A model generated the notes under the pieces. The model was not told the DNA's origin and did not search any database. It saw only the letters and a list, made by a program, of their open reading frames with translations. Of a stretch of DNA of 64,000 bases, positions 1 to 64,000 are shown piece after piece (within the stretch, counting starts at the first letter, position 1; each line of letters opens with the position of its first letter). This DNA is from Chryseobacterium gleum. GTDB lineage: Bacteria; Bacteroidota; Bacteroidia; Flavobacteriales_D; Crocinitomicaceae. Both the position numbers and the translations under genes were made by a program. Location: NCBI GenBank assembly GCA_945897565.1, contig CAMDFN010000006.1, positions 40,908 through 104,907 on the forward strand, in the 5' to 3' direction.

Positions 1-249
1 TTGTTTTACAATCATGCCACTATACAAAATGGACAAGTTACTTCATTGAAGCTCCGCGACTACCTCACACTAAAAGAAAATATTGCTGTTTTGAAAAATG
101 ACGCCGCAGCACTCAGCGAATTTGAAGAATTGAGTTACTTTGCGGAGGCGTTTTTATTGAAAGGGAATCTAGCGCTGTTTTTAGTAAAAGAAGAGCGCGA
201 TGCCAAAGGCAATGAACAAGACACCGATCAGCCGGTTCACCAATCTTAA
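1..249 (+). CDS. C-terminal fragment of an unrecognised protein (uncertain)
   Basis: An open frame runs in from the left edge and stops at 249. The other two forward frames close within the first 110 bases, and the codons up to about 185 look like coding sequence (Glu/Lys/Leu-rich, helical). I do not recognise the family. The last 69 bases overlap the 3' end of the convergent LysE-type gene, which is longer than the 4-base tail overlaps usual in this window, so the frame could be a shadow or its tail could be fortuitous. No start can be assigned because the beginning lies outside the window. Confidence 0.35.
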   Translation: MFYNHATIQNGQVTSLKLRDYLTLKENIAVLKNDAAALSEFEELSYFAEAFLLKGNLALFLVKEERDAKGNEQDTDQPVHQS

Positions 250-780
250 AAACTGCTCGGTTATATACGGCTTCAAAAAAGAAGCGCTCCAGGCGATCAA
301 GCACTCCATCAAGAAGATGGCCCCGAGTGCGCCCGCAAAATACAACGCGGCCTTCGGAACTTCATATCGAGCAACTGTTTTGAGTTGGGTTGTGATTGCC
401 AACCAACCAATATAATTTCCCGGATTCAAAATATTCAGCAAAAATCCCATTGACATATACTTCAAGAGCTGCTTGTTTTCTGTCTTTGGGTAGGCTGCCT
501 TTTCTTTTTTCAAGAGGTTAGACAAACCATAAAGCAACAAAAATAGGGCGCCATAAATGCGCACCACTAAATCTGTTGTTCCCCCTTTGGGTATCAACTC
601 TGTATTGAACCAACTCAAAGTGATCAAAATAACATCAGAGGCAATGACACCTATTGAAATAAATACACCCGTTCGAAAGCCGTAATCAATGCTATTCTGC
701 ACCAAAGCAAAGAAAACGGTCCCGAGCATCATGCTCATTACCATCCCCGTTAAAAAACCATACATGACTATTTCTGACAT
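181..780 (-). CDS. LysE/RhtB-family amino-acid exporter
   Basis: A 199-residue integral membrane protein with about six hydrophobic helices. The N-terminal helix pattern (GFLTGMVMSMMLGTVFFALV) and the later NILNPGNYIGW segment match the LysE/RhtB translocator family, whose members export amino acids or related small metabolites across the inner membrane. Its length is typical of the family. The substrate cannot be read from sequence. The gene is divergent from the FecA-like receptor at 921, sharing a 140-base intergenic region that holds an inverted repeat, so co-regulation is possible. Its 3' end overlaps an uncertain open frame on the other strand. Confidence 0.85.
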   Translation of the reverse strand: MSEIVMYGFLTGMVMSMMLGTVFFALVQNSIDYGFRTGVFISIGVIASDVILITLSWFNTELIPKGGTTDLVVRIYGALFLLLYGLSNLLKKEKAAYPKTENKQLLKYMSMGFLLNILNPGNYIGWLAITTQLKTVARYEVPKAALYFAGALGAIFLMECLIAWSASFLKPYITEQFLRLVNRLIGVLFIAFGIALFFY

Positions 781-840
781 TTGGTTCGCTTTATGAATTG
801 CGGCTCAAAGCTATTTATTTATTTCCTGTTCTAAAGTAGA

Positions 841-862
841 AAATACCAACTAAATGGTATTT
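841..862. promoter_or_regulatory. Candidate operator: 8-6-8 inverted repeat
   Basis: AAATACCA, six bases, then TGGTATTT: both arms are perfectly complementary. It lies between the divergent LysE-type and FecA-like genes, about 20 bases before the -7 element at 883. The placement suits a dimeric transcription factor controlling the receptor. It is not followed by a T-tract and has only A/T-rich arms, so a terminator is unlikely. The regulator is unknown; resemblance to a Fur box is not close enough to claim. Confidence 0.45.
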
Positions 863-882
863 CCGTTTGCGCCCGCATGCCG

Positions 883-890
883 TACTTTTG
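883..890 (+). promoter_or_regulatory. Bacteroidetes -7 promoter element (TACTTTTG) of the FecA-like gene
   Basis: Matches TAnnTTTG, the -7 element recognised by the Bacteroidetes primary sigma factor. It lies 30 bases before the ATG at 921. A TTTG at 866-869 is present, but its spacing is shorter than usual for a -33 element. Confidence 0.5.
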
Positions 891-920
891 CCACGTTATT
901 TATAATTAATCTAAATAAAA

Positions 921-3152
921 ATGAAGCCGCTCTCCCTCCTCCCCTTCTTTTTCCCCTTACTCATTTTTGCGCAACAACCTAACTCCTCTGACTCGCTCAG
1001 AACAATAGAAACGCAGGGCGTCTCGATTTTTGGGATTCAAAGTAAGTTCATTAGTGGCTCTAGCGCCCGCATAACCAATGCCGAATTACAAAAGCTGAAC
1101 CAAGCTGATATCAACAAGGTTTTGCGCAGCATGCCTGGCCTTCAGGTTCGCGACGAAGAAGGATTTGGCTTGCGACCCAATATCGGTATGCGCGGCACAC
1201 CAGTGAATAGAAGCGCTAAAATTACAGTAATGGAAGATGGTATTCTGATGGCGCCCGCTGCGTACGCAGATCCAGCGGCCTATTATTTCCCAACTTTTGC
1301 GCGAATGAGTGGCGTAGAAGTATTAAAAGGCAGTAGTCAAATCAAATACGGGCCATATACCATTGGTGGCGCCATCAACCTGCTTTCCTCGCCCATTCCA
1401 AATACATTTAGGGCTTTTGCACAAGTAAGTTACGGCAGTTTTGGCGTGAACCAACAACGCCTTTGGGTTGGCGATGCGAAAGGGCAATTCAGTTATTTAT
1501 TTGAAGTCAACAGGTTGGCAGCAACTGGCTTCAAAGAACTCGACGGCGGAGGAAACACTGGTTTTGACCGCAGAGATTTTTTAGGTAAGGTGCGTTGGCA
1601 AAGCAAAAAAACTGCAAAAGTCCAACAAAACGTGCTGCTTAAAGTACTGCATGTAGAAGAACAAGCTCAGGAAACCTACCTCGGGCTCAATGATGATGAT
1701 TTTCAAGCCAATCCGCTGCGGCGCTATGCAGGCACACAAAATGATGAGCTCAATCTCTACCATAACCACTTGGTAGTTCAACACAGCATCAAGCCAAGTC
1801 AAAATCTCCAAATACGCACCAGCGCTTACCTCACCCAAACCTTCAGAGATTGGGGCCGGGCAAATAGCTTTGGGGGGCAAAGCATCAATGCGATTTTAAC
1901 TGACAATGTAACAAATAGCGCAGGCTATTCCATCATGACCGGACAGGCCAACGGAGAGGTTGTTTTCAGAAGTGCGGCCCGCAATTACTTATCAAAAGGT
2001 GTTCAGACAGCTGCTCTTTACCAAATTGACAAAGGCGCGTTTCAACACGAAGCAGAACTGGGCCTTCGCTTGCATCAAGATCAAGCCAACCGCTACGGAA
2101 CACAAAGTAAATACCAAATGACAAATGGTATTATGGTGTTAAGCGATGGTGGCGAACAGGGCAACCAAGAAAACCAAATCAGAGATGCATGGAGTGTCGC
2201 ATTATTTGCGCAATACAAACTGCAATACAAAAAACTGAGTATCAGCGCCGGACTTCGACAAGAAACTATTGCGCTTGATTTTTTCAACTACGGCACCTCC
2301 GACTACGGCAGAACCGGCAGCAATTTAGCTAGCGCCAACAACCAACTCCAGGTATGGCTTCCTGGCGCTAGCCTTTCCTACGCTATGAATAAAAGCAACA
2401 CCTTCTTTTTTGGTGCACACAAAGGTTTCTCACCTCCAGGAATGCCCAGCACAAGTTCAAATAAGCAAGCCAATTCAGAAGTAGCGATGAATTACGAATT
2501 AGGATACCGCTTTACAAGCTGCCAACAGCGCCAAATTCAAGCTGTGCTGTTCAGTAGTGACTACACTAACCTTTTGGGCTCAGACAACATATCGGGTGGT
2601 GGCATGGGAACTGGCGAACTTTTCAATGCAGGTAAAGCCAGTGTTCAAGGCTTAGAGCTAAGTGCTTTGTACCTCCTTAAATTCAATAAATTGAAAAACC
2701 TCCACATGCCTTTGCAGATGAGTTATACTTATACCCATGCTACTTTTTCTGAAACGTTTATCAATGGTGGCGGAGACTGGGGCAGCGGACAAATCTCTAG
2801 TGGTGACTGCATTCCCTTTATTACACCTCACCTATTGAGCGGAAGCATTGGGCTCGAGCATAAAAAATGGAGCGCGCTTTTGAGTGCCAATTACGTAGGA
2901 AGCACCCGCACAACCCCGGGGCAGAATGAATTGATCTTTGCAACATCCAAACAAAATTACGCGCTAGTCAACTGCATCGAAGCGTTCAGCATCGTAGATT
3001 TTTCATTCAACTTTCATTTCAATGCGCAATGGAGCGCATACACCACCGTACAGAATATTGCCAATAACATGGCAATTGTTGCCAATTTGCCCCAGGGCTA
3101 CCGTTCGGCATTGCCTCGTGCTTTGCAACTTGGATTCAAATTAAAACTTTAA
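921..3152 (+). CDS. TonB-dependent outer-membrane receptor, FecA-like (ferric siderophore/citrate type)
   Basis: A 743-residue outer-membrane receptor. Residues 1-17 form a signal peptide ending FA before QQ. The plug domain follows (roughly 30-155), with the family hallmarks LRSMPGLQVRDEEG, GLRPNIGMRG and VEVLKGSSQIKYGP...GGAINL. The remainder is a 22-stranded-barrel-type region ending in hydrophobic LGFKLKL. The ETYLGLNDDDF stretch near residue 250 is characteristic of FecA-like receptors for ferric dicitrate and related chelates. There is no N-terminal FecR-interaction (signalling) domain, no CarboxypepD_reg-like extension and no SusD partner, so iron-chelate uptake is more likely than glycan uptake. 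The ATG follows a TAnnTTTG promoter and an inverted repeat. The exact substrate is inference. Confidence 0.92.
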   Translation: MKPLSLLPFFFPLLIFAQQPNSSDSLRTIETQGVSIFGIQSKFISGSSARITNAELQKLNQADINKVLRSMPGLQVRDEEGFGLRPNIGMRGTPVNRSAKITVMEDGILMAPAAYADPAAYYFPTFARMSGVEVLKGSSQIKYGPYTIGGAINLLSSPIPNTFRAFAQVSYGSFGVNQQRLWVGDAKGQFSYLFEVNRLAATGFKELDGGGNTGFDRRDFLGKVRWQSKKTAKVQQNVLLKVLHVEEQAQETYLGLNDDDFQANPLRRYAGTQNDELNLYHNHLVVQHSIKPSQNLQIRTSAYLTQTFRDWGRANSFGGQSINAILTDNVTNSAGYSIMTGQANGEVVFRSAARNYLSKGVQTAALYQIDKGAFQHEAELGLRLHQDQANRYGTQSKYQMTNGIMVLSDGGEQGNQENQIRDAWSVALFAQYKLQYKKLSISAGLRQETIALDFFNYGTSDYGRTGSNLASANNQLQVWLPGASLSYAMNKSNTFFFGAHKGFSPPGMPSTSSNKQANSEVAMNYELGYRFTSCQQRQIQAVLFSSDYTNLLGSDNISGGGMGTGELFNAGKASVQGLELSALYLLKFNKLKNLHMPLQMSYTYTHATFSETFINGGGDWGSGQISSGDCIPFITPHLLSGSIGLEHKKWSALLSANYVGSTRTTPGQNELIFATSKQNYALVNCIEAFSIVDFSFNFHFNAQWSAYTTVQNIANNMAIVANLPQGYRSALPRALQLGFKLKL

Positions 3153-3252
3153 TGGGCTATGTAGGATTTGGTCAGGTGCTCATTGAAGCGAATTAGGGTC
3201 ATTTAGACAATAATTCTTAACTTCACCCCTCATTTTTTGTACATTTAGTCTC

Positions 3253-5892
3253 ATGTGGAGTAGAGTAGCCAGTTTTATATTAAGGAATCGCTTGTTCGTA
3301 TTGGCCATTATCGGTATTATCACCGTGTTTTTTGGTTACTATGCCGTTACTTCACTCAAGGTAGATAACCGCTTCGGCAACACCCTGCCCAAAGACGACC
3401 CCATCCAAATGGACTACGAAAAGTTCAAATTACAATTTGGAGAAGATGGTTCTACATTAGTCATTGCCGTTCAGACCGACTCCCTTTATACCGAAGAAAA
3501 CTTCAAAAAATGGCGTGAACTTGGTTACCAGATCCTTAAAATCAAAGGTGTAGACAACGTGGTTTCTGAAGCCACGCTCTTTGGCATCACCAATAACATC
3601 AAGAAAAATGAGTTTGAAATTCACCGCATTTTTTCTGATACCACCTTCAGAGATAAATCGATAGACGACGTTCGCAAAGAAATTCGCAAAAACCCTATTT
3701 ACAGAGGTTTGCTCTACAACGACACCAGCAATGTGTCTTTGTTAATGATCGGCATCGATGAAAAAGTGCTTTCAAATCCTAAAAAATCCGATGTAGTACT
3801 CAAAATTGAAGCGCTTGCCGACAAATATGAAAAGCACTTTGGAAAAGTCTACTTTGCTGGGTTACCGCATATTCGTGTGGTTGTTGGCAAACGCATCGTT
3901 TCCGAAATGTATATTTTCTTGGGGCTATCTATTTTAGCTTCTTCGCTGCTCCTCTATATCTTTTTTAGATCGCTTTATGTTGTTTTCCTCTGCAATATTG
4001 TTGTGGCAATTTCAGTGATCTGGGCCTTGGGCAGTATTGCCTTTATGGGCTATCAGCTTTCTATTATCATGGCGCTCGTACCTCCGCTCTTAATTGTCAT
4101 TGGGGTGCCCAACTGTGTCTTTCTCATTACGCGGTACCACCAAGAATACGTGCGGTTCGATAACAAAATGCGCTCATTATTTGTCATGATCAAGCGCATT
4201 GGTTCTGTTACTTTTTTAACCAACCTCACAACCGCTGTCGGCTTCGTTACCTTTACGAGCTCTGATAAACTGGCTCAATTTGGTATTGTTTCGAGCTGGA
4301 ATATTATGGTGGTTTTTGTACTCTCATTGGCCATCATCCCTATTTTTGCTTCCTTCGCCAAGCCACCAAAACCGCGCCACCTCAAACACCTCAGCCGCGT
4401 ATATTCGCAAGGTTTTATTGAATTCATCGTTAAGATTGTGACCAAATATCGCCCTTGGATTTACGTCACCTCTATTTTGCTCGTGATTTTCAGTATTTAC
4501 GGCATGACCAAAATCATTTCAACCGGTAACATCACCAGCGATTTACCCGCCGACGACCCCATTTTGCTCGACCTCAAATTTGTTGAACGCAATTTCGGCG
4601 GCTCTATTCCTTTTGAAATTACAGTTAACTACAAAGAAAAAGGGCGTCTTTTCAATGTCGAGACCATGCGAAAGGTAGAAGAAATACAAAGCGTATTTGC
4701 TAAGGACACGCTCTTCTCTAAAAGTATTTCATACGTAGACCTCATCAAGTCTATCAATATGGCTTACCACGGTGGTGATTCGAGTAAATATACGCTCATC
4801 TCCAACCGCGATAAACTTCGCCTTAAAAAATACATCGATAAACTCGACATGAGCAGCCTCAATGGTGGCTCTATCTCACTTAAAAACCTAGTAGATACCA
4901 GCAAAACCACACTGCGCATTCGCATGCAAATGAAAGACCTCAGCGTAGACGAGGTGGGGCCAGCCTTAGATATACTCAAAATCAAAATCAACCAAATTCT
5001 CAACCCAGACCAACAAACCTTGAACCGTCTTTACACTAAAATTTCAAAAGGCAATACCGCGGCGCTGGATAGCATCATTTACGAACACACTGGCGTATTC
5101 AATAGCCTAACCGCACTTGTTTCAAAAGGCAACGACGAAAAACAGCTGGCGTTTGACATGGACCCAGAAAAAATCAAGACCTACGCCGGAACCCCTCGAT
5201 TCAATAAAAATCTCAAAAAAGCCATTGCTGCAGAACAATACGATTTGATTTTTACGGGCATTAAAGTCGTGCAAACGGAAGGCACCAAATATCTTTTTGT
5301 GAATCTTTTGCAAAGCCTCATATTCGCGATCATCTCTATCGCCATCATGATGGCGTTCTTATTCCGCTCTATGCGCATTATTATGGTCTCGATGATACCG
5401 AACATCATTCCATTGCTCTTTACAGCTGGCATCATGGGTTATTTTCAGATACCGCTCAAGCCGTCCACCATTCTCGTTTTTGGTATTGCATTGGGCATTA
5501 CTGTAGACAACGCTATTCTATTTCTTGGAAAGTACCGAAATGAGCTCAAACAGCATGGTTGGGATGTGCGCTTTGCAATCCTTCACTCTCTGCGCGAAAC
5601 CGGCTTAGGGATTTTCTACACTTCTGTGATCTTGTTCTTTGGCTTCTTGATGTTTGTGTTCTCTCAGTTTGGAGGCACTAAGGCGCTGGGGCTTTTGGTA
5701 TCCATTACAATTATGGTGGGTATGGCCACCAACCTGATCATCTTGCCCGCTCTTCTTTTAACGCTAGAACGCAAATTTAGCATGCGTTCTTTCCAAGAAC
5801 CTTTCTTTGATATTTACAACGAAGAAACAGACTATGACATAGACAAACTCGAGATCGAGTTTGCCGAAGAAGAAGAAAAAAGTAAGGATTAA
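3253..5892 (+). CDS. RND-superfamily (MMPL/SSD-type) exporter
   Basis: An 879-residue inner-membrane protein with the duplicated RND architecture. TM1 lies near residue 15, a periplasmic domain follows (about 35-215), then five helices with a sterol-sensing-domain-like block (around 220-370). The second half repeats this: a TM at about 400, a periplasmic domain at 425-675 and a final helix bundle at 690-850. The length and two-domain layout match the HAE3/MMPL group that moves hydrophobic or lipid substrates (for example hopanoid or lipid exporters), rather than the three-component AcrB pumps; no membrane-fusion protein or TolC gene is adjacent. The tail is acidic. It overlaps the convergent paaZ by 4 bases. 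The substrate is unknown. Confidence 0.92.
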   Translation: MWSRVASFILRNRLFVLAIIGIITVFFGYYAVTSLKVDNRFGNTLPKDDPIQMDYEKFKLQFGEDGSTLVIAVQTDSLYTEENFKKWRELGYQILKIKGVDNVVSEATLFGITNNIKKNEFEIHRIFSDTTFRDKSIDDVRKEIRKNPIYRGLLYNDTSNVSLLMIGIDEKVLSNPKKSDVVLKIEALADKYEKHFGKVYFAGLPHIRVVVGKRIVSEMYIFLGLSILASSLLLYIFFRSLYVVFLCNIVVAISVIWALGSIAFMGYQLSIIMALVPPLLIVIGVPNCVFLITRYHQEYVRFDNKMRSLFVMIKRIGSVTFLTNLTTAVGFVTFTSSDKLAQFGIVSSWNIMVVFVLSLAIIPIFASFAKPPKPRHLKHLSRVYSQGFIEFIVKIVTKYRPWIYVTSILLVIFSIYGMTKIISTGNITSDLPADDPILLDLKFVERNFGGSIPFEITVNYKEKGRLFNVETMRKVEEIQSVFAKDTLFSKSISYVDLIKSINMAYHGGDSSKYTLISNRDKLRLKKYIDKLDMSSLNGGSISLKNLVDTSKTTLRIRMQMKDLSVDEVGPALDILKIKINQILNPDQQTLNRLYTKISKGNTAALDSIIYEHTGVFNSLTALVSKGNDEKQLAFDMDPEKIKTYAGTPRFNKNLKKAIAAEQYDLIFTGIKVVQTEGTKYLFVNLLQSLIFAIISIAIMMAFLFRSMRIIMVSMIPNIIPLLFTAGIMGYFQIPLKPSTILVFGIALGITVDNAILFLGKYRNELKQHGWDVRFAILHSLRETGLGIFYTSVILFFGFLMFVFSQFGGTKALGLLVSITIMVGMATNLIILPALLLTLERKFSMRSFQEPFFDIYNEETDYDIDKLEIEFAEEEEKSKD

Positions 5893-7934
5893 GCGTCTGT
5901 AAGTTTTTTAACCATTGTCAGAATGGTAGCTAAAGCAACTGTTTCTCCGGTTTCGTCATAGACATCCACCAAAAACTTCACAATCCCTTTGGCGATATCA
6001 TCCTCAGAGCGTTTCTCTTGATCGATTTTTTCCTTAACAGTAAACCGCACGCCGATGGTTGCTCCTGGGTAAACAGGCTTGGTAAAACGCGCCTCTTCAA
6101 TTCCGTAGTTCAGTAAAACAGGGCCTTTCTTAGGGTCTACAAACAAACCCGCAGCTTTGGACAAAATAAAATATCCGTGCGCAACACGGCGCTCAAATAT
6201 GGTGCCTTCAAGAGAAGTAGCGTCCATGTGGGCATAAAAGTTATCACCTGAGACATTTGCAAAATTAACGATGTCGGCATCGGTAACGGTATGCTTGTGC
6301 GTAAACACCGTTTCACCAACCACCAATTCTTCAAAATGCTTCCTAAATACATGCGGTTGGGCTTCCGGCATGGCTGAACCTACCTGAAACTGCTGGGTAA
6401 TGGCTGTTATGGTGCTTGGATGCCCTTGGATGGCTGTGCGTTGCAAATAATGCAGCACACCGCGCTTTCCGCCCATTTCTTCGCCGCCGCCAGCTCTGCC
6501 CGGGCCGCCATGTGTAAGTAAGGGCATTGGTGAGCCATGGCCAGTGCTTTCTTTAGCACATTCTTTATTGAGAACGAGGATGCGGCCGTGCATACTGGCT
6601 GCGCCAACCACGTAATCAACCGCCTCAGCATTACTCGGCGTAACAATAGAAGAAACCAAAGAGCCCTTGCCCATTTTGGCAAGTTCTATAGCTGCAGCCA
6701 TGTCTTTGTAAGGCATAATGGTAGCTACTGGTCCAAATGCTTCGATGTCGTGAACTGCTGTTGCCGTAAAAGGCTGCTCATTGCGAAATAAAATTGGCGG
6801 GAAAAACGCACCTGCTTCTTTGTTGGCTCCGAACACCTCAAATTCATTGAGGTCGCCAAATACTATTTGTTGAGATTGTGCCAAAAATTCGACATTGGCA
6901 CGCACCCTCTCTACTTGAAGCTGTGTTGCCAAAGCACCCATGCGCACGCCTTCTACCGATGGATCACCTATTTTAATTGTTGCCAAACGCGCCGCAATAG
7001 CGCCCTGTACCTCATCTAATAGGTTTTCAGGAACAATAATGCGGCGAACAGCTGTACATTTTTGACCTGCTTTGATCGTCATTTCTTTGACGCATTCTTT
7101 TACAAATAAATCGAATTCTTCGGTGCCCGGAACTGCTGCTTGCCCGAGAACTGTGGCATTAAGGGAGTCTGCTTCTAAATTAAAGCTGACGCTTTGTTCG
7201 GCAATGCGCGGCAAGCCTTTGAGCAACTTACCTGTTACAGCACTTCCGGTAAAAGTAACCACATCTCTTGCGTCAACAGTATCTAAAATGCCGCGCCCAA
7301 GACCACAAATCAGTTGTACTGCGCCTTCTGGTAAAATTTTGGAATCAATGATGTCTCTGACCATGACTTCTGTCAAGAAACATGTGTATTCAGATGGCTT
7401 TACCACTGCAGGCACTCCGGCCATGAGATTGACGGCGATTTTTTCGAGCATGCCCCAAATTGGGAAATTGAAAGCATTGATGTGCACCGCAACTCCTTCT
7501 TTTGGCACCATGATATGATGCCCTATAAAAGTGCCGTTTTTAGAGAGCGGGGCGGCAACACCATCTACGTAATATGGCAAATCCGGAAACTGACGTCGCA
7601 AGCTCGCATTGGCAAATAAGTTGCCGATACCGCCCTCGATATCTATCCAGGAGTCGATTTTTGTAGCGCCGGTGAGCGCAGATATTTGATAGTATTTTTC
7701 TTTGCGCTCCATTAAAAACAAAGCCAATGCCTTTAGCATCCGACCGCGTTCTTGAAAAGTCATTTTACGCAACGCGTATCCTTTTTGTCTTGCATAGGAT
7801 AAAACCTCAGCAAAGTCAATACCTGCGCTAGACACTTCTCCGATTTGCACTCCGTTTAGCGCATTGAACAAGGGGGTTTCTACCCCTTGGCCATCAACCC
7901 ATTGTCCGAGAATATAATTTTGAAAACGTTGCAT
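5889..7934 (-). CDS. paaZ: PaaZ: bifunctional oxepin-CoA hydrolase / 3-oxo-5,6-dehydrosuberyl-CoA semialdehyde dehydrogenase
   Basis: A 681-residue fusion matching PaaZ in length and order. An aldehyde dehydrogenase domain (1 to about 515) carries the catalytic Cys293 in GQKCTAVRR and the general base Glu254 in NLEADS. A MaoC-like hydratase domain follows (about 530-681) with HKHTVTDADIVNFANVSGD and the His/Asp hot-dog motif. In the phenylacetate pathway the hydratase opens the oxepin-CoA ring and the dehydrogenase oxidises the resulting aldehyde. None of paaABCDE, paaG or paaK lies in the window, so the pathway may be elsewhere or incomplete. It is followed, in the minus direction, by a 4-base tail overlap with the RND gene; rseP is 6 bases upstream. 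Confidence 0.93.
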   Translation of the reverse strand: MQRFQNYILGQWVDGQGVETPLFNALNGVQIGEVSSAGIDFAEVLSYARQKGYALRKMTFQERGRMLKALALFLMERKEKYYQISALTGATKIDSWIDIEGGIGNLFANASLRRQFPDLPYYVDGVAAPLSKNGTFIGHHIMVPKEGVAVHINAFNFPIWGMLEKIAVNLMAGVPAVVKPSEYTCFLTEVMVRDIIDSKILPEGAVQLICGLGRGILDTVDARDVVTFTGSAVTGKLLKGLPRIAEQSVSFNLEADSLNATVLGQAAVPGTEEFDLFVKECVKEMTIKAGQKCTAVRRIIVPENLLDEVQGAIAARLATIKIGDPSVEGVRMGALATQLQVERVRANVEFLAQSQQIVFGDLNEFEVFGANKEAGAFFPPILFRNEQPFTATAVHDIEAFGPVATIMPYKDMAAAIELAKMGKGSLVSSIVTPSNAEAVDYVVGAASMHGRILVLNKECAKESTGHGSPMPLLTHGGPGRAGGGEEMGGKRGVLHYLQRTAIQGHPSTITAITQQFQVGSAMPEAQPHVFRKHFEELVVGETVFTHKHTVTDADIVNFANVSGDNFYAHMDATSLEGTIFERRVAHGYFILSKAAGLFVDPKKGPVLLNYGIEEARFTKPVYPGATIGVRFTVKEKIDQEKRSEDDIAKGIVKFLVDVYDETGETVALATILTMVKKLTDA

Positions 7935-7940
7935 AGCAGA

Positions 7941-9344
7941 TTATTTGATTAACCAACGCACTAAATCAGCGCCATTGGCATAGACCATCAATGAAAGCAA
8001 TAAGAAAATGCCGATGTATTGCGCCACCTCTAATACTTTTTGTGGTGCTTCTTTACCGGTGATCATTTCATATAAAAGAAAGACAACATGACCGCCGTCG
8101 AGTGCAGGTATTGGTAAAATATTCATGAAGGCCAATATAATTGATAACAAGGCTGTGGTTAGCCAGAAAGTGTGCCAATCCCACAATGGCGGAAACATAT
8201 TGCCAATAGAAGCAAAACCACCAATTTGAGTAGCGCCTTTTTTAGTGAAAACGAATTTGAATTGGCTAACGTAGTCAGATAAGGTGTTGTAGCCGTAACC
8301 CATTCCGATGCTTACGCTTTGTGCAAAACCATATTTTTTATTCGAAATCGCTTTTTGGTCGACAAACTTTGAATTGGTCAAGATGCCGATAGTTCCGTTT
8401 GACTTCACTTTGACATCGAGCGTTATGGTGTCTTTTGGATTGCTCTTTCTAGCAACTTTAATTGCTACTGTCTGGTTCTTATGGGCAAAAAGGGCCGCTT
8501 GAAACTCGTCGTAATACTCAATGTGTTGGCCATTGACCTCATCGATGTGGTCTTTTGATTTGAGCCCAGCGCGCAGTGCTGGAGAATCTTTGCTCACCTC
8601 TGCCACCTTAAGAGATGTGGAGCGCAAAGTAAATGCAGGCAAAGCGCCAGCTTCAAATAATTTTTGATCGATATCTGAAGGAAGTGTGAGGTATGCGATT
8701 GTTCCGTCTGGGTGTTGAACAGTGATCTTGTGCGCGCCACGCAACAATATTTCCTTGTTGATGTCATCTAAATTGAGGGGTTTCTTTCCTTCTATATCTA
8801 GGATAATGTCGCCAGCATAAATACCGTATTTAGCCATGTAAGGATGCACACCCAATCCAGCTTGCAACTTGTTTTGATCGAAGGTCAACTGGCCCCAAGT
8901 AAAGACAACTCCTATATAAATAATGAAGCCCAATACGAGATTGACCGTAACCCCGCCAATCATGATGATGAGGCGCTGCCAAGGTTTTTTACTTCTGAAC
9001 TCCCAAGGCTGCGGTTCGTTCTTGAGTTGTTCGGTGTCCATAGATTCGTCTATCATGCCCGCAATTTTGACATATCCCCCTAGCGGAACCCAACCTATAC
9101 CCCATTCAGTAGTATTTGGGTCTTCGGACCATTCGCTCGGTGAAGACTTGCTGAACCAAGATTTTTTCTTTTGACCATTCACGCGTTTCCAGCGGAAAAA
9201 AGAAAAATAAGGATTGAAAAAAAGATAAAATTTCTCTACCCGCGTCTTGAATAATTTAGCTGGAATAAAGTGACCAAATTCGTGAAGAGTCACGAGAATG
9301 GCAAGTGAAGTGATGAGCTGAGCTGCTTTGATTAGAATTTCCAT
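7941..9344 (-). CDS. rseP: RseP-type site-2 zinc metalloprotease
   Basis: A 467-residue intramembrane protease of the M50B family. The zinc motif HEFGH is at residues 21-25 in the first helix. PDZ-like segments occupy the central periplasmic part (around 165-330). The third zinc-ligand motif NILPIPALDGGHVVF comes near the C-terminus, followed by a last membrane helix. In Gram-negative bacteria RseP cleaves anti-sigma factors and remnant signal peptides in the inner membrane, linking envelope stress to transcription. No rseA or sigE gene is adjacent here. It sits between paaZ and polA on the same strand, with its own -7 element at 9363-9370. Confidence 0.95.
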   Translation of the reverse strand: MEILIKAAQLITSLAILVTLHEFGHFIPAKLFKTRVEKFYLFFNPYFSFFRWKRVNGQKKKSWFSKSSPSEWSEDPNTTEWGIGWVPLGGYVKIAGMIDESMDTEQLKNEPQPWEFRSKKPWQRLIIMIGGVTVNLVLGFIIYIGVVFTWGQLTFDQNKLQAGLGVHPYMAKYGIYAGDIILDIEGKKPLNLDDINKEILLRGAHKITVQHPDGTIAYLTLPSDIDQKLFEAGALPAFTLRSTSLKVAEVSKDSPALRAGLKSKDHIDEVNGQHIEYYDEFQAALFAHKNQTVAIKVARKSNPKDTITLDVKVKSNGTIGILTNSKFVDQKAISNKKYGFAQSVSIGMGYGYNTLSDYVSQFKFVFTKKGATQIGGFASIGNMFPPLWDWHTFWLTTALLSIILAFMNILPIPALDGGHVVFLLYEMITGKEAPQKVLEVAQYIGIFLLLSLMVYANGADLVRWLIK

Positions 9345-9362
9345 TTTGTCTTATAAGAGTTA

Positions 9363-9370
9363 CAAAGATA
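9363..9370 (-). promoter_or_regulatory. -7 promoter element (TATCTTTG) of rseP
   Basis: On the minus strand this reads TATCTTTG, matching TAnnTTTG, 18 bases before the rseP start and just beyond the polA stop. It suggests rseP (and perhaps paaZ) is transcribed separately from polA. Confidence 0.5.
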
Positions 9371-9382
9371 CCTTAAGTTTAA

Positions 9383-12190
9383 TTAGTGTGCCTCGAGCCA
9401 ATTAGGTGCTGTTTTCATTTCGACCTCCATTGGCACTTCCATTGAAACCGCATCTTCCATGGCTATTTTGACCAATTTTTGCATCTGTTCGATTTCGTTC
9501 ACGTGCACATCAAATACAAGCTCATCGTGTACTTGTAAAATCATTTTTGATTGAAGGTTTTCTTTGCTCATGGCGCGGTGAACAGCCACCATGGCCAACT
9601 TGATGATATCCGCTGCAGATCCCTGGATAGGCGCATTAATGGCGTTTCGTTCCGCAAAACCACGCACTACAGCATTCGCAGAATGAATGTCTGGCAAATA
9701 ACGGCGGCGCTTCAAGATAGTTTCTACATAGCCCAACTCTCTTGCTTGCGCAATCACTTTATCCATGTACGTTTTGATGGTCCCGTACTGTTCAAAATAC
9801 GCATCGATAATTCCTTTTGCTTCGGTGCGAGAAATCTGAAGGTTTTGCGCCAAACCGAATGCTGACTGGCCATATATGATGCCAAAATTGACCGCTTTAG
9901 CAGCGCTGCGCTGTTCTCTTGTGACCTCATCGATAGGCGTGTGAAATACTTTAGCAGCGGTGGCGGCGTGGATGTCTTGGCCGCTTTTGAAGGCGGCAAT
10001 CATGTTGTGGTCACCAGAAAGTGCTGCAATAATGCGCAATTCTATCTGCGAATAATCTACCGCCATGAGTTGAAAATCTGCCGAGCGGGCCACAAAAGCG
10101 CGGCGTATTTCTCGGCCTTTGGCCGAGCGCACTGGAATATTCTGCAAATTGGGGTTGTTTGAACTTAGGCGCCCCGTTGCAGTAACGGTTTGCATAAAAT
10201 TAGTGTGTATCCGGCCGTCAATAGGGTCGCAAAGCGTTGGCAAAGGATCTACATAAGTGCTCTTGAGCTTGCGCAACTGGCGGTACTCCAAAATATGGCC
10301 AATTATTGGGTGGTCGTGTTCGTGCTTTTGAAGTACGTCTTCTGATGTGGCATATTGACCTGTTTTGGTCTTTTTAGCCTTGCTAGAAATTTGTAGTTTT
10401 TCAAAGAGTATTTCTCCGAGTTGTTTGGGAGAATCTAGGTTGAATGCTTCACCTGCGAGTTCTTTGATTTGCTGATCTAAATCAGTCAGGCGCTCATCGA
10501 GTTCTTTTGAAAAAGCATGAAGGGCTGCGGTGTCAATGGCAATTCCTTCTTGTTCGATATCCTTGAGTACCATGACAAGCGGCATTTCTACGTCGTAAAA
10601 TAAGTGGTGCAAGTGTGGTTTTTCAATTTCTGGCTCGAGTAGTTTTTTGAGCTGAAAAGTGATGTCGGCATCTTCGCAAGCGTAATCTTTGACTTGCGCG
10701 GGGGTCAAATCTGCCATGTTGCCTTGGTTCTTGCCTTTTTTTCCGAGAAGCGCTTCAATAGCAACTGGCTGGTAATTGAGGTAATAAGTAGCTAGAAAAT
10801 CCATGCTTTGTTTAGACTCCGGATTGATCAAGTATTGAGCGATCATGGTGTCAAAAAGTGGCCCCTTGAGCTCAATGCCATAACGGTGCAGAACTTTCAA
10901 GTCATATTTAAGGTTATGTGCGATTTTTTCAATAGAGATGTCCTCAAAAACCAACGCAAATTCATGAATAATCGCTTTTGCGCCTTCAAATTCATTCGGG
11001 ACCGCCACATAAAAAGCTTCGCGCGCTTTATAAGAAAAGGAGAAACCAACTAAGTCGGCATGCAGCGCATCTATGGAAGTGGTTTCGGTATCAAAGCAAA
11101 CCTCGCTTTGTACCAATAGCAAATTGAGCAATTCTTTTCGCTCCTCAGCAGAAGTTATCAAGTGGTAGCTCGGCTTTTCTGTTGCAATGGTTTTGTAGTT
11201 TGACGTTGGCGCTGCTTCTTGTGGCTCGAGCATGCTTTGCATCCCAAATAAATCGAGCTGGGCGGCTTCTTTTTGCGCGGCTGTCTGCGTCACTACAATT
11301 TCTTCACCAATTACTCGCTTGGCGAGGGTCCGAAATTCTAGCTCCGTAAAAATATCTCTCACGGCGTCTGCGTTTACCGGACAAATTTCGAGGTCTTTTT
11401 CGTTGAACTCAACAGGTACATCTCGGATGATTGTAGCCAACGACTTAGACATCAGGCCTTGTTGCTGAAAATTCTCAACGTTTTCTTTTTGCTTGCCTTT
11501 GAGCTCGTGCACATGGGCAAACAGTCCTTCCATGGAGCCATATTTAGCGACCAACAACTTGGCTGTTTTTTCACCGATGCCTGGAATGCCTGGGATATTA
11601 TCTGATGCATCGCCCCACAAACCTAGAATATCAATGACCTGCATTGGATTGCTGATCTCAAACTTTTCACAGACTTCCTTAACGCCCATAATTTCTGGCG
11701 GATTTCCACCTCTGCCAGGTTTGTACATAAATGTCTGCGGGCTCACTAGCTGGGCGTAATCTTTATCGGGAGTCATCATGTAGGTGATAAAACCCCTTGG
11801 CTCGGCTAATTTAGCAACTGTTCCAATGACGTCGTCGGCTTCAAAACCAGCAACTTCTAAAATGGGAATATTAAATGCCTGAACAATTTGCTTAATAGGC
11901 TGAATCATCGAGCGGATGTCTTCGGGCATTTGTTCGCGCTGTGCTTTGTATTCGATATATTCTTCTTGGCGCTGCGTAGAGCCGCCGGGAGGATCGAAAA
12001 CAACCGCAATATGAGTAGGTTGCTCTGTTTTGAGGATGTCTATCAGTACATTGGTAAATCCAAAAGCAGCCGACGTATTTTCTCCTTTTGAATTGACGCG
12101 TGGGTTTTTGGCGAAAGCGAAATATGCTCTATAAATGAGCGCATAAGCATCGAGTAAAAATAGTTTTTTGGGTGCGGAAGGTGTCAGCAT
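9383..12190 (-). CDS. polA: DNA polymerase I
   Basis: A 935-residue full-length PolA with all three domains. The 5' nuclease occupies roughly 1-300 (LLDAYALIYRAYFAF at the start, then AVVFDPPGG and DDVIGT). The 3'-5' exonuclease spans about 345-540 and keeps its acidic residues (FDTETTS, AHNLKYDLK, YACEDADI), so proofreading should be active. The polymerase domain runs to the end, with motif A DYSQIELR, the O-helix region and motif C VHDELVFDV. It removes RNA primers and fills gaps during replication and repair. It shares one base with the small lipoprotein gene upstream, suggesting a transcription unit with the M20 peptidase: M20, lipoprotein, polA. Confidence 0.97.
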   Translation of the reverse strand: MLTPSAPKKLFLLDAYALIYRAYFAFAKNPRVNSKGENTSAAFGFTNVLIDILKTEQPTHIAVVFDPPGGSTQRQEEYIEYKAQREQMPEDIRSMIQPIKQIVQAFNIPILEVAGFEADDVIGTVAKLAEPRGFITYMMTPDKDYAQLVSPQTFMYKPGRGGNPPEIMGVKEVCEKFEISNPMQVIDILGLWGDASDNIPGIPGIGEKTAKLLVAKYGSMEGLFAHVHELKGKQKENVENFQQQGLMSKSLATIIRDVPVEFNEKDLEICPVNADAVRDIFTELEFRTLAKRVIGEEIVVTQTAAQKEAAQLDLFGMQSMLEPQEAAPTSNYKTIATEKPSYHLITSAEERKELLNLLLVQSEVCFDTETTSIDALHADLVGFSFSYKAREAFYVAVPNEFEGAKAIIHEFALVFEDISIEKIAHNLKYDLKVLHRYGIELKGPLFDTMIAQYLINPESKQSMDFLATYYLNYQPVAIEALLGKKGKNQGNMADLTPAQVKDYACEDADITFQLKKLLEPEIEKPHLHHLFYDVEMPLVMVLKDIEQEGIAIDTAALHAFSKELDERLTDLDQQIKELAGEAFNLDSPKQLGEILFEKLQISSKAKKTKTGQYATSEDVLQKHEHDHPIIGHILEYRQLRKLKSTYVDPLPTLCDPIDGRIHTNFMQTVTATGRLSSNNPNLQNIPVRSAKGREIRRAFVARSADFQLMAVDYSQIELRIIAALSGDHNMIAAFKSGQDIHAATAAKVFHTPIDEVTREQRSAAKAVNFGIIYGQSAFGLAQNLQISRTEAKGIIDAYFEQYGTIKTYMDKVIAQARELGYVETILKRRRYLPDIHSANAVVRGFAERNAINAPIQGSAADIIKLAMVAVHRAMSKENLQSKMILQVHDELVFDVHVNEIEQMQKLVKIAMEDAVSMEVPMEVEMKTAPNWLEAH

Positions 12191-12660
12191 CAGAAAGTGG
12201 GAAAGTAAGGTATAAACTGAGCGGGGGCTATTTGTGTTTCTTTGGAAACAGGCAGTGATTTATACAAGAACAAAACACCAACAGAAGGATATCCGGTGAT
12301 TTTAACTTGCACCATTGCTTTTTTTGATGCTTTGTATGCTGTTGTGATGAAGCCGGGCTCTGGAATAATGCGCAGTGGAACTTTGAGCTCTGCTTGGCGA
12401 TGCGCCTTTATTTTGATCGGGTCGTCAATATAAAGTTGACCAACTTTTTGCTGATCGATGAACAGCTCAAAACTACCTGGCTTCATTTTGACGGGCACCC
12501 ATAGTTTATTCTGAACATGAAAGCCCGCTTTGCACTTGATCAGTTGGCCAGTAAATTGCTCCATTTCTGTGCCGTCAAAACTGATCATTTCAATGGGTTC
12601 TTCCAGGCTTTTGCAAGCAACTAAGGTGCATAATAGAGCAAATACAACGAATTGTTTCAT
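12190..12660 (-). CDS. Small lipoprotein, possibly LEA14-like
   Basis: A 156-residue protein with a lipoprotein signal peptide: hydrophobic core then LVACKS, giving Cys16 as the lipidated residue. The rest is beta-rich, with a pattern (NKLWVPVKMKPGSFELFIDQQKVG, then KAHRQAELKVPLRI) resembling late-embryogenesis-abundant type 2 (LEA14) Ig-like folds found in many Bacteroidota lipoproteins. No catalytic residues are apparent. Its stop overlaps the polA start by one base, and it starts 2 bases after the M20 dipeptidase stop, so the three are probably co-transcribed. The family assignment is tentative. Confidence 0.75.
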   Translation of the reverse strand: MKQFVVFALLCTLVACKSLEEPIEMISFDGTEMEQFTGQLIKCKAGFHVQNKLWVPVKMKPGSFELFIDQQKVGQLYIDDPIKIKAHRQAELKVPLRIIPEPGFITTAYKASKKAMVQVKITGYPSVGVLFLYKSLPVSKETQIAPAQFIPYFPTF

Positions 12661-12662
12661 GC

Positions 12663-14045
12663 TTAGAGTTGACTGAAATTTTTGAAAAAATAAGGGATGG
12701 TCTCAATTCCTTTATAAAAATTAAATAAACCGAAATGCTCATTAGGGCTATGAATTGCATCGCTATCTAAACCAAAGCCCATTAAAATAGTTTTCAGACC
12801 CAATTCTTGTTCAAACATCGCTATGATAGGAATACTGCCTCCGCTGCGGACCGGAATTGGTGTTTTTCCGAATGTTTTTTCATACGCCTGACTTGCTGCT
12901 GCATAAGCCGCTGAGTCTGTTGGTGTCACTACGGGTTGGCCACCATGATGAGGCGTCACCTTTACACGCACGCTTAAAGGCGCTATTTTTTCAAAATGAG
13001 TTTGAAATAAGGCTGTGATTTCTTCAGGGTCTTGGTCTGGAACCAAGCGCATCGATATTTTAGCAAATGCCTTTGAGGCAATTACTGTTTTGGCACCTTC
13101 GCCAATATAGCCACCCCAAATGCCATTTACATCTAGTGTGGGGCGAATAGAGCCGCGCTCCATGGTGCTGTAGCCTTTTTCGCCGTGTGTAGCAGCGATG
13201 TCTAGCGCAGCGCAATAAGCTTGCTCAGAAAACGGGGCTTTGGCCATTTCTGCGCGGTCTTCGTCGGAAAGCTCCACCACTTTATCGTAAAACCCCGGCA
13301 CCGTAATGCGCATGTTTGCGTCGTGCAAACTAGCGATCATTTGCGTGAGGACATTAATTGGATTGGCCACACAACCGCCATAAAGACCGGAATGCAAATC
13401 TCGGTTTGGCCCTGTTACCTCTACCTCTACATAACTCAAGCCGCGCAAACCGGTGGTTACGGAAGGCGTGTCGTTGGAAAGCATTCCGGTATCTGAAACT
13501 AATATGATATCTGCCTTGAGTTTTTGTTTGTTCTCGCTGACAAAAATAGCAAGGTTGGGGCTACCCACTTCTTCTTCACCTTCGATCATGAGCTTGACGT
13601 TGCAAGGTAATTCTTGCGCCTTTAGCATTGCTTCCACCGCTTTCACGTGCATGAAAAACTGTCCTTTGTCGTCGCATGCACCTCTTGCAAAAATAGCGCC
13701 TTCGGGATGAATAGGTGTGGTTTTGATGACGGGTTCAAAAGCTGGTGTGTGCCATAAATCTAGTGGATCAGCAGGCTGCACATCGTAATGACCATACACC
13801 AAAATTGTTGGCAAGGCTGGATCTATGATTTTTTCAGCATAAACGATTGGATGCCCTGCGGTTGGGATCACTTCTACCCCCTCCAAACCTATATCTTTTA
13901 AATGTGTGGCTAGGTGGTTGGCGCAGGCAGCTACATCTTGCTGAAAAGTGGGGTCTGCAGAAACAGATGGGATACGCAAAAGCGCAAAGAGTTCAGTAAC
14001 AAATCTGTCTTTGTGCTGTCCAATAAATTGTTGTGTTTTTTCCAT
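12663..14045 (-). CDS. M20-family dipeptidase / peptidase
   Basis: About 460 residues of the M20/M28 metallopeptidase family. Zinc-site motifs occur in order: YGHYDVQP, the aspartate in GACDDKGQFFMHVKA, and EGEEEVGSPNL with its catalytic Glu pair, followed by the lid/dimerisation domain and the final HSPNEHF His. The length and sequence style fit cytosolic dipeptidases of the PepV/CNDP-like group, which hydrolyse dipeptides. No signal peptide is seen. The start is taken at the ATG at 14045 (MEKTQQFIGQHK); two upstream in-frame ATGs would add 2-6 residues and are equally possible. It begins a same-strand run with the lipoprotein gene and polA. Confidence 0.9.
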   Translation of the reverse strand: MEKTQQFIGQHKDRFVTELFALLRIPSVSADPTFQQDVAACANHLATHLKDIGLEGVEVIPTAGHPIVYAEKIIDPALPTILVYGHYDVQPADPLDLWHTPAFEPVIKTTPIHPEGAIFARGACDDKGQFFMHVKAVEAMLKAQELPCNVKLMIEGEEEVGSPNLAIFVSENKQKLKADIILVSDTGMLSNDTPSVTTGLRGLSYVEVEVTGPNRDLHSGLYGGCVANPINVLTQMIASLHDANMRITVPGFYDKVVELSDEDRAEMAKAPFSEQAYCAALDIAATHGEKGYSTMERGSIRPTLDVNGIWGGYIGEGAKTVIASKAFAKISMRLVPDQDPEEITALFQTHFEKIAPLSVRVKVTPHHGGQPVVTPTDSAAYAAASQAYEKTFGKTPIPVRSGGSIPIIAMFEQELGLKTILMGFGLDSDAIHSPNEHFGLFNFYKGIETIPYFFKNFSQL

Positions 14046-14084
14046 ATTCATTCTATACTTCAAAGTTGCGAAAAATCGCTGTGT

Positions 14085-14114
14085 TTTGTGGCGTCAGAGT
14101 TTATATTAATTTTG
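14085..14114 (+). promoter_or_regulatory. Promoter of the choice-of-anchor L gene (TTTG / TAATTTTG)
   Basis: TTTG at 14085-14088 and TAATTTTG at 14107-14114 are separated by 18 bases, close to the consensus layout of Bacteroidetes housekeeping promoters (-33 TTTG, -7 TAnnTTTG). The ATG at 14164 is 49 bases downstream. Confidence 0.6.
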
Positions 14115-14163
14115 TAATGCAACTATATTGTCAATATTGACGTCTAAACGACAACTTGCACAT

Positions 14164-16506
14164 ATGAAACATTTACTACACCTCGTCTTTTTATTTTCAA
14201 TAGGGTCTCTACTCGCTCAACCCATTGCTGTTTCGACAACCCAAACCCCACAACAATTAGTAGACAACGTCTTGTTGGGTTTTGGTGTAACGGCTTTCAA
14301 TGTCACTATCAACGGCAACCCTGGCTTGGCCAATACAGCACAAGGAAATGTAGGTTACTTCACCAACACCAACCCTGCTTTTCCAATTTCGAATGGTTTG
14401 GTATTGACTACGGGTAATGCAATAGCGGCTATTGGGCCGAATTCCGGCACTTCCTTTACCAACAATGCCCCAGCAACGGCTAGTGTTGCTTCGGACCCAC
14501 ACCTCAATGATATTGCAGCGGGTGGCGTAACAAACGGTGTGGTTTTAGAATTCGATTTTATTCCGTCAGGAGACACCTTAGTTTTCAATTACATGTTTGG
14601 CTCAGATGAATATCCTGAGTTTTCACCATCCACCTTCAACGACGCCTTTGGTTTGTTCTTGTGGGGGCCAGGCATTTCTGGAACTTATGCATTGCCTGGT
14701 TATCCTAATGGCGGTGCCAATATTGCCACCATTCCCGGTGGTATTCCCGTCACTATTAACAACGTAGGAGATGTGTCCAACACCCAATATTACGTCTTTA
14801 ACGAGGCTGCTTCAACGCTCACTTATGGCGATGCGATTCAATACGACGGCACCACCGTTTTGCTCACCGCAGCAGCAAGTGTACAATGTAACCAGTTGTA
14901 TCACATCAAATTAGCCATTTCCAATGTAGGTGACCAATCCTACGACTCCGGTGTTTTCTTAGAAGCTGGTTCATTTAGTTCCGCAGCAGTAGATGTTGCT
15001 GTTGCTACGGTTTCTGGCGACAGCACCATTATTGAAGGCTGTACCTATGCCGACTTTATCTTTACCCGCCCTCCAGGACAAGTAAACGACACCCTTATCA
15101 TCAACTATACTATTGGTGGTGTTGCCCAACAAGGGATTGACTACAACACACTTCCCAACCCAATTACTTTTTTACCCGGCGAAGACACCGTAATTATCAA
15201 CCTCACACCAACCCAAGACGGCATCAACGAAGGTTTTGAGTCTGTGGTTATTACCGTACAATTGATCAACCCATGTGGTGATACCATTACCTCATCTGGT
15301 ACTATATATATCGGAGAAGGCCCCATCATAAATATCACCGGCAACAACCCAACGGTATATTGTGCAGCTGACAGCGTTTGGCTAACAGCAAGCGCCTCGG
15401 GTGGTTACGCACCATACGACTACGCTTGGGAAAACTTAGCCGGCATGAGTCTCGGCACCAACGACTCCATTTCAGTGGGTATAGGCCAAAATGGCACCAT
15501 GTATTATTTAGTAACCGCTACAGACAACTGTGACTTCACACAAACCGATACAGTAACCGTCACTATGAACCAAACACTAGCTATAGATACCATTTATGTG
15601 GGGCCGTCTACCTGTGTGCCGACTGGTTTTGTTTCTGTACAAGCCTCAGGTACGCAAGGTGTGCCACAATACAACTGGACCGGCCCAGGGCCAAATGGCT
15701 TCATTGACGCCTCTGTTTGGCAAAACATTCCTTCTGGTTGGTATTATATCACCATTGAAGACAACGTTTGTACCGTTAGTGACAGCGCCTTTGTCGATGT
15801 ACTCGACCCACCTGTTGCAGAATTCAGCGCAAGCGTCACAACAGGCTGTGCACCATTCAGTGTTACCTTTACCAACACAAGCCAGAACGCCAGTACCTAT
15901 AATTGGAACTTTGGCGACGGACAAACCGGCAACAGCAACGACCTCAGTGCACAAAACCACGTTTTCGATGTGCCTTTTGGTACTTACACTGTTCAGCTCA
16001 CCGCCAATCAAGGCCCACAATGTTCAGATGTTGCGTCTATTACCATCACCGTAAATGTATGTGGTTGTACAGATCCGCTTGGTACCAACTACAACCCGCT
16101 TGCAAATGTCAACGATGGTTCTTGTGTATACCCAACAGGTTGTACTGACCCATTAGCGCTCAATTACGATCCAAACGCACTCATCGAAGACGGCAGCTGT
16201 CAATACGCCATCCCAGAAGTCATTGCGCCAAATGTTTTCAGCCCGAACGCAGACAACAACAACGAAACATTCTACCTCGACACCAAAAATGTCATCTCCT
16301 TGCAACTCATTATCATGAACCGCTGGGGCAATGTCTTAATGGATGTTACCTCTGTAGACCTCATCAACAACAACCCCGCTTGGGATGGCAAAATCAACGG
16401 AGAAGCCGCAAGTGAAGGTGTCTACTTTTATAAGTACATCGGAGCTGGCCTCAACAACCAAGAGGTGAGCGGCCACGGTTTCTTGCATTTGGTTGACAAA
16501 AAATAA
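14164..16506 (+). CDS. T9SS type B sorted cell-surface protein with choice-of-anchor L and PKD domains
   Basis: About 780 residues. I start at the ATG at 14164, which gives a clean signal peptide (MKHLLHLVFLFSIGSLLAQ); a TTG upstream would bury it. Domains in order: choice-of-anchor L (about 20-270, with GLVLTTGNA and FNYMFGSDEYPEF); a beta-sandwich repeat region (about 275-390); Ig-like segments (about 395-550); a PKD domain (about 555-640, NWNFGDG); two Cys-paired repeats of the form CTDP-NY-P-DGSC; and a gliding-motility-type (type B) C-terminal sorting domain with NVFSPNADNNNETF and NRWGNVL. Such proteins are exported by T9SS and attached to the surface as adhesin-like factors. Followed by a strong terminator. 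Confidence 0.92.
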   Translation: MKHLLHLVFLFSIGSLLAQPIAVSTTQTPQQLVDNVLLGFGVTAFNVTINGNPGLANTAQGNVGYFTNTNPAFPISNGLVLTTGNAIAAIGPNSGTSFTNNAPATASVASDPHLNDIAAGGVTNGVVLEFDFIPSGDTLVFNYMFGSDEYPEFSPSTFNDAFGLFLWGPGISGTYALPGYPNGGANIATIPGGIPVTINNVGDVSNTQYYVFNEAASTLTYGDAIQYDGTTVLLTAAASVQCNQLYHIKLAISNVGDQSYDSGVFLEAGSFSSAAVDVAVATVSGDSTIIEGCTYADFIFTRPPGQVNDTLIINYTIGGVAQQGIDYNTLPNPITFLPGEDTVIINLTPTQDGINEGFESVVITVQLINPCGDTITSSGTIYIGEGPIINITGNNPTVYCAADSVWLTASASGGYAPYDYAWENLAGMSLGTNDSISVGIGQNGTMYYLVTATDNCDFTQTDTVTVTMNQTLAIDTIYVGPSTCVPTGFVSVQASGTQGVPQYNWTGPGPNGFIDASVWQNIPSGWYYITIEDNVCTVSDSAFVDVLDPPVAEFSASVTTGCAPFSVTFTNTSQNASTYNWNFGDGQTGNSNDLSAQNHVFDVPFGTYTVQLTANQGPQCSDVASITITVNVCGCTDPLGTNYNPLANVNDGSCVYPTGCTDPLALNYDPNALIEDGSCQYAIPEVIAPNVFSPNADNNNETFYLDTKNVISLQLIIMNRWGNVLMDVTSVDLINNNPAWDGKINGEAASEGVYFYKYIGAGLNNQEVSGHGFLHLVDKK

Positions 16507-16508
16507 TG

Positions 16509-16534
16509 AAAAGGGGGCTAAGGCCTCCTTTTTT
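16509..16534 (+). terminator. Rho-independent terminator after the T9SS gene
   Basis: Stem AAGGGGGC / GCCTCCTT with TAAG tetraloop (one G-T pair), flanked by A and T runs. The GGGGCTAAGGCC core is identical to the terminator after icd. Confidence 0.85.
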
Positions 16535-16549
16535 ATGGTACAACATCTG

Positions 16550-16557
16550 TACATTTG
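16550..16557 (+). promoter_or_regulatory. -7 promoter element (TACATTTG) of the peptide-binding protein gene
   Basis: Matches TAnnTTTG directly after the terminator and 9 bases before the ATG at 16567, implying a very short mRNA leader. No convincing -33 TTTG. Confidence 0.5.
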
Positions 16558-16566
16558 TTTCTATCA

Positions 16567-18255
16567 ATGAAGCAAAATAAAATCATTTGGATCAGTTTAG
16601 TTCTAGCACTTGTTGGGCTAATCTTATATTTTGCTACACCAAAAAACACAAGTGCTAAAGGCGCAAAAGCATACGGTGGTGTCCTGAGAATAAGTTCAAA
16701 AAGCAAAAAACTCACTCTCTTTCCGCTGGCCGATAACACCTTAGAGCAGCAACGCATTCAACAACTCATTTTTGAACCCTTACTCAAGCCTGCGCAAAAC
16801 GAACGGGGTTGGCGCTATTGCTTGGCTTCTCAAATCAAGCTGAATGAAAAAAGAAACCAAGTCGTTATCCACTTGAAGAAAAACATACATTTTACTGATA
16901 ATCCTTGCTTCCGTTTTCATACATCAGAACTAACTGCAGAAGACGTCGCTTATAGCCTCAGCTTAGCGTGTACACAACAAGACAAAATTCAACAAGAATT
17001 ATTATTGCCTAAAATGATAGTTGGCGGGGAACACTTCTATCACAACAAGTCCAACCCAATTCAAACCTATGTTTCAGGGATTCGTGTATTAGACAACTAT
17101 ACTTTACAAATAGAACTAACCAGTGCTTACAATCACTTTTTAAATCTATTGACTAGCCCAGGCCTAGGAGTTTTAAGTAAACAAGCCGCCAAGTATTATG
17201 GGAGTCAAATCGCAAACCATCCTGTTGGAACGGGTCCGTTTATGCTTCAAAATGAAGAAGGGAAGCTATATATTTTTGAGCGCAACAATGCCTATTGGCG
17301 AAACGACAAACACGGTAATCAACTCCCTTATCTCGACCGCGTTGAGTTGACTTGTGGTGTACAGGGTCAAATGGCACACAAACTTTTCTTAAAAAACAAA
17401 CTAGACTTACTTTTCGACCTCCCTATCGATGACCTCAGAGAAGCCTTTGGCACACTCAACGATGCCAAGTTAGGTAAAAACCCACTGCACGAAGTATATA
17501 TCAAGACGGCCGCAAAGGTGCATTTCATTCAATTCAATTGTAAAGGCCCATTTCAAAATGTGGCTGTCAGGAAAGCTTTTGCCCTTGTCATTGACATAAA
17601 AACCATTTGCGCGGACGTTTTGAAAGGAGAAGGGCAACCATTAAATGGGCTATTTATCCCCACCCAAAAACATTACAAAAACAACTTACTCATTTCAGAC
17701 ACCAGAGACATCTCACTAAAGATAACGCAAGCAAAGTTATTGCTTGCACAGGCAGGTTATGATGCACAACACCCATTTCCACCCATTGTTTTTTACGTTG
17801 GGGGGGCAAGAAATACTTTGGCATACAAATGGGCAGAAGCAACAGTGCAAATGCTCAAAAAAGCGTTGCGCATTCGCGTGGTACTCAAAGAGGAAAATGT
17901 ACCCAAGCAACAAAGCACTAAAAATAATGGCGTAATGTGGCGCAGTGGATGGGTTGGCGACTACCCCGGTGCGGAATCCTATCTAAGGTTGTTTTATAGT
18001 GGTGCTCAAAATCCAATCACTTTTGATCATAGCGCTGTAGATGCGTTTTATTTGGCCTCTGTGCGTGCCAAAACGCGTAAAAATTGTGTGGCTGCGCAGA
18101 TGCGTTGTGAAAAAGCCATTATTGAGCAACAAGCGCTCATCCCGATTTATACAGAAGATTTTATTGTGCTGAATCAATTGCGCTTGAGGGGCCTTCAGTT
18201 AGAAGCTTCCGGAATGCTAGACTTCTCTGAATTGTTTATGAAGGAATTGAAATGA
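16567..18255 (+). CDS. ABC transporter substrate-binding protein, family 5 (DppA/OppA-like)
   Basis: About 562 residues of the extracytoplasmic solute-binding family 5. An N-terminal hydrophobic segment (KIIWISLVLALVGLILYF) acts as a membrane anchor; I see no lipobox. The body has the family pattern: IFEPLLKP, VVIHLKKNIHFTDN, ELTAEDVAYSL, HPVGTGPFML, the YWRND--PYLDRVEL stretch, and VRKAFALVID. Related proteins bind peptides or nickel in the periplasm and deliver them to DppBCDF-type permeases, but no permease or ATPase is nearby, so the partner is encoded elsewhere or the protein has another role. The ATG at 16567 is chosen over an upstream TTG because the promoter element overlaps that TTG. 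Confidence 0.85.
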   Translation: MKQNKIIWISLVLALVGLILYFATPKNTSAKGAKAYGGVLRISSKSKKLTLFPLADNTLEQQRIQQLIFEPLLKPAQNERGWRYCLASQIKLNEKRNQVVIHLKKNIHFTDNPCFRFHTSELTAEDVAYSLSLACTQQDKIQQELLLPKMIVGGEHFYHNKSNPIQTYVSGIRVLDNYTLQIELTSAYNHFLNLLTSPGLGVLSKQAAKYYGSQIANHPVGTGPFMLQNEEGKLYIFERNNAYWRNDKHGNQLPYLDRVELTCGVQGQMAHKLFLKNKLDLLFDLPIDDLREAFGTLNDAKLGKNPLHEVYIKTAAKVHFIQFNCKGPFQNVAVRKAFALVIDIKTICADVLKGEGQPLNGLFIPTQKHYKNNLLISDTRDISLKITQAKLLLAQAGYDAQHPFPPIVFYVGGARNTLAYKWAEATVQMLKKALRIRVVLKEENVPKQQSTKNNGVMWRSGWVGDYPGAESYLRLFYSGAQNPITFDHSAVDAFYLASVRAKTRKNCVAAQMRCEKAIIEQQALIPIYTEDFIVLNQLRLRGLQLEASGMLDFSELFMKELK

Positions 18256-18261
18256 AGTAGC

Positions 18262-19212
18262 CTAACTAAAGCTCTCTTCTACCCAGGTCTTGCCCCAGTT
18301 TTCATGCGCTTCTGCCGACCACAAATTTGGATAAAAAATGCGCTTTTGAAAACGCGGGGGCAAGTACTTTTGCCAATTGGTTCCGCCGGTGGCTGCCACA
18401 TCTTTGTCCTGTCGTGCTAAATAACGAGCCGCAGATTTGTAATGGGCTAAAGGCCAATAGATGTTGACATTCATGTCGTTTTGACGCAGAACATCCTGCA
18501 CATTTTCATCTGCTTGATCTTCTTTACTCAAACGCATATAGACTTGCCAAAGATTTTTGTCGCGGCAGTTGTTTCCTTGTGCAATAAATTGGTCTCTGTA
18601 TTTTTCTTCAAATTGGATGAGCGTTAGTGTTTTCTTGCCAGTAGCAACTTCGGTAGCACCCGCCTTCCAGTAAATATGCTCAAATAGGAGGGCAATGTCT
18701 GTTTCTCCTCTGAGTTGCTCGCGCTGGTCTTTGGCAACTAAATTGATGAAATCAGTACTGAAAATCTCGATTTCACGGTATTGAGCAGACTGAAACCCTG
18801 AGGCGGGCAACAAACTCATGCGAAACTTCAAGAACTCTTCGCGATCCATGCCGTTGATCATGATTTCAAAACTCTTTACCAATGCGTCAAAATAACGATT
18901 GATGCGCGTCACGCGGTCAATAAAGTGTGTTTTAGTTGGCTGCTGAATTTGTCCTAATGCTTCAAACTCGCGAAGGGCCAGTTTAAAATACAATTCAGTA
19001 ATTTGGTGATACATGATAAAGACAACCTCATCTGGAAAGGATGTTTTGGGTTTCTGCAAGCTTAAGAGTGTATCTAATTCAATATAATCCCAATAGGTTG
19101 TGACATCGGCATAAAGCAGGCCCTCCAAGTAGGCATTGAAATCTTCGCCAAGCGCAGCGTACTTTTCATTTAATTGACTGAGTTTCTCTTTGAGTTCGGG
19201 TGTGATTTCCAT
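18262..19212 (-). CDS. kynA: Tryptophan 2,3-dioxygenase
   Basis: A 316-residue heme dioxygenase opening the kynurenine pathway: L-tryptophan plus O2 gives N-formylkynurenine. Family signatures are clear: TTYWDYIELDTLLSLQKP, the distal-side MYHQITELYFKL, the substrate-binding FRMSLLPASGFQSAQYREIE, WPLAHYKSAARYL near the proximal-heme region, then ATGGTNWQKYLPP and FYPNLW. The length is somewhat above the classic 280-residue bacterial form, in line with Bacteroidota members. No kynurenine formamidase, hydroxylase or kynureninase gene is adjacent. Convergent with the solute-binding protein (6-base gap). Confidence 0.93.
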   Translation of the reverse strand: MEITPELKEKLSQLNEKYAALGEDFNAYLEGLLYADVTTYWDYIELDTLLSLQKPKTSFPDEVVFIMYHQITELYFKLALREFEALGQIQQPTKTHFIDRVTRINRYFDALVKSFEIMINGMDREEFLKFRMSLLPASGFQSAQYREIEIFSTDFINLVAKDQREQLRGETDIALLFEHIYWKAGATEVATGKKTLTLIQFEEKYRDQFIAQGNNCRDKNLWQVYMRLSKEDQADENVQDVLRQNDMNVNIYWPLAHYKSAARYLARQDKDVAATGGTNWQKYLPPRFQKRIFYPNLWSAEAHENWGKTWVEESFS

Positions 19213-19272
19213 CTTTTATTACTTGATTTGACACTTCGAAATTAAACAAAATTTAAGTGCCTAAAGAATTTT

Positions 19273-19280
19273 TACCTTTG
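19273..19280 (+). promoter_or_regulatory. -7 promoter element (TACCTTTG) of the bestrophin gene
   Basis: TAnnTTTG match 19 bases before the ATG at 19300, in the intergenic region divergent from kynA. Confidence 0.55.
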
Positions 19281-19299
19281 TGTTCTTATTACAACACCT

Positions 19300-20166
19300 A
19301 TGATCAATTACAACCCCAAAAATTGGCTGTCCTTCATTTTTTCTTTCCACAAAAGCGACACCGCGCGCATGATGTGGAAAGAATTGATTTACATCAGTTT
19401 GCTTTCTATATTGATCACTTACGTTGAAATCACCTTTTTTCCGAAGGCTTATTATCTTAAAAACTTAACTACCGTCTATTCTCTTTTGGGTTTTGTGATC
19501 TCACTCTTACTCGTTTTTAGAACCAATACCGCTTATGACCGTTGGTGGGAAGGCCGCAAAGCGTGGGGTGGCATTGTCAATGACACGAGAAGTTTGAGTT
19601 CCAAATTGAGCGCACTTGAGATCAGTTCAGAGGAACGCAAAAATTTTAATGATTTGCTTGGACTTTATGTGTTTTCTGTTAAAAATCACTTGCGTTCTCA
19701 ACGCGTTGAACAAGATGCCGATTGTAAAAAAGACCACTCCGGACTAGATTTAAGCGGGCATCAGCCACTGCGCATTCAACAAATACTGCGCGCAGAAATT
19801 CAGAAGTTGTACGATAACAAAACAATGAGCGCTGAATGTTGGTTGGCTGTTCAGCGAGACCTCGATGCATTAGTGGCTTCGCTGGGCGTTTGTGAGCGGA
19901 TCAAAAACACACCTATTCCCTTTTCTTATAGTTTGTTTATCAAGAAGTTTATCTTTATTTATGTCCTGACTATGCCTTTGGCATTTGTACCGCTGTTTGG
20001 CTATTTATCGGCGTTTATATCGACTTTTGTTTTTTATGCGCTGGTGAGTATGGAGCTGCTTGCTGAAGAAATTGAAGATCCATTTGGCAGCGATGAGAAC
20101 GATTTGCCCACGGATCAAATTTGTTTGACTATTCAAAATGATTGCAAGCAAATTTTTGGGGTATAA
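19300..20166 (+). CDS. Bestrophin-family ion channel (YneE-like)
   Basis: A 288-residue inner-membrane protein of the bestrophin/UPF0187 family. The signature RTNTAYDRWWEGRKAWGG follows the second hydrophobic segment; helices cluster near residues 28-48, 58-75, 205-225 and 228-250, and an acidic EEIEDPFGSDENDLP motif lies near the C-terminus, as in known bestrophins. Bacterial homologues form pentameric channels (the Klebsiella protein conducts cations, eukaryotic ones anions). Transport direction and ion cannot be read from sequence. Expressed from its own promoter; the gene ends at a hairpin shared with the convergent small gene. Confidence 0.9.
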   Translation: MINYNPKNWLSFIFSFHKSDTARMMWKELIYISLLSILITYVEITFFPKAYYLKNLTTVYSLLGFVISLLLVFRTNTAYDRWWEGRKAWGGIVNDTRSLSSKLSALEISSEERKNFNDLLGLYVFSVKNHLRSQRVEQDADCKKDHSGLDLSGHQPLRIQQILRAEIQKLYDNKTMSAECWLAVQRDLDALVASLGVCERIKNTPIPFSYSLFIKKFIFIYVLTMPLAFVPLFGYLSAFISTFVFYALVSMELLAEEIEDPFGSDENDLPTDQICLTIQNDCKQIFGV

Positions 20167-20188
20167 AAAAAGCGCCTATTGGCGCTTT
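20165..20188 (-). terminator. Terminator of the small membrane protein gene (possibly bidirectional)
   Basis: Perfect stem AAAGCGCC / GGCGCTTT with a TATT loop. On the minus strand it is followed by seven T residues, a canonical rho-independent terminator for the 51-residue gene; on the plus strand it may also end the bestrophin transcript. Confidence 0.75.
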
Positions 20189-20206
20189 CGGGAAAAGGTT
20201 GTTTCT

Positions 20207-20362
20207 TTATTTGGACTCTTCGTCAAAAATGCGTTTTGGACGCAATTGCTCAAACAAACCTAGCGTAAGCCAATAAGGAAGAATAAATCCTAATAAAAAG
20301 AATAACATCCAAAAGGCCATCCCGCCAATTAAAAGAAACATTACAATACCGAAAGTGCTCAT
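20207..20362 (-). CDS. Small membrane protein, 51 residues (unrecognised)
   Basis: Reading the minus strand from the ATG at 20362 gives an uninterrupted 51-residue protein beginning [18 protein letters not shown], with a long hydrophobic stretch (about residues 5-36, one or two helices), then a polar basic/acidic tail ending [11 protein letters not shown]. It has a TAnnTTTG promoter 30 bases upstream (20393-20400) and a canonical terminator just after the stop, so the transcription unit is complete and monocistronic. Function unknown; the shape resembles small accessory subunits of membrane complexes, but I do not recognise a family. Divergent from fumC. Confidence 0.72.
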
Positions 20363-20369
20363 CTTCTAT

Positions 20370-20377
20370 TATTTTTG
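20370..20377 (+). promoter_or_regulatory. -7 promoter element (TATTTTTG) of fumC
   Basis: TAnnTTTG followed by C, 50 bases before the fumC ATG; divergent from the small-protein promoter 16 bases away. Confidence 0.5.
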
Positions 20378-20392
20378 CAGTTGAAAACTTTC

Positions 20393-20400
20393 CAAAATTA
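20393..20400 (-). promoter_or_regulatory. -7 promoter element (TAATTTTG) of the 51-residue gene
   Basis: On the minus strand TAATTTTG, 30 bases before the ATG at 20362; a TTGG about 21 bases further upstream could serve as -33 element. Confidence 0.5.
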
Positions 20401-20427
20401 CATAAATTAATTCATAAACACCAAGAA

Positions 20428-21825
20428 ATGGAATTTCGCATCGAAAAAGACACCATGGGCGAGGTCAACGTGCCTGCTCACCGTTATTGGGGCGCTCAAA
20501 CAGAGCGTTCGCGCAACAACTTTAAAATTGGTCCAGAGGGCTCGATGCCAATTGAAATCATACACGCTTTTGCCTATCTAAAAAAGGCAGCGGCGCACGC
20601 CAACCACCAACTAGGTGTTTTACCACAAGAAAAAAGAGACCTGATCTCCAAAATATGTGATGAAATTCTTACCGGCCAACACGACGATGAATTTCCTTTA
20701 GTGATCTGGCAAACAGGGTCAGGTACGCAATCCAATATGAATTGCAATGAAGTCATTGCCAACCGTGGGCATGTCGTAAATGGAGGTCAATTACGAGACG
20801 AACAAAAAGTGCTCAACCCCAATGACGACGTCAACAAATCGCAATCATCTAACGACACCTACCCTACGGCTATGCACATTGCAGCCTACAAAATGGCTGT
20901 TGAAGTAACACTACCAGGCATGCAACATTTGCGCGAAGTGCTCCAACAAAAAGTTGTCAAATTCAAAGACATCGTTAAAACCGGACGCACCCACTTTATG
21001 GATGCTACGCCGCTCACCCTTGGCCAGGAATTTAGCGGCTATGTTGCACAGCTTGATTACTCGATGCGTGCCGTCAACAATGCGTTGGTGGTTGTTTCTG
21101 AATTAGCCTTAGGTGGCACCGCGGTTGGCACGGGTTTAAATACGCCTAAGGGTTATGACGTTTTGGTGGCTCAAAAAATTGCTGAGTTTACTGGCTTGCC
21201 TTTCATTACTGCAGCGAATAAATTTGAAGCTTTAGCAGCTCATGACGCCATGGTAGAGCTTTCTGGCGCCCTCAAGCGCAGTGCTGTTTCACTCATGAAA
21301 ATTGCCAACGATATCCGCATGTTGTCTTCTGGGCCGCGCTGTGGTATTGGTGAAATCATCATCCCAGACAACGAACCCGGCTCTTCTATCATGCCTGGAA
21401 AAGTCAACCCCACCCAACCCGAAGCCTTAACAATGGTTTGCGCTCAAGTAATGGGTAATGACGTTGCCGTAAGCATCGCGGGTGCTAACGGTCATTTTGA
21501 ACTCAATGTGTTCAAGCCGGTAATTGCGGCCAATGTGTTGCAGTCTGCGCGCCTCATTGGTGACGCTTGCGTTTCTTTTGCAGACAATTGTGCGGTAGGT
21601 ATTCAGGCAAATTTACCAATGGTTAAACAACATCTTGATAACTCATTAATGCTTGTTACTGCACTCAACACTAAAATTGGCTACTATAAAGCTGCTGAAA
21701 TAGCAAAGTATGCACACAAAAACGGCACCACTTTAAAAGAGGCTGCTGTAGGCCTTGGCCACGTTAGTGCTGACGAATACGACCAAATTGTAGACCCCTC
21801 CAAAATGATTGGTTCGTTAGACTAA
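20428..21825 (+). CDS. fumC: Class II fumarate hydratase
   Basis: A 465-residue class II fumarase catalysing fumarate to L-malate in the TCA cycle. The superfamily signature [15 protein letters not shown] is intact, with the catalytic serine in the SS loop; the substrate-site segments [21 protein letters not shown] and [12 protein letters not shown] are all present. Being iron-free, class II enzymes tolerate oxygen, fitting the aerobic respiratory gene set in this window. The start ATG gives the expected [14 protein letters not shown]-terminus. The next gene, icd, is another TCA enzyme, but has its own promoter. Confidence 0.97.
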
Positions 21826-21873
21826 ATCATGCTTGCTTCTTTGCAATTGACCTGTTTTAAGCATAATAATGTT

Positions 21874-21881
21874 TAATTTTG
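21874..21881 (+). promoter_or_regulatory. -7 promoter element (TAATTTTG) of icd
   Basis: TAnnTTTG match 16 bases before the icd ATG at 21898. Confidence 0.55.
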
Positions 21882-21897
21882 TACATAAAATATTTAC

Positions 21898-23127
21898 ATG
21901 TCAAAAATTACAGTAGCCAATCCAGTTGTAGAGCTCGACGGAGATGAAATGACCCGCATTATCTGGAAATTCATCAAGGACAAACTCATCTTACCATACC
22001 TCGATTTAGATATCAAGTACTACGATCTCGGTATCGAAAAACGAGATGAAACCGACGATCAAATCACGATAGACGCCGCTGAAGCTATTAAAAAATACCA
22101 AGTCGGTATCAAATGCGCCACCATTACTCCTGACGAAGCACGCGTTCAAGAATTTAACCTGAAATCCATGTGGAAGTCTCCTAACGGAACCATCCGCAAC
22201 ATCCTAGACGGCACTGTTTTTCGCGAGCCAATTGTAATGCAAAACGTACCGCGTTTGGTCACCAACTGGACCGCCCCTATCATTGTGGGCCGTCATGCTT
22301 TCGGCGATCAATACCGCGCTACTGATGCCGTTTTCAAAGGAAAAGGCAAGCTCACCATGACATTTACCCCCGAAGACGGCGGCGAAACCCAAACTTTTGA
22401 AGTCTACAATTTCAAAGGCGATGGCGTCGGAATGGCAATGTACAACACCGACGAATCTATTTCTGGTTTTGCCAGAAGCTGTTTCAATATGGCTTTAACC
22501 AAAAAATGGCCGCTCTATCTTTCTACCAAAAACACCATTCTTAAAAAATACGATGGGCGCTTCAAAGATATCTTTGAAGAAATATTTCAAGCTGAATTCA
22601 AAGCACAATTCGATGCTGCGGGCATCGTTTACGAACACCGCCTCATCGACGACATGGTCGCCTCTGCCTTAAAGTGGCACGGAAATTTTGTGTGGGCTTG
22701 TAAAAACTACGACGGCGACGTACAGTCCGATACCGTTGCACAAGGGTTTGGTTCACTCGGCCTCATGACCTCCGTACTCATTACCCCTGACGGCAAAATT
22801 ATGGAGTCAGAAGCTGCACACGGCACCGTTACGCGTCACTTCCGCGACCACCAAGCAGGTAAAAAAACATCGACGAATCCTATCGCTTCCATTTTTGCCT
22901 GGACGCGTGGTTTGGCTTTCCGTGGCAAACTTGACCACAACCAAGAACTCATTGACTTCTGTCTTACACTTGAAAAAGTATGTGTTGAAACCGTTGAAAG
23001 CGGCATCATGACCAAAGACTTAGCCGTCTGTATTCATGGCAACAAAGTCAACCACGGTGAACACTACGTATACACTGAAGAATTTTTAGACGCCCTTGAC
23101 CAAGGCTTGAAAGCAAAAATGAATTAA
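21898..23127 (+). CDS. icd: NADP-dependent isocitrate dehydrogenase, eukaryotic-type homodimer
   Basis: 409 residues, matching the IDH1/IDH2-like (type II) NADP-dependent enzyme rather than the E. coli-type Icd. Characteristic segments: [21 protein letters not shown] at the N-terminus; [28 protein letters not shown] with the substrate-binding Ser and Arg residues; LIDDMVA with the metal-binding aspartates; and [20 protein letters not shown] with the NADP-binding His and Arg. It converts isocitrate and NADP to 2-oxoglutarate, CO2 and NADPH. It ends in a strong terminator, so fumC and icd look like neighbouring, separately promoted TCA units. Confidence 0.96.
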
Positions 23128-23130
23128 TTT

Positions 23131-23154
23131 AGAGGGGCTAAGGCCCCTTTTTTT
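23131..23154 (+). terminator. Rho-independent terminator after icd
   Basis: Stem AGGGGC / GCCCCT, TAAG loop and seven T residues. The last T directly precedes the ATG of the next gene at 23155. Confidence 0.85.
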
Positions 23155-23670
23155 ATGCGACTACTTTTTATTTTCTTTTTAAGTTCTTTTGCCTTTGGCC
23201 AAGGAATTCCCAATGAATGGCTTGGTTCCTATGAGGGGGAAATGGAAATCTATAATAACAACGGTTTGCAACAAAAAATTGGGATCAACTTTGATTTACA
23301 AATCATGGACAGGCCTAATTATTGGACCTATAATATGTCTTATATCAATCTAAAAGATGGAGAGGTCGCCAGTACCAAAGCATACAAAATATTTTATGCA
23401 GAGCAAACTAAAAAACTTTGGCTGGATGAAGGAGATAGCTTACTCATTGAAATGACGCTTTTAGGCAATTGCTTCTATGACCACTTTGAAATGAGCGACA
23501 TGTTTTTCAATTCATCGCTCTGCAAACAAGATGAAAACCTGGTGTTCCAAATTACCGGTGGACAAAAAAAACCAACATATATAAGTCCATACATTAAAGA
23601 AGCTGAATGTGCTGTTGAAACCCTGCATTTTGACTTTCTCCAAAGCGTGCTGCTCAAACCAAAACAATGA
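23155..23670 (+). CDS. Secreted protein of unknown function, 171 residues
   Basis: Not a family I recognise. Residues 1-15 form a signal peptide (MRLLFIFFLSSFAFG), cleaved before QG, so the ATG at 23155 is well supported even though it abuts the T-tract of the icd terminator. The mature protein is a beta-rich domain of about 150 residues, with segments such as WLGSYEGEMEIYNNNG and NYWTYNMSYINL that suggest a lipocalin-like or meander fold, and two Cys residues near the middle and end. It overlaps the DUF4403 gene by 4 bases (ATGA), so the two are translationally coupled. Confidence 0.8.
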   Translation: MRLLFIFFLSSFAFGQGIPNEWLGSYEGEMEIYNNNGLQQKIGINFDLQIMDRPNYWTYNMSYINLKDGEVASTKAYKIFYAEQTKKLWLDEGDSLLIEMTLLGNCFYDHFEMSDMFFNSSLCKQDENLVFQITGGQKKPTYISPYIKEAECAVETLHFDFLQSVLLKPKQ

Positions 23671-25064
23671 AGTATATCAAAATCATTTCATTTCTGATCT
23701 TAGGTTTATTTTCTTGTAAAACAATTACAATCGAATTACCCGTTCCGGACTTTAAAGTTGTAGACGAGGTAAGTGCGCCCGAGCCCTCTTATCTTTCTTT
23801 ACAAACCGAAATAGCCCTCAAACCTTATTTAACAGAAGCGGATAAAAGCTTGGATAAGAAATTCAGTGGTGGAGAAGATCAGTGCGAAGGAATCACCTAC
23901 AAATACCATTTTGAGCGCGACCCGCTCTCTTTTCAATTAAAAGATAAAGAGGTGTTGTGCGATATAGACGGCCGGTTTGATTTGAGTTTGTCCTATTGCC
24001 CAGATTGCCAAAATGTATTTGGCGAACAGATGTGCATCATTCCGCGCGTTTCTGCCTCGTGTGGTGTGGGAGAGCCCAAAAGAAAAGTTCACATTTCTTA
24101 CAAAAGTAAAATTGGAATCAGCGAAAATTTCCAACTAAAGTCTCAAACCAAATTAAATGAATTTACACTAATTGACCCGTGTAAAATCACTGTTTTTAAA
24201 TATGATGCAACCCCTACAATAGAAAAAGAAGTAAGGGCCTCCTTAGTACAGCTCGAAAAAGAAGTTGATAAACAATTGGCTTCGGCGCCTATACACAGCA
24301 CCATGACCGAAGTATGGAAATCCTTACAAGAACCTATTTTGGTTGCGCCTTACGGCTATTTTTACTTGCGGCCCCAGCAAATTGGCATTGAAGACCTGAC
24401 TTTAAAAAACGAAGGACAAAAGGCCTATTTCACTACCCAGTTGGTCGCTAAACCTTTATTTTCTACAGACGCTATAGATTTACCGGTGTCGCGTTTACCA
24501 AAAAACACACCGCAATCCAACGCAACAAATACCAGTGTTTTTAATCTGCGCACGGTAGCCTCCTATGATTCAATTAACCGCTTTTTGTTGCGCGACTTTG
24601 ACACACAACACATCAAAATCACCGATAAAAAATATATCAATATAGATAAAGTGCAGGTGTTGGGGCCGCAAGGTGAGCGCTTGGTGCTATCGGTTCAATT
24701 TTCTGGTACAAAAAAAGGAACGCTTTATTTAGTCGTACAGCCCTATATTGACCTGCAGCAACATTTAAGAATCAGAGAAGTTGATTATGAATTGCGCACC
24801 AAAAGTGTGTTGTTGCACTCTGCTAAATGGATGCTGAATTCCAAACTTAAGGAACAGCTTACTGCCAATATCGATGTTGATTTAAGCCCAATTTTAAGTG
24901 AGTCGAAAGCGGCTATTGAACAACAAATCAATAGTGAAATAACAAAGGGGGTTTGGTTACAGGGGAAAATAGACGAATTAAGCGTACAAAACCTACTATT
25001 GACCACCGGATTTTTAGTTGTAGACCTGCGCTTGAGTGGAAAGTTGAAACTAAAAGTAGACTAA
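23667..25064 (+). CDS. DUF4403-family lipoprotein
   Basis: 465 residues. Lipoprotein signal peptide with LGLFSC: Cys17 would be lipidated. The mature part matches the DUF4403 pattern known from Bacteroidota and Proteobacteria: an N-terminal SYLSLQTEIALKPYL block, a Cys-containing insert at about 70-130 (six Cys, perhaps disulfides or metal binding), then repeats of amphipathic beta strands and helices typical of tubular lipid-binding (TULIP/BPI-like) folds, ending in VDLRLSGKLKLKVD. A periplasmic lipid-transfer or scaffolding role is only inference. Coupled by 4-base overlap to the preceding secreted protein; the OmpA-like gene follows 16 bases later. Confidence 0.82.
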   Translation: MKYIKIISFLILGLFSCKTITIELPVPDFKVVDEVSAPEPSYLSLQTEIALKPYLTEADKSLDKKFSGGEDQCEGITYKYHFERDPLSFQLKDKEVLCDIDGRFDLSLSYCPDCQNVFGEQMCIIPRVSASCGVGEPKRKVHISYKSKIGISENFQLKSQTKLNEFTLIDPCKITVFKYDATPTIEKEVRASLVQLEKEVDKQLASAPIHSTMTEVWKSLQEPILVAPYGYFYLRPQQIGIEDLTLKNEGQKAYFTTQLVAKPLFSTDAIDLPVSRLPKNTPQSNATNTSVFNLRTVASYDSINRFLLRDFDTQHIKITDKKYINIDKVQVLGPQGERLVLSVQFSGTKKGTLYLVVQPYIDLQQHLRIREVDYELRTKSVLLHSAKWMLNSKLKEQLTANIDVDLSPILSESKAAIEQQINSEITKGVWLQGKIDELSVQNLLLTTGFLVVDLRLSGKLKLKVD

Positions 25065-25080
25065 GCCGTATAAAGGCTTT

Positions 25081-26172
25081 GTGAAAATTCTATTTTTTCT
25101 TCTTTTCACCCTCTTAAATTGCGTCCTTTTTGGGCAGCGCTCTGCTTACAATACTTGTTCGGGAGCTGTATTTGCACCCATTGAAGGTTCTTTTTCGCTT
25201 TCCTATCTCGGAGAAAAAAAAAACAATCAAATCTGGCTGGTCTTCATTGCACCAAAATCAGGAAAATTCACATTAGAAATAACAACTATTAGCGCTTCCT
25301 TGAACTCATCTAATGGTGTTATACATTTAAGTGATGAAGAATGGTGCGGGCTTGCCCCTCTACAAAAAACACAAACTGATAGTATTTCATTTGAAATTAG
25401 AGGTCAAAACGTAGTAAAGGGTGTTGATTTAGAAAAAAACCAATACGCCACCCTTTGCTTGACCTCAAGCGCTAGTCTAAAAGATGAAATCATTTTTAAA
25501 TGTGCTTTTCTCGCTTTCGATACACAAGAAGAAGAACAGGTTCTGAACTTAGTTTACGACAACTCTTTACCTACTTACACCCTGCTGATTCGAGATGAAC
25601 AAACACTTTCGCCTGTGGCGGGACGCATTTTTTTACAGGGTGCTGCCGAGATCAACGGCGCTTATTTTGCTTCTCAATTGAGTATCAATCTCAAACAACC
25701 TATCAAAAAGGGCATGATCAAAGTAGAGGCGCCGGGATACTTTCCTGTAGAATTTAAAACAACCCGCATTCCTTTTGGTACAGGTTATATAGACACCATT
25801 TATTTAAATGGATTTAAGCCCGGGGAACTGACCAAACTCGAACAGGTTTATTTTAGCGCCGGACTTCCTGAAATTATGGAAGAATCATATGCGCAACTGA
25901 ATCGGTTAAGAGATTTGTTGATTCTGAATCCTGGTATTTCTATAGAAATACATGGCCATGTCAACTTAGATGAAAATAGTGCTAAAAAAGCACAAAAGTT
26001 ATCCAAACAACGGGCAATGATGGTTAAAAAATACCTCGTGCAAAATGGAATAGCACCAGGGCGCTTATACCCCATTGGCTTCGGTTCTACAAAACCAGTG
26101 TTTGCTAAACCGCAAGACGAAGAACAAAAAGAAGCAAATAGGAGGGTTGAGCTATTGATTCGGAAGAATTAA
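25081..26172 (+). CDS. OmpA-family peptidoglycan-binding protein
   Basis: 363 residues, starting at GTG (25081), which yields a signal peptide (KILFFLLFTLLNCVLFG before QR). Residues about 20-160 form an N-terminal beta domain of unknown type; 165-250 resemble a carboxypeptidase-regulatory-like beta sandwich (SPVAGRIFLQG...KVEAPGYFPVEF). The C-terminal OmpA domain (about 260-363) has IEIHGHV, the conserved LSKQRAMMVKKYLVQNGI and GFGSTKPV...NRRVELLI. The usual Asp of the GHTD motif is not at its normal place (GHVN), so meso-DAP binding may differ. Third gene of a run with the secreted protein and DUF4403; overlaps rpiB by 4 bases tail-to-tail. Confidence 0.88.
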   Translation: MKILFFLLFTLLNCVLFGQRSAYNTCSGAVFAPIEGSFSLSYLGEKKNNQIWLVFIAPKSGKFTLEITTISASLNSSNGVIHLSDEEWCGLAPLQKTQTDSISFEIRGQNVVKGVDLEKNQYATLCLTSSASLKDEIIFKCAFLAFDTQEEEQVLNLVYDNSLPTYTLLIRDEQTLSPVAGRIFLQGAAEINGAYFASQLSINLKQPIKKGMIKVEAPGYFPVEFKTTRIPFGTGYIDTIYLNGFKPGELTKLEQVYFSAGLPEIMEESYAQLNRLRDLLILNPGISIEIHGHVNLDENSAKKAQKLSKQRAMMVKKYLVQNGIAPGRLYPIGFGSTKPVFAKPQDEEQKEANRRVELLIRKN

Positions 26173-26597
26173 CAAGATATTTTAGCGACTCGTGTAGCGT
26201 GTCTGCCACCTTCAAAAGCAGTATTTAAAAATACATTCACCATTTCTTTTGCTGCCTCGATTGAAATAAATCTGGCCGGTAGTGAAATGATATTGGCATC
26301 GTTGTGTAAGCGCGCCAATTCAGCTATTTCTGGGGTCCAACACAGTGCACAACGAATAGCTTGGTGCTTATTCGCTGCCATGCTGATTCCATTTCCAGAA
26401 CCACAAAGCAAGATGCCAATGCTTCCTGGATTTGATTCGATATGAGCAGCAACAGGGTGCGCGTAGTCTGGGTAGTCAATACTTTGCTCTGAATAACAAC
26501 CGTAGTCTTTTACTTCATAACCTAAAGAGGTAAGATATGTAATAAGTAATTGCTTGGTTTCAAAGCCAGCGTGATCAGATCCTATTGGAATTATCAT
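26169..26597 (-). CDS. rpiB: Ribose-5-phosphate isomerase B
   Basis: A 142-residue RpiB/LacAB-family sugar isomerase interconverting ribose 5-phosphate and ribulose 5-phosphate in the pentose phosphate pathway. The N-terminal GSDHAGFETKQ phosphate-binding segment, the LLCGSGNGISMAANK loop with the usual Cys base, and NIISLPARFIS are all present. The length is typical. Expressed away from the large intergenic region, so it would be the first leftward gene next to the candidate origin. Confidence 0.95.
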   Translation of the reverse strand: MIIPIGSDHAGFETKQLLITYLTSLGYEVKDYGCYSEQSIDYPDYAHPVAAHIESNPGSIGILLCGSGNGISMAANKHQAIRCALCWTPEIAELARLHNDANIISLPARFISIEAAKEMVNVFLNTAFEGGRHATRVAKISC

Positions 26598-26962
26598 TTT
26601 TTTCTTGCTAATTTAAGGACTATTTTAAGTATAAACTTATAAACAAACTAAAAATAAGAGGCTCTACAGCTCAATAAATAGGTTGAGTTTACAAACAGCG
26701 CTATGCCTAATTGCGTTAAAAACTTGTTGACAACAGATCATAACGATTTTTGCATATGTAGTTATTTTGTATAAGCTCAAATGCGCTTGACATAAGCACT
26801 ATTTTTTAGCTTTCTTTTTACAACCGTTTTCAACCTGTTTCACACTAAAAAGTAAGTGGTTTGTCTAGATTGTTTTGAACAAGTTATCATTTAGTGTTTT
26901 TGTTTATTAAGTTATATATATCTGTTTTTCAATGTGTTGTGGTATTATAAAAGTGAATATAA

Positions 26963-26971
26963 TGTGTATAA
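26963..26971 (-). promoter_or_regulatory. DnaA box 1 (TTATACACA on the minus strand)
   Basis: TGTGTATAA on the plus strand: a perfect match to TTATNCACA in reverse orientation, facing box 2, centre-to-centre 48 bases. Confidence 0.7.
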
Positions 26972-27010
26972 ACATTCATATAATTAATAAACAATTAATA
27001 CCCGCTTAAA

Positions 27011-27019
27011 TTATACACA
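27011..27019 (+). promoter_or_regulatory. DnaA box 2 (TTATACACA)
   Basis: Perfect match to TTATNCACA; the box nearest the trinucleotide run and unwinding stretch. Confidence 0.72.
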
Positions 27020-27031
27020 TATCAACAGACT

Positions 27032-27046
27032 TAATAGTAATAGTAA
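27032..27046 (+). repeat. DnaA-trio: (TA[A/G]) x 5
   Basis: TAA TAG TAA TAG TAA, in phase, 12 bases downstream of DnaA box 2 and directly before the A/T-rich stretch. DnaA-trios (3'-[G/A]AT-5') guide DnaA filament assembly on one strand of the unwinding element. Confidence 0.65.
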
Positions 27047-27092
27047 ATATTTTAAAAATTCTTTTAAAAGAAATATATTAATATTATAAAGG
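27044..27092. other. Candidate DNA unwinding element
   Basis: About 45 bases with only two non-A/T positions before the GGAG at 27091, including ATTTTAAAAATTCTTTTAAA-type self-complementary runs. Position next to the DnaA-trio suggests initial duplex opening. Confidence 0.55.
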
Positions 27093-27106
27093 AGCGTTTA
27101 ACCTTT

Positions 27107-27114
27107 TAATTTTG
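27107..27114 (+). promoter_or_regulatory. -7 promoter element (TAATTTTG) of the DUF4175 gene
   Basis: TAnnTTTG followed by C, 31 bases before the ATG at 27146; transcription would lead away from the candidate origin. Confidence 0.5.
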
Positions 27115-27145
27115 CAGCTAGCAAATGAAACAGTAGCTTTAACCT

Positions 27146-30100
27146 ATGCAATCCACTTACAACCATCTTATTGATCAAATTGATGCTTTTATCAGAAAGT
27201 ATTATAAAAATCAATTGATTAAAGGCTGCTTGTTATTTACTTTATTTTTCATCTTAACGCTTTTAACGACATCTTTTTTAGAATTTTTTGGTCGTTTTCC
27301 AATTTTGGTAAGAGCTATTTTATTTTTCGGGTTTATAGCTATTCAAAGTTATTTATTCATTCGATGGATTGGTATTCCTTTAAGCCGTTTGTGGTCATTT
27401 GGCAAAAGAATTTCTCATTTGCAAGCAGCGGATATTATTGGTTCATTTTTTCCTGAGGTGGCTGATAAACTAAAGAACACAATTCAACTTCAACACGACC
27501 TAGATAGTCATTTAGGAAATATAGATCTTATTGCGGCAAGTATTGCTCAGCGTGCTGGTCAATTAAATATTATATCATTTGAATCGGCAATTGAATACAA
27601 GGCTCAACGCCATTATTTAAAATATTTATTACCCGTCTTTTTTGGATTTATAGCCGTAGCTTGGTTTATTCCTCAAATATTAACCCAAGGCACAAATCGC
27701 GTACTACAATATTCAAAAGAATTCAAGGAACCAAACCCTTATATTTTCATTTTCGATTCTATTTCAAACAATGTTGAAGAAGGGACTAGCGTCAGTATAA
27801 AAGTAAAAGTGAAATCCGCTCCTGGATATTACTCCCTACCTAAACAACTTTACATTGTTAGTGATCAAGGTAAGTTTCTTATGAAACAACTCAAGAGAAA
27901 TTCATTCACTTATAAATTACCAGCACTTCAAAAAACAACGTCTTTTTTCTTAACAACAAATGAATTCAATAGCCCAAAGAAATGGATTCGTGTCAATAGA
28001 AAAACGGTCTTAGGAACACTCAAGGCCTTCTGTACTTATCCTCAATATCTAAATAAAACGGCGCGTTTAATTGAAAATACAGGCGATTTAACACTTCCAG
28101 AAGGAACAAATGTGCGTTGGGAAATTGCCACAAAAAACACCAGTAAACTCCAATTAATTTGGCAAAACAAACTTCAAAAACTAGATCCTATTTACAGTCA
28201 ATTTACTGAAGAATATAGAAGTAGTGGCCGTTTAAAGTTCATACTTACAAACGCACAAACCAATCAAAATGATACGGTTGTTTCTAAAATAGAAGTATTA
28301 AAAGATGCGCATCCTGGTATTGAGATTCAGGAAGAGCAAGATTCAGTTGTGGATGGTAGAAAATTTTTCCAAGGAGTTGTTTCTGACGATTATGGATTAA
28401 GTAAACTTCAGTTTGTATATACAATAGATCAAGAAAATGGAGAAAAAAGAACACAGCGTTTAGAAGTTCAATCAGTAAAAGGCACACTTCAGAAATTTGA
28501 TTTTGGAGTCGATTTCAGGCGTGAAAAAATACAGTTAAACGACATCATATCTTATTATTTTGTAGTCTACGACAACGACGGCGTAAATGGTCATAAAGCC
28601 ACAAAGAGTGAAACATTGACTTACAAGCTTCCTAGTTTAGAAGAGTTAAATGACCAAAGGAAGGAAGAGCAAGCTGAGCAACTGAATGAATTACAAGACG
28701 TATTTAAAAAAACACAACAGTTTCAAAAAGAAGTTCAGGAATTTAAAAAGGAGGCCTTACAATCTAAAACTACAAATTGGAATAAACTCAATAAAGTAGA
28801 ACAACTTCAACAACAGCAACAACAGTTGCAACAACAAATACAAGAGAGTTTAGAAGAAATCAAACAAAGCACAGAACAGAAAAATCAATTGTCACCATTA
28901 GATGAGCAATTATTAGAAAAACAACAGCTTTTAGAGCAGCTCCTAAATGAAGTGATGGATGATGAGTTAAAAGCGCTCTTAGAGCAATTAGAAGCGCTCC
29001 TCAAAGAACAAGATAAAGACCAAACGAAAGAGAAACTAGATCAACTGCAGCAATCTACAGAAGACATGAACAAACAGCTAGACCGCAGCTTAGAACTTTT
29101 GAAAAAAATGCAGGTCAACGAACGCATAGATGATTTAGAAAAAGAATTGGACGCATTGGCAAAAGAACAGGAAGAACTCAAAGAGCAAAATCAGGAAATC
29201 ACTAAAGAAGAACTCCTAAAAAAGCAAAAAGAGCTCAATGAAAAGTTCAATGAAATTAAAAAAGAACTCAAAGAGGTTCAAGAATTAAACAAAGATTTAG
29301 CGCGTCCGCTTGATTTAGAAATAATGGATGCTCTAGAAGAACAGGTTTCAAACGACCTCCAAAATGCAGAGCAAGAAATTTCTGAGGGCAAATCAAAAAA
29401 AGCCGGCGAAAAACAGAAATCTGCCTCTGACGGAATGAAAGCAATGTCTTCACAACTCAATGCCAAACAAAACCAATCAAATAAAGAACAGCAAGAAGAG
29501 GATATGGAAGCGCTAAGAGCGCTGTTAGAAGGCTTAATTAACTTGAGTTTTGATCAAGAAAAAACCCAAAAAAGCTTTGTAAAGATCAGTACCAAAGACC
29601 CCGTATTTCGCAAATTGGGCCGTCGTCAACAACGCATTAACGACGACACCAAAATCATTAGAGATAGTTTATTAGCACTCGCCAAAAGACAACCCAAAAT
29701 TGCAACATTCATTGATGCAGAACTAAATGCTATTTTAACACATCAAAAGTCTACTATCGAAGCGATAGACGACCACCGCAAGAAGGATATTGAAAAACAC
29801 CAGCAATTCGTGATGACATCTTATAATAATTTAGCCTTATTGTTAAATGAGGCTTTACAATCTATGCAGCAACAAATGAATTCCGAGATGCAAGGAAGCG
29901 GAAGTTGTGAAAAACCTGGAAAGGGTAGACCAAAACCTGGTCAGTCTATGTCTTCGGGTGACATGAAAGATATGCTCAAAAAGCAACTCGAGCAAATGCA
30001 AAAGGGTAGTAACCCTGGTGGAAACAAACCGGGTCAGCAGCCAGGATCGGCTCCTGGTAAAGAAGGCCAACCAGGCCAAGGACTTCCAGGTTTAAGCACC

Positions 30101-30511
30101 AAGGAAATGGCACAAATGGCTGCCGAGCAAACAGCAATTAGGCAGCGCTTAGAGCAATTGAAGCAAGAGCTAAATAAAGAAGGCAAAGGCTTAGGCAATC
30201 AGCTTAACCCGCTTTTAAAGGAACTTGAAGAGCAAGAAAAAGATTTGTTATTGAAAAGAGTGAATCCTCAGACCATACAGCGACAAAAAGAGATCCTTAC
30301 GCGTTTACTAGAAAGTGAAGACGCCATTATGAAACGCGGTTTTGAAGATAAGCGAGAATCTAAGTCTGGAAAAGATGTAGAAAAAGGTAACCAAATTCGT
30401 TTTGAGGAGTATAAAAGGTCCAAATGGAATGAGCTGGAATTAATTAAGGCTATAGACCCTGCTTTGCAATTATATTACAAGCAGCGTTCAGACGCCTACT
30501 TAAATCAGTGA
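27146..30511 (+). CDS. DUF4175-family large membrane-anchored coiled-coil protein
   Basis: 1121 residues. Three N-terminal membrane helices (about 26-46, 51-72 and 155-175) precede a predicted periplasmic beta region (about 190-500). A very long coiled coil rich in Gln, Glu, Lys and Leu follows (about 505-800), with runs such as QLQQQQQQLQQQ. After a conserved helical block (about 790-920) comes a low-complexity Gly/Pro/Gln/Met linker (about 930-990: GSNPGGNKPGQQPG style), then a final helical tail. This is the DUF4175 layout of Bacteroidota; function unknown. Base composition is more A-rich than in most of the window. It begins the run DUF4175, anti-sigma-type ATPase, ybeY, mnmG. Confidence 0.88.
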   Translation: MQSTYNHLIDQIDAFIRKYYKNQLIKGCLLFTLFFILTLLTTSFLEFFGRFPILVRAILFFGFIAIQSYLFIRWIGIPLSRLWSFGKRISHLQAADIIGSFFPEVADKLKNTIQLQHDLDSHLGNIDLIAASIAQRAGQLNIISFESAIEYKAQRHYLKYLLPVFFGFIAVAWFIPQILTQGTNRVLQYSKEFKEPNPYIFIFDSISNNVEEGTSVSIKVKVKSAPGYYSLPKQLYIVSDQGKFLMKQLKRNSFTYKLPALQKTTSFFLTTNEFNSPKKWIRVNRKTVLGTLKAFCTYPQYLNKTARLIENTGDLTLPEGTNVRWEIATKNTSKLQLIWQNKLQKLDPIYSQFTEEYRSSGRLKFILTNAQTNQNDTVVSKIEVLKDAHPGIEIQEEQDSVVDGRKFFQGVVSDDYGLSKLQFVYTIDQENGEKRTQRLEVQSVKGTLQKFDFGVDFRREKIQLNDIISYYFVVYDNDGVNGHKATKSETLTYKLPSLEELNDQRKEEQAEQLNELQDVFKKTQQFQKEVQEFKKEALQSKTTNWNKLNKVEQLQQQQQQLQQQIQESLEEIKQSTEQKNQLSPLDEQLLEKQQLLEQLLNEVMDDELKALLEQLEALLKEQDKDQTKEKLDQLQQSTEDMNKQLDRSLELLKKMQVNERIDDLEKELDALAKEQEELKEQNQEITKEELLKKQKELNEKFNEIKKELKEVQELNKDLARPLDLEIMDALEEQVSNDLQNAEQEISEGKSKKAGEKQKSASDGMKAMSSQLNAKQNQSNKEQQEEDMEALRALLEGLINLSFDQEKTQKSFVKISTKDPVFRKLGRRQQRINDDTKIIRDSLLALAKRQPKIATFIDAELNAILTHQKSTIEAIDDHRKKDIEKHQQFVMTSYNNLALLLNEALQSMQQQMNSEMQGSGSCEKPGKGRPKPGQSMSSGDMKDMLKKQLEQMQKGSNPGGNKPGQQPGSAPGKEGQPGQGLPGLSTKEMAQMAAEQTAIRQRLEQLKQELNKEGKGLGNQLNPLLKELEEQEKDLLLKRVNPQTIQRQKEILTRLLESEDAIMKRGFEDKRESKSGKDVEKGNQIRFEEYKRSKWNELELIKAIDPALQLYYKQRSDAYLNQ

Positions 30512-30530
30512 TTTTCGTGATTTTTATATT

Positions 30531-30944
30531 ATGAAAGAAGGATTTTCAATTGTTACAGAAATAGTTTTACCATCTGATTATCAATCACTTATCGTTGTAG
30601 AAAAGCTGGTTGGCGGTGTTTGTGAAGAATTTGGCGTCAAAGAAGATGCGTTTGGAAACGTATTAATAGCTGTTTCTGAGGCAGTTAACAATGCCATTCA
30701 GCATGGCAATAAAGATATTCCTGACGCCAAAGTTGAGGTCAAGGTGGCCAATCACGACGATGTCTTTTGTATTCAGGTCAAAGACGAAGGCAAGGGTTTT
30801 GGTTTTCATGAGCTACCAGATCCAACAGCACCAGGGAACCTATTGAAAGATAGCGGTAGAGGGGTGTTCTTAATGAAGAATCTTGCTGATGAAGTCGAGT
30901 TTCTCAATACCGGCAGCACTGTAAATCTGTATTTCCATAAATGA
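30531..30944 (+). CDS. Anti-sigma-factor-type ATP-binding protein (RsbW-like HATPase)
   Basis: 137 residues forming a single GHKL ATPase domain of the RsbW/SpoIIAB kind. The N-box is VSEAVNNAIQHGN, and the G1/G2 boxes are VKDEGKGFGFHELPDP and DSGRGVFLMKNLADEV. In Firmicutes such proteins are serine kinases that bind sigma factors or phosphorylate anti-anti-sigma proteins; in Bacteroidota the partner is usually unknown. No STAS-domain or sigma-factor gene is adjacent. It overlaps ybeY by 4 bases (ATGA), so it is translationally coupled to an rRNA-processing enzyme. Confidence 0.9.
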   Translation: MKEGFSIVTEIVLPSDYQSLIVVEKLVGGVCEEFGVKEDAFGNVLIAVSEAVNNAIQHGNKDIPDAKVEVKVANHDDVFCIQVKDEGKGFGFHELPDPTAPGNLLKDSGRGVFLMKNLADEVEFLNTGSTVNLYFHK

Positions 30945-31378
30945 CAACCATTGTCAATTTAGGGGTTAAAATCCCAGGTTTTGTTTCTAAGAAAGATTTA
31001 AAGGAAGCTGTTAAAAACCTCACCATTCTAGAAGGTAAAGTACTTAAAGACCTGAGCCTTGTCTTTACAGACGATGACTATTTGTTAGAAGTGAACAAGC
31101 AGTTTTTAAACCACGATTATTTTACCGACGTCATCACTTTTGATTACTCATCTTTTCCGGATGTATCGGGTGATGTTATGATATCCCTAGACCGCGTTAG
31201 AGATAATGCTTTCTCTTTGGATCAAAGTTTTGAGCTTGAGTTCTACCGTGTTGTTTTCCACGGCGTACTACATTTGTGTGGCTATAAGGATAAATCCAAG
31301 GAAGAAGCCGCGCTAATGAGGAATAAAGAAGATTTTTATTTAAGCAAGTTTGTTTCACGTGAAACAAACTTGAATTAA
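30941..31378 (+). CDS. ybeY: Endoribonuclease YbeY (16S rRNA maturation)
   Basis: 145 residues of the UPF0054/YbeY family, a single-strand RNase for 16S rRNA 3' maturation and ribosome quality control. The metal site is FHGVLHLCGYKD: the first two histidines are in place, but the usual third histidine of H-G-x-L-H-x-x-G-Y-D-H is not, with KDK instead; an Asp may take over. The upstream DVITFDYSSF...GDVMIS segment is as expected. The last codons (KFVSRETNL) are written by a 28-base palindrome that includes a perfect parS site, so the C-terminus is doubly constrained. Confidence 0.92.
   Translation: MTTIVNLGVKIPGFVSKKDLKEAVKNLTILEGKVLKDLSLVFTDDDYLLEVNKQFLNHDYFTDVITFDYSSFPDVSGDVMISLDRVRDNAFSLDQSFELEFYRVVFHGVLHLCGYKDKSKEEAALMRNKEDFYLSKFVSRETNLN
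31351..31366. promoter_or_regulatory. parS: parS site 1 (ParB-binding centromere)
   Basis: TGTTTCACGTGAAACA, identical to the Bacillus parS consensus, inside the 3' end of ybeY. It is the core of a 28-base perfect palindrome (31345-31372). Confidence 0.92.
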
Positions 31379-31385
31379 TACTTGT

Positions 31386-31401
31386 TGTTTCACGTGAAAC
31401 A
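31386..31401. promoter_or_regulatory. parS: parS site 2 (ParB-binding centromere)
   Basis: A second perfect TGTTTCACGTGAAACA, in the ybeY-mnmG gap, 35 bases centre-to-centre from site 1, ending 8 bases before the mnmG ATG. Confidence 0.92.
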
Positions 31402-31409
31402 CAACACAA

Positions 31410-33281
31410 ATGTTAGATAAATACGATGTAATTGTTGTAGGCGCTGGCCATGCCGGGTGCGAAGCCGCAAACGCTGCCGCCCGCATGGGCAGCAAAGTTT
31501 TATTGGTCACCATGAACATGAACACCATAGCTCAAATGAGCTGTAATCCAGCAATGGGCGGTGTAGCAAAAGGCCAAATCGTTAGAGAAATTGATGCGCT
31601 CGGTGGTGGTTCTGGAATTGTTAGCGATAAAAGCGCAATTCAATTCAGGATGTTAAACCTTTCTAAAGGGCCAGCGATGTGGTCTCCAAGAACACAGAAT
31701 GATAGAATGCTGTTTTCGTTAGAATGGCGCTATCTCTTGGAACAAAATCCCAACGTGGATTTTTGGCAGGACATGTGTGTTGGCATCATGGTAGAAGACC
31801 GTAAAGTTGTCGGTGTACAAATGGCAATAGGGACAACCATATATGCAACAACTGTTGTGCTTACTAACGGAACTTTTTTAAATGGCCTTATCCATCTTGG
31901 TGAAAAACAGTTTGGAGGAGGGAGAGCGGGTGAGAAAGCATCCATAGGTTTAACAGAAAGCCTGGTAAACCTCGGTTTTGAGGCTGGTAGAATGAAGACT
32001 GGCACACCGCCAAGAGTCGATGGCCGTAGTTTAGATTATTCTAAAATGGAGGTTCAGGCTGGTGATGTAAATCCATCAAAATTTAGTTATGGTTCCGTTC
32101 CTGCTCTAGCCAAGCAACTTCCTTGTCACATCACCTACACAAACCAACGCACCCATGACTTATTGCGAACGGGATTTGACCGGTCTCCAATGTTTAATGG
32201 GGCCATCAAAAGTACCGGACCGAGGTATTGCCCAAGTATTGAAGACAAAATATCGCGCTTTGCAGATAGAGACAGACATCAAATTTTTGTAGAGCCAGAG
32301 GGCTGGAGTACTGTTGAGATTTATGTAAATGGTTTCAGCACCTCATTGCCAGAAGACATTCAGTACGCCGCAATGAAAACAATTCCTGGTTTCGAACACG
32401 TTAAAATGTTCAGGCCAGGCTATGCCATAGAATATGATTATTTTCCACCAATACAGCTTAGACACTCTTTAGAGACAAAGCTTATTGACAATCTTTTCTT
32501 TGCGGGCCAAATCAATGGAACCACAGGATATGAAGAAGCCGCTTGTCAGGGCTTAATGGCGGGTATCAATGCACACAGAAAGGTAGTTGAAAAAGACCCT
32601 TTTATACTGTCTCGTAGCGAGGCTTATATTGGTGTTTTGATAGACGACTTGATTACAAAAGGAACCGACGAACCATACCGGATGTTCACCAGCCGTGCTG
32701 AATTTAGGATTTTATTACGTCAGGACAATGCCGATGAAAGACTCACGCCGCTGGGTTTTGAAATTGGCTTGGCAAGCGCAGAAGCGCTGCAAAAAGTTGA
32801 ACAGAAAAAGGAACTCACTAAGCAACTCAAAACAAAACTCCGCGAAATTGGCATCAGCCCAGCAGAGGCAAACCCCATGTTATTAGAGAAGGATTCTGCT
32901 CCGATCAATCAACAAGTGAAGGCAAGTTCATTGATTACAAGGCCACACGTCTCACTTACGGATTTAGTCGCGGTTAGTGCGTTAACAGCGCAAGCTGTAA
33001 ATGAAGTGTTTAAACACAACCCGTTGGCAGTTGAACAAGCCGAAATCCTTTTGAAATACGAAGGTTATATCGATCGAGAAGAAGAACAAGCACAAAAACA
33101 CCACCGCCTCGAAAATTTAAATTTGCCCCATGCGCTGGATTACACCCAAATCAAGAGTTTGAGTATTGAGGCAAAAGAGAAGCTGTCGATAATTCAGCCG
33201 GCCACCATTGGCCACGCTTCTCGGGTTTCTGGTGTGTCACCAAGTGATATTTCCGTACTTCTGGTTCATTTGGGCCGTTAA
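31410..33281 (+). CDS. mnmG: tRNA uridine-5-carboxymethylaminomethyl(34) synthesis enzyme MnmG (GidA)
   Basis: A 623-residue FAD-dependent enzyme that works with MnmE to modify U34 of several tRNAs. The N-terminal Rossmann motif is DVIVVGAGHAGCEAA; other family marks are MSCNPAMGGVAKGQIVREIDALGG, the FGGGRAGEKASIGL stretch, MKTGTPPRVDGRS and the FFAGQINGTTGYEEAACQG block. The C-terminal helical domain ends with ASRVSGVSPSDISVLLVHL. The length is standard. mnmG is frequently found close to the replication origin, which fits the DnaA-box region 4.3 kb upstream and the parS sites immediately before the gene. Confidence 0.97.
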   Translation: MLDKYDVIVVGAGHAGCEAANAAARMGSKVLLVTMNMNTIAQMSCNPAMGGVAKGQIVREIDALGGGSGIVSDKSAIQFRMLNLSKGPAMWSPRTQNDRMLFSLEWRYLLEQNPNVDFWQDMCVGIMVEDRKVVGVQMAIGTTIYATTVVLTNGTFLNGLIHLGEKQFGGGRAGEKASIGLTESLVNLGFEAGRMKTGTPPRVDGRSLDYSKMEVQAGDVNPSKFSYGSVPALAKQLPCHITYTNQRTHDLLRTGFDRSPMFNGAIKSTGPRYCPSIEDKISRFADRDRHQIFVEPEGWSTVEIYVNGFSTSLPEDIQYAAMKTIPGFEHVKMFRPGYAIEYDYFPPIQLRHSLETKLIDNLFFAGQINGTTGYEEAACQGLMAGINAHRKVVEKDPFILSRSEAYIGVLIDDLITKGTDEPYRMFTSRAEFRILLRQDNADERLTPLGFEIGLASAEALQKVEQKKELTKQLKTKLREIGISPAEANPMLLEKDSAPINQQVKASSLITRPHVSLTDLVAVSALTAQAVNEVFKHNPLAVEQAEILLKYEGYIDREEEQAQKHHRLENLNLPHALDYTQIKSLSIEAKEKLSIIQPATIGHASRVSGVSPSDISVLLVHLGR

Positions 33282-33430
33282 TTTGCGTTTTAAGGCGTTT
33301 TAAGCACACCTTAACCGCCTAGACAAGGAAACACCAGCCCCTCGTTGAGATGTTTCATCAGGTAAAGCCATAAAACAAGGTTTTTTTGCTATTTTGCATG
33401 AAAAATTCGAGTTGAACTAAATTTGAAACA

Positions 33431-34381
33431 ATGAAGCAACCCTTGGTAATTTTTATTGATAGTGTCCACCCTATTTTAGAAGAGCGCTTGACCCAAGCAG
33501 GTTATTTATGTTTGAGACATGAGCAAACTTCTTTTGAAGCTTTAAAGCAAATTTTACCTCAGGCAAGTGGCCTCGTGCTTCGCTCTCGCTTTACAATTAA
33601 CGAAGAATTTTTAGCCTATTGTCTGTCACTTGAATTCATAGCAAGGGCCGGATCTGGTCTTGAGAACATTGATACGCATTTGTGTAAAGCGCGCAACATC
33701 AAGCTGTATAATTCTCCGGAGGGAAACAGAAATGCAGTCGCCGAACACGCGCTGGGCATGCTGTTGAGCTTACTCAATAAACTCAATAAAGCCGACAAAG
33801 AAGTGCGCAGCGGAATTTGGGATAGAGAAAGCAATAGAGGAGAAGAACTCGACGGTAAAACCATTGGGCTTATTGGCTATGGAAACAATGGCGCTGCATT
33901 TGCAAAAAAGCTAAGAGGTTTTGATGTAAAGGTAATGGCTTACGATAAGTACAAAACAGGTTTTGGCGACCATTTTGTACAAGAGTGTACGATAGAAGCC
34001 ATCCAAGAACAGGCCGATGTCTTGAGTTTTCATATCCCTCAAAATCGAGAAACCAAACAATTGTTCAATGCCTTATTTCTGGATAAAATGAAGAAACCAT
34101 TTTATTTACTGAATCTTTCTCGCGGAAAAATAGTCGAGACCAAAACGCTTGTCCTGGGCCTTAAATCAGGACAAATTAAAGGCGCCGGGTTAGATGTTTT
34201 AGAATATGAAAAGAAGAGTTTCGAAGCTTTTTTTGATCAGGAAATGCCAGCTGATTTTTCTTACCTTGTTCAGGCGGAGAATGTTTGTCTTTCTCCTCAT
34301 GTAGGTGGTTGGACCACAGAAAGTTATGTAAAATTGAGTAGTGTCTTAGCCGACAAAATTTTAGCCGACGAACAGCATTAA
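33431..34381 (+). CDS. NAD-dependent 2-hydroxyacid dehydrogenase (phosphoglycerate-dehydrogenase-like)
   Basis: A 316-residue D-isomer-specific 2-hydroxyacid dehydrogenase. The nucleotide-binding fold has GLIGYGNNGAAFAKKL; the catalytic triad can be placed at Arg in LNLSRGKIV, Glu in VLEYEKKSF, and His in LSPHVGGWT. The substrate-domain loop is RAGSGLENID. There is no C-terminal ACT domain, as in short SerA forms, so either 3-phosphoglycerate (serine synthesis) or another hydroxyacid could be the substrate; serB/serC are not adjacent. It overlaps the convergent S4-domain gene by 4 bases. The 149 bases between mnmG and this gene show no further features. Confidence 0.88.
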   Translation: MKQPLVIFIDSVHPILEERLTQAGYLCLRHEQTSFEALKQILPQASGLVLRSRFTINEEFLAYCLSLEFIARAGSGLENIDTHLCKARNIKLYNSPEGNRNAVAEHALGMLLSLLNKLNKADKEVRSGIWDRESNRGEELDGKTIGLIGYGNNGAAFAKKLRGFDVKVMAYDKYKTGFGDHFVQECTIEAIQEQADVLSFHIPQNRETKQLFNALFLDKMKKPFYLLNLSRGKIVETKTLVLGLKSGQIKGAGLDVLEYEKKSFEAFFDQEMPADFSYLVQAENVCLSPHVGGWTTESYVKLSSVLADKILADEQH

Positions 34382-34758
34382 TCTTCCTGCCAATCGTCCA
34401 TAAATCGGTCGAGTTCGCGACGGTCTTTTTTTGTGGGCTTTCCATCTGTTAGGCGGTAATTGCTTTGCGCCTGTTGGTATGTTTTTAGCTTTTCGATTTC
34501 TTCGGGCAACGTGATGTCTAAGATGTAGTCCTTGACAAGTGGGGCGCCAACACGCCGATCAAGTACTTGTAGGACCTTAAATTGGAAGCGCGCACTGTGT
34601 TTGAGTAGCGTAATGGTTTCGCCATCTTTAACCTCTCTAGAGGGCTTAACAGCCGCTTCATTGAGTAAAACCCTGCCTTTTGAGATGAGTTCGGTAGCTT
34701 GCGAACGCGTTTTGGAGAGGCGTACAGCCCAAAGAAATTTATCTAAGCGGGTTTTCAT
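34378..34758 (-). CDS. S4-domain RNA-binding protein (Hsp15/HslR-like)
   Basis: About 126 residues, starting at the ATG at 34758 (MKTRLDKFLWAVRL), which is where family alignments begin; an ATG at 34791 would extend it and overlap the YjbR gene by 53 bases. The S4 domain (RLDKFLWAVRLSKTRSQATE, then GRVLLNEAAVKPSREVKDGE) binds structured RNA; Hsp15 relatives rescue stalled 50S-peptidyl-tRNA complexes after heat shock. The C-terminal part is basic (KPTKKDRRELDRF), then acidic. The two minus-strand genes overlap by 20 bases, suggesting coupled translation. Confidence 0.88.
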   Translation of the reverse strand: MKTRLDKFLWAVRLSKTRSQATELISKGRVLLNEAAVKPSREVKDGETITLLKHSARFQFKVLQVLDRRVGAPLVKDYILDITLPEEIEKLKTYQQAQSNYRLTDGKPTKKDRRELDRFMDDWQED

Positions 34759-35092
34759 CGCGCACTTTTTTAGGAAGTCCTTTATAGACAAGCTGATAAG
34801 AGTGGTCTATCAATGCTTTTAATAGGATGTCATCTACGTCGTTATGGAACTGAATGGTGTTCCAATGTTTATGACTCATGTGGAACCCTGGTTGTATGGC
34901 TGTGTGGCGCTCTCGAAGTTCTAATGCGTATTCGGGTTCGCATTTGAGGTTGACAGAAGTAAAATCTTCGATGTCAACTAAAGCAAACATTTTGCCGTAA
35001 ACCTTAAAAACGAGGGTCCGGTTGTCAAAAGGAAAGCATGCTGTCGCGCCTTGTTTGAGTGAACAATAGTGATGGAGTTCCTCAATATGCAT
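34739..35092 (-). CDS. MmcQ/YjbR-family protein
   Basis: 117 residues matching the MmcQ/YjbR (CyaY-like fold) family: N-terminal helix with ELHHYCSLKQGATACFPFD, central VFKVYGKMFALVDIE, and a C-terminal HMSHKHWNTIQF...DHSYQLVYKGLPKKVR. Family members are small, often annotated as DNA-binding, but the biochemical role is not established. Located between the S4-domain gene and a fatty-acid desaturase on the same strand, 6 bases from the latter's stop. Confidence 0.85.
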   Translation of the reverse strand: MHIEELHHYCSLKQGATACFPFDNRTLVFKVYGKMFALVDIEDFTSVNLKCEPEYALELRERHTAIQPGFHMSHKHWNTIQFHNDVDDILLKALIDHSYQLVYKGLPKKVRDENPLR

Positions 35093-35098
35093 AGACTT

Positions 35099-36202
35099 TT
35101 AAGCGATAACCGGGTTGGGTTTACCTAAGTTTTTCAACATTTTTGTGTGCTCACCGAGAGCGATTAAAAACGTATCATAAGAGTAATAGGGTAAATGGAA
35201 GTCTTTTGCCGTTTGCTCTACGATTTTAGAAATTTTGTTGTAGTGGATGTGACAAATAGAAGGGAAGAGGTGGTGCTCTACTTGATAATTTAGACCCCCC
35301 ACATACCAAGAGAAAAACTTAGCTTTTGGCGCAAAATTAGCGGTGTTGTATAGTTGACTTACAGCCCAATCTGCTTCAACGACACCAGAGTTATTTGGCA
35401 TTGGAAAAGTTGAGGTTGGAACGATGTGTGCGGGCTGAAAAATCATGGCTAGAATAAGACCACAAATGAATTGCATGATCAAGAAGCCAAGTATGTTTGT
35501 GATCCAGCTGGCGCCGCCAAAATAAATAGGCAGGAATAAAAGCAGACCAGTGTAAATTATTTTAAAGAAAATAATTCTGAACATGTGTTGTCCGAATGTA
35601 ACACCTTGTGACTCTATAAGGCCTTTTTTCTTGTAACGGAAAGCTTGTTGGTAGTCTTTGGTGAGGTACCAGAAAAGTGTCATCATGCCGTAGAAGAACC
35701 ATGCATAAAGGTGCTGAAATCTGTGAATAGCGTGGTATTCAGAATGCGGAGAAAAACGCAACATGAAAAGCGGCGGATCGATGTCTTCGTCGTGGTCGGT
35801 GACGTTGGTGTAGGTGTGGTGTAATACGTTGTGTTGGATACGCCAGTTTCTTGCGCTACCACCTAAAATAATCATGACATTACTCACAAGTGTGTTGACC
35901 CATTCTTTTCTGGAATAGGCACCATGGTTGGCGTCGTGCATGACTGACAAACCAACACCGGCCATGCCAAAGCCCATGAATACCCAAAGCCCATAATAGG
36001 CAAGCGTTGGTAGCTCTTGCCAAAACAAGAAGCCATAAGGGACTAGAAATGAAGCGAGTAGTGCAAATGTTTTAAAAACCATTGCCGCATTAGCTGTTTT
36101 GGCAATGTTGTTTTCTTTAAAATAGGCGTTGACTCTGGACCTGAGTGTTTTGTAAAACTCAGTGTTGTGTTCTTTGGAGAACTGAACGGGCGCGTAACTC
36201 AT
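35099..36202 (-). CDS. Membrane fatty-acid (acyl-lipid/acyl-CoA) desaturase
   Basis: A 367-residue integral-membrane di-iron desaturase. The three histidine boxes are present: HDANHG, HNVLHHTYTN and QVEHHLFP. Hydrophobic pairs of helices lie near residues 45-85 and 205-260. The QVEHH form of the third box is typical of front-end (delta-5/6-like) or linoleoyl-CoA-type desaturases, but there is no fused cytochrome b5 domain, so electrons must come from a separate ferredoxin or b5-type protein. Introduces double bonds into fatty acids for membrane fluidity. A TAnnTTTG promoter lies 18 bases upstream. Confidence 0.92.
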   Translation of the reverse strand: MSYAPVQFSKEHNTEFYKTLRSRVNAYFKENNIAKTANAAMVFKTFALLASFLVPYGFLFWQELPTLAYYGLWVFMGFGMAGVGLSVMHDANHGAYSRKEWVNTLVSNVMIILGGSARNWRIQHNVLHHTYTNVTDHDEDIDPPLFMLRFSPHSEYHAIHRFQHLYAWFFYGMMTLFWYLTKDYQQAFRYKKKGLIESQGVTFGQHMFRIIFFKIIYTGLLLFLPIYFGGASWITNILGFLIMQFICGLILAMIFQPAHIVPTSTFPMPNNSGVVEADWAVSQLYNTANFAPKAKFFSWYVGGLNYQVEHHLFPSICHIHYNKISKIVEQTAKDFHLPYYSYDTFLIALGEHTKMLKNLGKPNPVIA

Positions 36203-36220
36203 TTAAGCAAGATTAGAGTT

Positions 36221-36228
36221 CAAAGTTA
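36221..36228 (-). promoter_or_regulatory. -7 promoter element (TAACTTTG) of the desaturase
   Basis: TAnnTTTG on the minus strand, 18 bases before the ATG at 36202. Confidence 0.5.
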
Positions 36229-36271
36229 CGCAAATAAAAATATCCAATCATGTTGTCTTCATATATATCAT

Positions 36272-38110
36272 TTATGACAAACCTTGAAGCGCACACAAAT
36301 CCTTGTAGGCACTTGGCTTGGAAAGTAATTCGTCATGTTTTCCAAATTCAATAATTTTTCCTTTTGAGAGCACAATTATTTGATTTGCGTTGCGAACGGT
36401 AGAGAGCCTGTGGGCAATTACAAAACAAGTTCTGTTTTGCATCAGATTTTCTAGGGCTTGTTGTACGAGTTGTTCAGAGGCGGTGTCTAAGGCAGAGGTG
36501 GCTTCGTCGAGGATAAGAATTGCGGGATCTTTGTATACGGCTCGGGCAATTGCAATTCTTTGTTTTTGGCCACCCGATAATTTATTGCCGCGCTCACCTA
36601 AGGGGGTGTTATAACCGCTGTCTAGCTCAGTAATGAAATCATGTGCATTGGCGACTTTTGCCGCGGCGCTAACTTTTTCCATATCTGGGTTTTCTTCCCC
36701 AAAAGCAATGTTTTGCGCCGCGCTCATATTGAATAAGATGGATTCCTGACTTACCACGCCAATTAGGTTGCGCAGCGAGACCAAACTCATGTCCCGAATA
36801 TCAAGGCCATCAATTGTGATCGCGCCGCTCGAGACGTCATAAAAACGCTGTAATAAATCCATGAGTGTGGATTTACCACTCCCGGATTCACCAACAATAG
36901 CCACTAAGCTCCCTTTTTTGACCACCCAATTTATTTGTTGAAGAACAGGTTGTTCTTGATAAGAGAAATCTACTTGTTGAAAGGTGATTTCGTTTTCAAA
37001 TTGTTTGACGTCAATACAGTTGACCTTGTCTGTAACTGTATCTGTTGCATGTAAAAGACTATTGATGCGGTCTTGAGAAGCCTGTGCTTTGGTCATGTTG
37101 GCCATGTTATTAGACACGCTTTGGATAGGCCTTAGAAATTGAGAGAAAACAATGATGTATGTCAAAAAGACTTCGCCACTCAGTCCAATATGCGCACCAT
37201 TCAAAATGAGGCGCCCACCAAAATAAACCAAGGCTAATAGTACGGTGGCGCCCAGGGTTTCATTGACTAAAGGAGAAAGGTCTCGCTTTCTAAAAACGCG
37301 TGTGGCGAGTTTTTGGTGTTGGTCATTCTTTTGCCCGAATGAATCTGAAATGAAACGGATGGCGTTGAAGGCTTTGATGACCCGAACACCACCTAAGTTT
37401 TCATCCATGGAGGCATATAAAAAACCCAATTGTTCTTGCGTTTTTTGGGCTGTTCGTTTCAGGCTTTTACCGATTTTTGAAATGACAAAAGCGGAGACCG
37501 GCAACAAAAACAATGAGATGAGGGTGAGTTGCGGGCTCATGTAAATGAGGGTCAGTAAATTGATAATAATAGCCAGCGGTTCTCGAAAAATAAGTTCGAG
37601 CAAACTAACTACCGCTACTTCAATTTCATTGACGTCGCTGTTCATACGCGCCATGAGGTCGCCTTTTTTTTCATTGCTGTGATAAGCAAGCGGCAAGCGC
37701 AGCGACTTTTCAAATAATGCGCCGCGCACATCGCGCACAACAGACATTCTGATTTTTGATTGGGTCCAAACGGCACCATATCTAAAAATATTTTTCAATA
37801 AGAAGGCCAGAAAAACACTGACGCAAACAAATAGAAGCGCGCCTTTTGGGTCGGCCTTGACCAAGGAATACATCTCGAAATTATAGGCGTCTTTGACATA
37901 ATTTACAATTCCGGAAAGGCCACCTTCAAATTGGGGAGGGGCTACCTTGGCAAGCTCTTCGTTGGTTTTAAAAATCAATTGTAAAACAGGCACAAACAAC
38001 ACCAAAGAGAGTAAATTGAACACTACAAACAGTAAATTGAATAGAATGGTAGTCCAAGCCAGCCCTTTGTACTTAAAGGTATAGTTGTATATTTCTTTGT
38101 AGTAAGACAT
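36272..38110 (-). CDS. ABC exporter, fused permease-ATPase (MsbA-like)
   Basis: 612 residues: a six-helix ABC type-1 membrane domain (about 1-345) followed by an ATPase domain (about 370-612). All motifs are present: Walker A GESGSGKST, Q-loop VSQESILF, signature LSGGQKQ, Walker B AILILDEATSAL and switch His in AHRLST. As a half transporter it should homodimerise in the inner membrane. Similarity style fits MsbA/lipid-A flippase or multidrug exporters; lipid-A synthesis genes are not adjacent, so the substrate remains open. The start codon follows a -7 element by only 5 bases. Confidence 0.93.
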   Translation of the reverse strand: MSYYKEIYNYTFKYKGLAWTTILFNLLFVVFNLLSLVLFVPVLQLIFKTNEELAKVAPPQFEGGLSGIVNYVKDAYNFEMYSLVKADPKGALLFVCVSVFLAFLLKNIFRYGAVWTQSKIRMSVVRDVRGALFEKSLRLPLAYHSNEKKGDLMARMNSDVNEIEVAVVSLLELIFREPLAIIINLLTLIYMSPQLTLISLFLLPVSAFVISKIGKSLKRTAQKTQEQLGFLYASMDENLGGVRVIKAFNAIRFISDSFGQKNDQHQKLATRVFRKRDLSPLVNETLGATVLLALVYFGGRLILNGAHIGLSGEVFLTYIIVFSQFLRPIQSVSNNMANMTKAQASQDRINSLLHATDTVTDKVNCIDVKQFENEITFQQVDFSYQEQPVLQQINWVVKKGSLVAIVGESGSGKSTLMDLLQRFYDVSSGAITIDGLDIRDMSLVSLRNLIGVVSQESILFNMSAAQNIAFGEENPDMEKVSAAAKVANAHDFITELDSGYNTPLGERGNKLSGGQKQRIAIARAVYKDPAILILDEATSALDTASEQLVQQALENLMQNRTCFVIAHRLSTVRNANQIIVLSKGKIIEFGKHDELLSKPSAYKDLCALQGLS

Positions 38111-38115
38111 TGATA

Positions 38116-38123
38116 CAAAGATA
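38116..38123 (-). promoter_or_regulatory. -7 promoter element (TATCTTTG) of the MsbA-like gene
   Basis: TAnnTTTG on the minus strand, 5 bases before the ATG: predicted leaderless or near-leaderless mRNA. Confidence 0.55.
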
Positions 38124-38162
38124 CATTTTTGTTTAGATGGGGGCTTCCTCTACAAGTATTCT

Positions 38163-38170
38163 TACCTTTG
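38163..38170 (+). promoter_or_regulatory. -7 promoter element (TACCTTTG) of rbfA
   Basis: TAnnTTTG followed by CAAC and the ATG at 38175: a 4-base gap implies a leaderless transcript. Confidence 0.55.
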
Positions 38171-38174
38171 CAAC

Positions 38175-38510
38175 ATGAGTTCAATCCGTCAGCAAAAAAT
38201 AGAATCCGTTATTCAGGCTGAGCTAGCCGCATTTTTTCGAAAAGAAGCCGCAGAAATTTGTTTGGGAGCAATGGTTTCAGTCACCGTCGTGCGCATCACT
38301 TCAGATTTGAGCTTAGCGAGAATTTACTTGAGTGTTTTTGCGGGCCCCGAAAAAGGAGTTGTTTTGGAAAACATTCAAGCCAACCGAGGCAAAATTCGCT
38401 TAGAGGTGGGCAGACGACTCAAAAACCTCCGCAAAATTCCCGACTTGGTTTTCCACATCGACGACTCCCTTGACTACGCAATCAAGATTGACGAACTTCT
38501 CAAGAAATAA
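38175..38510 (+). CDS. rbfA: Ribosome-binding factor A
   Basis: 111 residues of the RbfA family: a KH-type RNA-binding fold that helps mature the 30S subunit near the 16S 5' helix. Recognisable parts are SIRQQKIESVIQAELAAFF at the N-terminus, VTVVRITSDLSLARIYLSVF, and the C-terminal PDLVFHIDDSLDYAIKIDELL. Length is normal. It is followed by the permease gene with only a 3-base gap if that gene begins at ATT (38514). Confidence 0.93.
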   Translation: MSSIRQQKIESVIQAELAAFFRKEAAEICLGAMVSVTVVRITSDLSLARIYLSVFAGPEKGVVLENIQANRGKIRLEVGRRLKNLRKIPDLVFHIDDSLDYAIKIDELLKK

Positions 38511-38513
38511 GCG

Positions 38514-39713
38514 ATTAAGACCGCGCTTTACATAGCAAAACGTTACCTTTTTAGTCGTTCGAAACGCTCGATAGTGAGCATTATTTCAAGAATTTCAGTG
38601 GTAGGCATTGCTGTTTGTACGGCTGCAATGGTCATTTTATTGTCGGCTTTTAATGGCATTGAACAAATGATTTCAAAACTATATACTTCTTTTGATGCGC
38701 CGATCACTATTCAACACCAAAGCAGAAAAACCTATTTTCTGCGTCAAATAGACTTCGAAAAGCTGCAAGCTATAAATGGTGTAGAGGCTTTTAGCAAAGA
38801 ACTTGAGGAGTTGGTGGTGCTGCGCAAAAATCAAAGATGGATCAACGCCAATATGCATGCGGTTGATGCCGAATTTATGAAGCGTGCAAAGGTCAGCCAA
38901 CACTTGATCAATGCAGTAGGCGCTGATGTTTTAAACAATCCGGGCTACGTGTTTTTGGGCGCTGATGTTTTTTCAAAATTAAAACTAGGTTTGGGTTCCG
39001 AGCAAAACAACATTCAAATGTATGCGCCTAAAAGCAACATGAAAATGAAGCTAGGAAAAATGCCATTTCACATTCAACCTATTGATGTTGCGGGTGCGTT
39101 GAACTACAATCAAGAGCTCAATAGCAATTCTTTACTCTGGGACTACAACGCAGCGAGCCAGCTTTTTAATCAAGAGGGCGCCATAACAAGAATCCATATT
39201 TATACAAACCCAAATATGGATTTGCAAGCTATTCAAAATAGCATTAAGAAATTGGTGGGCCCGAACTTTTTGGTGAGAACGCAATTAGAAAAGAACGAAC
39301 TGATATATAAAACAAGTCGTTCAGAACGCTTGGTGGTTTTTATCATATTATTATTTGTTTTCGTTTTGGCCTCGTTTAATTTGATTGCTACGCTCACAAT
39401 GCTCATCAATGAAAAACAAGCGAACTTGCAAATTTTGAAAGCCCTGGGCATGACGTCACAAAATCGTTTTCAGATTTTCTTTTTCGAGGGCCTGCTGCTG
39501 TCTTTTTTAGGGATTTCTCTCGGTTTGATTTTCGGCTTGTTTATTTGTTGGTGTCAGCAATATTTCGGTTGGTTAATTGTGCCGGGTGCAAACGTGCCTT
39601 TTCCAATCGTTTTTAAAGCGAAAGACTTTATAAGCATACTCTTCGCTTCCAGCACATTGGCTTTTATATTTACTTATTTCCCTGTCAGATTTTTAATGCG
39701 CAGGACCCAGTAA
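38514..39713 (+). CDS. LolC/LolE/FtsX-type ABC permease, apparent ATT start
   Basis: A MacB/FtsX-fold permease. Membrane helix 1 is near residue 30, then a periplasmic domain (about 60-270), then three helices (about 275-395). Homologues open with a conserved amphipathic segment before helix 1. Here that segment (IKTALYIAKRYLFSRSKRSI) is encoded in frame between the rbfA stop and the first GTG (38574), but the only codon in the right place is ATT at 38514, 3 bases after the rbfA stop. I infer an ATT start giving 399 residues; the GTG start would delete the conserved segment. Such proteins move lipoproteins from the inner membrane (LolCDE); the LolD ATPase is not here. Confidence 0.85.
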   Translation: MKTALYIAKRYLFSRSKRSIVSIISRISVVGIAVCTAAMVILLSAFNGIEQMISKLYTSFDAPITIQHQSRKTYFLRQIDFEKLQAINGVEAFSKELEELVVLRKNQRWINANMHAVDAEFMKRAKVSQHLINAVGADVLNNPGYVFLGADVFSKLKLGLGSEQNNIQMYAPKSNMKMKLGKMPFHIQPIDVAGALNYNQELNSNSLLWDYNAASQLFNQEGAITRIHIYTNPNMDLQAIQNSIKKLVGPNFLVRTQLEKNELIYKTSRSERLVVFIILLFVFVLASFNLIATLTMLINEKQANLQILKALGMTSQNRFQIFFFEGLLLSFLGISLGLIFGLFICWCQQYFGWLIVPGANVPFPIVFKAKDFISILFASSTLAFIFTYFPVRFLMRRTQ

Positions 39714-41300
<1,587 letters not shown>

Positions 41301-41302
41301 TC

Positions 41303-41572
41303 ATGATATTAGAAATCATCACACCAGAAGCCAGCCTTTACAAAGGAGAGGTGAATAGCGTCAGTTTACCTGGCCTAGATGGTGTTTTTCAAGTCCTTAA
41401 CAACCACGCCCCTATCATTTCTTCATTGAAAAAAGGGGAGTTGTGTTTCGAAACCAACCAAACCGTTGAACCAAATGATCACCTTGCTGTTTCTGGCAAT
41501 TTAGTCCGTGTTCAAATCAAAGGTGGTGTAGCTGAACTCAACAACCAAAAGTTAATTGTTTTAGCTGAGTAA
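41303..41572 (+). CDS. atpC: F1 ATP synthase subunit epsilon (short form)
   Basis: 89 residues, 2 bases after atpD. Only the N-terminal beta-sandwich domain of epsilon is present (MILEIITPEASLYKGEVNSVSLPG, LNNHAPIISSLKKGEL); the C-terminal two-helix hairpin that inhibits ATP hydrolysis in E. coli and Bacillus is absent. This short form is usual in Bacteroidota, so it is not a truncation. The beta domain suffices to link the gamma shaft to the c-ring. A strong terminator closes the atpDC unit. Confidence 0.93.
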   Translation: MILEIITPEASLYKGEVNSVSLPGLDGVFQVLNNHAPIISSLKKGELCFETNQTVEPNDHLAVSGNLVRVQIKGGVAELNNQKLIVLAE

Positions 41573-41591
41573 GTGAAACAAAGCATTACAC

Positions 41592-41624
41592 AAAAAGGGA
41601 TTGGTCTGACCACTCCCTTTTTTT
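41592..41624 (+). terminator. Terminator of atpDC
   Basis: Long hairpin: AAAAAGGGA-T-TGGT, CTG loop, ACCA-C-TCCCTTTTT with a single internal mismatch and a T run. Confidence 0.85.
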
Positions 41625-41665
41625 ATGAATATTCCGCAAAAGATTACGTATTTTCGTTTGATTAA

Positions 41666-42415
41666 ATGAGCACCTTAGATAACCTCGATCTTCAAAAGAT
41701 TCCCCGCCACGTTGCTTTCATCATGGATGGCAATGGGCGCTGGGCTAAAAATAAAGGTCAGCAACGCTTATTTGGCCATGCTGCTGGTGTAGAATCTGTC
41801 AAAGAAGTGATCAAAACCGCGCGTGAACTCGGCGTATCTTATTTAACCATGTATGCTTTTTCTACCGAAAATTGGGCCCGCCCGAGTGATGAGGTAGAGG
41901 GTCTTATGAATTTATTGGTCGATGCAATTGCCAATGAAGTAGATGAAATGCATGCGAATGGAGTTCGGCTACATACAATTGGAGACATCCAAGGTTTGCC
42001 AGGCAACTGTTATCAGTCTTTGCTATCGGCAATGGAGCGCACCAAAGACAACACCTCATTGACCCTTATATTGGCACTTAATTATTCTGCCCGTCAGGAA
42101 ATACTCAAAGCGGCTCTGGCGGCCCATCAGCTTATTGAAGATGGCCAGCTTTCAAGGGCTGCACTCGATGAACAAACTTTTTCGGGTTTGCTGCACACCA
42201 AAGATATTCCAGATCCAGAATTACTCATTCGCACAAGTGGAGAATGCCGAATCAGTAACTTTTTACTCTGGCAATTGTCTTACACAGAGTTGCTTTTCAC
42301 AGACACCCATTGGCCCGACTTCCGCCGCGATGCATTTATAGATGCCATTGTGGTTTTTCAGAAGAGGGAGCGGCGTTTTGGGCAGCTATCTGAACAAATT
42401 CAAACCAATAAATGA
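41666..42415 (+). CDS. uppS: Undecaprenyl diphosphate synthase (isoprenyl transferase)
   Basis: 249 residues of the cis-prenyltransferase family. HVAFIMDGNGRWAK carries the essential Asp, and the downstream TMYAFSTENWARPSDEV and the C-terminal pattern DPELLIRTSGECRISNFLLWQLSYTE are conserved (with LTRTSGE-type Arg residues). It condenses isopentenyl units onto farnesyl diphosphate to make the C55 lipid carrier for peptidoglycan and polysaccharide. It overlaps bamA by 4 bases, forming the envelope unit uppS-bamA-skp-skp. Confidence 0.95.
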   Translation: MSTLDNLDLQKIPRHVAFIMDGNGRWAKNKGQQRLFGHAAGVESVKEVIKTARELGVSYLTMYAFSTENWARPSDEVEGLMNLLVDAIANEVDEMHANGVRLHTIGDIQGLPGNCYQSLLSAMERTKDNTSLTLILALNYSARQEILKAALAAHQLIEDGQLSRAALDEQTFSGLLHTKDIPDPELLIRTSGECRISNFLLWQLSYTELLFTDTHWPDFRRDAFIDAIVVFQKRERRFGQLSEQIQTNK

Positions 42416-44970
42416 ATAAAATACTCTTTTTTTTAATGCTTTTTAGCGCGGGTTTAGCGCTGGCCCAACCGCCAAATACGTTGGGTGGTTTGGCGTTTGA
42501 TTATGCCAACCCCCAAACTTTTGAGATTGGTCCGGTGCGCGTTGTGGGCGCGGACAACTACGATCACCAAGCAATCAAACTCATTGCGGGTTTGCGCACA
42601 GGCCAAAAAATCACCTTGCCCAGCCAGCAGATCAACAAAGCAATTCAAAGCCTTTGGGCAGAAGGCTTGTTTTCAGATGTGGCTATTTATGCGGAGAAAG
42701 AGTTGGGGGGCATTGTTTATTTGGTCATAGAATTGAGCCCAAGACCTAAACTTTCTAAGTTTAGATTTGTGGGGGTAAATAAACGTGAAGCCGACAAACT
42801 AAGAGAAGAGATTTCATTATATGCCGGCAAAACCATCACCGAAAACTTGGTTTTTGAAACCAATAGCAAAATCAGAAGTTACTACCGCGACAAGGGTTTT
42901 TATCACGCTAAAGTTCAAATCAATCGCCAACTCGATACCTTAATCAATAATTCCGAAATCTTCCTAATCCAGGTAGACAAAGGCATTAAAGTGGGCATTA
43001 AAGAAATCGAATTTGTAGGGGTTACATCGGTTCCTCTCTGGAAGTTGAAAATGGCCATGAAAGACACCAAGCAAAAGGGTCCGCAGCGGCTATTCAAGCG
43101 CTCTAAATACACAGAGAGCAGCTATGCAACTGACAAAGCCGCATTGCTTTCTAAATTCAATGCCGAAGGTCTTAGAGACGCCGCCATTGTAAAAGATTCT
43201 GTTTTTATGCTCGATGACAAGAACATGAAAATTCGCATTGAGATCAGCGAAGGTGATAAATACTATTTTGGCGATATCGAATGGATAGGCAACTCAAAAT
43301 ACCGCTCGAGCTTTCTGGACACCGTTTTGGGTATCAAAGCTGGCGACCTTTACAACAAAGACTTATTTAATCAGCGCTTATATGGCAATGGCGACGGCCG
43401 CGATATCTCTTCGCTATACATGGACCGCGGCTATTTGTTTTTCCAAATATCTCCTGTAGAAACAGGTGTTAAAGACAACAAAATCAATCACCAAGTGCGT
43501 TTAATTGAGGGCAAAGAGGCGCATATTGGTACGGTTACTATTCGAGGAAACACCAAAACAAACGACCACGTCATTTTGCGAGAAATCCGCACCAAGCCCG
43601 GCGACCTCTTCAACAAAGCCGACATCATGCGCACCCAACGCGAGTTGGCCCAACTCGGCTACTTTGATGAGCAAGGTTTTCAAGTGAATCCAAAACCGAA
43701 TCCGGCAAATGGAACCGTAGACATCGAATACGTTGTTGCAGAGAAGTCAAGTGATCAAATTGAACTTTCTGGAGGCTACGGCGGCGCCGGACCAAACACT
43801 TCTGGTCGTATTATCGGTACGCTTGGCTTGTCTTTCAACAATTTCTCCACCAAAAACTTCTTTAAGAAAGACGCCTGGAGCCCACTACCTGGCGGCGACG
43901 GCCAGCGCCTCACTATTCGCGCCCAATCCACAGGTCGTTTTTATCAAGGTTATAACTTCTCTTTCACCGAACCATGGTTGGGCGGCAAGAAACCAAACTC
44001 CCTCACTTTTTACGTCACTAATTCTTCGATTTCTACAAATGGCTTATTGCGCACCAACGCTGCCTACAACGGTATTTCTATTTCAGGAGCTGGTGTGGCC
44101 ATGGGCCGCCGCAAAAAATGGCCAGATGATTATTTTGTAGCCAATTATGAGCTTTCTTACCAGTATTACGATGTACAGAATTATTCATTTTTTCCGCTTT
44201 TCCAGAATGGTTACGCCAACGACATCTCCCTTAAATACACCTTGCAACGCAGCTCGGTAAGTGCGCCAATTTATCCTCAAAATGGCTCCAACTTTACCTT
44301 TTCTGCCAAAGCAACGGCTCCATACTCTATGTTTGGTCCTGAAAAAGACTATTCAAGCATGACGCAGCAAGACCGCTACAAGTACTTGGAGTATTTCAAA
44401 TTGAAGTTTACAGGTGAGTGGTATACACCTTTGACGGCCGACAAAAAACTCGTCTTGATGTCGCGCTTTGGATTTGGTTATATGGGTGCCTACAACAAAG
44501 CTAAAGGGATTTCTCCTTTTGACCGTTTTATTATGGGCGGCAGTGGCCTTACAGGTATGGGCGCCAACCAAATTGGCGGACGTGAAATCATCGCTTTACG
44601 TGGCTACGAGGACCAAACGATTTCTTCTTCTGGCGGCGATCCAATTGTAGCAAAATACACCTTAGAGCTGCGTTATCCAATTTCACTCAATCCGCAAGCA
44701 ACTTTTTATGCCTTATCTTTCTTAGAAGCGGGCAATACCTACCCAAGTTTTGATAAGTTCAACCCGTTCAATGTCAAACGCACAGCGGGTGTTGGTATCC
44801 GTGTCTTTTTACCAATGTTTGGAATGTTGGGCCTTGATTACGGTTTGGGTTTCGACCAAATGGACGCGTGGGCAAGTGGTTTCGGAAAAGGTTCTGACGT
44901 AGATATCAAAGCCAAAGGTTATTATCCTAAATTGACATTTACAATCGGGATGAACCTCGGAGAATTGTAG
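42412..44970 (+). CDS. bamA: Outer-membrane protein assembly factor BamA
   Basis: 852 residues. Signal peptide (about 1-18, ending ALAQ), then POTRA repeats (about 35-445; G-V-x-R-G-type strand signatures such as IRGNTKTNDHVILREIRTKPGDLF) and a 16-strand Omp85 barrel to the end. The barrel includes FSFTEPWLGGKKPN and the lid-lock loop motif in the GLTGMGANQIGGREIIALRGYED region, the equivalent of the VRGF loop. BamA folds and inserts outer-membrane barrel proteins such as the FecA-like receptor in this window. The gene is coupled to uppS by 4 bases and followed by two Skp-like chaperone genes. Confidence 0.96.
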   Translation: MNKILFFLMLFSAGLALAQPPNTLGGLAFDYANPQTFEIGPVRVVGADNYDHQAIKLIAGLRTGQKITLPSQQINKAIQSLWAEGLFSDVAIYAEKELGGIVYLVIELSPRPKLSKFRFVGVNKREADKLREEISLYAGKTITENLVFETNSKIRSYYRDKGFYHAKVQINRQLDTLINNSEIFLIQVDKGIKVGIKEIEFVGVTSVPLWKLKMAMKDTKQKGPQRLFKRSKYTESSYATDKAALLSKFNAEGLRDAAIVKDSVFMLDDKNMKIRIEISEGDKYYFGDIEWIGNSKYRSSFLDTVLGIKAGDLYNKDLFNQRLYGNGDGRDISSLYMDRGYLFFQISPVETGVKDNKINHQVRLIEGKEAHIGTVTIRGNTKTNDHVILREIRTKPGDLFNKADIMRTQRELAQLGYFDEQGFQVNPKPNPANGTVDIEYVVAEKSSDQIELSGGYGGAGPNTSGRIIGTLGLSFNNFSTKNFFKKDAWSPLPGGDGQRLTIRAQSTGRFYQGYNFSFTEPWLGGKKPNSLTFYVTNSSISTNGLLRTNAAYNGISISGAGVAMGRRKKWPDDYFVANYELSYQYYDVQNYSFFPLFQNGYANDISLKYTLQRSSVSAPIYPQNGSNFTFSAKATAPYSMFGPEKDYSSMTQQDRYKYLEYFKLKFTGEWYTPLTADKKLVLMSRFGFGYMGAYNKAKGISPFDRFIMGGSGLTGMGANQIGGREIIALRGYEDQTISSSGGDPIVAKYTLELRYPISLNPQATFYALSFLEAGNTYPSFDKFNPFNVKRTAGVGIRVFLPMFGMLGLDYGLGFDQMDAWASGFGKGSDVDIKAKGYYPKLTFTIGMNLGEL

Positions 44971-45021
44971 CATTAACAATAAATTGGTAACTTCGTCGTT
45001 CTAAGCACGCAAATTAAAAAC

Positions 45022-45531
45022 ATGAAATACCTTGCTCTTCTTTTATTGGTTTTTGGCATGCAATTTGTCAGTGCGCAGACCTACGCTTTCATAGACTCCG
45101 ATTACATCCTCGAAAATGTTCCAGAGTACGCAGAAGCCAAAGAACGGCTCGACAAAATGGCCGAACGCTGGACCAAAGAAATCGAAGACCGCTACGCGAC
45201 CATTAAAAACTTGAAAAGTAATTATGACCGCGAAGAAGTGCTCCTTCCAAAAGAGGAAAGAGAAAAAAGAAAAATTGAAATAGAAAAACTCGAGCAAGAA
45301 GCCATCGACCTTCAGACCCAACATTTTGGTACAGAGGGCGATTACTTTCAAAAACGTCAAGAGTTGATCAAACCAATACAAGATCGCGTATTCACTTCAA
45401 TGAAAAAAGTCGCTAAAAGAGAGGGTTATGCTTTTGTCTTTGACAAAGCCAACCAAAGCAATTTGCTTTACGCAGAAAAAGAGTTCGACATCTCAGATGA
45501 GGTGCTCGAAGAAATGGGAATAACTAAATAA
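45022..45531 (+). CDS. OmpH/Skp-family periplasmic chaperone (copy 1)
   Basis: 169 residues. Signal peptide 1-19 (MKYLALLLLVFGMQFVSAQ), then TYAFIDSDYILENVPEYAEAKERLD, the usual OmpH/Skp strand, and a long charged coiled coil (about 45-125: KNLKSNYDREEVLLPKEERE style), ending with YAFVFDKANQSNLLYAEKE. Skp trimers hold unfolded outer-membrane proteins on their way to BamA; position directly after bamA supports this. The second copy starts 8 bases later. Confidence 0.9.
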   Translation: MKYLALLLLVFGMQFVSAQTYAFIDSDYILENVPEYAEAKERLDKMAERWTKEIEDRYATIKNLKSNYDREEVLLPKEEREKRKIEIEKLEQEAIDLQTQHFGTEGDYFQKRQELIKPIQDRVFTSMKKVAKREGYAFVFDKANQSNLLYAEKEFDISDEVLEEMGITK

Positions 45532-45539
45532 ATATAAAA

Positions 45540-46052
45540 ATGAAAAATGTAATACTCGGGCTATTTGTTGTCATCGGATTCAGCACTTTTGCTCAGACTA
45601 AAATCGGACATGTTGATTCTCAAAAATTACTCGATACTTTGCCTTCTCGCAAAGAAGCGATTAAAAAGCTAGACTCCATGAAAACTTCAGGCATGCAAGA
45701 ATTGCAATTAATGGATGCCGATTTTCAGAAAGCGTATCAGGATTATACAGTAAACCAAGCGAGTAAATCTCCTGCAGAACGTCAAATCATCGAAGGTCGT
45801 TTGATGCAAAAGCAACAAATGCTTGAGGCCACGCAAGCTTCTTTAGAAGAAGGCCTCCAGTTAAGAAGTGAAGAGCTCAATGGCCCCATATTAAAAAATG
45901 TTCAGACGGCTATTGCTACCATTGCGGAGCGTCAAAAATTGGACTACGTCATTGATGTTTCGTCTGCCATGTATTCTAAAGCCAGTTTAGACATTACTAA
46001 GGAAGTTATTGTTGAGTTGTTGATTCTTGATGCTGCAATGCCGAAGAACTAA
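45540..46052 (+). CDS. OmpH/Skp-family periplasmic chaperone (copy 2)
   Basis: 170 residues. Signal peptide 1-19 (MKNVILGLFVVIGFSTFAQ), then TKIGHVDSQKLLDTLPSRKEA, a central coiled coil with KSPAERQIIEGRLMQKQQMLEA, and DYVIDVSSAMYSKASLDIT. Same fold as the preceding gene but clearly diverged in sequence, so probably an old tandem duplication with separate client preference. Closed by a 12-base-pair terminator hairpin. Confidence 0.9.
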   Translation: MKNVILGLFVVIGFSTFAQTKIGHVDSQKLLDTLPSRKEAIKKLDSMKTSGMQELQLMDADFQKAYQDYTVNQASKSPAERQIIEGRLMQKQQMLEATQASLEEGLQLRSEELNGPILKNVQTAIATIAERQKLDYVIDVSSAMYSKASLDITKEVIVELLILDAAMPKN

Positions 46053-46070
46053 CATCATCTTATACAACAG

Positions 46071-46099
46071 AAAAGGGCAGCCATTGGTTGCCCTTTTTT
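46071..46099 (+). terminator. Terminator of the uppS-bamA-skp-skp unit
   Basis: Stem AAAAGGGCAGCC / GGTTGCCCTTTT with ATT loop (one G-T pair), plus T run. Confidence 0.88.
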
Positions 46100-46102
46100 C
46101 GT

Positions 46103-46110
46103 TAGTTTTG
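46103..46110 (+). promoter_or_regulatory. -7 promoter element (TAGTTTTG) of murI
   Basis: TAnnTTTG match beginning 4 bases after the previous terminator and ending 4 bases before the murI ATG: predicted leaderless transcript. TTGG at 46084 could be the -33 element. Confidence 0.55.
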
Positions 46111-46114
46111 ATAT

Positions 46115-46939
46115 ATGCAACGATTAGGTCCAATTGGAGTTTTTGATTCTGGCTACGGCGGGCTAACTGTATTGGCTGAGCTGCGCGCTCAACTTCCCCA
46201 GCACGACTTCTTATATTTCGGTGACAACGCACGCGCGCCATATGGAGATCGTTCGTTTGATGTCGTGTATGAATTCACTTTAGAGGCGGTTAAGTTTTTA
46301 TTTGACCAAGGCTGTCCATTGGTTATTTTAGCGTGCAATACGGCTTCAGCAAAGGCGCTGCGCACCATCCAACAAAAAGACCTTCCCTTGTTGGCCCCAA
46401 ACAACCGCGTTCTTGGCGTTATCAGGCCAAGCACCGAAGTGCTCGGAGAACGCACCAAAAGCGGGCATGTGGGCATTTTAGGAACGGTTGGCACCATCAA
46501 TTCTGGTTCTTACCCAATTGAGTTGGCTAAGTTTTCGCCGCATGTAGAAGTGCATCAACATGCCTGCCCTATGTGGGTTCCGCTTATAGAAAACCAACAA
46601 TACGCGCACGAGGCGGGTCAGTTATTCATCGCTGAAGATGTAGAAACAATCATGAAACAGCACGCAGCTATTGATACGATTTTATTAGCTTGTACGCATT
46701 ATCCTGTGTTGAAAAATCATATCGAGAAGTTGGTTGGCCCGGCTGTTCAAGTAGTTGCACAAGGCGGCATAGTTGCAGAAAAACTTAAAGCGTATTTAGT
46801 TGCACATCCAGACATGGACAAACGACTTTCAAAAAAAGCCAACACTGTTTACTTCACTTCAGAAGCGCCGCACGTATTTGATCAAAAAGCCAGTTACTTT
46901 CTACAGCAAGAAGTGGCGTCAAAACACCATAGTTTTTAG
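46115..46939 (+). CDS. murI: Glutamate racemase
   Basis: 274 residues. Converts L- to D-glutamate for peptidoglycan. The two catalytic cysteines are in LACNTASAKAL and LACTHYPVL, and the N-terminal GVFDSGYGGLTVLAELRAQLP with the Asp/Ser pair is intact; GDNARAPYG is also conserved. Length is standard. Transcribed from its own promoter just after the skp terminator. The convergent DUF4296 gene ends 4 bases away. Confidence 0.96.
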   Translation: MQRLGPIGVFDSGYGGLTVLAELRAQLPQHDFLYFGDNARAPYGDRSFDVVYEFTLEAVKFLFDQGCPLVILACNTASAKALRTIQQKDLPLLAPNNRVLGVIRPSTEVLGERTKSGHVGILGTVGTINSGSYPIELAKFSPHVEVHQHACPMWVPLIENQQYAHEAGQLFIAEDVETIMKQHAAIDTILLACTHYPVLKNHIEKLVGPAVQVVAQGGIVAEKLKAYLVAHPDMDKRLSKKANTVYFTSEAPHVFDQKASYFLQQEVASKHHSF

Positions 46940-46943
46940 CTGC

Positions 46944-47267
46944 TCAACGAATCTTTCTGCTTAATTCAGTAAGCAGTTGCTCATTGAGTTCTTGTTGTAG
47001 CTCGGGATGAGCCGCATAATATTTCAGACTCTTTTCGAAAGTAGCTTTAGAGCAACTCGCTTTCTTGAAAATTCTTTTGACAGAAAGGTCCAAGGCTTCT
47101 TTGTATTGACTGGGCACACCATATCTGCTCTGAAAATGAGTTTCTAACAAAGTAATTTCTTCTACTAATGGCAGCATTTGAGCAAGAGGAAGAATGCCTT
47201 TCGGAACGTTTTGCTGTTGGCAAGCGCTGAGTAATATAAAGCAACAAAGCAGCGGGGTAAATTTCAT
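46944..47267 (-). CDS. DUF4296-type small lipoprotein
   Basis: 107 residues. Lipoprotein signal with LLSACQQ: Cys16 lipidated. The mature part is helical: a PLAQMLPLVEEITLLETHF segment followed by two predicted helices (YKEALDLSVKRIFKK, KATFEKSLKYYAAHPELQQELNEQ), matching the DUF4296 pattern common in Bacteroidota, whose function is unknown. Its start overlaps the pyrC stop by 4 bases, so the two are translationally coupled. Confidence 0.78.
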   Translation of the reverse strand: MKFTPLLCCFILLSACQQQNVPKGILPLAQMLPLVEEITLLETHFQSRYGVPSQYKEALDLSVKRIFKKASCSKATFEKSLKYYAAHPELQQELNEQLLTELSRKIR

Positions 47268-48601
47268 CGGGGGATAAATAGAAGTCGTTCGCCTAAATGT
47301 TGTTCGATAATTTTTGCGTCAGTATAAACACAGTTGCCGTTGACGTAAGTGCTATGAATGTGGTTGGCAAATTGATGCCCTTCAAATGGAGACCAACCGC
47401 ATTTGTATAGCAAGTCTGCTTTATTGACAGGCTTGTCTGGCGTGGGCGCTACAAGAACTAAATCGGCCGCATAACCCTCGCGAATGTAACCTCGTTCTTT
47501 GATCCGAAATAAGGTGGCTGGCGCGTGGGCCATTTTTTCGACGACGCGTTCAAGGGATATTTTTCCTTCATTGACTTTATCTAGCATGGCCAAAAGCGCA
47601 TGTTGAACAAGCGGACCACCAGATGGCGCTGAGCTATAGCCTTGTGCTTTTTCTGCTAAGGTGTGAGGGGCGTGGTCTGTGGCCACGACGTCAATGCGAT
47701 TATCTAAAAGAGCCGCCCAAATACCTTCTCTGTCCAAAGCAGATTTTACAGCGGGGTTCCATTTGATGAGGTTGCCCTTTGAGGCGTAGTCTGCATCACT
47801 GAACCATAAATGATGGATACAAGCTTCTGCGGTAATTTTCTTTTGTGCGAGCGGCAGCGTATTTTCGAAAAGAGCCGTTTCTTTAGCTGTTGAAATATGA
47901 AGAACGTGTAAACGCGCCCCAAATTTGTGTGCAAGCGCCACGGCTTTGGAAGAGGATAAATAACAGGCTTCTTCATTTCTGATGAGGGGGTGCGCACTGA
48001 CCGGAATTTGATCGGCATATTTTTCTTGAAAAGCCGCAAGATTCGCTCGAACGGTGTGCTCGTCTTCGCAGTGAGTAGCAATGAGTGCCCCTACACGTGA
48101 AAACAAACCCTCTAAGACACTTTCTTTATCGACAAGCATATTGCCTGTTGAAGAACCCATAAAAACCTTGACGCCGCAAATTTTGGAGGTGTCTGTGCGC
48201 AGCACTTCTTCCAAATTGTCATTGGAGGCCCCCATAAAAAAGGAGTAGTTGGCAATAGCATTCTGGGCAGCTATTTGGTATTTGTCTTCGAGTAAATCTT
48301 GGGTGAGTGCGTTGGGCACCGTGTTGGGCATTTCCATGAAGCTAGTGATGCCGCCGGCAACTGCAGCGCGAGATTCAGTATAGATATTGCCTTTATGGGT
48401 AAGGCCGGGCTCGCGAAAGTGAACTTGGTCATCAATGCAACCTGGTAAAATGAAAAGGCCACTTGCGTCTACTTCTTGTACTTTTTCAGCAACTGAGATT
48501 TGTTCAGCAATTTTTTCGATTCGGCCATGAGCAATCAAAATATCGGCCGTAAATCTTTTGCCTTCATTGACGATAGTGCCATTCTTGATGATCGTTTTCA
48601 T
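47264..48601 (-). CDS. pyrC: Dihydroorotase
   Basis: 445 residues of the class I (multifunctional-complex-type) dihydroorotase family; third step of pyrimidine synthesis, closing carbamoyl aspartate to dihydroorotate. The zinc site can be seen: DDQVHFREPGLTHKG supplies the first His pair and Arg, followed by THCEDEH, LHVLHISTAKE and ATDHAPHTLAEKAQGYSSAPSG with the catalytic Asp. The usual carbamylated Lys is not evident at a standard spot, as in several class I enzymes. The next gene downstream is DUF4296; the glycosyltransferase ends 7 bases upstream. Confidence 0.92.
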   Translation of the reverse strand: MKTIIKNGTIVNEGKRFTADILIAHGRIEKIAEQISVAEKVQEVDASGLFILPGCIDDQVHFREPGLTHKGNIYTESRAAVAGGITSFMEMPNTVPNALTQDLLEDKYQIAAQNAIANYSFFMGASNDNLEEVLRTDTSKICGVKVFMGSSTGNMLVDKESVLEGLFSRVGALIATHCEDEHTVRANLAAFQEKYADQIPVSAHPLIRNEEACYLSSSKAVALAHKFGARLHVLHISTAKETALFENTLPLAQKKITAEACIHHLWFSDADYASKGNLIKWNPAVKSALDREGIWAALLDNRIDVVATDHAPHTLAEKAQGYSSAPSGGPLVQHALLAMLDKVNEGKISLERVVEKMAHAPATLFRIKERGYIREGYAADLVLVAPTPDKPVNKADLLYKCGWSPFEGHQFANHIHSTYVNGNCVYTDAKIIEQHLGERLLFIPR

Positions 48602-48608
48602 GTCTTGT

Positions 48609-49325
48609 TTATTTCCATTTCATTTTGCGCATTTGCCAAACACCGAAAAATGCTTCTTTAAAAATACCTTTACTCATTTTGGATTCGCCTACAACTCGAT
48701 CTACAAAAGTGATCGGAATTTCTTTGACTTTAAAACCAAGTTGAACAGCTGCATATTTCATGCAGATTTGAAAGGCATAACCCTTGAAAGGGATGCGAGC
48801 CAATGGAATTTGTGCGAGTACTTTTTGGTGGTAACATTTAAAGCCTGCGGTAGTGTCTTTGATATTGATCAAAAGAATGAGGCGCACATAAACGCTGGCA
48901 AAATAGCTCATTAAGATGCGCTTAAGGGGCCAATTTCTGACTTTTCCGCCACGCACATAACGAGAACCAATAGCGCAGTCGGCGCCGTCTTCACAGGCTT
49001 TGACCAAGCGGGGAAGGTCATTGGGGTTGTGCGAGAAATCGCAGTCCATCTCGATGATATAAGTGTAGTCGCGGTCTAGGGCCCATTTGAAACCATGTAT
49101 ATAGGCAGTTCCAAGCCCTAATTTACCGGGTCTTTTTTCAAGAAAAACCGCAGGAAATTTTTCCATAAGTGCTTCAATTTGAGCGGCCGTGCCGTCAGGG
49201 GAGTTGTCGTCGATAAAGAGGATATGATAACCCTGTTGCAGATCCATAACTGCCGAAACCATTTTGGAAATGTTTTCGCGTTCGTTATAGGTGGGGATAA
49301 TAATGAGGGTTCTTGGGCTGGCCAT
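48609..49325 (-). CDS. Polyprenol-phosphate mannosyl/glycosyltransferase (Dpm1-like, GT2)
   Basis: 238 residues of glycosyltransferase family 2. The nucleotide-sugar site reads IIPTYNERENISKMV, FIDDNSPDGTA and EMDCDFSHNPNDLPRLV (DxD equivalent), followed by GSRYVRGG and the IPITFVDRVVGESKMS acceptor region. It lacks C-terminal membrane helices, as do soluble dolichol-phosphate-mannose synthases of the yeast-independent type. It likely transfers mannose or another sugar from a nucleotide donor to undecaprenyl phosphate for surface glycans or protein glycosylation. Sugar specificity is not readable. Confidence 0.9.
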   Translation of the reverse strand: MASPRTLIIIPTYNERENISKMVSAVMDLQQGYHILFIDDNSPDGTAAQIEALMEKFPAVFLEKRPGKLGLGTAYIHGFKWALDRDYTYIIEMDCDFSHNPNDLPRLVKACEDGADCAIGSRYVRGGKVRNWPLKRILMSYFASVYVRLILLINIKDTTAGFKCYHQKVLAQIPLARIPFKGYAFQICMKYAAVQLGFKVKEIPITFVDRVVGESKMSKGIFKEAFFGVWQMRKMKWK

Positions 49326-49359
49326 ATCTTATTTGAACGAATTTAAAGAAGAAAAGTGA

Positions 49360-49390
49360 CAAAAAAAAACCGCCACAAGGACGGTTTTTA
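49360..49390 (-). terminator. Terminator of rplY
   Basis: On the minus strand AACCGTCC, TTGT loop and GGCGGTT (one bulged T), followed by a run of nine T. Separates rplY from the glycosyltransferase gene. Confidence 0.8.
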
Positions 49391-49408
49391 ATTTGTTCTA
49401 TTAAAAGA

Positions 49409-50008
49409 CTATGCTTCGTCTTCTTCGTCTTCTTCGTCATCTGCGGCGTCAGCACCTTTAACAGCGCCACGAGCCATTTTGACAGAAACAACTACTGCGT
49501 TTGCTGGGTCTAGGAATTGTACACCAGGAATTTCGATGGTGTTCACACGAATAGACTGACCAATGCGTAGTTTGGTAATGTCTAGCGTGATAGCATCAGG
49601 CAATGCGCCTGGCAAACCAATACATTCCAATTGGCGGAAAACGGTCATGAGTTTACCTCCGGCCATTACACCACGAGAAGAACCTGTGATGCGAACTGGC
49701 AATTTGACACGTACTTCTTTGTTTTCGTCGAGTTCGTAGAAGTCAACGTGTTGGATGGTGTCTTTAGTCGGGTGTTGTTGCAACTCGCGAATGATACCAA
49801 GCGCTTTTTTGCCTTCGATGTCGAGGGCAACCTGAAATACATCAGGAGAAAATACGATTTTGTCAATTGCTGTTCGCTTTACTGAGAAGTGAGTTTGCTC
49901 ACCTTGACCGTAAAGCACACAAGGAACCAGGCCTGCATTACGCAAAGCCGCAGCATCCTTCTTCCCTACGTTCGCTCGGAGCGAACCGCTCAAATGTGCT
50001 GTTTTCAT
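49409..50008 (-). CDS. rplY: 50S ribosomal protein L25 (CTC/general stress form)
   Basis: 199 residues: the two-domain CTC form. An N-terminal L25 domain that binds 5S rRNA (about 1-92, LSGSLRANVGKKDAAALRNAG) is followed by a TL5-type C-terminal beta domain (about 95-180). The tail is strongly acidic (DAADDEEDEEDEA), as in other Bacteroidota L25. It lies 13 bases after prs on the same strand; the prs-rplY pair is a widespread arrangement, so they are probably co-transcribed from the prs promoter. Confidence 0.95.
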   Translation of the reverse strand: MKTAHLSGSLRANVGKKDAAALRNAGLVPCVLYGQGEQTHFSVKRTAIDKIVFSPDVFQVALDIEGKKALGIIRELQQHPTKDTIQHVDFYELDENKEVRVKLPVRITGSSRGVMAGGKLMTVFRQLECIGLPGALPDAITLDITKLRIGQSIRVNTIEIPGVQFLDPANAVVVSVKMARGAVKGADAADDEEDEEDEA

Positions 50009-50021
50009 GTTATATATTTAT

Positions 50022-50951
50022 TTAAGAGATTACAAAATGTGAACTGATCGATTCGTTGTTGACCAAGCGCTTTATGACATCTGCAAAGAGGTCGGCAACA
50101 CTCACCACGCGAATTTTGTCGCTGTGTTTTTGGAGTGGAATGGTATCGGTAACGATGAGTTCGGTGAGTTTAGAAGCGGCAATGCGTTCGAAGGCAGGCC
50201 CGCTCAATACAGCATGTGTAGTGAATGCGCGCACGCTTTTGGCGCCTTTTTCGATGAGCAAGTCAGCTGCAGTGGTGAGTGTTCCGGCGGTGTCGCACAT
50301 ATCGTCGATGATCACGACGTCTTTGCCAGCGACATCACCGATGACGGTCATTTCGGCAATTTCATTTGCTTTTTTACGGTTTTTATGACAAAGCACCAAA
50401 CCACAATTGAGCTTTTTAGCGTAAGAATTAGCGCGTTTGGCACCTCCTGCGTCAGGGGCTGCAACCACAAGGTTTTCGTTGTCTAGGCTGTCAATTTGGT
50501 GAAAGAAGAGGGTAGATGCAAAGAGGTGGTCTACAGGGACTTCAAAAAAGCCTTGAATTTGGTCGGCGTGGAGGTCCATGGTTATGATGCGGTCTACGCC
50601 TGCAGCCATGAGCATATTGGCTACTAATTTAGCACCAATAGCTACCCTTGGCTTGTCTTTGCGGTCTTGACGCGCAAAGCCGAAGTAAGGAATAACGGCA
50701 ATGATTTTGCGTGCAGAAGCGCGACGGGCGGCATCTATGAGCAATAGGAGTTCAAATAAGTTTTCGGTTGGGGGCATGGTGGATTGGACGATGAATACAT
50801 CCTGACCTCTAACTGTTTCTTCGAAAGAGGGTTGGAATTCTCCATCAGAAAAAACGCTTACCTTGACGTCGCCAAGAGCTGCACCAAATGATTTAGCGAT
50901 GTTGGCTGCGAGTTGTTCGGAAGCCCTGCCTGCAAAGATTTTTACGCCCAC
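50022..50951 (-). CDS. prs: Ribose-phosphate pyrophosphokinase
   Basis: Makes PRPP from ribose 5-phosphate and ATP, feeding purine, pyrimidine (pyrC nearby), histidine and NAD synthesis. I choose the GTG at 50951 (309 residues, VKIFAGRASEQLAANIA start); the upstream ATG at 51014 would place the TAnnTTTG element inside the gene and add 21 residues with no family counterpart. Motifs: SDGEFQPSFEETVRGQDVFIVQS, the flexible loop YFGFARQDRKDKPR, and the PRPP-binding DDMCDTAGTLTTAA. rpiB, which supplies ribose 5-phosphate, is elsewhere in the window. Confidence 0.95.
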   Translation of the reverse strand: MGVKIFAGRASEQLAANIAKSFGAALGDVKVSVFSDGEFQPSFEETVRGQDVFIVQSTMPPTENLFELLLLIDAARRASARKIIAVIPYFGFARQDRKDKPRVAIGAKLVANMLMAAGVDRIITMDLHADQIQGFFEVPVDHLFASTLFFHQIDSLDNENLVVAAPDAGGAKRANSYAKKLNCGLVLCHKNRKKANEIAEMTVIGDVAGKDVVIIDDMCDTAGTLTTAADLLIEKGAKSVRAFTTHAVLSGPAFERIAASKLTELIVTDTIPLQKHSDKIRVVSVADLFADVIKRLVNNESISSHFVIS

Positions 50952-50969
50952 GATACTTAAAATTGGATG

Positions 50970-50977
50970 CAAAGGTA
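50970..50977 (-). promoter_or_regulatory. -7 promoter element (TACCTTTG) of prs-rplY
   Basis: TAnnTTTG on the minus strand, 18 bases before the GTG at 50951; supports the downstream start. Confidence 0.55.
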
Positions 50978-50990
50978 AGGAATTAAGAAC

Positions 50991-50998
50991 TAATTTTG
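50991..50998 (+). promoter_or_regulatory. -7 promoter element (TAATTTTG) of the ABC exporter gene
   Basis: TAnnTTTG, 7 bases before the ATG at 51006 and 13 bases from the divergent prs element: two promoters back-to-back with very short leaders. Confidence 0.55.
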
Positions 50999-51005
50999 TA
51001 ACACA

Positions 51006-52769
51006 ATGAGTCAAAAGCTACAATATTCCTTGTTCAAACGCCTTTTCAGCTTTGCCAAGCCTTACAAAAAATACCTAGTTGTAGCCATTAGCGCCACGAT
51101 TTTATTAGCCGCCCTTTCTCCTTCAAGGCCCTATGTTATAGGTCAACTCATCGATCGGTATCTGCTCAAGGACAAAGACCCAAACATGTTGTTATTGGGT
51201 TCTTTGTTGGTGCTCATTATGCTTTTGTCAGAAGCTGCATTACAAGTTGTTGGTACGTACTTTTCTAATTTATTAGCGCAGTCGGTCATCCGAGATTTGC
51301 GTCAAAAAGTCATTCGGCACTTCATGAAGTTGCGCGTGGCGTATTTTGATAAAAACCCCGTGGGCGCAATGGTGACCAGAGTTGTGTCAGATATGGAAGC
51401 CATCACAGAAGTCTTCTCTTCAGGCATGATGGACATCGCTGCAGATTTACTTTCTTTGGTCCTCATCATTTTGTTTATGTTCTTGACCGATTGGCAATTG
51501 GCTTTAATGACCTTGATTCCTGTTCCACTATTGATATGGGCAACGCGTCTTTTTGCCCGCGCCATGAAATCCTCTTTTCAGCAAGAAAGACAGGCGGTAA
51601 CCAAGCTCAATACTTTTGTTCAGGAACGCCTTACAGGCATGAGTTTGGTGCAGCTCTTTAACCGCCAACCACAAGAGGCCAGCCACTTTGAGCAAATCAA
51701 TTCAGAGCACCGCGCGGCGCACATTAAAGCGGTTTGGGCCAACTCTATTTTCTTTCCGTTTGTCGAATTATTGAGTTCGCTTTCTATCGCTTCTTTGCTG
51801 GTTTGGGGAGCGCTTCAAGCGGCAGGTAAGACCGAACAAGAGGTGGGCAATATGTTCGGCGAATTGTTTGCATTTGTCTTTTGGATCAGTCAGTTGTATC
51901 GTCCTATTCGCATGTTGGCAGACAAATTCAATATCTTACAACGCGGAACGGTAAGGGCTGAGCGCATATTTGCCGTACTCGACGAGCAAACAGACGTTCA
52001 AGACAAAGGACATTTAACGGAAGTAGATTTCAATCAAAATTTGCGCTTTTCGGGCGTCAACTTTTCTTACGTAGAGGGCCAATCCATCATTACCGACCTC
52101 AATTTGGAAATTCAATATAGCAAGACCGTAGCTATTGTGGGCGCAACAGGTTCAGGCAAAACAACGCTTGTCAATTTATTGGGCCGATTTTACGAGCATC
52201 AATCGGGTCAAATTTTAATTGGAGAGGTGCCAATTGAAGCAATTGAATTGCAAACGTTGCGCAAGAATATTGCGATTGTTTTGCAAGATGTTTTCTTGTT
52301 TTCAGATACCGTTTTCAACAACATTACGCTCGGAGACCCCTCCATCTCTCTTGAGCAAGTGATCAACGCGGCCAAAGAAGTTGGTGCGCACGACTTCATC
52401 AGTGCTTTGCCCGATCAGTATGCGCACATAATTGGTGAAAGAGGCGGCACGCTCTCTACAGGGCAACGGCAATTGTTGGCTTTTATCCGAGCCTACGTGT
52501 ATCGGCCTTCTTTGCTCATTTTAGATGAGGCCACTTCAAGCGTAGATAGCGAAAGTGAATTCATGATTCAACGCGCAACAGACAAGCTAACTGCAGGCAG
52601 AACATCTATAGTAATCGCCCACCGCTTGTCTACGATCCGCAAGGCAGACCGCATTATTGTCATGGAAAAAGGCCAAATTATTGAACAAGGGACGCACGAA
52701 GAACTCCTCGAATTAGGGGGCCATTACAAGAATTTGTCCGACAGACAGTATTTCAATCAAGAAGCATGA
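51006..52769 (+). CDS. ABC exporter, fused permease-ATPase (MdlB/multidrug type)
   Basis: 587 residues. Six-helix type-1 exporter domain (about 1-325) and an ATPase domain (about 345-587) with Walker A GATGSGKTT, Q-loop LQDVFLF, Walker B SLLILDEATSSV and AHRLST. The signature motif is LSTGQRQ rather than LSGGQ, a variant seen in the MdlB-like subgroup. Such half transporters often pair with a second half (MdlA-like), but the only other exporter in the window is the MsbA-like gene at 36 kb. Overlaps the next gene by 4 bases, so the three-gene run 51006-54741 is coupled. Confidence 0.93.
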   Translation: MSQKLQYSLFKRLFSFAKPYKKYLVVAISATILLAALSPSRPYVIGQLIDRYLLKDKDPNMLLLGSLLVLIMLLSEAALQVVGTYFSNLLAQSVIRDLRQKVIRHFMKLRVAYFDKNPVGAMVTRVVSDMEAITEVFSSGMMDIAADLLSLVLIILFMFLTDWQLALMTLIPVPLLIWATRLFARAMKSSFQQERQAVTKLNTFVQERLTGMSLVQLFNRQPQEASHFEQINSEHRAAHIKAVWANSIFFPFVELLSSLSIASLLVWGALQAAGKTEQEVGNMFGELFAFVFWISQLYRPIRMLADKFNILQRGTVRAERIFAVLDEQTDVQDKGHLTEVDFNQNLRFSGVNFSYVEGQSIITDLNLEIQYSKTVAIVGATGSGKTTLVNLLGRFYEHQSGQILIGEVPIEAIELQTLRKNIAIVLQDVFLFSDTVFNNITLGDPSISLEQVINAAKEVGAHDFISALPDQYAHIIGERGGTLSTGQRQLLAFIRAYVYRPSLLILDEATSSVDSESEFMIQRATDKLTAGRTSIVIAHRLSTIRKADRIIVMEKGQIIEQGTHEELLELGGHYKNLSDRQYFNQEA

Positions 52770-53623
52770 AACGTTTTAAAATAGGCGGTGTGCCAGAACA
52801 CTTTAATTTACCTTGGCGCCTGGCCATTGAAGAAGGAAAGTTTAGAGACGCGGGTGTAGAACTACATTGGTCTGATATGACCGGTGGTACCGGTCAAATG
52901 ATCAAAGGCTTGCAGGCCGGCACACTCGACATCGCTGTGCTGCTTACGGAGGGCATTACCCGAGCCATTTTAAAAGGGCTAGAGGCTAAAATAATAGCGG
53001 TGTATGTGCAGAGCCCGCTTTGTTGGGGCATTCATGTACCAACGCACCAATCTTTGAACCAATTAACAGATTTAGATGGCGCTACTTTTGCGATTTCTCG
53101 AGAGGGTTCGGGGTCTCACTTAATGAGTTATGTGCTGGCGCAGCGCGAAGGATGGGAGCCAGACGCCTTGTCTTTTAATGTTGTGGGCGATGTTTATGGA
53201 GGTCTTTGGGCCCTCAACCACGGCGAAGCACAGGGTTTTCTCTGGGAAAAATATACGACACAGCCCTTTGTTGATCAAGGAAAATGCAAGCGAATAGGCG
53301 AGGTGTATACGCCGTGGCCGTGTTTTGTCATTGCTGTCAGAAATGAGGTGTTGGCAAAAGAAGAAGACTTAATGAGCGCTATCATCAGCATTATCCAAGA
53401 GCGTGCAACTCAATTGAAAGTGGCGCCCGACACCGCAGAAGTTCTCGCCTGGCGTTATGCCCTTAAACAAGGTGAAGTGACCGCCTGGTTAAAGCAAACT
53501 GAATGGTCAAGAGAGGTGGAGATGGATCAAACCGCTATTCAAACTACTGTAGAAACCCTACTTGAGCTCGACTTAATCACTGCACAAGAAGCAGAAAATT
53601 GGCCATCCAAGCTCTTTAAATGA
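52766..53623 (+). CDS. NMT1/THI5-like substrate-binding-fold protein without signal peptide
   Basis: 285 residues with the type-2 periplasmic-binding-protein fold of the NMT1/THI5/SsuA group: PEHFNLPWRLAIEEGKFRDAGVEL, GGTGQMIKGLQAGTLDIAVL and LDGATFAISREGSGSHLM are typical. Unlike transport proteins it has no signal peptide or lipobox (starts MKRFKIGGVPEHF), so it should be cytoplasmic, and no permease of its own is nearby. It might be an enzyme-like or sensory member (THI5 itself is a pyrimidine synthase), but the active-site His/Cys motif CCCFC of THI5 is absent. Coupled by 4-base overlaps to the ABC exporter before it and the secreted protein after it. Confidence 0.82.
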   Translation: MKRFKIGGVPEHFNLPWRLAIEEGKFRDAGVELHWSDMTGGTGQMIKGLQAGTLDIAVLLTEGITRAILKGLEAKIIAVYVQSPLCWGIHVPTHQSLNQLTDLDGATFAISREGSGSHLMSYVLAQREGWEPDALSFNVVGDVYGGLWALNHGEAQGFLWEKYTTQPFVDQGKCKRIGEVYTPWPCFVIAVRNEVLAKEEDLMSAIISIIQERATQLKVAPDTAEVLAWRYALKQGEVTAWLKQTEWSREVEMDQTAIQTTVETLLELDLITAQEAENWPSKLFK

Positions 53624-54741
53624 GAAGCGTAGCTGTCTTTGCTTTTGTATTCCTTTTACGGATCATTTCTGCCCAAGGCATAGATTTGGGCACTATTTCT
53701 TATTCGCCATCTTTGGTGGCTAATCTGAGTTATGTAAACAACGAAACATCGGGCCTCGCTTTTTTAAATGATACGATTTTATCTATCAATGACAGTGGTA
53801 ATGAGCCCGTTTTACACGCGGTGCGCGGTGCCGATGGCCAATATTTACAAAGCTGGCCAATTGCCAATGCACTCAATTTAGATTGGGAGGCGCTCGCCCT
53901 TAGCCAAGATGCTTTATTTATTGGCGACATCGGCAATAATGCGGGCAATAGATCAACTCTAGACATCTACCGAATTGATAGAACTGACATACTCCCAACT
54001 GCAACTTCAATTTCTGCACAGAAATTGACCTTTAAATTTGCCGACCAACCCGCACAATCTTTGCCCATCAATGCGCATAATTATGACTGTGAGGCGATGT
54101 TCTATTGGCAAGACTCTCTACATCTTTTGTCTAAGAACTGGCAAAATCTCTGGACGCGGCATTATGTATTGCCATGCAACTGGCAAGACACACTCGTGTT
54201 GAGCCCTCGCGATTCTTTTTATGTCAATGGGCTGGTAACAGACGCCGCCATAGATGAGGTGTCGAATCATATTTACTTATTGGGTTATAAAAAAGAGCTG
54301 AGCGGTCTTTATAGTGCATTTATGTATAGGTTTTTGAATGCGAATAATCTGTTCTTTGGGTCGGATTACCAACGCGTAGAGCTCGGATCAGCCTTAAACT
54401 TGGCACAAACAGAAGGGCTTTGTATGAGTGGTGCTCATAAAGGATTTATCACCGGAGAACAAATTGTGTCGGTCCTTACTATCGCACCAAAACTGCATTC
54501 TTTTGATTTGAATACTGTTGGCTTGACCCCCACATTGGAAAAGCCCAATATTTATTTCCATGTAAATGTTTTATATATCCCTTCCGCATTACTGCCCGAC
54601 TATAAATTAGTAGACACAAGTGGAAGAATGGCCTTAGAATGGCAACCCGGAAAAAACCATCAGGATTTAACAAATTTGAAGCCAGGCACTTATTTGCTGA
54701 TCGGGCCAAATTATCGACGAGCTTGGGTGAAACAAAACTAA
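53620..54741 (+). CDS. Secreted beta-propeller-like protein with T9SS type A-like tail
   Basis: 373 residues. Signal peptide ends near residue 19 (FVFLLRIISAQ). The body has repeated blades: ETSGLAFLNDTILSINDSGNEP, WEALALSQDALFIGDIGNNAGNRSTLDIYRI, and CEAMFYWQDSLHLLSKNWQNLWTRHYVLP, resembling SdiA-regulated/phytase-like propellers. The last 55 residues (DYKLVDTSGRMALEWQPG...LTNLKPGTYLLIG...RRAWVKQN) have the spacing of a short type A sorting domain. Likely a secreted or surface protein; function unknown. Last gene of the coupled run that starts with the ABC exporter. Confidence 0.75.
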   Translation: MRSVAVFAFVFLLRIISAQGIDLGTISYSPSLVANLSYVNNETSGLAFLNDTILSINDSGNEPVLHAVRGADGQYLQSWPIANALNLDWEALALSQDALFIGDIGNNAGNRSTLDIYRIDRTDILPTATSISAQKLTFKFADQPAQSLPINAHNYDCEAMFYWQDSLHLLSKNWQNLWTRHYVLPCNWQDTLVLSPRDSFYVNGLVTDAAIDEVSNHIYLLGYKKELSGLYSAFMYRFLNANNLFFGSDYQRVELGSALNLAQTEGLCMSGAHKGFITGEQIVSVLTIAPKLHSFDLNTVGLTPTLEKPNIYFHVNVLYIPSALLPDYKLVDTSGRMALEWQPGKNHQDLTNLKPGTYLLIGPNYRRAWVKQN

Positions 54742-54856
54742 AAATAATCTCGTTGTTCTTTGCTGCTCGGCGCTTGTTCAGTAATTAGCCACATTTGTTC
54801 ATTTGGCAACATTTTTACAACTAAACCACTTACATTCATACTTATAAACTTGCAGT

Positions 54857-54967
54857 ATGATTTTACTTATACCTCAATTTGACAATAATTTTTGGTGGGC
54901 TGGTGCAGCAGTGTTGGCCATTTTGAGCATTATTTTTGCCGTTTTTTTGTCAGACCGCAAAAATTAG
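54857..54967 (+). CDS. Small membrane protein, 36 residues (unrecognised)
   Basis: An ATG at 54857 opens a 36-residue frame: MILLIPQFDNNFWW, a single hydrophobic helix (about 15-31), and a polar end SDRKN. It sits in the 222-base gap between the secreted propeller gene and ctpA, whose stop it overlaps by 4 bases tail-to-tail, the same convergent spacing as elsewhere in the window. TAAACTTG just upstream differs from the -7 consensus at one position. No homologue comes to mind; a single-helix accessory subunit is possible. The remaining 115 bases of the gap show nothing else. Confidence 0.5.
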   Translation: MILLIPQFDNNFWWAGAAVLAILSIIFAVFLSDRKN

Positions 54968-56532
54968 AAGCTCTTTAGTGCACGCTGAATATCGGTGTCG
55001 TGTGTGTTTACGACCTGATAGTAGCCATGTTCTAAATACAAATGCCGGGCAATTTCTGCCTTGAGCAAATGCCTGATATTTTCTTTACTGTGCAAGTATT
55101 CATTTCTTTGTAAGCGCACGTTAAATTCTTTTGCTGCAAATAAAGTGAACTTCGCTAGGAGCTGCTCATCGACCTCAAACGTCGTTAAAAATTCTTGTAA
55201 TTTAAGCGCGTTACTGTTTTGATTCAGGTAGTCAAAAGCAAAGGCATTGAACACGCCATTCCACTGCAATTCTGATAAGTAGAGTGAGGTGCCGGAGGTG
55301 TCACCGGCGATAAATACATCGGGCATGATGCCGCCGCCGCCGTAAACGGTTCGGCCTTTGCGGGTTTTGTATTTGAGTGAATCTACAAAAATGCTAGAGT
55401 CTGGTTTAAAGTATTCTTCTGTGAGTGCTTTTTGTTCGTCTTCTTTGTAGGCTTCATAGCCTTTTTGATACGGTCTTTGAATAGAGCGGCCAGAAGGCGT
55501 GTAGTAGCGCGCAATGGTAATGCGTATGTTGCTGCCGTCTTTCAAGCGCTTATCTTGTTGAATGAGTCCTTTGCCGTAAGAGCGACGACCCACAACTTTT
55601 GCGCGGTCGTTGTCTTGTAAGGCGCCAGCTAAGATTTCGCTTGCCGAGGCAGATTGCGCATCGATGAGCACAACCGTTTTGGTTTTTTCTAGGATGCCAG
55701 CCGAGGTAGCTCTATATTTTTGCTCTTTGCTATGAAAGCCTTTAGAACTGAGGATGAGCAAGCCACTTGGTAAAAACTCATCGGCAATTTGAATAGCTGC
55801 GTCCATGGTGCCACCGCCGTTTCCACGGAGATCGAGTAGCAATTTTTTCATGCCTTTGGCTTGGAGTGCCAGCGCAGCTGTATGGAATTCTTGGGCGGTT
55901 GGCAAAGAGAATTGACTGATTTGTATGTAGCCGGTCTCTTTGTTGATCATGTAATAACTTGGAACGGTGGCAATAGGGATGGTATTGCGAATGAGGGTTT
56001 TTTGGAGTTTTTTTCCTTTGCGGTAAATCGTCACCTTTACTTCTGTGTTGGGCGCGCCTTTTAGCCTGGCCATGACCTTTTCATTGGTGATGGATTTGCC
56101 AGTTGCAGTTTTGCCGTTGATGGCAACAATGCGGTCACCGCGTTTTAAGCCTCCTAAGAAGGCCGGAGAAAGCGCATTGACGTGTGTAACACAGATTGTG
56201 TCGCGGAAGAGCAAGAAGCGCACGCCAATGCCGCCAAACGCCGCGTTGGTTTGTTCGTCGAGGAGTTTGAGGTTTTTGGCAGAAATGTAATTGCTGTGCG
56301 GGTCGAGCTTGTGCAGCATTTCTGAAATGGTTTGTTCAAAGATCTCTTCCGTATTGATTTTGTCTACGTATTGTTGGTCCAGGACCTGAAAAATTTGCTG
56401 GAGTTTTTGCAGTTCTTTGCTGTCGTTGTTGGTTGTTCCAAAAAGTGTGCTCCCAACCCATATGCCGAGTGCAGCAATGGCAGTGAGTAATACGGGCAAC
56501 CAATAGAGGGGCTTAGGACCTTCTTCAGACAT
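54964..56532 (-). CDS. C-terminal processing peptidase (S41 family, PDZ)
   Basis: About 522 residues from the ATG at 56532 (MSEEGPKPLYWL); a start at 56547 would overlap the previous gene by 23 bases instead of 8. An N-terminal membrane anchor (about 9-28) precedes a PDZ domain (about 95-175: GIGVRFLLF..., LKRGDRIVAINGKTATGK) and the S41 protease core: catalytic Ser in DAQSASASEILAG and Lys in GRRSYGKGLIQ. Ctp proteases trim C-termini of periplasmic or envelope proteins. Two candidate substrate classes, lipoproteins and RND partners, are common here, but nothing specific can be read. Confidence 0.94.
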   Translation of the reverse strand: MSEEGPKPLYWLPVLLTAIAALGIWVGSTLFGTTNNDSKELQKLQQIFQVLDQQYVDKINTEEIFEQTISEMLHKLDPHSNYISAKNLKLLDEQTNAAFGGIGVRFLLFRDTICVTHVNALSPAFLGGLKRGDRIVAINGKTATGKSITNEKVMARLKGAPNTEVKVTIYRKGKKLQKTLIRNTIPIATVPSYYMINKETGYIQISQFSLPTAQEFHTAALALQAKGMKKLLLDLRGNGGGTMDAAIQIADEFLPSGLLILSSKGFHSKEQKYRATSAGILEKTKTVVLIDAQSASASEILAGALQDNDRAKVVGRRSYGKGLIQQDKRLKDGSNIRITIARYYTPSGRSIQRPYQKGYEAYKEDEQKALTEEYFKPDSSIFVDSLKYKTRKGRTVYGGGGIMPDVFIAGDTSGTSLYLSELQWNGVFNAFAFDYLNQNSNALKLQEFLTTFEVDEQLLAKFTLFAAKEFNVRLQRNEYLHSKENIRHLLKAEIARHLYLEHGYYQVVNTHDTDIQRALKSF

Positions 56533-56971
56533 CGTCGATATTTTCAATTTGTGAGACTTCTAAGCCTGCAGATTTGAGAAACTCCACCCCAGAGAGGTCT
56601 TTGTATGCTTCTTGATAAACGAGACGCTTGATGCCAGATTGTAACACCAATTTGCTGCAGTCTTTACAAGGCGAATGCGTGAGATATAGGGTGGCGTCTT
56701 TGCAATTGTTGGTAGAGCGCGCCACCTTAAGAATCGCATTGGCTTCTGCATGCAACACATACCAGTGCGTTTGGTTGTTGTCGTCTTCGCAACAGTTGTC
56801 AAAGCCTGCGGGCGTGCCGTTGTAGCCATCTGAAATGATGATGGCGTCTTTGACAATTATGGCACCAACTTGCTTTCTTTGACAATGCGAAAGCATAGCC
56901 CAACTTGCAGCTAAACGCAAATAGGCTTTGTCATAACGGTTTTGTTTGGGATCTGTTTGCTTATGCGCCAT
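56525..56971 (-). CDS. dCMP/cytidine deaminase family protein
   Basis: 148 residues of the deoxycytidylate deaminase (ComEB-like) family. The zinc site is complete: His-Ala-Glu in VLHAEANAILKVA and the Cys pair in HSPCKDCSKLVLQSG; the N-terminal SHCQRKQVGAIIVKDAIIISDGYNGTPAGFDNCCEDD is the usual sequence. Deaminates dCMP to dUMP for thymidylate synthesis. The stop overlaps the ctpA start by 8 bases, and its start overlaps the preceding membrane-protein gene by 11 bases, so it is embedded in the oxidase-assembly run. Confidence 0.93.
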   Translation of the reverse strand: MAHKQTDPKQNRYDKAYLRLAASWAMLSHCQRKQVGAIIVKDAIIISDGYNGTPAGFDNCCEDDNNQTHWYVLHAEANAILKVARSTNNCKDATLYLTHSPCKDCSKLVLQSGIKRLVYQEAYKDLSGVEFLKSAGLEVSQIENIDDV

Positions 56972-57386
56972 GTCTGATATGACCTCCTAAATAACCTGTA
57001 AAAGCAAATAAGATAAAGGCGATGATGCCCACTATGAGCGTAAAAAGCTCGATTTTTTTGGCGCTTTTCCATTGCGCGCGTTCTGCCCAAAGCCCAATGA
57101 TGGCTGCGGCAGTTAATATAAAGACAAAAATGAGTGCATTTTCTGCCATTTCTTCGTGCACGTGAATCAATTTGTGCGAAATACCCTTCAGGTGCTCTAT
57201 GCTTTCTTCGGCAGGCTCTCCTGTGAAGTAGGCAACAAACCCTCCGATACCACCAATCAAAAGAATGAGGTAAGCGCTAAGTGTTGTTTTGAGATTCGGT
57301 TTGATGAGTGCAACGACCAATAGTAAGATGCCAAAGAGTGAGCCGAGAATAGGGAAGTGGTTGCTAAGTAAGTGGAGATAGGCCAT
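56961..57386 (-). CDS. Four-helix membrane protein with conserved histidines (possible heme protein)
   Basis: 141 residues with four predicted helices (about 8-30, 37-58, 82-102 and 112-134). Histidines sit at membrane edges: SNHFPILGS at the start, HKLIHVHEEMAEN between helices 2 and 3, and GGHIRHGA at the end, suggesting metal or heme ligation. It resembles the DUF2231-type proteins found beside cytochrome oxidase genes, and it is directly downstream of DUF420 here, but the family assignment is tentative. Probable role: electron transfer or heme handling in oxidase assembly. Confidence 0.75.
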   Translation of the reverse strand: MAYLHLLSNHFPILGSLFGILLLVVALIKPNLKTTLSAYLILLIGGIGGFVAYFTGEPAEESIEHLKGISHKLIHVHEEMAENALIFVFILTAAAIIGLWAERAQWKSAKKIELFTLIVGIIAFILFAFTGYLGGHIRHGA

Positions 57387-57423
57387 AATAGTTTGAATTA
57401 GTTAGCTGAAAGTTACGTAAAAT

Positions 57424-57999
57424 TTAATGTGCATAATACGGAGAGATCATTAAATATACAACTACACCTGTAACGGCGACATATAACCAAATAGGAAAAG
57501 CAAATTTGGCCCATTTTTTATGCTTTTGATAATTGCCCTCCCAGGCGTGTAGGTAGGTGAAAAGTACTACTGGAATAACGGCAACACTTAAAGAAATATG
57601 AGAAATGAGCAAGACAACATAAGCTAGTCTTGATGATTTGACATAATTGAGTTCGATTTCATCTAATTTGCCATTTGCGTCTAGGTCACCATAAACAGTA
57701 GAATCGGAAGTCATGTGGTAAGCCACGTAACAAAGCAAAAACAAAACACTTAAGCCCAATGCCACTTGAATGGTTTTTTGGTGCTGTTGAACCTTGCCAT
57801 TTTTGATAAAATATAGCGCCAAAAGCAATAACAAAGCTGTTAAGCCATTGATGGAGGCATAAATTGGTGGTAAAAAAGAAAAATCAACACCGTCTATTTT
57901 GATACCGAACAAGGCGGCTACTGCGATAGGAATGACAATTGAAACCGCGATGATCCATTTGCGGAGGCCTGTTTTATTGGGGTTTGTAGTTGTATTCAT
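57424..57999 (-). CDS. DUF420 membrane protein (cytochrome oxidase assembly, CtaM-like)
   Basis: About 191 residues from the ATG at 57999 (MNTTTNPNKTGLRKW); an ATG at 58023 would lengthen the overlap with the SCO gene to 50 bases. Five helices (about 12-34, 40-62, 73-92, 125-147 and 165-185). The DUF420 family corresponds to Bacillus CtaM/YozB, needed for cytochrome a-containing oxidases. It keeps the histidines expected of the family, YVVLLISHISLSVAVIPV and TYLHAWEGN. Position directly after SCO and subunits III/IV agrees with oxidase assembly. Confidence 0.88.
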   Translation of the reverse strand: MNTTTNPNKTGLRKWIIAVSIVIPIAVAALFGIKIDGVDFSFLPPIYASINGLTALLLLLALYFIKNGKVQQHQKTIQVALGLSVLFLLCYVAYHMTSDSTVYGDLDANGKLDEIELNYVKSSRLAYVVLLISHISLSVAVIPVVLFTYLHAWEGNYQKHKKWAKFAFPIWLYVAVTGVVVYLMISPYYAH

Positions 58000-58654
58000 A
58001 AGTAAAAAGGGTTTGTGCATCATTAATTAACCGTTCAAATTCTTTTTTGTTGACACTGAGGTCTGGTTTGACTACTTCATAAACACCGCGCACATAGCCT
58101 TTTTTATCGACAATTGTAAATGCGCCAGAGTGTGCGTAGCCACCCAAAGCCTCTTCTTCTCGACCTGCAAAAATAAGAAAGTGTGCTATGCCCAGTTGGT
58201 GAGTGAAGGCTTCATTGCCGCTCAGAAAGCTCCAATTTGGATTGCGGATGCCTAATTTGTTTTTGTATGCCTTGAGAACGCTTGGTTTATCGTTGGTGGG
58301 GTCTATGGTAAAAGAAAGGTATCGGATGTCTTTTTGATAAGGCTGCAGCGCTTTTTCAACGTTTTTGAGTTGGGTGTTCATGATGGGGCAGATACTCGGG
58401 CAACTTGCAAAGAAGAATTCACTGATCCAAACATTTCCTGCGAAGTTTTTATTGGTAACCAAGATAGAATCTTCGTTGAAAAAAGAAAAGTCAGGAATGC
58501 GTTGGTAGATGGTGTCGGTGGTGGTTTTGCCATTTTGTTGGCGATATGAGACATCGTAATTTCCTAAATAAGGAAGAGGTTTAGGTTTTTGCTCCGCGCA
58601 AGACAAAGCAAACAATAAGCTGAAGAGTATCCAGTTAGCGTTGTTTTTTAGCAC
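57974..58654 (-). CDS. SCO1/SenC-family copper chaperone for cytochrome oxidase
   Basis: 226 residues. Lipoprotein signal with LFALSCAEQ: Cys19 lipidated. Thioredoxin-like domain with the copper/redox motif ASCPSICPIM (CxxxC) and the distal copper His in GYAHSGAFTIVDKKG. In Bacteroidota, SCO delivers copper to the CuA site of subunit II or keeps its cysteines reduced. Overlaps its upstream neighbour by 20 bases and the DUF420 gene by 26. Confidence 0.93.
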   Translation of the reverse strand: MLKNNANWILFSLLFALSCAEQKPKPLPYLGNYDVSYRQQNGKTTTDTIYQRIPDFSFFNEDSILVTNKNFAGNVWISEFFFASCPSICPIMNTQLKNVEKALQPYQKDIRYLSFTIDPTNDKPSVLKAYKNKLGIRNPNWSFLSGNEAFTHQLGIAHFLIFAGREEEALGGYAHSGAFTIVDKKGYVRGVYEVVKPDLSVNKKEFERLINDAQTLFTYEYNYKPQ

Positions 58655-59333
58655 GTTCCTTATCGTATTGTTTGATCAAAAGCGCAAGGTGTTCTTTCAT
58701 TTTACGGATCATGCCTTCGGTATGGCCATTGAGTACCATGCGTAAGTGGTTTCTTTTGTCGAGTAGCATGATGAGCTCGTTGTAAGATACGCCCCCAAAG
58801 TATTTAGGATCTTTGTGTATTAACTTTTGACCATTGTTGCTGAGGTTGTAAAATATTTTTGGGTCAGCGCAGACTAACTGCCACAACTCGGGGTCAAAGC
58901 CCTCTACTCTGCTTTTGAGCATGTCTTGGATATCGAGTAATTCTGATTCAGATACTGGATTTCCTAGGGAGTCAACTACAATGGATAATATCCGAACTTG
59001 CTTGAGCTTTTTGCGCTTATTGGTGCGTAGGTCTTTGTAGAGGTTTTGTGTCAGCGGAAAAAAAGCTAAGCCACATTGATGCGGGCAGGTGGTTTGAAGG
59101 GTTGTGATGAGTATGATTTGGTCTTGGTAATCTTGAAGAGAAAGTTGTTGCTTGCCTTTGTGGTTATAAACAGAAAAGGTTGGTGTTTTCACCACGCCGT
59201 AATCTGCTAATTCTTTAAAGCGGTGGTCGCAACCACGTGTAGCCATGAAAATCAAGATGAGCGCTGGTCCAAATACCAGAGAGAGTGCTAATATAGATCT
59301 CTTTTTACTTCGGGTGGCAGCTTGCTCTTCCAT
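58635..59333 (-). CDS. SCO-like protein with altered metal site
   Basis: 232 residues. An N-terminal membrane anchor (about 13-30: ILALSLVFGPALILIFMATRG) precedes a thioredoxin-like domain resembling SCO (VVKTPTFSVYNHKGKQQLSLQDY). The CxxxC motif is kept, as TTCPHQCGLAF, but the distal histidine that completes the SCO copper site is missing: the aligned segment reads GGVSYNELIMLLDKRN. It may work as a thiol oxidoreductase or a partner of the true SCO encoded next to it. Both genes overlap by 20 bases. Confidence 0.8.
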   Translation of the reverse strand: MEEQAATRSKKRSILALSLVFGPALILIFMATRGCDHRFKELADYGVVKTPTFSVYNHKGKQQLSLQDYQDQIILITTLQTTCPHQCGLAFFPLTQNLYKDLRTNKRKKLKQVRILSIVVDSLGNPVSESELLDIQDMLKSRVEGFDPELWQLVCADPKIFYNLSNNGQKLIHKDPKYFGGVSYNELIMLLDKRNHLRMVLNGHTEGMIRKMKEHLALLIKQYDKERAKKQR

Positions 59334-59336
59334 GGG

Positions 59337-59705
59337 TTATTGCCACATAGTTTCCCAAACACGACCTACGGCTGTGCCTTCTACAAGGGCAATGAAAATC
59401 AGGTAAGCTACAAAAATAAAGTAGGGAATCAGAATGATGTTGCGCAAATAAGGGCGCTCGTCTCCGAGGTGCATAAAAACCATCACAATGTAACCCGCTT
59501 TTAGTAAAGTAAGCAAGATGAAGGTGATTTTAACGGCTGCCCACCAGTCTGAAGATTGCTTGATGCTCGAACCAATAAAAACTTCGATTATGGTCACTAT
59601 CGTCAGAAGAAGCGTGACTTTATAAATTTTGGAGCGAATTTGTTTCCCTTTAGCATCGTCGTGATGCCCGTGAAGTGAATATTCTATGAGGTCGTCTCTT
59701 TCCAT
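59337..59705 (-). CDS. Cytochrome c oxidase subunit IV (CtaF/CoxD-type)
   Basis: 122 residues. After a His-rich polar start (YSLHGHHDDAKGKQ), three hydrophobic helices (about 28-46, 57-77 and 87-110) with FLLTLLKAGYIVMVFMHLGDERPYLRN, characteristic of prokaryotic subunit IV (pfam COX4_pro). It stabilises the CuB centre and assembly in aa3/bo3-type oxidases. Sits between subunit III and the SCO-like gene, separated by 21 and 3 bases. Confidence 0.9.
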   Translation of the reverse strand: MERDDLIEYSLHGHHDDAKGKQIRSKIYKVTLLLTIVTIIEVFIGSSIKQSSDWWAAVKITFILLTLLKAGYIVMVFMHLGDERPYLRNIILIPYFIFVAYLIFIALVEGTAVGRVWETMWQ

Positions 59706-59726
59706 GTTGTGTGTTGATTCAGAGAA

Positions 59727-60752
59727 TTACAATAAATAAAAGAAGGTAAATACGAAGACCCAAACGAGGTCGACAAAGTGCCAGTATAAGCCAGTTTTTT
59801 CAACCATTTCGTAGTGCCCACGTTTGTGGTAAGTACCAGACAAAACACCAAGTAAGATAAGGATGTTGATCATCACACCTGAAAATACGTGGAAACCGTG
59901 GAAACCAGTGATGAAGAAAAAGAACTGAGCGTATTGTTGCGGTCCGTATTCGTTTTGTTTCATGTTGGCACCGTAGATGACACGGTGTTTGTCACCAGAG
60001 TAAAGCGCTTCGTAATAGAGTTTCTCAGCTTGTTTGCCTGTAATGTCTTGCCCGCCAACTTTGTGGAGCTTTCCATCTTTTTTGATAATGAGTTTCATTT
60101 CGTGGTCAGCCGCTTTGTTGATTTTGGCAACAGAACCATCGGCTAAATGAATTTTACCGGCTTCTAAATGACCTAGCTCAGCTGCGTGCTGGAATTGGTG
60201 CATGAGGTCTTCTTTGATGACAGCCCCTGTTTTGTGTTTTTTACCTGCTTCAATGACGGTGAAACTGTTGATTTCGCCAAAATGGCCCTTCACAATGGCT
60301 ACTGAACCATCGTTGAGTTCAATTTTACCAAATTCAGATCCGTGAATAAAGTGAGACCACTCCCAGGCCTGTGAGCCCAAGAAAAAGAAACCACCGATAA
60401 CAGTGGCGATCATCCATTTGGTAACGCCTTTGCGGTCCATGCGGTGACCAGCTTCAACAGCTAATACCATGGTAACCGAAGATACGATGAGAATGAAAGT
60501 CATGAGGGCTACGTAAAGTAGCGGATAGCCATGGCCTAAGAAAGGCATGGAGTTGAAGGTTTCTTCACCAATCGGCCAAGCATCTTGGGCGTCGTGGCGC
60601 GTAAAGCCATAAGCAATTAATAAACCAGTGAAAGTGAGCGCATCCGAAACGAGGAAGAACCACATCATTAGTTTGCCATAACTTGTTTGGAAAGGGGATT
60701 CTTTACCACCCCATAGTGTCTTGGCGTCTAGTTGAGCAGAGTGTCCGGCCAT
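59727..60752 (-). CDS. Cytochrome c oxidase subunit III with a lineage insert (copy 1)
   Basis: 341 residues, longer than a plain bacterial subunit III. Helices of the heme-copper oxidase subunit III family flank the polypeptide: KLMMWFFLVSDALTFTGLL near the start and FFFFITGFHGFHVFSGV, then a long final helix, near the end (FHGxHV is the family signature). Between them, at about 139-272, lies an extra ~130-residue hydrophilic insert with two copies of a K-I-x-L-x-D-G-S-V-A motif. The protein belongs to the oxidase operon next to subunit IV; subunits I and II are not in the window. Confidence 0.92.
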   Translation of the reverse strand: MAGHSAQLDAKTLWGGKESPFQTSYGKLMMWFFLVSDALTFTGLLIAYGFTRHDAQDAWPIGEETFNSMPFLGHGYPLLYVALMTFILIVSSVTMVLAVEAGHRMDRKGVTKWMIATVIGGFFFLGSQAWEWSHFIHGSEFGKIELNDGSVAIVKGHFGEINSFTVIEAGKKHKTGAVIKEDLMHQFQHAAELGHLEAGKIHLADGSVAKINKAADHEMKLIIKKDGKLHKVGGQDITGKQAEKLYYEALYSGDKHRVIYGANMKQNEYGPQQYAQFFFFITGFHGFHVFSGVMINILILLGVLSGTYHKRGHYEMVEKTGLYWHFVDLVWVFVFTFFYLL

Positions 60753-60776
60753 TTTAAGAGAAATTTTTGTGCAAGT

Positions 60777-61826
60777 TTAGTGAATAAAAATCAAAAAGAC
60801 GAGTAAATACAACCACAAAAGCCCTAAAAAGTGCCAGAAGATGCTACTCAACCTAAGTGATAAATGGTTTTGTGAAGAAAACTTGCCTGTAAATGAAGCA
60901 ATTGCAACTTTCGTAAGGTATAGTAGCGCAATGAGCACGTGTAGAAGATGCACAAAGGTGATGAGGTAAAGATATGCTGACGCCGAATCAGAAGCTTGCA
61001 TGGCACTTAATTGTAAGTGTGGCTTTAGTACGGTGCCTTTGTATTTGAGTTGGCGGTCTTCGTATTCGAGTGCCTTGCCTGAATAATAGATGGTAAAATC
61101 TTTTCCGTAGGTGCCACGGGCAAAGAAATCGCCACGCTTGTCTCCAATGTTAACGGCGAGTTCACTTAAACGCACTTCTTCTGAGTAGGCGAGTTGTGTG
61201 CTGTCATTGGTAAAGAGGTGTTTGTCTTTGATCAGAATGGGGTTGCCACTATAAAAAAGTTCAATTTGGGCGTTTGGTTTTTGGACTTGAAGCGCTTTGT
61301 TGTGATTGATGGTCTCAAATTGCTTGAAATAAGCTTGAATGGTTTTGAAATCTTTGTCGGCGATAGGTTTACCTGCGATGAGGTATTCGTTGCCATCTAC
61401 TGCCACTAAATTGCCTTTGTATTTGATTTCGAAGTAGTCGCCGTAGCGGCCGTTCACTACAAGCATTTCGTTCACCGGATTTACTCCTTTTTCGATGAGT
61501 TGGCCGTAGCCTTGGAACTGGAAATACAAAAATGCCGCACCGAAAAGAAGTGTGGCCGCCATAGCGCCTTTCAATTGGCCTTGTTTGTCTTTTTTAGCAC
61601 CCTGAATGGCCCACCAAAAACTCAAAGAACTGAGCGCAATAAATAGTGTGCTGAGGTAAAAACCAACAGGCATTGGGTATTTGAGCCAAAAAGACTTACC
61701 CATAGAGACATAATAACCAGAAGTGAGCCCGGCAAAGAGCATAATGATGCTGAAAATACCGACGTAAACGAGGTTTTTTTTCATTTTTTCCCTGACCTCA
61801 GGGTTCATTTGATTTTCGTAGTTCAT
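60777..61826 (-). CDS. Cytochrome c oxidase subunit III with a lineage insert (copy 2)
   Basis: 349 residues. Same fold as the previous gene: N-terminal helices (LVYVGIFSIIMLFAGLTSGYY, then VGFYLSTLFIALSSLSFWW and AMAATLLFGAAFLYFQF) and C-terminal helices (YLYLITFVHLLHVLIALLYL, ending in IFWHFLGLLWLYLLVFLIF). Between about 112 and 282 is a ~170-residue soluble insert with three imperfect repeats around I-x-x-x-Y-x-G. Two different subunit III paralogues side by side are usual in Flavobacteriia oxidase clusters. Overlaps the ctaB stop by 4 bases. Confidence 0.92.
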   Translation of the reverse strand: MNYENQMNPEVREKMKKNLVYVGIFSIIMLFAGLTSGYYVSMGKSFWLKYPMPVGFYLSTLFIALSSLSFWWAIQGAKKDKQGQLKGAMAATLLFGAAFLYFQFQGYGQLIEKGVNPVNEMLVVNGRYGDYFEIKYKGNLVAVDGNEYLIAGKPIADKDFKTIQAYFKQFETINHNKALQVQKPNAQIELFYSGNPILIKDKHLFTNDSTQLAYSEEVRLSELAVNIGDKRGDFFARGTYGKDFTIYYSGKALEYEDRQLKYKGTVLKPHLQLSAMQASDSASAYLYLITFVHLLHVLIALLYLTKVAIASFTGKFSSQNHLSLRLSSIFWHFLGLLWLYLLVFLIFIH

Positions 61827-62725
61827 GACATTGTTTTTAATAATTCAATAAAACGATCTGAGCGATCAAAGACATAAATGAATTGGATGATCGGTAAATA
61901 AACAAACGAAGCGAACATGAGTTTACGCGCATCGGAAGTTTCACAACTATGGTACAATTTATAAGATAAATAAAAGAACCAAATACCCATGACGCTGGCG
62001 ATGATGAGCGTGATATAGCCGGTCCAGCCGAGGATCCAGGGCATGAGGCTAAATGGGATAAGCGCTAGCGAATAAACCATAATTTGAAAGGCAGAAGCTT
62101 TGCCTTTACCGCTTTTGGAAGGCAGTAAAGAAAAACCTGCTTTTTTGTAGTCGTCGAAGAGCACCCAAGCAATGGCCCAAAAGTGTGGAAATTGCCATGT
62201 AAACTGAACAAAGAATAAAATACCTGGGATAAATCCAAAGGAGTTGGTAGCGGCTATTGCGCCCAAAAACGGAGGAATGGCACCGGGAAAAGCACCCACA
62301 AAAACCGCCCAGGGAGTAATTTGCTTGAGTGGTGTGTAGATGAAGACGTAGCTTAAAAAGGCAAAAACGCCTAGAAGTGCGCACTTGAGATTGATCAGAT
62401 AAAGCAGATAGGTGCCGAGTAAAAGGAAGAGGATGACAGTTATGTAAGCCTCTTTGAGTTGCATTTGACCTGTTGGCAAAGGCCTGCGATTGGTGCGGTT
62501 CATGATTTGGTCGAGGTCGCGCTCCCAAATTTGATTGGCGCCGTTAGAAGCGCCTGTTACGAGCGTGCCGCCTAGCATGAGGTAGGTAATTTCGAGCCAG
62601 TTTTGCCCGCCGGCAAAAAGATAACCACTCAGTGCCGAAAGAATGACTAGAAACGAAAGGCGAAACTTGGTAAAAACCAAGTAGGTTTTGAACTTTGATG
62701 GCGGTTTTAAAGTAGCGTCGGACAT
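61823..62725 (-). CDS. ctaB: Heme O synthase (protoheme IX farnesyltransferase)
   Basis: A 300-residue UbiA-family polytopic enzyme (seven to nine helices). It attaches a farnesyl tail to heme B to form heme O, the precursor of heme A for the oxidase. The prenyl-diphosphate-binding Asp motifs are NGANQIWERDLDQIMNRTNRRPLPTG (first) and AWVLFDDYKKAGFSLLP (second). It is the first gene of the oxidase operon and has a TAnnTTTG promoter 5 bases before its ATG, right after the stop of the small upstream gene. Confidence 0.96.
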   Translation of the reverse strand: MSDATLKPPSKFKTYLVFTKFRLSFLVILSALSGYLFAGGQNWLEITYLMLGGTLVTGASNGANQIWERDLDQIMNRTNRRPLPTGQMQLKEAYITVILFLLLGTYLLYLINLKCALLGVFAFLSYVFIYTPLKQITPWAVFVGAFPGAIPPFLGAIAATNSFGFIPGILFFVQFTWQFPHFWAIAWVLFDDYKKAGFSLLPSKSGKGKASAFQIMVYSLALIPFSLMPWILGWTGYITLIIASVMGIWFFYLSYKLYHSCETSDARKLMFASFVYLPIIQFIYVFDRSDRFIELLKTMS

Positions 62726-62730
62726 TGTTA

Positions 62731-62738
62731 CAAAATTA
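62731..62738 (-). promoter_or_regulatory. -7 promoter element (TAATTTTG) of the ctaB oxidase operon
   Basis: TAnnTTTG on the minus strand, 5 bases before the ATG at 62725: near-leaderless transcript predicted. Confidence 0.55.
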
Positions 62739-62740
62739 CG

Positions 62741-63103
62741 TCAAATACTCTCGGTAATTTCATGGTAATATTCATTTTTGATGAAATAATCTAAGAGCCC
62801 TTCTTTGAGCAAATGTTGTTGTTGCTGGTGGTCGAGCGCCGGAAGCTGATGGTTGAGTGTGTAGTGTGGCCAGAGGTCGGCATCGCGTCCATCGAAGGTG
62901 TAGTAGCCGTAGGGTTCTAAGAGTGTGCAAATAGCGATGTGCATGAGCTCCAGTTTTTGTTGTTTAGAAAACGTTTGGTGCCCCATGCCGAGTTCGTTGA
63001 CGCCCACCAAAAATAAGAATGTAGACATGTCCATTCCTGGGCCGAAGTCTATTTCGAGGTGTTTTTGAAGTTTTTGAAAGCGGAGTTCGATGTCGTGATC
63101 CAT
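62741..63103 (-). CDS. Conserved Bacteroidota protein of unknown function
   Basis: About 120 residues from the ATG at 63103 (MDHDIELRFQKLQKHL); the longer reading to 63181 lies across the promoter element and a leader not seen in the family. Cytoplasmic, helical, with recurring segments FLFLVGVNELGMG and QKLELMHIAICTLLEPYGYYTF followed by WPHYTLNHQLP, a pattern I have seen conserved in Flavobacteriia next to oxidase genes; no function is known. The high His content toward the end (HQQQQHLLKEG, EYYHEI) may be chance. Confidence 0.8.
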   Translation of the reverse strand: MDHDIELRFQKLQKHLEIDFGPGMDMSTFLFLVGVNELGMGHQTFSKQQKLELMHIAICTLLEPYGYYTFDGRDADLWPHYTLNHQLPALDHQQQQHLLKEGLLDYFIKNEYYHEITESI

Positions 63104-63107
63104 GCTG

Positions 63108-63115
63108 CAAAAATA
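63108..63115 (-). promoter_or_regulatory. -7 promoter element (TATTTTTG) of the 120-residue gene
   Basis: TAnnTTTG on the minus strand, 4 bases before the ATG at 63103: predicted leaderless. Confidence 0.5.
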
Positions 63116-63139
63116 CGCATAGAACGCCGATTGTAGGCA

Positions 63140-63172
63140 CAAAAAAAGGGGCCTCTTTCGAAAGCCCCTCCT
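63140..63172 (-). terminator. Terminator of the T9SS repeat protein gene
   Basis: On the minus strand AGGGGC, an eleven-base inner region containing TTTCGAAA, GCCCCT, then a run of T. Lies between the secreted-protein stop and the next gene. Confidence 0.8.
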
Positions 63173-63189
63173 TTTCATCAATCAACTTC

Positions 63190-64000
63190 TTATTTTTTCA
63201 CAAATTGCTTGCTGCTGTTACCAGCAGTTGTGACAACTTGGATGGTGTAGATACCTGCTTTGAGGTCGTCTACGCTGATTTCTTGAGTAAGACCGTTGCC
63301 AACAAATGTTGCAACTACTTTACCTGTGAGGTCAACGATACGGATTTGTTGCATCGCTTCAGTAGCTTGAACAGTCATGATGCTGTTTACTGGGTTAGGG
63401 TAGATAGAAACAGATGTAGTAGCTTCGCCGATACCAGCAACACAATCTGCACAGCTTTCCCAACATACTTCTGCAACAGTTGCTGCTGCAGCAACAGTGT
63501 AAGAGCGGTTTGTGAAACCACCGTTAGTTACTGTACAAGGCTCACCACCAACAAACATTTCTTGGTCATTCCAACCGTCAACAGTAAATTTATATTCGAT
63601 AGCGCCTAAACCTAGTGGAAGTGTAACATTCCAAACGTTGTCGCCGTTGGCGTCTGTCATTGGGGTACAAGTACCACACCAGCCGTTGAAAGTACCATTT
63701 AAGAATACGCCAGCAGCGGTAGAACCACCTGCAGCAATGTAGTCATTCATGTCTACAGCGAAAGCAACATCGTTTGTACAAATATTACAGCTTGCAAAGC
63801 ATACGTTAGGTAAAGTAACGTCGCCAGCAACTACGTGGTAACGGTTGTTGAAACCATCGTTGATTGGGTCAATACAAGTTTCAGAACCTGTGAATTCTTC
63901 TTGTGCGTTCCAACCGTCAATTGTGAATTTGTATTCAATAGCACCAGGTGAAAGTGGAAGGGTTACTTCCCACATGCCGTTGCCCATGTCTGTCATTGGG
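63190..64000 (-). CDS. T9SS type A sorted protein with repeats (N-terminus outside window)
   Basis: The frame remains open to the right edge, so only the last 270 residues are visible. They comprise about two and a half copies of a ~90-residue module (PMTDANGDNVWNVTLPLGLGAIEYKFTVDGWNDQEMF; cysteines paired in CFASCNIC, CGTC and CWESCADC) that resembles glycogen-binding-like/AMPK-CBM48 repeats. A type A C-terminal sorting domain follows (YPNPVNSIMTVQA...IVDLTGKVVATF...LKAGIYTIQVVT...KQFVKK). The protein should be secreted through T9SS and possibly bound to LPS. Repeated Cys suggests disulfide-stapled modules; a carbohydrate ligand is inference. Confidence 0.9.
   Translation of the reverse strand, partial: PMTDMGNGMWEVTLPLSPGAIEYKFTIDGWNAQEEFTGSETCIDPINDGFNNRYHVVAGDVTLPNVCFASCNICTNDVAFAVDMNDYIAAGGSTAAGVFLNGTFNGWCGTCTPMTDANGDNVWNVTLPLGLGAIEYKFTVDGWNDQEMFVGGEPCTVTNGGFTNRSYTVAAAATVAEVCWESCADCVAGIGEATTSVSIYPNPVNSIMTVQATEAMQQIRIVDLTGKVVATFVGNGLTQEISVDDLKAGIYTIQVVTTAGNSSKQFVKK

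Follow-up and report, generated by a model that had tools for sequence, protein, structure and literature searches.

The intergenic region at positions 26,598–27,145 of the window, meaning the whole 64-kb stretch of DNA that was analysed, is very probably the replication origin (oriC) of the chromosome of a bacterium that is likely to belong to the Fluviicola family (Crocinitomicaceae), and a conserved block within it is the predicted site at which DnaA first opens the duplex. Our analysis points most likely to an origin of the basal unwinding system (BUS) type that would be opened by DnaA. The triplet repeat of the block, where the strands are predicted to part first, appears on sequence grounds to match the signal of Bacillus less well on the strand employed there than on its complement. 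The original prediction had named the region a candidate chromosomal origin, and the GC-skew turn of the contig together with the skew at homologous blocks of relatives makes this very likely correct.

Layout of the region and position of the GC-skew turn

The region is bordered on the left by rpiB, encoding ribose-5-phosphate isomerase B (26,169–26,597, minus strand; NCBIfam rpiB above cut-off), which is the usual left neighbour of the family origin, and on the right by an open reading frame (ORF) of 1121 amino acids (27,146–30,511, plus strand), which is a neighbour and not a functional part of the origin. The 548 bp between these genes form the largest gap of the window in a map of ORFs of at least 90 amino acids, the runner-up measuring 365 bp, in keeping with the large gap with divergent flanks that had been described. 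Searches for tRNA and Rfam families gave no match within the 64-kb window. The 1121-aa protein, which has a weak DUF4175 match below the Pfam cut-off, is present in 93/100 relatives searched. The nearby mnmG and parS sites claimed at the outset were both recovered, mnmG at 31,410–33,281 and the parS-like sites (31,351–31,401) as two perfect copies of TGTTTCACGTGAAACA, which we take to be the parS motif. These palindromes (31,351–31,366 and 31,386–31,401) lie at the border of ybeY and mnmG with a distance of 35 bases between them, 4.3 kb to the right of the block.

From position 27,011 the sequence reads TTATACACA-TATCAACAG-AC-TTAATAGTAATAGTAAATATTTTAAAAATT, and the block is accordingly composed of a strong DnaA box at 27,011, a weak box eight bases further on, two spacer bases, the triplets TTAATARTARTARTAAA and an A/T tract. 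The strong or main box TTATACACA (27,011–27,019, plus strand) is the counterpart of Bacillus subtilis box 6, and the weak box ATATCAACA (27,019–27,027, plus strand) is that of box 7; boxes 6 and 7 of B. subtilis are set apart by the same eight-base step. This pair of equal orientation, strong upstream and weaker downstream, is conserved in 49 sequences of the genus. On the box strand the triplets TAA-TAG-TAA-TAG-TAA (27,032–27,046, plus strand) begin twelve bases beyond the main box, exactly as predicted, and they are followed by the A/T tract (27,046–27,110), the presumed unwinding element; the most A/T-rich 80-mers of the window (87.5% A+T) start at 27,007–27,011. A TTCTTTT-like run at 27,046–27,075, directly after the triplets, is conserved in many relatives.

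Two perfect TTATACACA boxes had been reported to face each other. Both are present, at 26,963–26,971 on the minus strand and at 27,011–27,019 on the plus strand, and the description holds for their T ends only, as their arrows point apart. Perfect boxes are at chance level, with three copies of TTATNCACA in the window vs 2.61 expected and 11 copies of TTATACACA in the genome vs 10 for the reversed pattern, and their counts were rejected as evidence of an origin; the case for the origin rests on conservation and skew. If one mismatch is allowed, the 548-bp gap holds four boxes vs 1.19 in shuffled sequences, and four were reached in 12 of 500 shuffles. The two sites with one mismatch are TTATAAACA (26,637–26,645, plus strand; offset −374 from the main box) and TTATACAAA (26,766–26,774, minus strand; offset −245), and boxes with at most one mismatch recur at these offsets in 12/87 and 7/87 family loci, respectively, compared with 51/87 at the offset of the main box. 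The minus-strand box at 26,963 (offset −48) is a less conserved part of the array: it is perfect in the source genome alone among the 87 upstream regions of the 1121-aa gene and recurs with one mismatch allowed in 8/87 family loci, and minus-strand boxes occur in 14/87 loci at −58 and in 14/87 at −59. Across the family loci the array to the left of the block shows recurring offsets and directions. In the 430 bp to the left of the block, the box pair being excluded, 85 of the 87 family loci, namely those long enough, hold 46 perfect boxes vs 3.2 after shuffling (largest 7) and 353 boxes with at most one mismatch vs 82.5 (largest 107); these loci are related and their counts are not independent. 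With the pair included, by which the loci had been selected, the count of perfect boxes is 62 vs 4.0. An intergenic cluster of DnaA boxes, as expected of an oriC, is therefore found both in the 85 regions and in the gap itself.

The cumulative skew reaches its minimum at 28,265 of the window, and no lower point occurs anywhere in the 104,907-base contig; within the 64-kb window the skew turns at 26–29 kb. A skew minimum at the region had been named as a check of the origin call, and the turn does fall in this area of the contig. As the source genome is split into 54 contigs, the skew of the whole chromosome was read in relatives. G178 is a single contig of 4.6 Mb; the 18 kb to the left of the homologous block have a skew of −0.047 and the 19.5 kb to the right one of +0.094, and among the stretches sampled along this chromosome the eight over 0–1.77 Mb and also that at 4.3 Mb are positive and the nine over 2.0–4.02 Mb are negative. 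The sign also changes at the block in two further single contigs, G155 (−0.117/+0.074; block at 1,757,737) and G158 (−0.051/+0.019); the five other stretches of G158 fit one origin and one terminus, and the eight other stretches of G155 include a negative one at 2.0 Mb, where a positive value was expected, and further sign changes. The location at a skew turn that is expected of an oriC is thus seen in the contig and in three single-contig chromosomes of the family. In G017, a member of the genus with a contig of 2.2 Mb, the skew is below zero in the nine stretches sampled up to 0.9 Mb (in one of them it is only −0.0001) and above zero in the seven from 1.22 Mb, and the block at 1.114 Mb lies between the two groups; values are weak or mixed in the four stretches that surround it, and the joined 60 kb have their minimum 28 kb from the block, which is only coarsely consistent. 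In a chromosome of a sister family (G078) the skew minimum at 3,647,125 is located 2.1 kb upstream of the 1121-aa gene (3,641,709–3,645,029), and in that region no block and a single box-like site were found.

Conservation of the block in genus and family

Upstream regions of the 1121-aa gene were read in 87 cases, 51 from the genus and 36 from other families, genomes having a match but no gene start being left out. The block is present in 49/51 genus regions, and both misses (L035, L048) end at contig ends. Selection in the genus used 26 columns up to TTAATA, and the later triplets were consequently not selected for. Invariant in the 49 sequences are T2, A7 and C8 of box one, T12, A15, C16 and A17 of box two, and T22, A23 and T25 of the triplets. 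With the 18-base pair motif no block was found in the 36 regions of other families, the best having four mismatches (L070, lacking TTAATA) and the rest at least six. A looser regular expression, which matches 47/51 genus regions, also hits two of these 36 (L073, L087), and both were judged to be chance matches.

A profile (R1) built from the 49 genus sequences matches the window once, at 27,011–27,069 (E 8.7e-14; the window belongs to the training set). Family loci of other genera were picked by strong R1 matches, and 38 of the 40 fetched stretches were used, L227 being left out as a genus member and L228 as an end piece of 300 bases. The block is found in these 38 loci, 33 of which have rpiB alongside; in all, a divergent rpiB adjoins the block in 79/87 family loci, and in some genomes it lies elsewhere. 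At a threshold of E 10 the profile is uninformative, because all 240 family genomes match. At E 1e-4, applied to 150 genomes of the order, it gives 22 matches, of which 21 fall in the family (12 in the genus and nine in other genera) and one in another family, and at least 20 family genomes are without a match among those listed, another 108 unmatched genomes not being listed.

A check free of the profile was anchored on rpiB in 30 regions, which scored best among 108 matching genomes; a single genus accounts for 12 of these regions. The block was detected in 22/30, compared with 3/30 on the opposite strand and 47/600 in letter shuffles, and the second box lies 444–468 bp from rpiB, a near-constant distance that is usual in the family. 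Among the eight misses, G134 and G296 are misses of the pattern, as a profile match sits beside rpiB, and in G101, G124 and G200 no strong profile match was found. In the remaining three the best profile match is away from rpiB, on another contig in G140 and G382 (genus g26) and 29 kb off in G292, and the pair has seemingly been separated. In four loci (L189, L190, L191 and L218, Fluviicola-like and one other genus) the place of the 1121-aa gene is taken by what by eye is a response-regulator gene, with rpiB about 446 bp to the left.

Simple patterns are less telling. A box followed by 8–16 bases and TARTARTAR occurs once in the source genome, its reversed control not at all. Over the order it is found in 25/299 genomes, 11/45 in the genus (ten at the block, that of G004 elsewhere) and 14/254 outside; the reversed control gives 3/45 and 24/254, respectively, and the strict pattern was discarded as uninformative outside the genus. 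The corresponding usual-strand pattern, a box followed by YTAYTAYTA, has 19 places in 17/299 genomes and was taken as chance, because seven of the nine loci inspected overlap open frames of more than 300 amino acids.

Strand of the triplet repeat

The original prediction had also recognised the order of box, trio and unwinding element known from Bacillus. Boxes, triplets and A/T tract do follow one another in this order, but TAA and TAG sit on the box strand, whereas the trio of Bacillus, Helicobacter and Clostridioides (3′-GAT-5′) is on the strand complementary to TTATCCACA, and hence the arrangement is not simply that of Bacillus. The Helicobacter trio is described on the lower strand and given as complementary 5′-CTA-3′ (5′-YTD-3′) in the passages of PMC8235120 considered here, and those of PMC7561715 print CTA/TTA triplets, CACCTACTACTATTACTACTATGA, for Clostridioides difficile. 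Read on this usual, complementary strand and outward from the boxes, the block contains TAA, TAT, TAC, TAT and TAC (27,031–27,045, minus strand), the middle base always being A and the preceding base on the 3′ side being a pyrimidine from the second triplet on. Since every middle base of the usual strand is A, the window agrees with the BUS search rule as worded in PMC8287927, namely at least three NAN triplets and a spacer of up to 16 bases with a peak of spacings at 10–13; the spacer from the box to the first triplet comprises 11 bases here (27,020–27,030). A preference of B. subtilis DnaA for 3′-GA-5′ is described in PMC10721633 and is outside the published search rule; the corresponding 3′-[G/A]A-5′ fits all five triplets on the box strand and is confined to the first triplet on the usual strand.

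The same tendency is observed in the relatives. After the 87 family loci had been thinned to 54 with less than 55% ungapped identity upstream, the usual strand has a purine before the middle base of triplets 1–5 in 53, 0, 0, 4 and 4 of 54 loci, and the box strand has one in 54, 54, 50, 50 and 53. For A at the middle base itself the counts are 54, 54, 28, 36 and 42 loci for the usual strand and 54, 54, 43, 48 and 48 for the box strand. A profile that holds the triplet columns had served to find the loci of other genera, and in some of these the outer triplets are blurred by one-base indels. At least three consecutive usual-strand middle adenines, counted from the box, occur in 27/49 genus and 14/38 other loci, and the window has five. 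Many Fluviicola-like genomes (g28) have a perfect 3′-GAT-5′ as their first usual-strand triplet, which reads CTA on the box strand. A small matrix of published trios scores the box strand above the usual strand in 49/49 genus and 38/38 other loci. On either strand, triplets 1 and 2 thus conform to the middle-A rule; triplets 3–5 appear to fit the box strand better.

The DnaA protein differs from that of B. subtilis at the residue with which the latter reads the trio. It is encoded by a single gene on another contig (C20; L001:1363-2757), at least 37 kb from the origin region, and in an alignment with B. subtilis DnaA (8btg) SEKFTNEFI becomes SEKFAHQFI, Asn187 being replaced by His and Ile190 being kept. 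Asn187, which is not part of the published BUS definition, reads the middle base (PMC10721633, in the part considered). At this position 30 other family proteins have 22 His, eight Arg and no Asn (best 30 of 39 genomes with a match), and the 30 best-scoring proteins of the order outside the family have 29 His and one Asn (G062). As the change is wider than the block, His at this position cannot by itself explain the block.

By analogy with known systems, DnaA would fill the box array, and the tandem boxes at 27,011–27,027 would seat the first DnaA subunits beside the triplets. The oligomer would then grip one strand and stretch it, melting would spread into the A/T tract and the helicases would be loaded. 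Because box polarity is fixed, the usual strand, on the minus side, is put first for capture, presumably from the nearly invariant triplets 1 and 2, and the purine-A found on the box strand at every third base would putatively serve a later reader, either DnaA or a helicase loader, once the duplex is open. Polarity should matter here, since the incC region of B. subtilis becomes inactive when boxes 6 and 7 are reversed (PMC6669920, passages considered).

Box polarity seems to favour the usual strand and base conservation the box strand, and the rival that follows from the latter keeps the same origin and lets the DnaA oligomer assemble on the box strand, where 5′-TAR-3′ equals 3′-RAT-5′, the block being either inverted relative to Bacillus or readable as a trio on both strands. 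We regard this as rather unlikely. It would account for the runs of middle A and preceding purine on the box strand and for the higher matrix scores in all loci of both sets, and it agrees with the preference of B. subtilis DnaA for 3′-GA-5′. However, DnaA has a fixed polarity on single-stranded DNA, the orientation of the box pair is the usual one, and a reverse filament would find few inverted boxes to the right of the block, where the 87 stretches of up to 120 bp hold 14 box-like sites in either direction; moreover, the profile behind the 38 loci of other genera includes the triplet columns, and the indels mentioned above blur the outer triplets. A more specific version, put forward as a speculation that is rather unlikely, is that the Crocinitomicaceae trio is strand-inverted or two-sided: the box strand would encode the captured dinucleotide, in overlap with a usual-strand trio that is shortened, and a His/Arg DnaA could grip the two strands at once and position both helicases from a single block of 15 bp.

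Two further explanations give the triplets a role apart from opening by DnaA. The gap may be the origin and yet open elsewhere within it, the triplets serving another protein such as a helicase loader or a strand-specific factor. We consider this explanation improbable. In its favour, the strand opposite the trios of B. subtilis carries a DnaD site, 5′-TnnT-3′ (PMC10201434), and T-nn-T steps occur on the box strand here. Against it, the block is exactly where the box pair, the spacing and the A/T tract predict opening, and DnaD itself is a protein of the Firmicutes. Far less credible still is a role of the block as promoter or regulator of the neighbouring gene instead of as an unwinding element. 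It is A/T-rich and lies about 109–283 bp ahead of the 1121-aa gene in the genus, but in none of the 38 loci from other genera was this gene found to adjoin the block, and ten loci inspected have other right-hand genes, by eye mostly response regulators or membrane proteins, which disfavours a promoter of a single gene. Further points against it are the skew turn at the block in three single-contig chromosomes, the attached box array and the lack of an Rfam match in the window. An origin opened by DnaA at the block is the reading that we prefer.

Meaning and comparison with known origins

The original prediction had stated that the trio element had not been discussed for this lineage. Literature searches did not find 'DnaA-trio' together with 'Bacteroidetes' or 'Bacteroidota', nor 'Crocinitomicaceae' together with 'replication origin'. 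BUS elements have already been predicted in 1755/2070 species with nine phyla compared (PMC8287927), a source whose main text is without the words Bacteroid- or Flavobact-. Ori-Finder 2022 labels trios automatically, according to the part of PMC10225481 considered, and an annotated prediction for such genomes may therefore exist in DoriC. Should the usual strand prove to be the one used, the Bacillus-derived trio rule would have to be loosened for a whole family, for which the replaced Asn may be a reason. Should it be the box strand, there would be a second polarity of origin opening, which is absent from the published models considered. Either way, the 87 loci are a natural series of origins, with Fluviicola taffensis as a cultured member, for testing directly what DnaA recognises on single-stranded DNA, and the series also bears on how opposite strands each receive a helicase.

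The region shares features with several characterised origins. As in the oriC of Thermotoga maritima, which combines an eTrio, a DnaA-trio and TTATT, TAG-type triplets are located inside the unwinding element; there, in contrast, three essential TAG repeats, the eTrio, adjoin a supportive, non-essential trio. The T. maritima origin also has other boxes. Clostridioides difficile oriC2 likewise has a triplet repeat between boxes and A/T tract, but in the usual-strand form of CTA/TTA triplets. In Helicobacter pylori oriC2 the boxes similarly adjoin triplets and an A/T tract, and the consensus is relaxed with one fixed base; unlike its complementary 5′-YTD-3′, triplets 2–5 here start with a box-strand purine in nearly all relatives. 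With the basal unwinding system of B. subtilis, made up of boxes 6/7 and DnaA-trios, the region has in common the two boxes facing the same way, strong then weak, the short spacer containing C/G, the element with a period of three and the A/T tract beyond. Unlike in B. subtilis, Asn187 is replaced by His, dnaA is on another contig, and the box strand carries TAR triplets, the usual strand TAY triplets.
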